Of a stretch of DNA of 34,963 bases, positions 1 through 34,963 are shown in pieces. Under the pieces are notes generated by a model. The model saw nothing but the letters and a program-made list of their open reading frames with translations. It was not told where the DNA came from and made no database searches. The stretch covers positions 1 to 34,963 of the forward strand of contig JANWVL010000154.1 of assembly GCA_025056655.1 (NCBI GenBank), read 5' to 3'. The translations under genes and the position numbers were made by a program. The DNA is from Candidatus Methylacidiphilales bacterium. Lineage in GTDB: Bacteria > Verrucomicrobiota > Verrucomicrobiia > Methylacidiphilales > JANWVL01. Positions within the stretch are counted from its first letter, which is position 1, and every line of letters starts with the position of its first letter.

Positions 1-160
1 GTGTAAACGGGCGCTTTTGTGGATAGAAAGTTTGGCGATCAGGACATGTGAGAGGATCGGATGAGGGGAAGGAGGTTGGCGTTTGGGGGAGGCTGGGGCA
101 ATCTTTTCCTTATGCTTTCGGTGCTTGATATGCGAGCGGAGGATGGGGGGCTTGAAGGGG
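1..160. other. Left-edge non-coding stretch
   Basis: I see no convincing gene here. The plus strand is already G-rich. A DnaA-box-like TGTGGATAG lies near base 19, but it is isolated. A minus-strand reading frame is open through this stretch to the window edge, without a recognisable domain. Confidence 0.4.
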
Positions 161-583
161 ACGTTATCGGAAGTCGCAGAGGCGATATTGAAAGATTCTG
201 GAGCGATATTGGAAGTTTCTGGGGCAGTATTGGAAGTTTCTAGCGCGATATTGGAAGTTTCTGAGGCGGTATTGGAAGATTCTGGCGTGGCATTGGAAGT
301 TTCTGGGGCAGTATTGGAAGTTTCTAGCGCGATATTGGAAGTTTCTGGGGCGGTATTGGAAGATTCTGGCGCGGTATTGGAAGATTCTGAGGCGATATTG
401 GAAGTTTCTGGGGCGATATTGGAAGTTTCTAGGGCACTATTGGAAGATTCTGGCGCAATATTGGAAGTTTCTGGCGTGGCATTGGAAGATTCTGGGGCGG
501 CATTGGAAGTTTTAAGGGTGAGAAAAAGGGGTGATGGGAGGAGAGAAAGGGGTGTTGCGCGAGGTATCGGACTCGGTTGGTGA
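83..583 (+). CDS. Doubtful heptad-repeat protein encoded by the 21-bp array
   Basis: An ATG-started frame of 166 codons runs through the tandem array and translates it as about 16 heptads of the form A-(I/V)-L-E-(V/D)-S-(G/S/E). The N-terminal 25 residues are Cys/Arg-rich and the C-terminus is basic; I recognise neither. Because the unit is 21 bp, every frame gives a heptad repeat. Changes between units are not concentrated at third codon positions, so the sequence gives no clear sign of selection on this frame. No ribosome binding site is visible. It may be a chance frame over a minisatellite. Confidence 0.2.
   Translation: MGEAGAIFSLCFRCLICERRMGGLKGTLSEVAEAILKDSGAILEVSGAVLEVSSAILEVSEAVLEDSGVALEVSGAVLEVSSAILEVSGAVLEDSGAVLEDSEAILEVSGAILEVSRALLEDSGAILEVSGVALEDSGAALEVLRVRKRGDGRRERGVARGIGLGW
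161..517. repeat. 21-bp tandem repeat array, 16 units plus one degenerate
   Basis: The core TTGGAAG(T/A)TTCT recurs with an exact 21-bp period. TTG falls at 188, 209, 230 and so on to 503, giving 16 units with no indel. A degenerate 17th unit precedes them at 161-181. Variation is confined to the bases between cores. Units 3-5 and 7-9 are almost identical, so an 84-bp block was probably duplicated within the array. There are no unique spacers. Confidence 0.95.
551..580. repeat. Partial copy of the hairpin repeat
   Basis: The stretch starting GGTGTTGCGCGAGG and ending TCGGTTGG matches the middle of the two fuller copies at 641-695 and 740-794. It lacks the TCTAAAAAGC start and the CTCCAAAG end. 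It is probably a decayed member of the same family. Confidence 0.6.
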
Positions 584-640
584 AGTATTCCGAAAGGGAA
601 AGGGGTGGGACATAAGGCTAAGGCTTTGTTTTTTTTGGAT

Positions 641-695
641 TCTAAAAAGCGGTGTTGCGCGAGGCAAAAGCCTCGCTTGACATCGCTCTCCAAAG
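641..695. repeat. 55-bp hairpin repeat, copy 1
   Basis: It begins TCTAAAAAGCGGTGTTGCG and ends CTCCAAAG. The centre is a perfect hairpin: GCGAGGC, loop AAAA, GCCTCGC. It differs from the copy at 740-794 at about six positions, several of them within the stem. The 44-bp segment between the copies is GC-rich (GGGCGGGCGCCGG). The family resembles short dispersed intergenic repeats I associate with Verrucomicrobiota, but copy number elsewhere cannot be judged here. Confidence 0.8.
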
Positions 696-739
696 CAAGC
701 GGCGGCGCATGGGGCGGGCGCCGGATTGGGCTGCGGCAC

Positions 740-794
740 TCTAAAAAGCGGTGTTGCGCGAGGTAAGGGCTTCGGTTGACATCGCACTCCAAAG
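740..794. repeat. 55-bp hairpin repeat, copy 2
   Basis: Same ends and length as the copy at 641-695, offset by 99 bp. The central hairpin is weaker (CGAGG against CTTCG with a wobble pair). It lies about 40 bases beyond the stop codon of the large Fn3 gene, so it would sit in that gene's 3' flank. Confidence 0.8.
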
Positions 795-836
795 GTGGTG
801 TGCGGGGGATGTTTTCGGTTTGTCGTGGTCGATGGG

Positions 837-3800
837 TTATGGGTTTTCGGTGATTCGGACTCGTGCGAAGCGGCGGGGATTTTGGGTGATTGTCTGGCTG
901 TCTTGCCATAGGACGCGTTCCCATTGGGTATTGATGGGTATGATGAGTAAGGCGGAGCCGCCTGGGGTGTAGGTTTGGAGGTCGTTGGTGAATTCGACTT
1001 GGTAGGTGATGCCAGGGGTGGAGGTGGCTCTTCGCCGGATGAATTCGAGGGTGAGTTTTTGGGTGGTGGTGTCGATGTAGACGTGGGGGAGGCCTTTGGT
1101 GCCGGTGGATGGGGTGATGGGGACTGCGGGGTCGGTGAGGTTGAGGTTGAAGGCGAAGCGGAGGAGGTTGGGGACGCCATCGGGTGCGGTGGCGAGGCTG
1201 GCAGAGGGGCCGTTGGGGGATGTGGTGCCGTAGTTTTGTAGGCGCCATTCTTCGATGCGCTTGAGGGTGGCTGAAGAGGTGGTCATGGAAGGGGGCGAGG
1301 AGCCGCCGGTGTTGACGGCTTTGACGCGGTAGTGATACCAGGTGTTGGGGGTGAGTTGGGTGTCGGTGTAGTAGTTTTGGGATGGGGGTGTGGTGGCGAT
1401 GGGGGTCCAGTTTTGGAGGTCGGTGCTTCTTTCGATGTTGTAGGCTGTGGCGGAGGTGACGGTGGTCCAGTAGAGGGAGATTTGTTCTGCGGATGAGGCG
1501 TTGCTGACGAGGAAGGCTGGGGCGGTGGGGGGAGGCATGAGGGCGGTGACGATGCAGAGGTTGTCTATTGCCCAGGGGTCGTGGGAGGCGGAGCTGGGGG
1601 TGTTTTGGCGCCAGCGGATGCGAGTGGAGGGGGTGATGGCGGCTGGGGGGAGGGCGACTTCGATGTCGGTCCATTGGAGGTGGTGGGGGAAGGAGATGGG
1701 GAGGGTGGTGATGTGGTGCCAGGTGGTGCCGTTGTCGGTGGAGTATTCGAGGATGACGGATTTGGCGGCGTCGGCGTTGTCCCAGTGGGTTTGGCCGTTG
1801 AGGATTTCGTGGCCGGCGCGGAATTTGAATTTGAGGTAGCCGAGTTGGTGGAGGTAGATGGGGATGGTCTGGGCTGAGCGTTCGCCGGCTGCTCCAAACC
1901 AGAGGGCTTTGCCTTGGTGGAAGCCGTTGCCGCCGTTGATGGCGGAGCCGCCGGTGATGGTTTGCCAGAGGGTGGAGGAGGCGTCGGGGTCAAAGGTGTC
2001 GGTGTGGATGCAGGTGACTTGGGTGGGGGTGAGGGTGACTTCGTTGGATTCTACGCTGCCGTAGGGGTTGGAGGCGATGATGCGGTAGGTGTAGGTGTTG
2101 TTGGGTTGGACGGTGGTGTCGGTGTATTGGGTGGTGGTGGGGTTGTTGAAGGTGGCTAGGGTGGTCCAGAGGGTGGAGTTGTTGGTTTTGCGTTGGATTT
2201 CGTATAGGGTGGCGGCGGAGACGATTTTCCAGTGGAGTTTGATTTGCTGGGGGGATTCGATGAAGGCTTGGAGTGAGGCGTTGTGGGGGCCTGTGGGGAA
2301 GGGGGTGTAGATGTTGGTGGTGACGGGCGGGGATGAGCCGAGGCTATTGTGTGCGGTGAGGCGGTAGATGTAGTTTACGCTGGATGAGATGGGCATGTCG
2401 AGGTGGGAGGTGGCTGAGGTGGTGATGACGTGTGTCCAGGGGCCGTTGTGGCTGTAGGAGCGCTCGAGGGTATAGCTGGTGGCAGTGGGCACGGGTGTCC
2501 ATTGGATGTGGAGCCAGTTGTAACCTATGTATGGGGTGGTTATGAATTCTGGAGAGGGTGGGGGTCCGTTGGGGGTGGTGGCGCTGGCGGTGTTGCTGGG
2601 GAGGGAGGTGCCGAAGCCGTTTTGGGCAACGACGTGGTAGTAGTAGGTGGTGAGCGGGGCAAGGCCTGTGTGGGTGTAGGTAGTGGCGGTGGAGTTAACG
2701 GTCTGGACGAAATCCCATGGTCCGTTGGGAGTGAGGGAGCGGAAGATGTGTTGCATGAAGATGCCTGGGGGTGGGGTCCAGTTGAGGGTGATTTGGCTTG
2801 TGGAGGGGGTGGCGGTGAGGTTTTGTGGTGGGCTGGGGAGGCCGTAGGTTACGGCGACTTCATTTGATGGGGGGCTGAGGAGGTTGCCATTTTTCGCGAT
2901 GACTCGGTAGTGGTAGGTGAATCCAAGGGTTACGTTGGAATCAGAGAATGTGGTATTGTTGATTGTATTGGTTCCGATCTGCGACCAGGTGCCGTTTGGG
3001 CCGATTTTTCTTTGGATGATGTATTCGGTCTCGCCGCTGATGTCGTGCCACTGTAGTTGCGTCTGATTTGCGGATATAGTGGCATTCAGGTTTTGTGGAG
3101 CCTGGAGATTGGGCGGGGGGAGGATGTTAAAATCTGAGTCCAACACATAGAAGGTGGTGGAACCGTTGATGAAAGAAATACCGAGGAGTTTGTTGTTGGC
3201 GAGAGAGAATAGTTTACATGGTGTCCCGGGATATACTTTGGTCGGGCCGAAGGAATAATTTTGCCCGACGAATTTTTGAAAGAGGGATTGATTATTATCT
3301 GAAAATCGGAGTGTATAGATGTCGTTTCCTAGCCAAGCAACGTCTACGATTGGGAAAGGAAGGACTGTGGGGAGTAGATTCAGGGTAGTAGGATTCAACA
3401 TATGTCCAAAATTATCCACAAGGAGACTTCCGTCTGGAGCTATACGCAAGAAAGGTGAGGAGAGGGATGAGGAATACCAATTCAAGGATGTGGAATAGAT
3501 AGTGTCTGTAATCGATCCATCCGTATCTATGTTGATCTTCTCTGAATAGATTTGGTAGTATGGTGCAGCTACCCTAGTATAGAGTCTTTTATTTATGGGG
3601 CACCATGTATAGGGATAGGAATGATCATTTGTGGAGGTGGATACGAGTGAACCGGAGGAATTGAAGACAACTTTTTTCGCATTAAGTGGATACATCTCAG
3701 GAACGACTACGAGATGAGTTCCAACGGGGATCAATGCTTGTATGTAAAAATAAAAGTTGATAAATGGGAACGGAGTGGGATTCGGGTTGTTTAGATCAAT

Positions 3801-4985
3801 TTTATAGACTGACCCTAGGGAGAAAGATAAAATCAAATATATGCAATGAAGAGAAGGTGAGTAAGTCACTTGCATGGGGTGTCCATTAAGTGGTATCGGT
3901 TGAAGATATTGTTGAGAATTTGTAGACCATCGATGTATGGCCTGTTGCTGAGAGTCTACAAGGTATAAGATGCCGTAGTTGTCTAGGAAACTAGGATGTT
4001 TTATGCCACTTGTTGATATAGAAGGTTGTGAAAATGGAGGAGGAACTATCGATGCAAAAGGAATAAATTGAGTGGATATTCCAAAGGGAGGTGAGGAAGG
4101 GGAGGAATAGAACAGTATTACTTCTTGGTTATGAGCAAAAAATGCGGTGGGAGTTTGATTGAGAAAAAGTCCCCCTACAGGTAAGAAAGACTGATTCAAA
4201 CGGACTAATCGGTTATCCGGTGTGCGAACAATTAAATGGCCGTCGGAGCTGAAGGCGGCGTCTAGGATTGCTGCACCTAGGCCTGAGACGTAGTTTAGAT
4301 TGGAGGTATTGTAAGCTACACTGCCATCTTGAATGATGTATGACTGACTTGGAGATAGCCATGTTTTAGTGCCTATTGGAAATTTACCGTCATGAGGGTC
4401 ATGAATTATAGAAGTGATGTTTCCGGAGGCATCGAGATTTATGCTACAGATTGCTTTCTGATAGGAGTTATGACTTATTAATGCAAAAAATTTATTGAGA
4501 GTGGGTGAGTATTTAGAAAAGCCGGTGTATGGATGGTCAGCGTTGTATGTTTGTATGACGTTGAGGTTGGACTTGTTAAGGACCACAAAGACTCCTTTGT
4601 CGTTGGTATTTTCGTAGTATATGTAGAGGGTATGCTGGGCAATTATGACATCCTTAATTTGTTGCTGAGCAGAATATACAAGTGTGTGGGTTAAGTTATT
4701 ATTAGTAAACCTATATACGCTGCCACCGTAAACAATGTAATAGTTGTCTGAATCCACATTGAATTTGGATGGTGTGCCATATCCATTCGGAAGTTGTATA
4801 GCAGCCAGCCACTGCTTAGTGGCGAGGTCGTAGCGGAGGATGCGGGCGGGGGAGCTTTGGAGGAGGTAGGCGATGTGTTGGTGCTGGAGGGAGTCAACGA
4901 TGGTGGCTGGGGCGTTTTTTAGGGGGATGAGGAGGCAAAGGAGGGTAAGTAGGGTAGGTTGGATGGGGATAGTCTTGGGGAGCAT
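837..4985 (-). CDS. Secreted beta-propeller/Fn3 multidomain protein (1382 aa)
   Basis: Probably a large exported surface or extracellular protein; its ligand is unknown. I chose the ATG at 4985 because it gives a normal signal peptide (MLPKTIPIQPTLLTLLCLLI, then Ala-Pro-Ala) and follows a promoter. An in-frame ATG at 5066 lies upstream of that promoter. Residues ~30-620 show repeated Tyr-Leu-Val-Asp-type strands like a YVTN/NHL propeller. Four Fn3 domains follow (~628-715, 713-803, 808-898, 898-990). Next is a jelly-roll-like, Reelin/BNR-like segment (~992-1155, with LEYSTDNGTTWH), a fifth Fn3 domain (~1152-1242) and a C-terminal domain starting EEWRLQNYGTTSPNG. That last type is common at the end of secreted verrucomicrobial proteins and may be a sorting signal (inference). 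The propeller half is AT-richer than the Fn3 half. Confidence 0.9.
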   Translation of the reverse strand: MLPKTIPIQPTLLTLLCLLIPLKNAPATIVDSLQHQHIAYLLQSSPARILRYDLATKQWLAAIQLPNGYGTPSKFNVDSDNYYIVYGGSVYRFTNNNLTHTLVYSAQQQIKDVIIAQHTLYIYYENTNDKGVFVVLNKSNLNVIQTYNADHPYTGFSKYSPTLNKFFALISHNSYQKAICSINLDASGNITSIIHDPHDGKFPIGTKTWLSPSQSYIIQDGSVAYNTSNLNYVSGLGAAILDAAFSSDGHLIVRTPDNRLVRLNQSFLPVGGLFLNQTPTAFFAHNQEVILFYSSPSSPPFGISTQFIPFASIVPPPFSQPSISTSGIKHPSFLDNYGILYLVDSQQQAIHRWSTNSQQYLQPIPLNGHPMQVTYSPSLHCIYLILSFSLGSVYKIDLNNPNPTPFPFINFYFYIQALIPVGTHLVVVPEMYPLNAKKVVFNSSGSLVSTSTNDHSYPYTWCPINKRLYTRVAAPYYQIYSEKINIDTDGSITDTIYSTSLNWYSSSLSSPFLRIAPDGSLLVDNFGHMLNPTTLNLLPTVLPFPIVDVAWLGNDIYTLRFSDNNQSLFQKFVGQNYSFGPTKVYPGTPCKLFSLANNKLLGISFINGSTTFYVLDSDFNILPPPNLQAPQNLNATISANQTQLQWHDISGETEYIIQRKIGPNGTWSQIGTNTINNTTFSDSNVTLGFTYHYRVIAKNGNLLSPPSNEVAVTYGLPSPPQNLTATPSTSQITLNWTPPPGIFMQHIFRSLTPNGPWDFVQTVNSTATTYTHTGLAPLTTYYYHVVAQNGFGTSLPSNTASATTPNGPPPSPEFITTPYIGYNWLHIQWTPVPTATSYTLERSYSHNGPWTHVITTSATSHLDMPISSSVNYIYRLTAHNSLGSSPPVTTNIYTPFPTGPHNASLQAFIESPQQIKLHWKIVSAATLYEIQRKTNNSTLWTTLATFNNPTTTQYTDTTVQPNNTYTYRIIASNPYGSVESNEVTLTPTQVTCIHTDTFDPDASSTLWQTITGGSAINGGNGFHQGKALWFGAAGERSAQTIPIYLHQLGYLKFKFRAGHEILNGQTHWDNADAAKSVILEYSTDNGTTWHHITTLPISFPHHLQWTDIEVALPPAAITPSTRIRWRQNTPSSASHDPWAIDNLCIVTALMPPPTAPAFLVSNASSAEQISLYWTTVTSATAYNIERSTDLQNWTPIATTPPSQNYYTDTQLTPNTWYHYRVKAVNTGGSSPPSMTTSSATLKRIEEWRLQNYGTTSPNGPSASLATAPDGVPNLLRFAFNLNLTDPAVPITPSTGTKGLPHVYIDTTTQKLTLEFIRRRATSTPGITYQVEFTNDLQTYTPGGSALLIIPINTQWERVLWQDSQTITQNPRRFARVRITENP

Positions 4986-4997
4986 TAATGAGGGGAG

Positions 4998-5026
4998 GTT
5001 AGAGTAGGGTGGAGGTTGTTTGTCAA
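4998..5026 (-). promoter_or_regulatory. Promoter of the Fn3 protein gene
   Basis: On the minus strand TTGACA (5026-5021) is followed after 17 bases by TCTAAC (5003-4998). The -35 box is perfect and the -10 box matches 4 of 6. The expected start of transcription, about 4991, is only some six bases before the ATG at 4985. This supports that start codon and suggests a leaderless or nearly leaderless mRNA. Confidence 0.55.
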
Positions 5027-5098
5027 GCTTATTTTTGGGGCAGGTCGGGGTGGGGCTTTTTTCCATTGCTGGGGGATGTTTTTTTGGGGGGGAGAGGT

Positions 5099-6982
5099 CT
5101 ATGGGGATTTGAGGATTGTGGCGGAGTGGGGGGCGAGGGTGAGGGTGGGGGGGAGGATGAGGAGGGGGCGGCGGAGGCGAGCGTCGCCGACGGTGTAGAG
5201 GATGGTGGCGGAGGATGGGGCTTGGATTTTGGATAGGGGAAGGGTGACAGGTTGCTTCGAGGTGTTGAAGGCGACGGTGAGGGTGTCGGTGTGGTGTTTT
5301 CTTTGAAAGGCGAAGGTGCGTGTGGCGTCGTCGATGTAGGTGACTTCGAAGGTGCCGCGGCGGAGGGAGGGGTGGCGGTGGCGGAGGTGGGCGAGGGTGC
5401 GGTAGTGGCGGTGGAGGTGTAGGTCGGGGGCGATGGGGTCGGGTGTTGGGCGGCGGGTGCCGTCGGGGAGGTAGCTTTCGGGTTCGTAGGTGTATTCTGG
5501 CCAGAGCATGGGTTTGCGGCAGCAGGGGTCGTTGGCGCCGTGGAGGCCGACTTCGTCGCCGTAGTAGATCATGGGGGCGCCGATGTAGGTGAATTGGAAG
5601 AGGGTGAGGAGGCGGATGAGGCGTTTTTCGTGGGGGTTGGGGGGGCGGTGGAGGTAGGCGGGGTTGGTGGCTTTGGATTGCTGGAAGTAGGTGGGCCAGT
5701 CGTGGTAGTGGCCGAGGTTGCGGTTGACGGCGTGGGAGGCGAGGCGGTTGGTGTCGTGGGAGCCGAAGAGGTTTTGCATGACGTAGGCGACGGATGGGGG
5801 AAGGGTGCGGCGGAGGTGGGCGAGGCGGTCGAGGAAGGCGGTAGGGGTGAGGGCTTGGGCGTCGTCGCGGAGGAAGAAGGCGGCGCAGGCGAAGGCGAAG
5901 TTGTAGTTCATGACGGCGTCGAATTCGTCACCTTGGAGGTAGGGGAGGAGTTTTTCGGGGGGATCGATGATTTCTGCGGTGAGGTAGGCTTGGGGGTTGA
6001 TGGATTTGACGAGGCGACGCCATTGTTTCCAGAATCCGTGGGGGATGCAGAAGGCGACGTCGAGGCGCCAGCCGTCTATGCCGTCGGAGGGATCGCCGTC
6101 GCCGTCGGGGTCCATCCAGCGGCGGGTGGCGTGGAAGATGTATTGGCGCGGGGCGGGGGCGATGTTGTCGTCGATCTCGAGGATTTCGGGGAGGGTGTCG
6201 TGGCCGAACCAGCCGCGGTAGGTGAAGGGGGTGCCGGTGGTGTCGTCGCGCCAGGATTCGACGATGAACCAGTCGCGGTAGGGGGAGAGGCGCTGGTTTT
6301 TAAGGAGGTCTTGGAATGGCGGGGATTGTTTTCCGAGGTGGTTGAAGACGCCGTCGAGGATGATGCGGATGTTGCGTTTTTTGGCTTCTTGGAGGAGGCG
6401 GAGGAAGAGGCGGTCGGCGGCGGTCCAGGACCAGGTGGAGGGGTCGTGGAAGGTTTCTTTGGCGATGAGGGCGAGGTCGCCGGCGGGGTCGGGGCCGAAG
6501 TGGGGGTCAACGTGGTGGTAGGAGAGGGCGTCGTATTTGTGGTGGGAGGGGGAGTGGAAGATGGGGTTGAGGTAGATGGCGTTGATGCCGAGGTCGGCGA
6601 GGTAGTCGAGCTTCTGGAGGATGCCTTGGAGGTCGCCTCCGTAGCGGCGGCGAAGGATGTGATGAAAGAGGGGGCGGTCGGGGTGGGCTTTTTCGTGGGG
6701 TTGGAGGGCATACCAGTCGGAGGTCCAGGGGTGGATTTGCCATGGGGGAGAGGTGTCGTCGGGGTAGGCACCGGCGAGGGAGTCGAGGGTGGGGTCGTTG
6801 GAGGGGTCGCCGTTGTAGAAGCGCTCGGGGAAGATTTGATACCAGATGGCGTCTTTGGCCCAGTCGGGAACGGGGAAGTCGGGTGGGGTGGGGGATGCGT
6901 TGGGGACTTCAGAAGCAGGCATGGTTCGGAATATGGAGCAGAGGAGGAGGTGTAGAAGGATATTTTTGGGGTGTGGATGCAT
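5099..6982 (-). CDS. Exported GH13 alpha-amylase-family glucan hydrolase (neopullulanase-like)
   Basis: A 627-residue glycoside hydrolase family 13 enzyme that should cleave alpha-glucosidic bonds in starch, pullulan or maltodextrins. An N-terminal hydrophobic stretch (ILLHLLLCSIF) looks like a signal peptide, so it probably acts outside the cytoplasm. The barrel starts at DAIWYQIFPERF. The conserved regions are present: DGVFNH, GWRLDVAF (nucleophile Asp308), LTAEII (acid/base Glu337) and SHDTNR (stabiliser Asp410). A beta-sandwich domain closes the protein. The long loop between the first barrel strands and the DP-rich insertion (DPDGDGDPSDG) fit the neopullulanase/cyclomaltodextrinase branch. 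The canonical N-terminal CBM34 domain is absent, so the exact specificity is uncertain. It lies upstream of the Fn3 gene on the same strand, but that gene has its own promoter. Confidence 0.9.
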   Translation of the reverse strand: MHPHPKNILLHLLLCSIFRTMPASEVPNASPTPPDFPVPDWAKDAIWYQIFPERFYNGDPSNDPTLDSLAGAYPDDTSPPWQIHPWTSDWYALQPHEKAHPDRPLFHHILRRRYGGDLQGILQKLDYLADLGINAIYLNPIFHSPSHHKYDALSYHHVDPHFGPDPAGDLALIAKETFHDPSTWSWTAADRLFLRLLQEAKKRNIRIILDGVFNHLGKQSPPFQDLLKNQRLSPYRDWFIVESWRDDTTGTPFTYRGWFGHDTLPEILEIDDNIAPAPRQYIFHATRRWMDPDGDGDPSDGIDGWRLDVAFCIPHGFWKQWRRLVKSINPQAYLTAEIIDPPEKLLPYLQGDEFDAVMNYNFAFACAAFFLRDDAQALTPTAFLDRLAHLRRTLPPSVAYVMQNLFGSHDTNRLASHAVNRNLGHYHDWPTYFQQSKATNPAYLHRPPNPHEKRLIRLLTLFQFTYIGAPMIYYGDEVGLHGANDPCCRKPMLWPEYTYEPESYLPDGTRRPTPDPIAPDLHLHRHYRTLAHLRHRHPSLRRGTFEVTYIDDATRTFAFQRKHHTDTLTVAFNTSKQPVTLPLSKIQAPSSATILYTVGDARLRRPLLILPPTLTLAPHSATILKSP

Positions 6983-7135
6983 TGGTCAGGCGAGGATGAG
7001 GTGCGGTAGGGGTATTGTGCAAGAAGATAATGTGAGGCATATGGGCCATAAGGGCCTTTCAGTGGGCGATTGAGCGAGAGCTTGGTGAGAGAGAGGAAAT
7101 TTGAAAAGAGTGGTTTTGTGGGTAGGTTTGCAGGT

Positions 7136-7834
7136 ATGAAGTTGACAGGAAGAAGGATTTTGGTTGTGGGGGGGAGTCGGGGGATCGGGGCGGCGGTGGC
7201 GCGCGGGGCAAGGGATGCGGGTGCAGAGGTGGTGGTGGCGTCGAGGACGCGTGGGAATTGGGATGGGGAGTGGTGGGAATGGGATGTGACGCGTGAGGAT
7301 GGCGTGCAGGAGGTGGAGGGGAATTTGGATGGTGTGGTGTATTGTCCGGGGAGTGTAGTGTTGAAGCCGTTTGGGAGTCTGCGTGGGGAGGTGTGGCGGC
7401 AGGAATGGGAGCTTAATGTGATGGGGGCGGTGCGTGTGTTGCAACGCTGCGAGCGTGCCCTTTTCCGCGGTGAGGGCGTGGGGAGTGTGGTGTTGGTGAG
7501 TTCTGTCGCAGCGGGAGTGGGGATGCGCTATCATGCGTGTGTGGGGACGGTGAAGGGTGCTGTGGAGGGGTTGGGGCGGAGTCTGGCGGCTGAGTGGGCG
7601 CCTAGGGTGCGTGTGAATGTGGTAGCGCCGTCGTTGACGAATACGATGCTTGCGGGGCGGCTTTTGGAGACGGAGGAGAAGCGGAAGGCGGTGGCTGAGC
7701 GGCATCCGTTGACGGGCTATAATGAGGCGGAGGATGTGGCAGGGATGATATTGTTTTTGTTGGGGGATGGGGCGCGGCGTGTGACGGGTGAGGTGTGGAG
7801 GGTGGATGGGGGAGTGGGGGCGGTGAGGGTGTAG
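7136..7834 (+). CDS. SDR-family oxidoreductase lacking the usual catalytic Tyr
   Basis: A 232-residue short-chain dehydrogenase/reductase with an N-terminal Rossmann fold. The cofactor loop is GGSRGIG, followed by VVVASRTRG, where Arg residues after the second strand suggest NADP(H). Asn of LNVMG and Ser of VLVSSVAA are in place. The usual Tyr-x3-Lys motif is not: the segment reads YHACVGTVKGAVEGL, so Val sits four before the Lys and the only Tyr is eight before it. I recall an SDR subgroup with a similar HASxxxxKGAVEGL segment, so the gene need not be broken. The C-terminal RVTGEVWRVDGG is typical. I chose the ATG at 7136 because the fold begins right after it; a longer frame from 7070 adds unrelated residues. 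The substrate cannot be told. Confidence 0.85.
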   Translation: MKLTGRRILVVGGSRGIGAAVARGARDAGAEVVVASRTRGNWDGEWWEWDVTREDGVQEVEGNLDGVVYCPGSVVLKPFGSLRGEVWRQEWELNVMGAVRVLQRCERALFRGEGVGSVVLVSSVAAGVGMRYHACVGTVKGAVEGLGRSLAAEWAPRVRVNVVAPSLTNTMLAGRLLETEEKRKAVAERHPLTGYNEAEDVAGMILFLLGDGARRVTGEVWRVDGGVGAVRV

Positions 7835-8093
7835 CGGTGTGGTGAGGGGTTGGTGGGGGGGCGTGGGATGTGGTCTAGATGGGGGGGAAGGGGTAGGAGG
7901 TGTAAAAAGGGGGATGGCGGGAAGTGGCGGGTGTGTTGTTAATTTTGATGGGGTCTTTGGAAGGTTTTGAGGCGGGGTATGGGCTGCAGTTGCTTTGATT
8001 GATGTGATCGGATAAATGACGTAAGAGGCTTGCGGTGTGGGGTTAAAAAATTTGTTGCTTTTATAGCGGAATATGTTACTGAAATATGGTGGT
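7835..8093 (+). other. G-rich intergenic region with possible quadruplex
   Basis: No gene is visible. The left part carries runs of G4, G7, G3, G7 and G4 within 48 bases (7846-7893). The right part, towards the HU gene, is AT-richer (TTAAAAAATTTG) and probably holds that gene's promoter, but I could not settle on a -35/-10 pair. No terminator hairpin for the SDR gene was found. Confidence 0.4.
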
Positions 8094-8465
8094 ATGAGTA
8101 ACTTAACGAAGCGTGATTTAGTTGTTAGGATTAGCAATGAGACGGGACTTGTGCAGCATCAAGTGTTGGAGGTGCTTCAGCGATATTTTGATGCGATGAT
8201 TGAGAGTTTGATTGCTGGGCGGACTGTGGAGTTGAGAAAGTTTGGGGTGTTTGAGATTAAGTGGCGGAAGGCGCGTGTGGGTCGGAATCCGAATAAGCCT
8301 GAGACGGATATTGTGATTCCGCCTCATCCTGTGGTGAAGTTTAAGCCAGGAAAGATTTTGAAGGAGAAGTTGAAGGAGATGGCTGCTCAGGGGCCGAAGC
8401 CCGAGGATGGAGGGGGTAAAGGCGACGCGTCGCAGTCCTCCGAGCAGGTGGCTGCTTTGGGCTAG
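8094..8465 (+). CDS. HU/IHF-family nucleoid protein with C-terminal tail
   Basis: A small DNA-bending protein of 123 residues. The HU/IHF core occupies residues ~1-95: the helical dimerisation part (LTKRDLVVRISNETG), the strand GRTVELRKFGVFEIKWR, then the flexible arm with the Arg-Asn-Pro tip (GRNPNKPETDIVIPPHPVV) that inserts into the minor groove, and FKPGKILK. A tail of about 28 residues (QGPKPEDGGGKGDASQSS) extends beyond the usual ~90-100 residue family length; it is Gly/Ser-rich and probably disordered. I preferred this ATG because HU proteins normally begin a few residues before the first helix; another ATG lies seven codons upstream. hisS starts within a few bases of the stop, so the two are likely co-transcribed. 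Confidence 0.9.
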   Translation: MSNLTKRDLVVRISNETGLVQHQVLEVLQRYFDAMIESLIAGRTVELRKFGVFEIKWRKARVGRNPNKPETDIVIPPHPVVKFKPGKILKEKLKEMAAQGPKPEDGGGKGDASQSSEQVAALG

Positions 8466-8470
8466 TGCGG

Positions 8471-9673
8471 ATGCAGGCGTTGCCGGGTTTTAGGGATTTT
8501 TATCCGGAGGATTGTGCGTTTCGTGAGGGGATTGTGGCGACATGGTGCGAGGTGTCGCGGCGGTATGGGTTTGTGCGTTATGATGCTCCTCCGCTGGAGC
8601 CGCTGGAGCTATATACGCAGAAGTCTGGGGGGGAGATAGTGGGGCAGCTTTATCATTTTGTGGATAAGGGGGGACGAGCGGTGGCGCTGCGGCCGGAGAT
8701 GACGCCGAGCTTGACGCGGATGGTGGCAGCGCGGTATCGGGATTATCGGAAGCCGATGAAGTGGTTTTCGGTGCCGCAGGTGTTTCGATACGAGCGGATG
8801 CAGCGTGGGCGGCTGCGGGAGCATTTTCAGTGGAATTGCGATATTATTGGTGAGGCGGGTTTGCAGGCGGAGGTGGAGCTGATCGCGTTGGTGATCGATG
8901 GGTTGCGGGCGTTTGGGTTGGGAGAGGATGATTTTGTGGTGCGGTTGAGTGATCGTGTTTTTTGGGCGGATTTTTTGAGGAAAAGAAATGTGCCAGAGGA
9001 GAGGTGGTATGAGGTTTTCCAAGCCATAGATAAGTGTGAGAGAGAGCCGCGGGAGAAGACAAGTGAGAGGTTGGGGGTGTTGGCCGATGAGGTGATGAGG
9101 GTGATAAATGAAGGGGCTGCGAGCGAACGCCTCGATGAGGTGGAGGCGGGCTTGGCGCGTAGGGGGCTTGGCGGGTATGTGAGGCGAGATTTTCGGATTG
9201 TGCGAGGGCTGGCGTATTATACGGGTGTGGTGTTTGAGGTTTTTGATCGAGGCGGCGCGTTTCGGGCGATTGCTGGGGGGGGTCGGTATGATGAGCTTTT
9301 TGCGAAGCAGGGAAATGAGTCGGTGCCGGCAGTGGGTTTTGGCATGGGGGACGTGGTGCTGGGAGAAATTTTGCGGCTGAAAGGATGGAAGGCAGACAGG
9401 CGGATGGGGGTAGATGTTTTTATTTTTGTGGAGGATGAAAAGTTTCGAGCTGATGCCGATCGCTGGACGCAGGCGCTGCGGGAGAATGGGCTGTGCGTGG
9501 ATGTGGCGTTGAAGGCGTCGAAGATTAGCAGGCAATATGAATTGGCCGAGGAGCGCGGAGCACGATGGGGAGTGATGTTCGATCAGCAAGGAGTGTTGCT
9601 GAAGAATTTGGTCTCTCGGGAACTGAGGCGTGTGAATGAGGTGGGGGAGGTGTTGGCTTTAGTTCGTTTATGA
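8471..9673 (+). CDS. hisS: Histidine--tRNA ligase
   Basis: Charges tRNA-His with histidine in the cytoplasm. The class II core is clear: QALPGFRDFYPED at the N-terminus, RPEMTPSLTRM, motif 2 around RYERMQRGRLREHF, the histidine-specific RGLAYYTGVVFE and AGGGRYDEL. The C-terminal ~90 residues form the anticodon-binding domain. Motif 3 reads GFGMGDVV rather than the common GFAIGLER, so the usual motif-3 Arg is absent; I recall this variant from planctomycete/verrucomicrobial HisS. The length (400 aa) is normal and against the shorter HisZ regulator. A GTG at 8465, overlapping the stop of the HU gene by one base, is an alternative start. The downstream hairpin terminator closes the HU-hisS unit. 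Confidence 0.92.
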   Translation: MQALPGFRDFYPEDCAFREGIVATWCEVSRRYGFVRYDAPPLEPLELYTQKSGGEIVGQLYHFVDKGGRAVALRPEMTPSLTRMVAARYRDYRKPMKWFSVPQVFRYERMQRGRLREHFQWNCDIIGEAGLQAEVELIALVIDGLRAFGLGEDDFVVRLSDRVFWADFLRKRNVPEERWYEVFQAIDKCEREPREKTSERLGVLADEVMRVINEGAASERLDEVEAGLARRGLGGYVRRDFRIVRGLAYYTGVVFEVFDRGGAFRAIAGGGRYDELFAKQGNESVPAVGFGMGDVVLGEILRLKGWKADRRMGVDVFIFVEDEKFRADADRWTQALRENGLCVDVALKASKISRQYELAEERGARWGVMFDQQGVLLKNLVSRELRRVNEVGEVLALVRL

Positions 9674-9703
9674 GCGTCGTTGGGGTTGTGTTAGTGTGAT
9701 TGG

Positions 9704-9740
9704 AACGGCGAATGGATGAGGGAAGGTCGCCGTTGTTTTT
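9704..9740 (+). terminator. Rho-independent terminator after hisS
   Basis: Perfect 8-bp stem AACGGCGA (9704-9711) with TCGCCGTT (9727-9734), a 15-base loop, then GTTTTT. It lies about 30 bases after the hisS stop. The T-tract is only on the plus strand, so it serves hisS and not the convergent sufT. Confidence 0.85.
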
Positions 9741-9784
9741 AATGGATTAATGTATCATGAGGAAGAAATTAAAGACGTGGAGGA

Positions 9785-10333
9785 TTAAGCGATTCCGAGT
9801 TTTTTTCGGCCTTCAGCTGAAATGCGAGAAGGGTTCCAAGGAGGGTCCCAAACGACTTCCACCTGAGCTCGATGAACTCCTGGTAGGGCTGCGATTTTCT
9901 TTTGGGCATCGTTAGCAATAACTGGTCCCATTCCGCAGCCGGGAGCTGTAAGCGTCATTTTGACATGAACGACTGCGCCCTCGGGTTGCTGCTCAAGAGT
10001 GAGTGCATAGATCAGCCCTAGATCAACAATATTGACGGGAATTTCAGGATCGTAGCAAGTTTTCAAGACCTCCCAGATATCGTTTTCTGTGATAGTCGTT
10101 GTCGTGCCGACTGGGGTGGGAGAAGTTTGAATCCGTGCTTGTTTGCCTAAGGCGTCGGCGTCCTCAGCCTCTATACGAAAAAGTCCGGGTTGATGCGGCA
10201 CGATGACAGTGTATGTGCCGCCGAGAGCTTGCGTGATGAGAACTGACGTGCCGGCCGGCAGATGAATACTGCTGCCACTAGGGATTTGTATAGCCGTGAC
10301 ATCTCGAGTGAGCGTAATCAAGTTTTCTGACAT
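9785..10333 (-). CDS. sufT: Putative Fe-S cluster assembly protein SufT (DUF59/MIP18)
   Basis: A 182-residue protein of the SufT type: an N-terminal ~80-residue beta-rich domain (ITLTRDVTAIQIPSG...) followed by a DUF59/PaaD-like domain (~residues 85-180). The diagnostic pieces of the latter are YDPEIPVNIVDLGLIY and LTAPGCGMG with its conserved Cys. Proteins of this family help mature Fe-S proteins or maintain the Suf pathway in the cytoplasm. The start lies 28 bases after the ferritin stop on the same strand, so the two probably form an iron-related operon. No Shine-Dalgarno sequence is visible before the ATG. No other suf genes lie in the window. Confidence 0.88.
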   Translation of the reverse strand: MSENLITLTRDVTAIQIPSGSSIHLPAGTSVLITQALGGTYTVIVPHQPGLFRIEAEDADALGKQARIQTSPTPVGTTTTITENDIWEVLKTCYDPEIPVNIVDLGLIYALTLEQQPEGAVVHVKMTLTAPGCGMGPVIANDAQKKIAALPGVHRAQVEVVWDPPWNPSRISAEGRKKLGIA

Positions 10334-10361
10334 AACCCAATTCTAAATCTAATCTAGAAGA

Positions 10362-10871
10362 TCAATCTTTATCGTGTTGGTTTTCTTGATTTTTTCGGGC
10401 AAGATACTGCTCTACGTGAAGGAGTCCGCCTTCTCCTGCACGTTGCACAACTTTCAATAAATGATCCATTGTGGCGACCTCCTCGAGTTGCTCCTCAATG
10501 AACCATTGCAGAAAATTTTGTGTAGTATAGTCGCTTTCGGAGATGGCAACTCGAAGGATGTGATGAATCTGTTGAGTCACTTCCTTCTCTCGCTGAAGGC
10601 TGAGTGCTATTGCCTGCTCGGCAAATTGAAACTGACATATAGGCGCTGGTATAGCCGGAATTGCGGCGCGCCCGCCTACGTCGATGACATATTTCAAAAA
10701 CTTGTAGGCATGTCCCCTCTCTTCGTCAGATTGTTTATAGAAGAAAGCCGCAAGCTCTGGAAGGGCCTCAGCCTCGAAATGCGCAGCTATCGCTGTGTAT
10801 TGAAGCGAGGCAGAAAACTCATTCCCTATTTGTTGATTTAGCAAATCCAAAACTTGTGATGAGGTAAGCAT
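10362..10871 (-). CDS. Ferritin (non-haem iron storage protein)
   Basis: A 169-residue four-helix ferritin that should oxidise Fe(II) and store the mineral inside a 24-mer shell. Ferroxidase ligands can be placed: Glu18 in QQIGNEFSASLQY, Glu51 and His54 in DEERGHAYKF, and the acidic EEQLEE in the fourth helix. Length and motifs fit prokaryotic ferritin rather than bacterioferritin: no clear haem-binding Met or Dps-type pattern was seen. The promoter lies directly before the ATG, so the mRNA should be nearly leaderless. sufT follows 28 bases downstream, linking iron storage with Fe-S assembly. No Fur-like box was recognised. Confidence 0.92.
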   Translation of the reverse strand: MLTSSQVLDLLNQQIGNEFSASLQYTAIAAHFEAEALPELAAFFYKQSDEERGHAYKFLKYVIDVGGRAAIPAIPAPICQFQFAEQAIALSLQREKEVTQQIHHILRVAISESDYTTQNFLQWFIEEQLEEVATMDHLLKVVQRAGEGGLLHVEQYLARKNQENQHDKD

Positions 10872-10879
10872 ATGCTATA

Positions 10880-10907
10880 ATTCTACTCTAACATTTCAAA
10901 CTTGCAA
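10880..10907 (-). promoter_or_regulatory. Promoter of the ferritin-sufT unit
   Basis: On the minus strand TTGCAA (10907-10902), a 16-base spacer and TAGAAT (10885-10880). The -10 box ends nine bases before the ATG, so the transcript would begin within a few bases of the start codon. Confidence 0.5.
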
Positions 10908-11000
10908 ATCCTACTCACCTTCTGCGAAAAAATATAAAACACAATTCAACAATAGAAAATCTCAACCAGGCCGAGCATTCATCGAGAAAAGCCACTTGTA

Positions 11001-11366
11001 ATGGAAAATTTTCTGCGCCGATTAACCCTTCATAATGTTAGAAACACCCTCTTGCGCCTACCATTTGAAATTCGATCTCAAATCAGCTCTATCACATTTT
11101 ATGTTTTTCCATCACCCATTCCGAATATCCACAAAGGAGTCAGTCAAGATACGTTAGGCTTATTCCAGGGAACCACTATGCTGGAGAGTTTTCAATGCCC
11201 AATGGATCAACCTCCAAGTATAACTTTATTTTTCATTAATATCTGGAACTACGCGGATCAAAATTTAAGACGATTCCATAAAGAAGTTGCGTTAACTCTA
11301 CATCACGAAATAGGGCACTATCTGGGATTGGATGAACTTGATTTATCAGATCGTGGGTTGGCTTGA
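11001..11366 (+). CDS. Small zincin-like metallopeptidase family protein
   Basis: A 121-residue protein of the minimal zincin type (DUF1025-like). The C-terminal HHEIGHYLGLDELDLSDRGL holds the HExxH zinc motif, and the Asp of GLDE is the likely third ligand. The N-terminal part (RLPFEIRSQISSITFYVFPS) matches the family's usual layout, including the following TLGLFQGTT strand. There is no signal peptide, so it is probably cytoplasmic. The physiological substrate of this family is not known to me. The base composition is AT-richer than the hisS region. It stands alone: the upstream ferritin is divergent, and the next gene follows after 67 bases with its own -10-like box. Confidence 0.82.
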   Translation: MENFLRRLTLHNVRNTLLRLPFEIRSQISSITFYVFPSPIPNIHKGVSQDTLGLFQGTTMLESFQCPMDQPPSITLFFINIWNYADQNLRRFHKEVALTLHHEIGHYLGLDELDLSDRGLA

Positions 11367-11415
11367 GGAAACAAAAAATCACGATAAATTCAGAGTTGCT
11401 ATTCATAAAAAATTT

Positions 11416-11433
11416 TATAATGTATAAATCGCT
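11416..11433 (+). promoter_or_regulatory. -10-like box before the winged-helix gene
   Basis: A perfect TATAAT (11416-11421), followed by G, ends 12 bases before the ATG. A TATAAA overlaps at 11423-11428. No well-spaced -35 box was found: TTGCTA at 11396 gives only 14 bases. Transcription would start about six bases before the ATG. Confidence 0.35.
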
Positions 11434-11928
11434 ATGGACATCACAAAACTAACACCGAAACAGTTGCAAAATATCCTTCGACTAATGAAGGAAAAAGAAG
11501 CGTTACTTGCGAAGATAGCTGCAATCGACGAGCAATTAAGAGCATTAAGTGCCTCTGATGAAACGCATTTGGAGAATACGACAGCATCTAGAGCGTCTAG
11601 AAAAAGACGTTCCAAGAGAAACACACGGATAGGAAAAGCCGTGCAGGCTAAGCGAACTGCGAATAAGAAAAAGTCACTACCTTTGAAAAAACTAATTGTT
11701 GATCTCTTACAAACCGCAGGCCCAGAAGGACTCGCCGTAAGAGATATTGCAGAAAAGCTAGGTGTTCCTAACAATAATATCTTCAGTTGGTTTTATACGA
11801 CGGGGAAGAAATTTTCTAATATCATCAAAGTCGGCGATGGTCGATTTGCATGGCAAGTCTCCAATCCTTCCCCAGAATCAACTCCCACCTCTGAACCAAA
11901 CTCGATCCCACAGCCCCCTGCAAACTAA
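11434..11928 (+). CDS. Basic protein with coiled coil and winged-helix-like domain
   Basis: I do not recognise this 164-residue protein by name. It has three parts. Residues ~5-42 are a predicted coiled coil (LRLMKEKEALLAKIAAIDEQ). Residues ~52-80 are very basic (SRKRRSKRNTRIGKAVQAKR), suited to nucleic-acid contact. Residues ~82-142 look like a winged helix or HARE-type HTH: LKKLIVDLLQTAGPEGLAVR, DIAEKLGVPNNNIFSWFYTT, then a wing ending VGDGRFAW. A Pro/Ser-rich tail follows. A nucleoid-associated or regulatory DNA-binding role is an inference from this layout. A weak hairpin with a T-tract follows the gene. Confidence 0.75.
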   Translation: MDITKLTPKQLQNILRLMKEKEALLAKIAAIDEQLRALSASDETHLENTTASRASRKRRSKRNTRIGKAVQAKRTANKKKSLPLKKLIVDLLQTAGPEGLAVRDIAEKLGVPNNNIFSWFYTTGKKFSNIIKVGDGRFAWQVSNPSPESTPTSEPNSIPQPPAN

Positions 11929-11975
11929 ATCAAAGAATAAGACTAGGCTCGATTCGAGTTATACATACAAAGTTG

Positions 11976-12003
11976 AAGCCTTAGATTTTTTCAGGGCTTT
12001 TTT
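11976..12003 (+). terminator. Possible terminator after the winged-helix gene
   Basis: A 5-bp stem AAGCC (11976-11980) with GGCTT (11995-11999), a 14-base loop and six T's from 11998. The stem is short, so it may be weak. The position between two convergent genes (this one and phoU) fits. Confidence 0.45.
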
Positions 12004-12022
12004 ATCCTTTCGATAAAATCAC

Positions 12023-12688
12023 CTAGTCGGTTTTAGATACAAGCTGCTGGTGACGGATATCCGTGCCGAGGTGAAGATAATAAACTTCTTCGGCAATGTT
12101 TTTTGCATGATCCGCTATTCGCTCAATGGACTTAGATACCGTCATCAAATTCAAGGCGCGTGTAATTGTCGCCGGCTTTTCAATCATGTAGCTTGTGAGC
12201 TCTCGCGCAAGCTGTTTGTTTATGGCGTCCACTATCTTATCCCGCTGAATAAGCTTTTGCATCTCATCGGGTTTTTCTCGGATAAACGCTTGCAAAGCAT
12301 CACGTAGCATCTCTTGTGCGAGTGAAGCCATCCTCGGTATGTCAATGAGCGGTTTAAGCGGTGGTTCAGCGTTAAGTTCTACTGCGCGTCGTGCTATGGT
12401 TACCGATTCATCACCGATACGTTCAAGGTTACCGCATATACGCGTAAGGACGAGCATCAGTCGACAATCTTTAGCAACTGGAGCATGCGTAGCAATATAT
12501 GTGACTACCATCTCCTCTATAGAAACCTCTAAACGATCGATCTCTGAGTCATCGGCTTGAACTTTTTCGGCAATCTTATCATCTCGGTCTACTATCGCCT
12601 TGACTGATTCCTTGAGGCTACGCTCGGCGAGGCTAGCCATAAGAAGAAGCTCCTCCTTGAGCTTACTTAGAAGCTGTTCAGTAGCCAT
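12023..12688 (-). CDS. phoU: Phosphate uptake regulator PhoU
   Basis: A 221-residue PhoU protein made of two three-helix repeats. Each carries the metal-binding signature: NLERIGDESVTIA in the first half and SIERIADHAKNIAEEV in the second. PhoU normally acts at the membrane with PstSCAB and PhoR to shut down phosphate uptake and Pho signalling when phosphate is plentiful. No pst or pho genes are in the window. The gene starts 21 bases after the mdh stop, which itself follows rpoC by 29 bases, and no terminator is visible between them. It may therefore be read by transcription from the RNA polymerase operon, which is unusual for phoU. Confidence 0.93.
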   Translation of the reverse strand: MATEQLLSKLKEELLLMASLAERSLKESVKAIVDRDDKIAEKVQADDSEIDRLEVSIEEMVVTYIATHAPVAKDCRLMLVLTRICGNLERIGDESVTIARRAVELNAEPPLKPLIDIPRMASLAQEMLRDALQAFIREKPDEMQKLIQRDKIVDAINKQLARELTSYMIEKPATITRALNLMTVSKSIERIADHAKNIAEEVYYLHLGTDIRHQQLVSKTD

Positions 12689-12709
12689 AAGTGGCCGATC
12701 ATCCTATCA

Positions 12710-13630
12710 TCAAAGATTCAGCTTTTTAATGCTTTGCGCCACATGAGCCGCGCTAGACTGCAGTTGAGAAAGCTCCTCAGGAGTAAGCTCCAATTCGATT
12801 ACCTTCTCTACTCCATTGCGCCCTAATATCGCAGGCACTCCGACAAACTGATCCCTAATCCCATACTGACCCGTACACCATGCAGCTACAGGCAGAACCC
12901 TTTTTTCATCACGAACGATAGACTGCACCATTTGCACCGTAGCAGCGGAGGGAGCATAATATGCACTCCCCTTTTGAAGTAGCTTAACAATCTCAGCCCC
13001 TCCGTTTCTCGTGCGCTCTACAATCGCATTCAGACGTTCAGCTGTGATTAACTTATCCACAGAAATCCCACTAACAGTAGTATAACGAACAAGGGGCACC
13101 ATATCGTCACCATGGCCCCCGAGAACCATGGCTTGAACATCCTTGTGAGCAACGTTAAGTTCCATCGCTACAAATGCTCGAAATCTGGCTGAGTCAAGCA
13201 CCCCTGCCATCCCCATAACGCGATGGCGTGGAAATTCCGTCACAGCTCCCACGAGATACGTCATGACATCTAACGGATTGCTCACTACAATCACTATAGA
13301 TGTAGGGGCATACTTTTTAATGTTTTCCGCTACGCCCCTGACAATCTCAGCATTTTTATACAACAAATCATCTCGACTCATACCCGGCTGGCGCGGAAGG
13401 CCGCTAGTTACAATCACGATATCCGAGCCTTCATAGTCAGCAGGATTATTTGTGCCGTAAATTTTTACCTCAAATCCCTCTAGGCATGCACTTTGCATAA
13501 TGTCAAGCGCCTTACCCTGAGGCATCCCTTCAATGATGTCGTGTAGAACTACGTCTCCTAAATTTTTTTCTACTATTCTTTGTGCTGTCGTTGAGCCAAC
13601 AAAACCCGCACCGACTACTGTTATTTTCAT
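12710..13630 (-). CDS. mdh: Malate dehydrogenase (LDH-like type)
   Basis: Interconverts malate and oxaloacetate with NAD in the TCA cycle. The 306-residue protein starts at the nucleotide-binding GAGFVGS loop; Asp of VLHDI should hold the NAD ribose. The substrate loop LPRQPGMSRDDLL has the Arg pattern that distinguishes malate from lactate dehydrogenases of this fold, and GGHGDDMVPL contains the catalytic His173. NPLDVMTYL and AGVLDSARFR are also standard. This is the LDH-like MDH found in many PVC, Bacteroidetes and alphaproteobacterial genomes. It lies only 29 bases after rpoC on the same strand with no hairpin between them and no Shine-Dalgarno sequence. Confidence 0.95.
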   Translation of the reverse strand: MKITVVGAGFVGSTTAQRIVEKNLGDVVLHDIIEGMPQGKALDIMQSACLEGFEVKIYGTNNPADYEGSDIVIVTSGLPRQPGMSRDDLLYKNAEIVRGVAENIKKYAPTSIVIVVSNPLDVMTYLVGAVTEFPRHRVMGMAGVLDSARFRAFVAMELNVAHKDVQAMVLGGHGDDMVPLVRYTTVSGISVDKLITAERLNAIVERTRNGGAEIVKLLQKGSAYYAPSAATVQMVQSIVRDEKRVLPVAAWCTGQYGIRDQFVGVPAILGRNGVEKVIELELTPEELSQLQSSAAHVAQSIKKLNL

Positions 13631-13659
13631 AGACAGACTTTACTATGGTGTTGCACCTA

Positions 13660-16600
13660 TTAAGATGTTGTTTCTCCTAAAATTTGTAACGCCTCTTTCT
13701 TTTCTTTCTCTACTATGGGTTCACCTACTGGTTCACCTTTCTCAATGATTCGAATGGCTCTATGGCCTATAAAGCCTGTTCCAGCAGGGATGATATGCCC
13801 CATTATGATGTTCTCTTTGAAACCGCGCAAATAATCAATCTTACCCATAGTAGCAGCTTCTGTAAGCACTCGTGTTGTATCTTGGAAACTAGCTGCAGAG
13901 ATAAAACTCTCGGTTTCTAAAGAGGCCTTCGTTACGCCCAGAAGAACTGGGGTCGCTTCTGCCGGCTTACCACCTTTCTCTTCAATTTCCCGATTTGCCA
14001 ATTCGAAAGTAATCCGATCGACCTGATCACCCCATAAAAAGTCTGTGTCACCCGGATCCGTGATTTTCACCTTCCTTAGCATCTGACGAATAATGATTTC
14101 TATGTGTTTATCATTAATTTCTACACCCTGTAAGCGGTAAACCTCTTGCACCTGGTTAAGAAGATACTGTTGCAATTCGCTAACCCCGCACACTTCTAAG
14201 ATCTCGTGCGGCATGACAGGTCCCTCGGTGAGCTGTTGTCCTTTTTTGACATAGTCACCCTTGTATACGATAAGATGCTTAGATAAGGGGATTAGATGCT
14301 CCTCCTCTTCTTTAGTCTCCGGATTTCGAATGATCAATTTCTTTTTGGCGCGGACAATTCCAACAATATCTACGATCCCATCTATACGAGCAATCTCAGC
14401 AGCATCTTTGGGTTTTCTCGCCTCAAATAGCTCTGCAATTCTCGGTAGCCCACCGGTGATATCTTTCGTTTTAACCACTTTACGAGGAGTCTTAGCCAGG
14501 CGTTGGCCAGCTGACACTTTCTGATTGGCCTTCACTTCAATATGCGCCCCAGCGGGAATGCTGTAGGAAGCAACAACTTCTTTGTTTTCATCTACAATCA
14601 CAATCTGCGGATGAAGATCCTCCTTGTGTTCGATAATTACCATACCTGCCTGTTTACTGGCCTCGTCGATTTCCCGCTTCATCGTTACCCCCTCTATAAT
14701 ATCCTTAAACTCGACTGTGCCAGATTTCTCTGTAAGTATGGGTATGTTATATGGATCCCACTGTGCAAAGACCGTCCCCTTGGGTATACGCTGCCCATTT
14801 CCCACGCTTATAACCGAGCCAATAACAATACTATATCGCTCCAGCTCCCTGCCTTCATCGTCAACAATAGCCACAAATCCGTTTTTGTTTAAGACAACAT
14901 AATTTTTCTCTTGATCTTGAACTACGCGTAGATCAATAAATTGCACCACACCATCATTCTTAGCTCGTATCTGAGGTTGTTTAAATACTTGAGAGGCTGT
15001 GCCACCGATATGAAACGTGCGCATCGTAAGCTGTGTCCCTGGCTCACCGATAGATTGTGCTGCAATCACACCTACCGAATCCCCTGGTTTTGACATACGC
15101 GCACTCGCATAATTATAACCGTAGCACTTGGCGCATACCCCTCGGTGCGTTTCGCAGGTAAGCACAGACCGTATTCGAACTCTCTCTTGGCCTATATTCT
15201 CAATTTCGGAAGCTTTAGCCTCATCTATAAGTTCGCCAGCCTTGACGATAATATTTCCAGTCACAGGGTTGCGTATCTCATCACACGAGACACGTCCAAT
15301 AATTCGGTCTGCAAGACGAACAATCTCCTCATCTCCTTCGTAAATTGCTTGCACCCATATCCCCTTCGTTGTCCCACAATCCTCCTCCGTCACAATTACG
15401 TCCTGTGCCACGTCGTGTAATTTCCGAGTCATGTAACCAGCATCAGCAGTTTTAAGGGCCGTATCTGCAAGCCCTTTACGGGCACCATGAGTAGAGATAA
15501 AATACTCGATTACAGACAAACCTTCCCGGAAATTAGAAAGAATGGGTCTTTCTATGATGTCCCCTGAAGGTTTAGCCATCAAACCGCGAATACCCGCTAA
15601 CTGTCTAACTTGCTGCTTATTTCCACGCGCCCCTGAATCCACCATTAGATAAAGTGGATTCAATTCTCTCCGCCCTTTGTTATAATCTAACGTCCGAAAC
15701 ATCACTCCAGAAATCTCATCAGTAGCCTGCGTCCAGATATCCACAATCTTGTTATACCTTTCTCCTTCCGTGATAGCTCCAGATCGATACTGCTTTTCCA
15801 CTACCGCAATCTGCTCATGCGCCTTTTGTATGACTCTGTCTTTTTCTTCCGGTATAATCATGTCATCTATGCCTATAGATATCCCCGCACGAGTTGCTTC
15901 ACTAAATCCAAGTTCTTTAAGTTTATCCAAAGATTTCACAGTCGCGTCATGCCCCGCGATCTGGTAACATTTCAATATAATCTCCCCTAGTTGCTTCTTG
16001 CCACATGTCTTGTTATAGAAACCAAGATTCTCCGGCCACACCTGGTTAAAGATAACGCGACCAGCCGTCGTAGTTATCAACTTCGAGTCCGGATCTCCAA
16101 ACGGCGTTTTTTTACCCCAATCCGGATTTCTATAAAGTATCGGTTCATGTGTTTGAATCAACTTCTCAGCATGCGCAAAAAGAACTTCATCAGCCGATCC
16201 GAATAGAGGAAGACGTTTAGATTCTTGATGCTGTTGGCGTTTTGCCATCAAGGTTATATAATAACACCCTAAAGTAATATCTTGCGTCGGAGTCGTTATC
16301 GGTCGCCCACTTGATGGCGAAAAGATGTTATTTGTCGATAACATCAACAGCCTAGCTTCAAGCTGTGCCTCTACAGATAATGGAACATGGACAGCCATCT
16401 GATCTCCGTCAAAGTCTGCGTTATATGCTGTGCAGACAAGCGGATGGATTCTAATAGCCTCACCTTCTATCAACTTTGGCTCAAATGCTTGAATAGAAAG
16501 CCTATGCAAAGTCGGAGCACGATTGAGTAATACAGGATGGCCTTTCGTGACGTCTTCTAAGATATCCCATACAATATTCTCTTGCCTTTCTATCATCTTT

Positions 16601-17841
16601 TTAGCACTGCGCACTGTATGAACCTGCCCCAACTCCTTCAGACGCCTAATAATAAATGGCTCAAATAACACCAACGCCATCTTCTTAGGTAAACCGCATT
16701 GATGAAGCTTTAACTCAGGCCCAATAACTATGACCGAACGACCCGAATAATCCACTCGCTTACCTAGCAAATTCTGCCTAAAGCGACCGGTCTTCCCCTT
16801 GAGCATGTCAGACAAAGACTTTAATGGACGATTCCCACTGCTAGTTACCGGTCTCCCGTGCCTGCCATTATCCAACAGCGCATCTACAGCCTCTTGCAAC
16901 ATCCGTTTCTCGTTTCTTATGATTACCTCTGGTGTATTCGGCTGTAGTAAGCTTTTTAAGCGATTATTTCGGTTAATAACACGACGATATAAATCATTTA
17001 AGTCCGAAGTCGCAAAGCGCCCTCCCTCCAGCGGCACAAGTGGCCTTAAATCAGGAGGAATCACAGGCAGAACTTCAAGAATCATCCATTCAGGTCGAGT
17101 TCCCGAGTCTCGAAATCCTTGAGCCAGTTTTAGTCTCTTAGCTAACTTCTTTTTATTTTGTTTGCTTCGTGTTGCAGCCATCTCATCACTCAGCCTCTTA
17201 ATTAAATCATCAAGGTCTATAGCTTTAAGTATATCTCTCACAGCCTCTGCTCCCATTTTGGCGACAAATGATCCTTCGCCATATTGTGCTATAGCCTCTC
17301 TATATTCTTTATCACTGAGTAACTGTTTAGGCTGCAAAGGAGTCTGTCCAGGATCTACAACCATGTAGTCTTCATAATATATAACTCTCTCGAGTTCTCG
17401 AGCTGTCATATCCATCATAAGTCCCAAACGACTAGGCATGCATTTAAAAAACCATATGTGTGAAATAGGGACAGCTAATTCAATATGACCCATTCTTTCC
17501 CTACGCACTCTTGCTTGAGTCACCTCTACCCCGCACCGATCGCATATCACTCCCTTATACTTTATCCTTTTGTATTTGCCACAAGCACATTCATAATCTT
17601 TTGTTGGTCCAAAGATTCGCTCGCAAAAGAGGCCCCCCTTCTCAGGCTTAAACGTTCTATAATTAATCGTCTCTGGATTCTTTACTTCTCCTCTACTCCA
17701 AGCGCGAATGGCTTCTGGAGAAGCTATAGATATCGCAACTTCATCAGCACCGACTGCTCGCCCTCCAGTTAGTAACTCATGGACTGCCAATCGAGAGCTA
17801 TCAGAAGACATCCTTGCATAATTTAACTCTGTATTCGACAT
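13660..17841 (-). CDS. rpoC: DNA-directed RNA polymerase subunit beta'
   Basis: The 1393-residue beta' subunit, forming half of the RNA polymerase active cleft. The active-site motif [12 protein letters not shown] lies near residue 475 and carries the three Mg-binding Asp. The N-terminal zinc-binding segment ([20 protein letters not shown]) is near residue 84. The second zinc site includes [13 protein letters not shown] near residue 892, followed by [19 protein letters not shown], the bridge-helix/trigger-loop region. The length matches the common bacterial form without splitting or fusion. It begins 36 bases after rpoB with one of the few clear Shine-Dalgarno sequences here (AAAGGAG, seven bases before the ATG). 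Confidence 0.99.
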
Positions 17842-17877
17842 AGCTCACTCCTTTCTAGTTTCTATATACTTACGGAT

Positions 17878-20800
17878 TTAAGCAGCTTTTCCTGTATCCA
17901 ACGACTCGTTGGTAGAAAGAATTGAAGATGTTGAGTCCTCCCAATCATCTATTATCGCTGAACGCTGGCCCACTTTTACATCGAGGCATAGACTTTGCAT
18001 TTCCTTAATTAAAACATTAAAGGACTCGGGTATCCCAGGTCTGAGAGTATTGTCCCCTTTCACAATACTTTCATAAATTCGAGTTCTACCAGCAACATCA
18101 TCTGACTTGACCGTAAGTAACTCTTGAAGTGTATAAGCAGCCCCATATGCTTCCATTGCCCACACCTCCATCTCTCCAAATCTTTGACCACCATACTGTG
18201 CTTTGCCCCCAAGTGGTTGTTGTGTAACTAGCGAGTAAGGACCTACGGCTCTAGCATGAATTTTATCCACAACAAGATGCCCAAGCTTCATCATATAGAT
18301 TATACCGACTACTACCCGTTGATCGAAAGGCTCGCCTGTTCGACCATCGTAAAGAATAGTTTTACCGTCTTCATCTAAACCTGCCTGTTTCAGGAAAGAG
18401 CGGATCTGTTCTTCTTTGATTCCGTCAAACACAGGGGTTGCAACTTTAAAACCTAACTTTTGTGCAGCAATCCCTAAGTGGGTCTCGAGCACTTGGCCTA
18501 CATTCATACGTGAAGGCACTCCCAATGGATTAAGAACGATATCCACAGGCGTGCCATCAGGCAAAAAGGGCATGTCCTCTTCAGGAACAATTTTTGCAAC
18601 TACACCCTTATTTCCATGACGACCCGCCATCTTATCGCCAACCGACAACTTTCGCTTACTCGCAATATAGACTTTTACTTGCTTGAGAGTCCCAGGCTCA
18701 TATGTCTCTTCATCCGTCTCTAGTCTCTCCAATTCCATCTCTTTTTCATTATTCATCTGCTCAAAACGTGGCAGGAAAGAATTTATAATATCGAATATCT
18801 TGATTCTTATCGGACTCGGGTCTATCTCTATATGATCATAGATTTTAGCAAGCTTACTCAGCAAAGTCTTAGTAATCTTTCGATTAGCAGGAATAATAAT
18901 TTCGCCTGTTTGTGCATTCACTACATCAAGTGGAATTTTCTCGTTTAGCAATACATTTGACAGTGCTTGCGTCAAATCTGCCTTAATCTCTTGATCCTTC
19001 TTTTCATATTTGGCTTCAATCTCCTTTCTTAATTTCTTAGCCTCAGGACCTGTTATTTTCTGCGGTTTTTCACTTTCATTAGCTTGTTTTCCACCTGTTA
19101 TCTTCACATCCATCACTATCCCATAAGTGCCAGATGGAACACGCAAGGAAGAGTCCTTTACATCGGCAGCTTTTTCGCCAAATATAGCTCGAAGTAGCCT
19201 CTCTTCTGGAGCTAACTCAGTTTCACTCTTGGGCGTAATCTTTCCTACTAAAATATCCCCTGGTTTAACTTCTGCACCCACTCTTATCACACCATCTATA
19301 TCCAAGTTCTTCAAAGCTTCATCTCCAACTCCAGGGATATCTCGTGTAATTTCTTCCGGACCAAGTTTCGTATCGCGGGCACTTATCTCAAATTCCTCAA
19401 TATGGATACTAGTATATACATCTTCTTTAACGATGCGCTCTGAAATTAGAATAGCATCTTCAAAATTATATCCATTCCAAGGCATAAATGCCACTAACAC
19501 ATTTCTACCTAGTGCCAACTCACCATTATCCGTGCAAGGTCCGTCGGCTATCACATCTCCCTTATTAACCTTATCTCCACGCCTAACTATTGGCTTCTGG
19601 TTATAGCAAGTCCCCGCATTAGATCTCATGAATTTCTTTAAATCGTAAATATATATACCGTTTTCTGGATCATGCTTTAATTTTCGTTTCCCTTCAGGTA
19701 GTTCACCATCAGGAGTAATGATAATCCGGTCTGAGCAAACAGAAGCTACCTTTCCAGGCCCCTCAGCTACCACTACAGCCAGAGAATCTCGAGCCACTTT
19801 AGCCTCCATGCCCGTACCCACTATCGGAGATTCTGTAACGATCAGTGGAACTCCCTGACGTTGCATATTAGAACCCATTAAAGCTCGATTAGCATCGTCA
19901 TGTTCTAAAAACGGAATAAGACTGGCGGCAACAGATACTAGCTGCTTAGGTGATACATCCATATAATCCACTAGGTCTGGCTTCACTTCTAAAAACTCCC
20001 CTCGTTGCCTCACTGCCACCTTTTCAGATATAATCCTACCATTCTCATCCAATGGAGTGTTTGCCATCGCGACGACATAATTCTCCTCCTCATCAGCCGT
20101 AAGATAGTCTATAGTTTCTGTAACTACTCCATTCTCTACACGACGATAAGGAGTTTCTATAAATCCATACTCATTGATCCTAGCGAAGCAAGCCATCGAG
20201 TTAATCAATCCTATATTTGGCCCCTCAGGCGTTTCTATAGGACATATCCTGCCGTAATGAGATGGGTGAACGTCACGGACTTCAAAACCTGCACGATCGC
20301 GCGATAAGCCGCCGGGGCCTAAAGCTGATAAACGACGCTTGTGCGTAATTTCCGACAAAGGATTGATTTGATCCATTAATTGTGACAACTGGCTCCTTGA
20401 AAAGAAATCTCGAATTGCAGCGGAAAGTGCCTTGGGATTGATCAATTTCTGTGGTGTCATCCCCTCCGTATTCACGTCAAATAGTGTCATCCGTTCTTTC
20501 ACCAATCGCTCCGTGCGAGCTAGACCTGCACGGCATTGATTGGCAAACAACTCACCCACTGTGCGCACTCTACGGCTACCTAGATGATCTATATCATCCA
20601 CCACTCTCTCACCGCGCCTCAAATCCATCAGATACTTTGTTGCTTCAATAACATCATCACTGGTTAATATCCTTGTATTATCGTCTATTTTCAGACCAAG
20701 CTTTTGATTAAGTTTAAATCTACCAACTTTGCCCAAGTCGTAGCGTTTGGGGTCAAAGAATAATCTCTTAAGCAAAAGCCTCGCATTAGCTATCGTCGGA

Positions 20801-21747
20801 GGATCTCCGGGACGAAGCCGACGATAAATCTCTTTTAATGCACTCTCTGTATCCTTAGACGTGTCTTTTTTAAGGCACTTAACTATCGTATCATCAGTGC
20901 TGATATCAATAACTGAGATTTGTTTATATCCCAAATCTGCAAGTTGGCGAATCACTGCTTTAGTCAAAGGCTCAAACGCCCTTGCTATAACAATATCCCG
21001 ATTCTCAGGATCTCGAATTTCTGTAAACAATGTTTTGTTCCCGATGGCTTCATCATCAAGATGGCTTGAAAGCTTTAAGGTTTCAACATTATAAAATTTG
21101 CGTATAATTTCCTCGTCCGAACCAAATCCCAACGCTCTGAGAAATGTCGTAATTAAAAACTTCCGACGTCTCTTCCGACGATCTAAATGAACATATAAAG
21201 TATCCGTGGTATCAAAAGCCACTTCCAGCCAGGTGCCTCGATCAGGAATAATTCTATAATTGTAAAGCACCTTACCATTGGCATGCAAAGTGGACTCAAA
21301 ACATATCCCCGGAGAGCGATGAATCTGGCTGACGACGACTCTCTCAGAACCATTAAAAATAAAGCTCCCCGAAGGAGTCATAAGAGGAATGTCCCCCATA
21401 AAAACTCTGTCTTCCTTGACTCCGTTTTCCTGCCTGAGCCGAAAAGTAACGTATAAAGGTGCAGAATACGTCTGCCCTTCTCTAAGGCAATCCACGGGAT
21501 TTGTTTTAGGCTCGAGAATTTCATAATGCACGTATTCCAATTTGATTTTACCATCATAACTCTCAATAGGAAACACTTCCCTAAAAACGGCTTCTAGCCC
21601 TTCATTTTTCCTCTTATTTGGAGGCACATCCGCTTGTAATAACTCCCTGTATGAGCGAAGTTGTGTTTCGATCAAATTCGGAATCTCTATAGCTTCTTGC
21701 AGTTTTCCAAAATTAATCCGCTTGTTAGTAGGCTTGCTCATACTCAT
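17878..21747 (-). CDS. rpoB: DNA-directed RNA polymerase subunit beta
   Basis: The 1289-residue beta subunit. The rifampicin-binding cluster lies near residues 447-510 ([18 protein letters not shown], then [19 protein letters not shown]). The main resistance positions Asp516, His526 and Ser531 (E. coli numbering) are wild type, while Phe514 is Leu and Asn518 is Ile. Further conserved parts are [12 protein letters not shown] near residue 1032 and the C-terminal [18 protein letters not shown] that joins beta'. The start is preceded by AT-rich DNA without a Shine-Dalgarno sequence; a second ATG two codons on is possible. Two strong stem-loops separate it from rplL. Confidence 0.99.
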
Positions 21748-21774
21748 TTTATAGTTTTAGTTTTTAAGACAATT

Positions 21775-21807
21775 AAGCCAAGCAGTCATATAAAGACTGC
21801 TTGGCTT
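21775..21807 (-). promoter_or_regulatory. 13-bp stem-loop in the rplL-rpoB spacer
   Basis: Perfect inverted repeat AAGCCAAGCAGTC / GACTGCTTGGCTT with a 7-base loop, ending 27 bases before the rpoB start. No U-tract follows on the transcribed strand, so it is more likely a processing site or partial attenuator than a full terminator. E. coli has an attenuator and an RNase III hairpin at the same place in the operon. Confidence 0.75.
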
Positions 21808-21821
21808 TCTGTAATCTATAC

Positions 21822-21884
21822 AAGGACATGCATTAAGATTAGCTATCAAAATGCACACCATTGTATAAATCATGCAGTGTCCTT
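21822..21884 (-). promoter_or_regulatory. 12-bp stem-loop right after the rplL stop
   Basis: AAGGACATGCAT (21822-21833) pairs with ATGCAGTGTCCTT (21872-21884) leaving one bulged base; the loop is 38 bases. It begins at the base following the rplL stop codon. Alternative pairing of TATACAA (21817-21823) with TTGTATA (21861-21867) would exclude it, so the region could switch between two folds. Confidence 0.6.
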
Positions 21885-22283
21885 TTATTTAATCTCCACT
21901 TTAGCGCCTGCGGCCTCAATCTTCTTCTTGATCTCTTCCGCTTCTTCTTTACTGACGCCCTCTTTGATAGGTTTAGGAGCTCCTTCAACCAGAGCTTTAG
22001 CATCAGCCAATCCAAGGCCTGGAACTACAGCCCTGACTTCCTTAATCACTGCTATTTTGTTTGCACCTGCTTCTTTCAGAATCACGTCGAATGTGGTCTT
22101 GGCTTCAGCCGCAGGCGCTGGAGTAGCACCAGGGGCTGGAGCCGCACCAGGCGCTGCTGCAACGGCAACTGGCGCTGCTGCACTTACACCCCATTTTTCT
22201 TCAAGTTGCTTGACGAGCTCAGCTGCTTCTAATACCGTTAGAGCACTAAGCTGGTCAACCAGTGTTTTAAGATCTGCTGGCAT
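21885..22283 (-). CDS. rplL: Ribosomal protein bL12 (L7/L12)
   Basis: The stalk protein of the large subunit, present in several copies and recruiting GTPase factors such as EF-Tu. The 132-residue chain has the N-terminal dimerisation helices ([20 protein letters not shown]), a long Ala/Pro/Gly hinge (~residues 34-62) and the globular C-terminal domain ([20 protein letters not shown], then [20 protein letters not shown]). The hinge is rich in Ala-Pro-Gly and somewhat longer than usual. A good ribosome binding site (AAGGA) precedes the ATG. A 180-base structured spacer separates it from rplJ. Confidence 0.98.
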
Positions 22284-22320
22284 AGTTTTCCTTATTTATA
22301 ATTTTTCGTCCTATGAATTT

Positions 22321-22385
22321 AGTTTATCTAGTGTTATGCACCCGCATAACGATTATCGCTGAAGGGCTTCAGCGCTAGATAGACT
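22321..22385 (-). promoter_or_regulatory. Three-way-junction RNA element in the rplJ-rplL spacer
   Basis: An outer helix AGTTTATCTAG (22321-22331) with CTAGATAGACT (22375-22385) pairs at 10 of 11 positions in the minus-strand RNA. It encloses two perfect hairpins: GTTATGC/GCATAAC (22333-22350, 4-base loop) and CGCTGAAG/CTTCAGCG (22357-22374). Nearly every base of the 65 is used: only one base and a six-base linker remain at the junction. It ends 37 bases before the rplL ATG. Its function is not known to me. Confidence 0.75.
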
Positions 22386-22400
22386 AATGCCCTTTCCCCT

Positions 22401-22425
22401 GAGTGAGTGGGACGCTCACTCACTC
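22401..22425 (-). promoter_or_regulatory. 9-bp hairpin downstream of rplJ
   Basis: GAGTGAGTG and CACTCACTC flank a 7-base loop, 38 bases after the rplJ stop and 15 bases before the three-way junction in the transcript. No U-tract follows, so it does not look like a terminator. Confidence 0.7.
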
Positions 22426-22463
22426 GCCCGTAAATTCTTTGAATTCTAAATAGTAGGTTTAAG

Positions 22464-22967
22464 TTATCCATTCTTAGCCTTAATTAAGTAAGCAAGTTGG
22501 CTCGCTGGTGTATTCAAAAGCTGCGCAAGTTTATTAGCAGGCGCTTTGAGTAATCCTAAAATTTGGGCAAGCAAAACCTCCTTGGAAGGCAGGTCAGCCA
22601 AAGATAATATCTGATCTTGCGTTACTATTGCAGATTCTAGAATACCTCCTTTTAAACTCGGTTTCTTAAATTCATCTATAAAGTTTTTTAGAACTTTGGC
22701 GGCTGCACAGACATCGCTCTGACCAAAAACCACTGCCGTCTGCCCGCTTATCCCCGGTGTGTAGTCAGGCAGATTCAATTCCCTCAACGCTCTTCTAAGC
22801 AGTGTATTTTTAGTTACTCGGCATTGGGCATTAACTTTATAGAGACGATTCCGGAGCTCATTAAATTCAGATACCTTAAGACCAGTGTAATTAATAATGA
22901 TTACATACGGTGAGCGATTAATTTTTGATTTAATCCAGTCAACTATAGAATTTTTTTCAGGACGCAT
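22464..22967 (-). CDS. rplJ: Ribosomal protein uL10
   Basis: A 167-residue L10 protein, the base of the ribosomal stalk that anchors bL12 dimers. The N-terminal rRNA-binding part has SPYVIIINYTGLKVSEFNEL and the VTKNTLLRRAL helix; the C-terminal helix (LAQLLNTPASQLAYLIKAK) is where bL12 binds. The gene follows rplA by 16 bases, so the L10-leader RNA known from some operons cannot lie directly before it. The structured region is instead after it, before rplL. No Shine-Dalgarno sequence is visible. Confidence 0.97.
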   Translation of the reverse strand: MRPEKNSIVDWIKSKINRSPYVIIINYTGLKVSEFNELRNRLYKVNAQCRVTKNTLLRRALRELNLPDYTPGISGQTAVVFGQSDVCAAAKVLKNFIDEFKKPSLKGGILESAIVTQDQILSLADLPSKEVLLAQILGLLKAPANKLAQLLNTPASQLAYLIKAKNG

Positions 22968-22983
22968 ATAAATTCTATATATT

Positions 22984-23673
22984 CTAATTTTGAAGAGCTA
23001 TCTTAATAGAAGGAGAAAAAGTCGTTGATATAGCACAATTCAATATAAACCTTCCTTTTGAGGAGGCTGGTTTGGCTTTTGATAGAGCATCGATGGTTGC
23101 TTGTGCGTTCTCTGTAAGTGCTCTTTCTTCAAACGACGCCTTACCTATGTATGTATGGACATTTCCTGATTTGTCGAGTTTAAACTCGACTCGACCTGCT
23201 TTACATGCTTTCACCGCAGCAGCTGTATCGGTTGTGACAGTGCCCGTCTTGGGATTGGGCATCAGCCCCTTCGGTCCAAGAATTTTACCCAATTTCCTAA
23301 CTTCATTCATTGCATCTGGCGTAGCAATCGCTACGTCAAAATCCTGAAACCCTTCGCTGACTTTCTTAATTAAGTCTTCAAATCCAACGTATTCTGCACC
23401 CGCTGCCTTTGCGGCATCGGCGGCAGCCCCTTTAGCAAAGACTAGAACTTTAACGCTCTTTCCTGATCCATTCGGTAGCGTGACTGTTCCGCGCACCATT
23501 TGATCACTTTGTTTAGGATCTACTCCAAGACGGAAAGAGAGGTCAACTGTCTCGTCTGTTTTGCCTTTAGGGAAGGTCTTGAGTATTTTCACCGCCTCAC
23601 TTAGTGAGTAATGTTTTTGGGGATCATATTTTTTTAATGCAGCTAGATACCGCTTACTGTGCTTTTTAGCCAT
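22984..23673 (-). CDS. rplA: Ribosomal protein uL1
   Basis: A 229-residue L1 protein of the large subunit, forming the mobile stalk near the E site. Typical parts are SLSEAVKILKTFPKGKTDET, VDLSFRLGVDPKQSDQMVRG, KILGPKGLMPNPKTGTVT and EFKLDKSGNVHTYIGKASF. I chose the ATG at 23673 because L1 proteins begin Met-Ala-Lys-(K/R); a frame from 23733 would add 20 unrelated residues and overlap rplK. In many bacteria L1 represses its own operon by binding near rplK; the spacer here (56 bases) is too short to judge. Confidence 0.97.
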   Translation of the reverse strand: MAKKHSKRYLAALKKYDPQKHYSLSEAVKILKTFPKGKTDETVDLSFRLGVDPKQSDQMVRGTVTLPNGSGKSVKVLVFAKGAAADAAKAAGAEYVGFEDLIKKVSEGFQDFDVAIATPDAMNEVRKLGKILGPKGLMPNPKTGTVTTDTAAAVKACKAGRVEFKLDKSGNVHTYIGKASFEERALTENAQATIDALSKAKPASSKGRFILNCAISTTFSPSIKIALQN

Positions 23674-23729
23674 ATGAAGATGCATTGAACTTAAGCCGTG
23701 TGATAAAATAGATAATAGATAATAGCTGT

Positions 23730-24155
23730 TCAATCTACGATGTCAATACCCATGTTTCGAGCTGTGCCAGCTATTATTCGCATGGCCGCCTCATCGGAGT
23801 TGGCATTGAGATCTTTCCTTTTAATTTTAACGATCTCCATGAGTTGTTTTTTCGTAATCTTACCCACCTTAACCCGGTTTGGTTCTTTAGAACCTGAGGC
23901 AATTCCCGCCGCTTTTTTGAGAAGAGCTGCTGCCGGAGGAGACTTAGTGATGAAGCTAAAGGACTTATCTTTGTAGACTGTAATAACTACCGGGAGGATA
24001 TTCCCCGCTTCCTTTTGTGTAGCAGCGTTAAATTCCTTGCAAAAAGCCATGATATTGACGCCGTGTTGTCCCAGTGCAGGGCCGACGGGAGGAGCAGGGT
24101 TCGCCTGTCCCGCAGGTATCTGTAGGCGAATGTAAGTTGCGATTTCTTTTGCCAT
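23730..24155 (-). CDS. rplK: Ribosomal protein uL11
   Basis: A 141-residue L11 protein at the GTPase-associated centre. The N-terminal domain carries [20 protein letters not shown] and [15 protein letters not shown], including the prolines involved in thiostrepton response. The C-terminal rRNA-binding domain ends with [16 protein letters not shown]. It lies 18 bases after nusG in the usual secE-nusG-rplK-rplA order. A weak purine-rich stretch (AAGAAG) precedes the ATG. Confidence 0.98.
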
Positions 24156-24173
24156 ATCTTCTTTGAACGTTTC

Positions 24174-24779
24174 TTATTGGATTTTTTCCACTTGCCAGAA
24201 TTCAAGCTCTACAGGAGTAGAGCGACCAAAAAGACTAACGGAAACTCTAAGTTTTCCTCTCTCGTGATCGATTTCCTCAATAATCCCCTCTTGACTTTGA
24301 AAAGGCCCCTCTTCGACCTTTACCTTGTCTCCGACCTGATGCGCGACTTTAGGAATAACTTTATCCTCCTTTTCTTTGATTTGCCGTAGCAAAGAATCAA
24401 CTTGCTCCTTTGGCATTGGAAGGGGTTGATCGCCGTCGGCAAATCCGATTACACCGTTAGTTCCACGAATGAAATACCATGCACGATCAATCAGTTTACC
24501 TTCAAAATCCCGCAATATCATTTGAATAAAAAGATAGCCAGGATAGAGCTTCCGTTCCGTCTCGACTTTTTTCCCACGCCTAACTTCCGAAACCTTTTCT
24601 ATCGGTATAATAACCTGAAAAATAAGGTCCCCTATCTCTTCAGTCTTTATTCGCGTCTCTATGTTTTTTTTAATCCGATACTCCTGCCCTGACAAAACAT
24701 GCAACGCATACCACTCGACGGGTCCCGGAGGATTAGTGGCAGAAGAGCTTGAGGAACAACCTGGGGAATTTTCTGTCAT
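24174..24779 (-). CDS. nusG: Transcription termination/antitermination protein NusG
   Basis: A 201-residue NusG that binds the RNA polymerase clamp, reduces pausing and links transcription to translation or Rho. The NGN domain spans ~residues 20-125, with WYALHVLSGQEYRIKKNIET and YPGYLFIQM. The C-terminal KOW domain is at ~145-198 (KVKVEEGPFQSQEGIIEEID). The first ~18 residues (SPGCSSSSSATNPPGP) are a Ser/Pro-rich extension of no obvious function. The gene starts 12 bases after the secE stop, without a Shine-Dalgarno sequence. Confidence 0.97.
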   Translation of the reverse strand: MTENSPGCSSSSSATNPPGPVEWYALHVLSGQEYRIKKNIETRIKTEEIGDLIFQVIIPIEKVSEVRRGKKVETERKLYPGYLFIQMILRDFEGKLIDRAWYFIRGTNGVIGFADGDQPLPMPKEQVDSLLRQIKEKEDKVIPKVAHQVGDKVKVEEGPFQSQEGIIEEIDHERGKLRVSVSLFGRSTPVELEFWQVEKIQ

Positions 24780-24791
24780 GAGAATTCTCTG

Positions 24792-25112
24792 TTAATGCAT
24801 TCGTGTGATGAAGCCTATGACTTTAACTAAAATAAAATCCGCTGATGTAATAAATGTCGCCAAAAATATTGACGCTACGATCACAACCACAGATGAGTCA
24901 ATCAGCTCCTTATATTTCTTTAACCCTTTCTGGCTAGGATCCCATGGCCACGTGCATTTTTGCAACTCAGCTCGCGTCTGATCCAAAAAAGCCTTTATCT
25001 GAGTCCCAACCTTACGCCAAATCAAGAGTGAGACAACCAAAGCAATCAGCATCACCACAGTTGTGGTGTTAAATACTGGACCTCCCCATTTTAGTAAGCT
25101 CGACTCACTCAT
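24792..25112 (-). CDS. secE: Preprotein translocase subunit SecE
   Basis: The small membrane subunit of the SecYEG channel, 106 residues. It has an N-terminal hydrophobic segment (TVVMLIALVVSLLIW), a cytoplasmic amphipathic stretch with the conserved QTRAELQKCTWPWDPSQKG, and the core transmembrane helix (SSVVVIVASIFLATFITSAD). Two membrane segments make it longer than the minimal 60-residue SecE. It lies between tRNA-Trp and nusG, the classical position. Confidence 0.95.
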   Translation of the reverse strand: MSESSLLKWGGPVFNTTTVVMLIALVVSLLIWRKVGTQIKAFLDQTRAELQKCTWPWDPSQKGLKKYKELIDSSVVVIVASIFLATFITSADFILVKVIGFITRMH

Positions 25113-25140
25113 GTCAGATTAATGTAACAGCATTGATAAC

Positions 25141-25213
25141 CAGGGCAGGAGGGACTCGAACCCCCAACCGACGGTTTTGGAGACCGCTGCTCTACCAATT
25201 GAACTACTGCCCT
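25141..25213 (-). tRNA. trnW: tRNA-Trp (CCA anticodon)
   Basis: The minus strand folds into a complete cloverleaf: acceptor AGGGCAG/CTGCCCT, D arm with AATTGGTAGAGC, anticodon loop with CCA, T loop TTCGAGT, and a G discriminator as expected for Trp. The 3' CCA is not encoded. It lies between tuf and secE, as in many bacteria. Confidence 0.97.
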
Positions 25214-25218
25214 CTTTT

Positions 25219-25250
25219 ATCTGCGGGCTGGATTTCACCAACCCGCAGAT
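25219..25250 (-). promoter_or_regulatory. Stem-loop between tuf and tRNA-Trp
   Basis: ATCTGCGGG pairs with CCCGCAGAT (9 bp) and continues with TGG/CCA after one mismatch; the loop is 6 bases. It lies 29 bases after the tuf stop and five before the mature tRNA 5' end. On the transcribed strand the hairpin is followed by AAAAG, not a U-tract. RNA processing or protection of the tuf 3' end is the likely role. Confidence 0.65.
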
Positions 25251-25279
25251 CATTATTATATGTAAGTCATCCTTACGAA

Positions 25280-26473
25280 TTAATCAAGAATCTCAGTAAC
25301 GCGACCTGCTCCTACAGTTCGACCTCCTTCTCGAATTGCAAAACGTATCGACTTCTCCAAAGCTATCGGAGTGATTAACTCAACTTCGATCTCTACATTA
25401 TCACCGGGCATGACCATTTCCACACCCTCCTTGAGTTTGATGTTGCCCGTAACGTCAGTCGTTCTAAAGTAAAACTGCGGACGGTAACCGCTAAAAAACG
25501 GTGTATGGCGCCCGCCTTCTTCTTTTGATAGAACGTATACCTGGGCTCTAAATTTTGAGTGCGGCTTGATCGACCCTACCTTAGCGATGACCTGTCCGCG
25601 CTCGATATCCTCTTTTTTGATACCGCGCAAAAGCAACCCTACGTTATCTCCAGCCTCAGCAGTATCAAGAATCTTCCGGAACATTTCAATATCCGTCACC
25701 GTCGTCCTCTGCGTAGGACGTAGACCGACAATTTCGACCTCTTCCATCTTTTTCAACACACCGCGCTCAACACGCCCTGTAGCCACTGTGCCGCGGCCCT
25801 CAATATTGAATACGTCCTCGATCGGCATCAGAAAAGGCTGATCTTTCGGACGTTCAGGCGTTGGTATGTAGTTATCCACGGCATCCATCAAATCGAGAAT
25901 GCACTTAGCATCGGGATGTGAAGGATCTCCCGCAGCAAGCGCCTTCGTCGCACTGCCCCGAACAATCGGAATACTATCCCCAGGAAACTCATACTTGGTC
26001 AACAGCTCGCGCACCTCTAACTCCACAAGGTCGAGCAAGTCCTTATCATCCACCATGTCGCATTTATTCAAAAACACCACAAGTGCCGGCACCCCGACTT
26101 GTCGGGCCAAAAGAATGTGTTCGCGAGTCTGTGGCATGGGACCGTCCGCGGCGCTCACAACCAAAATCGCGCCGTCCATCTGAGCTGCACCCGTAATCAT
26201 GTTCTTAACGTAGTCCGCATGCCCAGGGCAGTCCACGTGAGCATAGTGGCGTTTTTCAGTTTGGTATTCAACGTGTGCCGTATTAATCGTAATTCCTCGC
26301 TCTCTCTCCTCCGGAGCATTGTCAATCTGTTCATATGCCTTTGCCTCGGCCAATCCTTTCTTAGAAAGGATCACAGTGATTGCTGAAGTTAATGTAGTTT
26401 TACCGTGGTCAACGTGGCCGATCGTGCCAATATTAACGTGCGGCTTATCGCGCTTAAAAACTTCTTTTGCCAT
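25280..26473 (-). CDS. tuf: Elongation factor Tu
   Basis: The GTPase that delivers aminoacyl-tRNA to the ribosome, 397 residues. The G1 loop GHVDHGKT is at residues 19-26, with [20 protein letters not shown] (G3), NKCDM (G4) and the G5-like GSATKAL. Domains 2 and 3 are intact ([20 protein letters not shown] and [13 protein letters not shown]). A Shine-Dalgarno-like GAGGT precedes the ATG. Only one tuf copy is seen in the window. It follows tRNA-Thr and precedes tRNA-Trp-secE, the standard arrangement. Confidence 0.99.
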
Positions 26474-26505
26474 GGATGACTTACCTCAATTTACTATTGC
26501 TTTTT

Positions 26506-26566
26506 GTCCTAGCGGCTGGGACATGGTTTCAATTTAAGGATGTTCTCCGCTACGCAAATCATCCTT
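26506..26566 (-). promoter_or_regulatory. Two hairpins in the tuf leader
   Basis: AAGGATG/CATCCTT (26536-26542 with 26560-26566, 17-base loop) and an imperfect GTCCTA/TGGGAC stem (26506-26522) lie between tRNA-Thr and tuf. They could guide processing of the tRNA-tuf precursor. The stems are short, so this is a weak call. Confidence 0.35.
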
Positions 26567-26592
26567 CTTTCTGCTATGCCTCTTTCAAGGCC

Positions 26593-26665
<73 letters not shown>

Positions 26666-26782
26666 AAAAACCTTGCCGATCAGCCGCACACGCGGCTCAT
26701 CAGAGGCATTTGCATTCACTCCACGTTCAGGATTCACTGAACGCAAAGCAAGCACGCACACTGCCCTGCTCTCCCTTACCTG

Positions 26783-29700
26783 TCAACAAGATATTTCATA
26801 CACCTTCCCCAACACCGTGCTGTAGACATATCCCCCTTTCACCACAACTCCCGACTTTCTTAACGCCCCCACATATTCGCTGACCTGCTTTTTATAAGCC
26901 GCAGAAACAAAATCCCTCTCATCCGACACTCCATCGGTCTTCCAATCCACCACAATCCACGTTCCATCCCTGCACTCACACACAAAATCAATCACCCGTT
27001 CCCCTCCCACACCCTGATCATAATACCTCAACTCATGAAATCGTCTCTTCATCCCTCCTTCCAACCACCTATACCAGTCAGACCCCATCCACCTCTCCAC
27101 CTCCTCCTTGCCCCGCCCCACCAAATCCCAACCCCTCAAACCATCCAACCTTACACCCACATACTCCCTTATCCATTCCCCACCCTCCCCCCAAGGCCAA
27201 TCTCTCATCAACTCATGCCACCACATCCCATATGCCACCGCCGGCTCCTCGATCCAAAAAGGCTCCAGCAACTCAACCTCACGACTCTGCGCCACACGCC
27301 CTATAACCTCACTCGCCTCCTCGCACCCCAACTCCACAGGAACCACCTCACTATCCTCTACAAAAATCCCTTCCAACCCACCCTCCCCTCCCACCCGCGA
27401 CACCTTCTGCTCACCACTGCCAGCTTGAGCCAAAATCCTACACCTCCCCTCACCCCCCCCACACTCCATCACCCAACTCCGCCTCCCCGTCGCCTGATAA
27501 TCCCGAATCTCCTCCAATCCCAACACACAACTCATCCCAACCCCCTCCTTCAACACCTTTTCCCCACCCCAATCCTCCTCCACCCAAATCAACCGCCTCC
27601 GCGCCCGCGTGCTCGCCACATAATAATACCGCCTCAACTCCCGAAGCCGCTCCGCTTCATCCTCCTCACACCACCGCTCATAATCCCCACTCCTCCAATC
27701 CCCACTCAACGCCGCATACACCTTTCCCTCCCCCCCATCCCAATCCACCACCGCACGCGGATACTCCCCCACCGCATCTCGAATCTCACGCCACAAAAAA
27801 GGCACCACCACCACCTCCCACTCCAAGCCCTTCGCCTTCTGCATCGTCAAAAGCTCAACCCCCCCACCCCGCGCCGACACACTCCTCTCTCCCTTCATCC
27901 CAAGCTCCCGCCGCATCTCACGAAGCCAACTCCTCGCATCCCCCCCCCTCCGCTCATGATCCCACGCCCGCATCAACAAATCGTCCCACGCCTCCCCCGC
28001 CCCCCGATCCAAACCCATCACCCGCTCCCGCATCCGCAACGCCTCACTCCACCACCACACCTTCGCCCCCAACCCCATCCCACGCCCCACCTGCCGCACC
28101 CGCCACAACGCCCGCAAAGCCTTCCCCACCCGCCCCTCACTCGCCTCCTCACTCAAAATCAATCGCCTCACCGACCCATCATCGGGAAACTTATACCGAT
28201 AAATCTCCTCATCCGTATACCCCAACACCTCCCGCAACACCGCAGCCACCTCAAACTCATCCGTCCCATCCTGATCCAGCGCCAAAATCGCCCCAAGCCA
28301 CCGCCACTCCACACGCCGCGCATTCTCAACCCCAAAACCCTCCACCACTGGCACCCCGCACTCCCGCGCCGCCTCCGCCACGGCCTCCAACCAACTCAAC
28401 CTCGGCGCCAAAATCGCCACCTCCTCCCACCCCCCCACCCCAAGCCCCTCACAACCCAACTCCCGCATCCGCGCCATCATCCCCCAAGCCACCTTACGAT
28501 AATCACACCCCCTCTCCTCCCCCTCCCCACCCCCACACCAATCCTCCCTCCCATCTATCAACCAATGCTCCACCCTCCCCCCATCCCCATCCTCCCGAGG
28601 CACAGCCACCAGCGGAACATACGCCGCCTGACCATTCCTCCCATCCAAGACCTTACTAAAACGCTCATTCACCCACTCCACCACAGCCTCACGACAACGA
28701 TACGTCTCTGAAAACGTCAACCCCACCCCGCACCCCCCACCTATCAAAGCCTCATGAAAAAACAAATAATCCCTTAACCTCGCCCGCTCCCTATAAATCG
28801 CCTGCTGCTGATCCCCCACCATACAAAAATGCCCAGCCCGCGGCCCAACCCCACCCCCCTTGGGCCAATCATACACCCCACATCCCACTGGCCTCACCAT
28901 CTCCGTCAGCAACTGAAATTGCAACCAATCCGTATCCTGCGCCTCATCCAAAATCACACGATACCCCCTCCCCTGCACCGCCTCCCGCACATCCCCAAAA
29001 CGCAACAACCGATGCGCCAACACCACCTGCCCACTAAACCCATACCGCCCCGTACGAAACCCCCACTCCTGCCGCCACCGCGCCTCCTCCCCCGCTGCCT
29101 CCATCAAAAGCACCATCAACTCATCCACCACACGCCTCCGCTTCCCATTCATCCATGCCCTAAACGCCCCGCCACCCTGATCCGCCTCCGGCGGCAACGC
29201 ACAAAATCCCTCCCCACCCCTCACCGCCTCCCGAAATCGCTCCCAACACTCGTAAATAAACAGCGCACGCTCTCTCCCTCGCCCCCTCAAAAAATTCGCA
29301 AGCTCCTCCTGCTCCTCCTCACGACACCCCAACACCGCCTCCACAGCCCCTCCAGAGCCGCTTTTCAATTTAACTTCTGCCCAATCCACACTCAGCCGCG
29401 CCAAACCTCGCGCCACACGCCCCACCTCATCCGCCGTAAAATATCGCAACACCTCTCGATACCGATCCACATACCCCACAAAAAAATCTCGCGCATACTC
29501 AAAAAAACTCGTCTCGTCCTCCACACCCTCCCCCTCCTGCTCATCCCGCGGCACACGATACCCATGCCGCACCCCAAACTCCTCGATCAACCGCACACAC
29601 CAAGAATGAATCGTCCCCACAAACATCTCCGCCATCCCCCGCCTCACCCCAGCATCCACCGCCATCGCCCCATCCCCAAACACACGTTGTCGAAGCCGAT

Positions 29701-29905
29701 CCCGCATCTCATCAGCCGCCCGATTCGTATAAGTCACCACCACCACCCTCCCAAGCACCTCCGCAGCCCGCCCACACTCCATCCCCCACCGCGCCAGATT
29801 CACCACCCGCCCCACAATAGCAGTCGTCTTCCCCGTCCCCGCAGAAGCCTGCACAGAAAAATTCTCATCCAGCTCCGTCAAAAAACGCTCACGGTCACTT
29901 ACCAT
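26783..29905 (-). CDS. addA: AddA-type UvrD-like helicase with C-terminal nuclease
   Basis: A 1040-residue protein combining a superfamily 1A helicase with a PD-(D/E)XK nuclease, as in AddA, which with AddB resects double-strand breaks for recombination. Helicase motifs: ASAGTGKTT near residue 22, VTYTNRAADEMRDRL, VILDEAQDTDWLQ, MVGDQQQAIYRERARLRDYL, TMQKAKGLEWEVVVVPFL and YVASTRARRRLIWV. The nuclease (~residues 890-1040) shows the His of MWWHELMRDW, Asp of VIDFVCE, VVDWKTD and the Gln of KKQVSEYV. I chose the ATG at 29905; a GTG at 29926 would add seven residues. No addB lies next to it. The coding strand is very G-rich, giving an Arg/Gly/Glu/Val/Trp-heavy protein. Confidence 0.88.
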   Translation of the reverse strand: MVSDRERFLTELDENFSVQASAGTGKTTAIVGRVVNLARWGMECGRAAEVLGRVVVVTYTNRAADEMRDRLRQRVFGDGAMAVDAGVRRGMAEMFVGTIHSWCVRLIEEFGVRHGYRVPRDEQEGEGVEDETSFFEYARDFFVGYVDRYREVLRYFTADEVGRVARGLARLSVDWAEVKLKSGSGGAVEAVLGCREEEQEELANFLRGRGRERALFIYECWERFREAVRGGEGFCALPPEADQGGGAFRAWMNGKRRRVVDELMVLLMEAAGEEARWRQEWGFRTGRYGFSGQVVLAHRLLRFGDVREAVQGRGYRVILDEAQDTDWLQFQLLTEMVRPVGCGVYDWPKGGGVGPRAGHFCMVGDQQQAIYRERARLRDYLFFHEALIGGGCGVGLTFSETYRCREAVVEWVNERFSKVLDGRNGQAAYVPLVAVPREDGDGGRVEHWLIDGREDWCGGGEGEERGCDYRKVAWGMMARMRELGCEGLGVGGWEEVAILAPRLSWLEAVAEAARECGVPVVEGFGVENARRVEWRWLGAILALDQDGTDEFEVAAVLREVLGYTDEEIYRYKFPDDGSVRRLILSEEASEGRVGKALRALWRVRQVGRGMGLGAKVWWWSEALRMRERVMGLDRGAGEAWDDLLMRAWDHERRGGDARSWLREMRRELGMKGERSVSARGGGVELLTMQKAKGLEWEVVVVPFLWREIRDAVGEYPRAVVDWDGGEGKVYAALSGDWRSGDYERWCEEDEAERLRELRRYYYVASTRARRRLIWVEEDWGGEKVLKEGVGMSCVLGLEEIRDYQATGRRSWVMECGGGEGRCRILAQAGSGEQKVSRVGGEGGLEGIFVEDSEVVPVELGCEEASEVIGRVAQSREVELLEPFWIEEPAVAYGMWWHELMRDWPWGEGGEWIREYVGVRLDGLRGWDLVGRGKEEVERWMGSDWYRWLEGGMKRRFHELRYYDQGVGGERVIDFVCECRDGTWIVVDWKTDGVSDERDFVSAAYKKQVSEYVGALRKSGVVVKGGYVYSTVLGKVYEISC

Positions 29906-29944
29906 AGACTTTTTCACAAACTGCACTAAACTCCGCCCAGCACA

Positions 29945-32107
29945 ATGAAAACCTCCCGCCTCTCAAAACTCATCTCTTACCACACCCTCACACCAATCAT
30001 CCTCATCGCCCTCTACTTCATCCTCAACCACCTCTCCACCTTCCCACAACGCATCGAAAACCTCTTCATCGACTGGCGATTTCAAATCCGTGCCTTCCTC
30101 GGCTGGACCCCCAAAGCCCCAGAAAAACTCATCATCGTCGGCATCGATGAACCCTCCCTCGCCCACTTCGGCGGCTGGCCATGGAGCCGCGACGTCCACG
30201 GCGACCTCATCCGCCTCCTCACCGCCGCAGAACCTGCAGCCGTAGCATTCGACATCCTCTTCACCGAACCACGCGATGAAACCCACGACACCTACCTCAG
30301 CCAAGCCGCCTCCGAGCTCAAAAAACTCATCACAGGCGCCATGTCCGACCTCGAAAACGCCAGAACCTCCGACACCGCATTCGGCCTCACCCAGCCACTC
30401 ACCCAAATCGTCGGCGATATCAACCAAGTCCACGGCACACCCTCAGCCATCCTTCCCATCCACCCACTCCGAGAAAAAAGCTATTTCGGTTTCGTCAACT
30501 CAGAGCCCGACCCCGACGGCGTCCGCCGATCATTACCCCTCGTCGTCCGCGTCGGCAACCAGCTCTTCCCCTCCCTCGCCCTACAAACCCTCATCGTCGC
30601 ACACGAAATCCCCATCGAACAAATCAAAGTCCACCTCGGCCGCCACATCTCCTTCCCCCTCGCAGGCACCACCCACTTCATCCCCATCGATCATCAAGGC
30701 TGCTACACCCTCAACTACCGCGATTTCTCCCGCTACCGCTCCATCTCCTACCTCGCCCTCACCCAAGCCCTCGCCCGCACCTACGCCCAAGGACAGCCCT
30801 GGCCAACCAACTTCCCCACCCTCCAAAACGCAATCCTCCTCATAGGCCAAAACGCCGCCGGCCTCACCGACATTGGCCCCACTCCCCTAGCCCCAGCCAC
30901 ACCCCTTGTCTTCGTCCACCTCACCGCCCTCGCAAACATCCTCGAAAACGATCACCTCAACACCCTCCCCCCAGCCCTCGTCCTCCTCATCTGGCTCCTC
31001 ATCACAAGCCTCTCACTTTACCTCCTACGCTCAGCACCCTTTCTCCTCTCCACCCTCATCCCCACAGGCCTCATCCTACTCTACATCCTTCTAGCAATCT
31101 ATCTCACCCAACACAACTACGTCACCCTTCCCCTCTTCTGGCCCATCATCGGCTTTTTCCTCGCCCACTTCGGCGCCTTCCTCCTCCGCTGGCGCGCCGA
31201 ACAAAAATCCAAAGCCCACCTCAAACAAATCTTCGGCTCCTACATCGCCCCAGGCATCCTACAAGAACTCCTCAAAAACCCCGATAAAATCAACCTCGGC
31301 GGCCAACGCAAACCCGTCACCATCCTCTTCTCCGACATCCGCTCCTTCACGTCCCTCTCCGAAGGCGCAGACGAAATCGCACTCGTCGACCAACTCAACG
31401 AATACTTCGAAAAAATGGTCGCCTGCGTCAACGCCCAAGGCGGCACCCTCCACAAATACATCGGCGACGCCATCATGGCCGTATGGGGCGACATCCTCTC
31501 CCACTCCCCATCCCAAGATGCCACAGCAGCCGTCCGCTCAGCCCTCGCCATGCGATACGCCCTAGCCGAATTAAACCAAAATTGGCAAACCAACGGCCGC
31601 CCCCCACTCAAAATCGGCATCGGCCTCAACCACGGCACCGTCCTCGTCGGCAACATCGGCGCCACCCAACGCAAAGAATTCACCGTCATCGGCGACCCCG
31701 TAAACCTCGCCTCCCGCCTCGAAGGCGTCACCAAAATCTTCCACACCGACATCGTCATCTCAGAATCCGTACAAGCTCTCCTCCCCGACACCATCCTCAC
31801 TCGACTCCTAGCCACTGTCCAAGTCAAAGGCAAAAACGAACCCGTCCGCATCCACGAAGTCATCGCTGACCTCACCACCCCACAACACCCCCCCTATCGC
31901 CTCCCCGACTGGGTCAAAACCTACGAAGAAGCACTCTCCTACTACTACCGCCGCAACTTCCACACAGCCCAATCACTCCTCGCTCAATGTCTCCAAAGAC
32001 ACCCCGACGACTACTGCGCACAAGGCTACTACGAACTATGCACCGAATACCTCCGCCACCCCCCCGAACCAAACTGGCAAGGCATCTTCATCCTAGACAC
32101 AAAATAA
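29945..32107 (+). CDS. Membrane adenylate cyclase with CHASE2 sensor
   Basis: A 720-residue class III cyclase expected to make cAMP in response to an extracytoplasmic signal. Residue ~20 starts a membrane helix, then a CHASE2 sensor (to ~330; IVGIDEPSLAHFGGWPWSRD and AVAFDILFTEPR are typical). Further membrane helices lie at ~340-415. The cyclase domain (~455-640) keeps both metal-binding Asp (Asp464 in FSDIRSF, Asp508 in YIGDAIMAVW), the adenine-selecting pair Lys504 and Asp584, and transition-state residues Asn587 and Arg591. Lys/Asp argues for ATP rather than GTP. A TPR-like tail follows (YEEALSYYYRRNFHTAQSLL). It diverges from addA with only 39 bases between start codons. The coding strand is C-rich, unlike addA. 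Confidence 0.93.
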   Translation: MKTSRLSKLISYHTLTPIILIALYFILNHLSTFPQRIENLFIDWRFQIRAFLGWTPKAPEKLIIVGIDEPSLAHFGGWPWSRDVHGDLIRLLTAAEPAAVAFDILFTEPRDETHDTYLSQAASELKKLITGAMSDLENARTSDTAFGLTQPLTQIVGDINQVHGTPSAILPIHPLREKSYFGFVNSEPDPDGVRRSLPLVVRVGNQLFPSLALQTLIVAHEIPIEQIKVHLGRHISFPLAGTTHFIPIDHQGCYTLNYRDFSRYRSISYLALTQALARTYAQGQPWPTNFPTLQNAILLIGQNAAGLTDIGPTPLAPATPLVFVHLTALANILENDHLNTLPPALVLLIWLLITSLSLYLLRSAPFLLSTLIPTGLILLYILLAIYLTQHNYVTLPLFWPIIGFFLAHFGAFLLRWRAEQKSKAHLKQIFGSYIAPGILQELLKNPDKINLGGQRKPVTILFSDIRSFTSLSEGADEIALVDQLNEYFEKMVACVNAQGGTLHKYIGDAIMAVWGDILSHSPSQDATAAVRSALAMRYALAELNQNWQTNGRPPLKIGIGLNHGTVLVGNIGATQRKEFTVIGDPVNLASRLEGVTKIFHTDIVISESVQALLPDTILTRLLATVQVKGKNEPVRIHEVIADLTTPQHPPYRLPDWVKTYEEALSYYYRRNFHTAQSLLAQCLQRHPDDYCAQGYYELCTEYLRHPPEPNWQGIFILDTK

Positions 32108-32132
32108 ACAACCCCACCCACACATCCAAGCT

Positions 32133-32161
32133 TTGACAAAATCCATTCCTCGTCCTACCCT
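32133..32161 (+). promoter_or_regulatory. Promoter of tRNA-Ala
   Basis: A perfect TTGACA (32133-32138) and a weak TACCCT (32156-32161) with a 17-base spacer. Transcription would start about 15 bases before the tRNA. The -10 match is only 3 of 6, in a C-rich stretch. Confidence 0.4.
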
Positions 32162-32182
32162 CACCCCGTACTTCCTCCGCCC

Positions 32183-32255
32183 GGGGGTATAGCTCAGCTG
32201 GTAGAGCGTCTCGTTCGCAATGAGAAGGCCAGGGGTTCGAATCCCCTTACCTCCA
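32183..32255 (+). tRNA. trnA: tRNA-Ala (CGC anticodon)
   Basis: Complete cloverleaf: acceptor GGGGGTA/TACCTCC with the G3-U70 wobble that is the main alanine identity element, D arm GCTCAGCTGGTAGAGC, anticodon loop TTCGCAA with CGC at 32216-32218, T loop TTCGAAT, discriminator A. No CCA is encoded. It would read GCG codons. Confidence 0.97.
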
Positions 32256-32260
32256 CTCCC

Positions 32261-33859
32261 TCACACCGCACGCTGGATAATCGTATCCCGTGCCCACGTC
32301 GGATCCGTATAAGGATAATCAATCGTCATATGAAGCCCACGACTCTCCCTCCGCGACAATGCTGAATCCACAATCAACGACGCCACCAACACCAAATTCC
32401 TCAGCTCAATCACATCCGCCGTTATCGCATGACTCCAATAATAATCCTTCACCTCTTGCCTCAAATTCCGCAACCGCGCCCCTGCCCGTTGCAGACGCTT
32501 CGTGCTCCGCACAATCCCCACATAATCCCACATCAACTGCCGAATCTCCGCCCAATTATGACTAATAACCACCAACTCATCCGGCTCCTGCGCCGGATGA
32601 CTACGCCACGCCGGAATATCATAATCAGGCATCTTCACCCTCTCCAACTCCACACGAATCTCCTCCGCAGCCCGATGCGCAACAACTAACGCCTCCAACA
32701 ACGAATTGCTCGCCAGCCGATTCGCCCCATGCAACCCCGTGCACGCCGTCTCCCCAACAGCCCACAACCCAGGAATCGGCGTCCTCCCATTCACATCCGT
32801 AAGCACACCCCCACACTGATAATGCGCCGCTGGCACCACAGGAATCGGCATCGACGCCATATCAATCCCAAGCGATAAACACCGCTCATAAATATTCGGA
32901 AAACGCCTCACCAAAAAATCCTTCGGACGCCGCGTCATATCAAGATACACACAAGGCGCCCCGCTCTCCTTCATCTCAGCATCGATCGCACGCGCCACCA
33001 CATCACGCGGAGCAAGCGAGCCTCGCGGATCATATTTCTGCATAAAACTACGCCCCCGCGCATCCACCAACTCACCCCCCTCTCCACGCAAAGCCTCGGA
33101 AATCAGAAAATTCCTCGCCTGCGGATGATAAAGACATGTCGGGTGAAACTGCATAAATTCCATGTTCGCAATCGGCGCCCCGATCCGATAAGCCATCGCC
33201 ACACCATCCCCAGTCGCTATATCCGGATTCGTCGTATACTTGTAAACTTTGCCGCACCCACCCGTCGCTAACACAATCGCCCGCGCCACATAAGTCCGCA
33301 CCTGGTTCGTCGCCTTCTCCAAAGCATAAACCGCAATACATCTCGGGTTAAGCGTATAGCCCAGCTTCGTCGTCGTAATCAAATCAATAGCCTGCACATT
33401 CTCAATCAAACGTATCCGCGGACGCGCAGCAATCGCCCGCAAAAGTGTCGCCTCAATCTCACGCCCCGTGATATCCCCAGCATGCAATATACGTCGCTTG
33501 CTATGTCCCCCCTCCTTCGTCAAATCAAGACCGCCACCCTCCTGAACATCACGCTCCGTGAATTTCATCCCCAGCGCCACCAAATCAGCAATCCGCCTTG
33601 GCGCCTCCTCCACAATCGTCCGCACCACATCGGGATGACACAACCCCGCCCCCGCCTCAAGCGTATCCCGTATATGCAGCTCAAACGAATCCTCATCCGA
33701 AGTCACACAAGCAATCCCCCCCTGTGCATAGTTGGTGTTGGACTCCGCCCGGTCTTTCTTAGTAAGAATCGCCACCGAGCAATAATCCGCCAACCGAATC
33801 GCCAAACTCAAACCCGCAATCCCACTTCCAATGATCACACAATCAAAACTCTCAGTCAT
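32261..33859 (-). CDS. nadB: L-aspartate oxidase
   Basis: Oxidises L-aspartate to iminoaspartate, the first step of de novo NAD synthesis, using FAD; NadA then makes quinolinate. The 532-residue protein begins with the FAD-binding IIGSGIAGLSLAIRLAD. It continues with NTNYAQGGIACV, GGHSKRRILHAGDITGREIE, MEFMQFHPTCLYHP, an active-site His in AAHYQCGGVLTDVNG, and GLHGANRLASNSLLEALV. The C-terminal helical domain contains LRNLRQEVKDYY. The NadB-specific TNYAQGGI and length favour NadB over succinate dehydrogenase SdhA. No other nad genes are in the window. It is convergent with tRNA-Ala, five bases from stop to tRNA end. No Shine-Dalgarno sequence is seen. Confidence 0.95.
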   Translation of the reverse strand: MTESFDCVIIGSGIAGLSLAIRLADYCSVAILTKKDRAESNTNYAQGGIACVTSDEDSFELHIRDTLEAGAGLCHPDVVRTIVEEAPRRIADLVALGMKFTERDVQEGGGLDLTKEGGHSKRRILHAGDITGREIEATLLRAIAARPRIRLIENVQAIDLITTTKLGYTLNPRCIAVYALEKATNQVRTYVARAIVLATGGCGKVYKYTTNPDIATGDGVAMAYRIGAPIANMEFMQFHPTCLYHPQARNFLISEALRGEGGELVDARGRSFMQKYDPRGSLAPRDVVARAIDAEMKESGAPCVYLDMTRRPKDFLVRRFPNIYERCLSLGIDMASMPIPVVPAAHYQCGGVLTDVNGRTPIPGLWAVGETACTGLHGANRLASNSLLEALVVAHRAAEEIRVELERVKMPDYDIPAWRSHPAQEPDELVVISHNWAEIRQLMWDYVGIVRSTKRLQRAGARLRNLRQEVKDYYWSHAITADVIELRNLVLVASLIVDSALSRRESRGLHMTIDYPYTDPTWARDTIIQRAV

Positions 33860-34642
33860 GGTAACCCCACACCTTATACAACCTCCATCCCGAAAACACG
33901 ATGCAATTCATGCCCCACCCAAAACTCGATCATCACACACACAACACAATTTTCAACCCCAGCTTAGACACACACACATCTGAGGCACACAAACCCGTGC
34001 TGTTCGCACACCCAACACCCCTCCCCAACCCATCCGCAACCCGTATGATGAAACTCTAGTTTTGTCTCACACTGTAGATAATCTAAAAAAACCACACCTA
34101 TTTCGCCCCTTGCTTTCCAATCAAACCACCGCGTATCGCAAGCTTTCTATTAAAACTGCTCACAAAGCACAAATTCACCTGTAATTAAAACTACATACCG
34201 GCCAATCCCATATCCATAGTTAAAAACAACAATAATTTTAAACTTGATCCTCTTTCATCAGAGTGAGCTAGAGCAACTTCCTGTATTACTAAGAATTACA
34301 TTAATCCTTATCAACTAACGACCCTGTGGATAACCATTCACCAATCCTATCTATATCTACACCTTTCACCAAAAAAACACAATTAAATGATTGAATGATT
34401 AGCAAGTTTATCAACAAATGCTTTAATAAAATTCTAATAATCTCTATACCAAAATTCTATAGTGTTTACCCTCTTGAAATAACCTGCCCATCAGCCCCCG
34501 GAGCAGACGCCTCACGCCCCAGAATCAAACGCCTATATTACTCAAGAGAAAGTCAGAGCCTGGTTCATTACTATCGGGATCGAACGGAGGTCTAAAGCCA
34601 CATCTCAAATCAAACTTTCTCTATCCTTGAAATTTCTAATCT
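33860..34642. other. AT-rich spacer with DnaA-box-like motifs
   Basis: No convincing gene is present. The first ~170 bases are C/A-rich with CACACA runs; from about 34060 the DNA is clearly AT-richer than its left neighbour. Four motifs related to the DnaA box TTATCCACA occur within 344 bases: TGTAGATAA (34073-34081), TTATCAACT (34308-34316), a perfect box read as TGTGGATAA (34325-34333), and TTATCAACA (34408-34416). A plus-strand frame at 34395-34595 ends with LVHYYRDRTEV, faintly like an RHS core. Confidence 0.5.
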
Positions 34643-34963
34643 CTAATTTTGGCGGATATTCAAAATCATCATCACTACAGGACCATACTTCTCCTTGGAC
34701 GTAATAAGACTTACATTTTGCAACGCACCAATTAAAATTTCCGATATCCTCCATCTGCAAAGATCATATGAGTCAATATGGTCAATATAATTCACCACTC
34801 CATTCCCCACATACCCATACCTATTCACATCTCTAGCCTCAAACCCTATCGGATCCGGTTGCAGGAAGCGGCCGTGGACCGTGCTATAGATGCGGTTGCG
34901 GTAATACTTAGCCAGTAACGGCGAACCTTCCTTCGAGCCAGAGGCCGCACTCTGTATAGGCTT
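34643..34963 (-). CDS. RHS-repeat protein, C-terminal end only (partial)
   Basis: The 3' 106 codons of a gene whose start lies beyond the right edge. The frame contains the RHS-associated core: LLAKYYRNRIYSTVHGRFLQ, PDPIGF, then NRYGYVGNGVVNYID. RHS and polymorphic-toxin proteins are large secreted shells with a variable C-terminal tip. After the core the usual Asp-Pro-x-Gly of NxxDPxG is missing (IDHIDSYDL), and only about 35 residues remain to the stop. That is short for a toxin tip and may mean truncation. I do not recognise the tip. Surface or contact-dependent competition is a family-level expectation, not shown here. Confidence 0.85.
   Translation of the reverse strand, partial: KPIQSAASGSKEGSPLLAKYYRNRIYSTVHGRFLQPDPIGFEARDVNRYGYVGNGVVNYIDHIDSYDLCRWRISEILIGALQNVSLITSKEKYGPVVMMILNIRQN

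Follow-up and report, generated by a model that had tools for sequence, protein, structure and literature searches.

How cells set the excess of bL12 over L10 is an old question; to our knowledge, no other ribosomal protein is multi-copy. The question arises again at a locus of a Candidatus Methylacidiphilales bacterium (assembly GCA_025056655.1, contig JANWVL010000154.1; the whole stretch of 34,963 nucleotides is termed the window), in which a folded RNA separates the genes of the two proteins. What is this RNA, and could it serve the supply of bL12? The ORF list gives the gene order rplA, rplJ, rplL, rpoB and rpoC on the minus strand, with rplK and rplA upstream of rplJ in the same gene cluster. 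All features with coordinates given below are on this strand. The open reading frames of rplJ (L10, 22464-22967) and rplL (bL12, 21885-22283; matched to relatives by tblastn) adjoin the spacer upstream and downstream, respectively. Both identities are backed by matches to relatives, whereas the other gene names, including rplA (22984-23733), are based on ORF size and order.

According to the ORF limits the rplJ-rplL spacer comprises 180 bases (22284-22463), in agreement with an earlier note on this DNA, and contains the entire element. The same note had reported only 16 bases before rplJ. This is indeed the gap from the rplA stop to the rplJ start in the window, and 9-34 bases are found there in relatives from the same order. 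A Shine-Dalgarno-like AAGGA (22289-22293), read from the sequence 5 bases 5' of the rplL ATG, lies outside the folded structure. No terminator-like site (hairpin plus U run) was found at 22200-22560, and intrinsic terminators or internal promoters in the spacer did not rise above chance level.

The element itself is a three-way junction RNA of 65 bases (22321-22385), arranged as P1-P2-J-P3-P1'. The outer helix P1 is formed by the 5' arm AGUCUAUCUAG (22375-22385) and the 3' arm CUAGAUAAACU (22321-22331); as described before, 10 of its 11 positions are paired on the operon strand, the remaining one being an A.C mismatch. P2 (22357-22374) and P3 (22333-22350) are hairpins of 7 bp with the loops GCCC (22364-22367) and GGGU (22340-22343), respectively. 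Of the two perfect hairpins of 7 and 8 bp proposed previously, the former corresponds to P3, whereas the latter has to be shortened to the 7 bp of P2, since an eighth pair would leave a loop of two bases. The description of the fold as leaving almost no base unpaired also overlooks the six-base junction AUAAUC between P2 and P3 (22351-22356), which is the most constant portion of the element across relatives. On the operon strand, positions 22315-22430 fold far beyond shuffled sequences, with -42.2 kcal/mol compared to an average of -28.1 for the shuffles (z -4.4), none of the 200 being as good. The fold of the opposite strand is marginally stronger (z -5.9), because A.C mismatches turn into G.U. 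Since both strands fold well, the choice of strand needed comparative evidence.

For this comparison, relatives from the order were retrieved via the rplJ protein and not via the RNA. Of 60 relatives, 50 yielded rplJ; none of them belongs to the window's family, and the closest ones are from the same order. An element of fixed length lies between rplJ and rplL in all 28 order relatives whose contig spans the spacer. Its consensus comprises (C/U)UAG in P1, a P2 of 7 bp with the loop GCCY, the junction W-UAAU, a P3 of 7 bp with the loop RGGU and the closing CUA(G/A). The closing CUAG/CUAG of the window is conserved, relatives showing a double change from C-G to U-A, and covariance model R1 contains the core of the element (22328-22378). 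An alignment of related spacers had been suggested earlier as a check of the fold. In the gap-free alignment A2 of 27 order sequences, 98.4% of the cells pair and double changes occur in 12 of 18 pairs; the individual values are 100% of cells and 5 of 7 pairs for P2, and 96% and 6 of 7 for P3. Both sides had changed in 103 cells, compared to 37 for shuffled data; the covariation score was 0.637 versus 0.221. When the partners were slid by one column as a control, pairing fell to 40-46%. RNAalifold recovered P2 and P3 from A2 with no structure supplied. Within A2 the UAAU of the junction is unpaired and invariant, and the GGU of the P3 loop is likewise invariant. In family f8 the element is longer by one base, and in a genome of an f8 genus (L113) the element was matched at chance level only. 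Matches of R1 outside the order were weak, had neither rplJ nor rplL nearby and were treated as chance.

The position is equally constant when it is approached from the RNA. A degenerate pattern, AGCCYTYNNNNNNTAATNNNNNNNCRGGTGNNNNNNNCTA, scanned over one genome per species in 84,980 species, hit 37 stretches. rplL follows directly in 36 of them, and rplJ directly precedes the match in 35 of these 36; in the remaining case (L153) no rplJ is visible, the stretch reaching only 78 bases upstream of the match. Tropicibacter provided the 37th match, which was taken as chance because neither gene is near. The 36 matches lie in Verrucomicrobiota, with titles such as Methylacidiphilales, Methylacidiphilaceae, 'subdivision 6' and other Verrucomicrobia. 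Five stretches with the rplJ-element-rplL locus of the order (L135, L152, L154, L159 and L167) bear the titles Blastochloris, Paceibacterota, Akkermansia muciniphila and Bacteroidetes, which are probably wrong.

Diverged versions occupy the same spacer in most of the class Verrucomicrobiae. With a strict geometry (at least 5 uninterrupted pairs in P1 and in both hairpins; J1/2 0-1, J2/3 5-8, J3/1 0-2), a three-way junction was found in 71 of 113 class spacers, whereas 20 dinucleotide shuffles gave 0-4 of 113 each. Some of the 42 spacers missed are clear cases interrupted by a single mismatch, including order members matched by the above pattern. J2/3 is mostly UNAAU, UGAAA or UCAAA in the class spacers. 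Alignment A3 comprises 24 sequences from other orders with the P1 helix GGU-NNN-UCGUC.../...GACGA-N-ACC. Here, 92% of the cells are paired, double changes occur in 16 of 23 pairs, and the covariation score is 0.533 versus 0.176; the conservation of P1 cannot be counted in A3, since the sequences were partly picked by that helix. The covariance model R2 was built from A3 and holds no member of the window's order. It places the window element precisely at 22321-22385 on the minus strand (25.3 bits, E 3.6e-8), compared to 4.5 bits on the plus strand. Hence, the two versions are linked and the operon strand is settled. Among 250 genomes of the phylum, R2 matched 20 class members, once each and in every case before rplL, and two matches outside the class, with neither rplJ nor rplL near, were treated as chance. 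This tally understates the spread because the filters were strict and because R2 misses the window's order and f12-like versions.

Family f12 (L121, L123, L126, L129 and L130) shows a third version of the junction, with GAGAUACGUCUC as P2 (UACG loop) and UUAAA as junction, which is recognised by neither R1 nor R2. In two reduced class genomes of 0.9 Mb (L100 and L109, family f14) the junction is absent; both carry a near-identical stretch, GGGTTTCAAGCACAGAAAAA(A)CTAAATCAAAGTAAAT, just 5' of rplL. In another class (that of G090), the genomes mostly have short spacers that lack a junction. The 3' end of the element is located 37 bases before the rplL start in the window and about 9-26 bases before it in the sampled other orders.

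Besides the conserved junction bases and the spread across the class, the earlier note had missed a pseudoknot partner of P2. An AARGGC motif is found 5' of P1 in the order versions and in some neighbouring families and complements the P2 loop together with the first two stem bases. In the window this strand is AAGGGC (22389-22394), identified by covariation with GCCCUU (22362-22367) in the P2 loop region. The two sides co-vary as AAGGGC/GCCCUU, AAAGGC/GCCUUU and GAGGGC/GCCCUC. Among 40 distinct cases only two fail to keep all six pairs; 98.8% of cells are paired, and the covariation score was reached by no shuffle. Since the changes are clade-wide, they reflect a small number of events (two or more). 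AARGGC is separated from P1 by a linker of at least 10 bases, which is enough to span the inner helix, and in the window the pseudoknot would require the outer P1 to open. Its formation sacrifices the uppermost two pairs of P2 in return for 6-10 kcal/mol, entropy not counted. We rejected a nested switch with AARGGC and GCCYUU paired at the expense of P1 and P2, because it is on average about 9.5 kcal/mol worse than the junction and 3.6 kcal/mol worse on the isolated 74-base piece of the window. We therefore favour a pseudoknot formed on top of the intact junction, with pseudoknot entropy left out of the calculation. The loops of P2 and P3 are moreover complementary to each other (GCCY with RGGU in the order, RGCY with RGCY in many others), and a loop-loop contact is possible.

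A further structure lies upstream of the junction. The 9-bp hairpin of the window (P0, 22401-22425; arms 22401-22409 and 22417-22425), already recognised previously, is the local version of a hairpin that generally follows rplJ at this place and varies in sequence. With mononucleotide shuffles as reference, the stretch between the rplJ stop and the junction has a mean z of -3.05, and 49 of 53 spacers are below -1.5; the window's own upstream piece is weak (z -0.8). The motif (A/G)AUUU, often ahead of this hairpin, occurs in 29 of 65 cases versus 3.8 in shuffles. Strong hairpins of variable sequence after the rplJ stop are seen in most class genomes, for example in L007, L054, L075 and L088; the corresponding region of the window is 22401-22463.

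Does the element belong to a known RNA? The 23S GTPase-associated centre (H42-H43-H44), the binding site of L10-L12 and L11, is likewise a three-way junction, in which J is short on two sides and J43/44 is rich in A (UUUAAA in the organism's own 23S). Its loops and kink-turn are missing from the element, and sequence mimicry was rejected since neither R1 nor R2 matches this part of the own 23S, so that a geometric resemblance alone remains. No Rfam family was detected in the window at gathering or permissive thresholds or in the order relatives at gathering score, and other orders gave weak, chance-like matches only. L10_leader (RF00557) was above its cut-off in none of 195 phylum genomes, while control genomes were positive. 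One sub-threshold match in another class (L073:1501-1623; 36.2 bits versus a cut-off of 44) comes with a terminator-like hairpin, and an ordinary L10 leader may therefore survive elsewhere in the phylum. Membership of the element in L10_leader fails on the Rfam model, the location and the kink-turn. L10_leader is situated upstream of rplJ, whereas the element is situated between rplJ and rplL and forms a pseudoknotted three-way junction. L10 operators contain a kink-turn, but none is visible in the element by inspection: the internal loop of P1, an asymmetric 3x1 loop in other orders and a 1x1 loop or bulge in the window's order, is flanked by Watson-Crick pairs with no tandem G.A. Both RNAs reside in the rplJL operon, and the same ligand is plausible. 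In known operators L10(L12)4 recognises the kink-turn and an unpaired UAA (PMC4538822); the latter is shared by the element, which is a weak criterion alone.

As to its place, the candidate structured RNAs HMP2_2105 (Treponema) and HMP2_254 (Collinsella) are listed directly upstream of L7/L12 (PMC8040213). These are from other phyla and can be likened by location only; they provide a precedent for an RNA before the bL12 gene. For another protein and gene, a review describes S15 operators in the rpsO mRNA of Geobacillus and Thermus, where a protein-stabilised three-way junction can block ribosome binding (PMC10931766). A description of the element itself was not found in the literature searched. 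Judged from its sequence, it is an uncatalogued conserved RNA outside any Rfam family and distinct from L10_leader. Like r-protein leaders in general, it is a covarying structured RNA at a constant site before an r-protein gene. The earlier proposal of a structured RNA before rplL instead of an L10 leader is borne out by the conserved fold, the many compensatory changes and the single copy. Of the functions offered with it, additional bL12 output, binding by an operon protein and processing are each conceivable.

A common way of regulating ribosomal-protein operons is the binding of a product to its own mRNA. We propose that the element acts in cis as a leader of rplL, with the L10-L12 stalk complex as its most likely binding partner, and exerts feedback on rplL translation, a reading that falls a little short of probable. 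A leader inside the rplJ-rplL transcript would govern rplL translation separately from rplJ. Its P2 loop would be clamped by the upstream AARGGC in the window's order, UNAAU would remain unpaired between the hairpins, and the end of the element would mark the upstream edge of the 30S loading zone on rplL. A stalk protein, presumably L10(L12)n from the same operon, would bind the folded junction and tune rplL translation, which would amount to feedback on the multi-copy protein, the level and direction of which we infer. The fold, its covariation, the covariation of the pseudoknot, the exclusive position and the class-wide conservation are supported directly. The model of a leader is favoured because 28 of 28 relatives, 36 of 37 pattern matches and 20 of 20 class R2 matches have the element before rplL, and because covariation is strong in two separate alignments and extends to the pseudoknot strand. 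It is also favoured by the lack of L10_leader matches above cut-off among 195 phylum genomes and by the want of space for such a leader ahead of rplJ in the order. The element probably adjusts the amount of bL12 that is made. L10-L12 is suggested as ligand because the unpaired UAA of known operators resembles the most constant part of the element; the lack of a visible kink-turn and the failure of R1 and R2 at the GTPase centre argue against it. As the Shine-Dalgarno-like site is outside the structure, repression would need a steric block or another route. With somewhat more reserve, the junction may represent a new family of r-protein regulatory RNA that replaces the usual L10 leader in Verrucomicrobiae and controls bL12 within the operon, separately from L10.

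The main rival to feedback by L10-L12 is a passive role as insulator or processing site that sets the L12:L10 ratio, for which we see a real, if rather doubtful, chance. Here, hairpin and junction would act without ligand by insulating rplL from ribosomes finishing on rplJ, by protecting or processing the mRNA, or by keeping the start open, which would yield several bL12 for each L10. The site directly before the sole multi-copy r-protein gene, the generality of a hairpin free of sequence constraint after rplJ and the end of the structure near the rplL start codon are all consistent with this. The invariant UAAU, the invariant GGU of the P3 loop and the co-varying pseudoknot, however, exceed the needs of an insulator or an RNase site. 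It is unlikely that the junction is instead the target of L1, L11 or a protein from outside the operon. rplA and rplK are upstream in the same cluster, and the branch geometry resembles the L11-bound GTPase centre of the own 23S, but L1 normally acts ahead of rplK, and for L11 the loops differ from the GTPase centre, which the models do not match. A riboswitch for a small molecule or ion would fit a compact, pseudoknotted junction with invariant loop bases; it is nevertheless very improbable, as the element is found before rplL only, while riboswitches are usually spread over the genes of one metabolic pathway, and has no Rfam match. The mobile palindromic repeat (REP or MITE-like) considered previously, to which the near-perfect palindromic arms and the folding on both strands might have pointed, has practically no probability left, since a dispersed repeat is excluded by the single copy of the spacer (DNA search) and of the element (covariance model) in the 2.4-Mb genome, and since position is fixed and changes are compensatory across order and class.

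Thus, most of a class keeps a folded RNA exactly between rplJ and rplL and, as far as tested, nowhere else, in a phylum without matches above cut-off to the usual L10_leader model. Its structure, location and class spread are well supported, and a ligand and a direction of control are proposed. With invariant bases and named compensatory pairs, the element is a defined RNA with which the intercistronic setting of the L12:L10 ratio can be probed, and R1 and R2 could seed a database family. If the proposed leader function is true, bL12, the sole multi-copy ribosomal protein, would be adjusted separately from its anchor L10.
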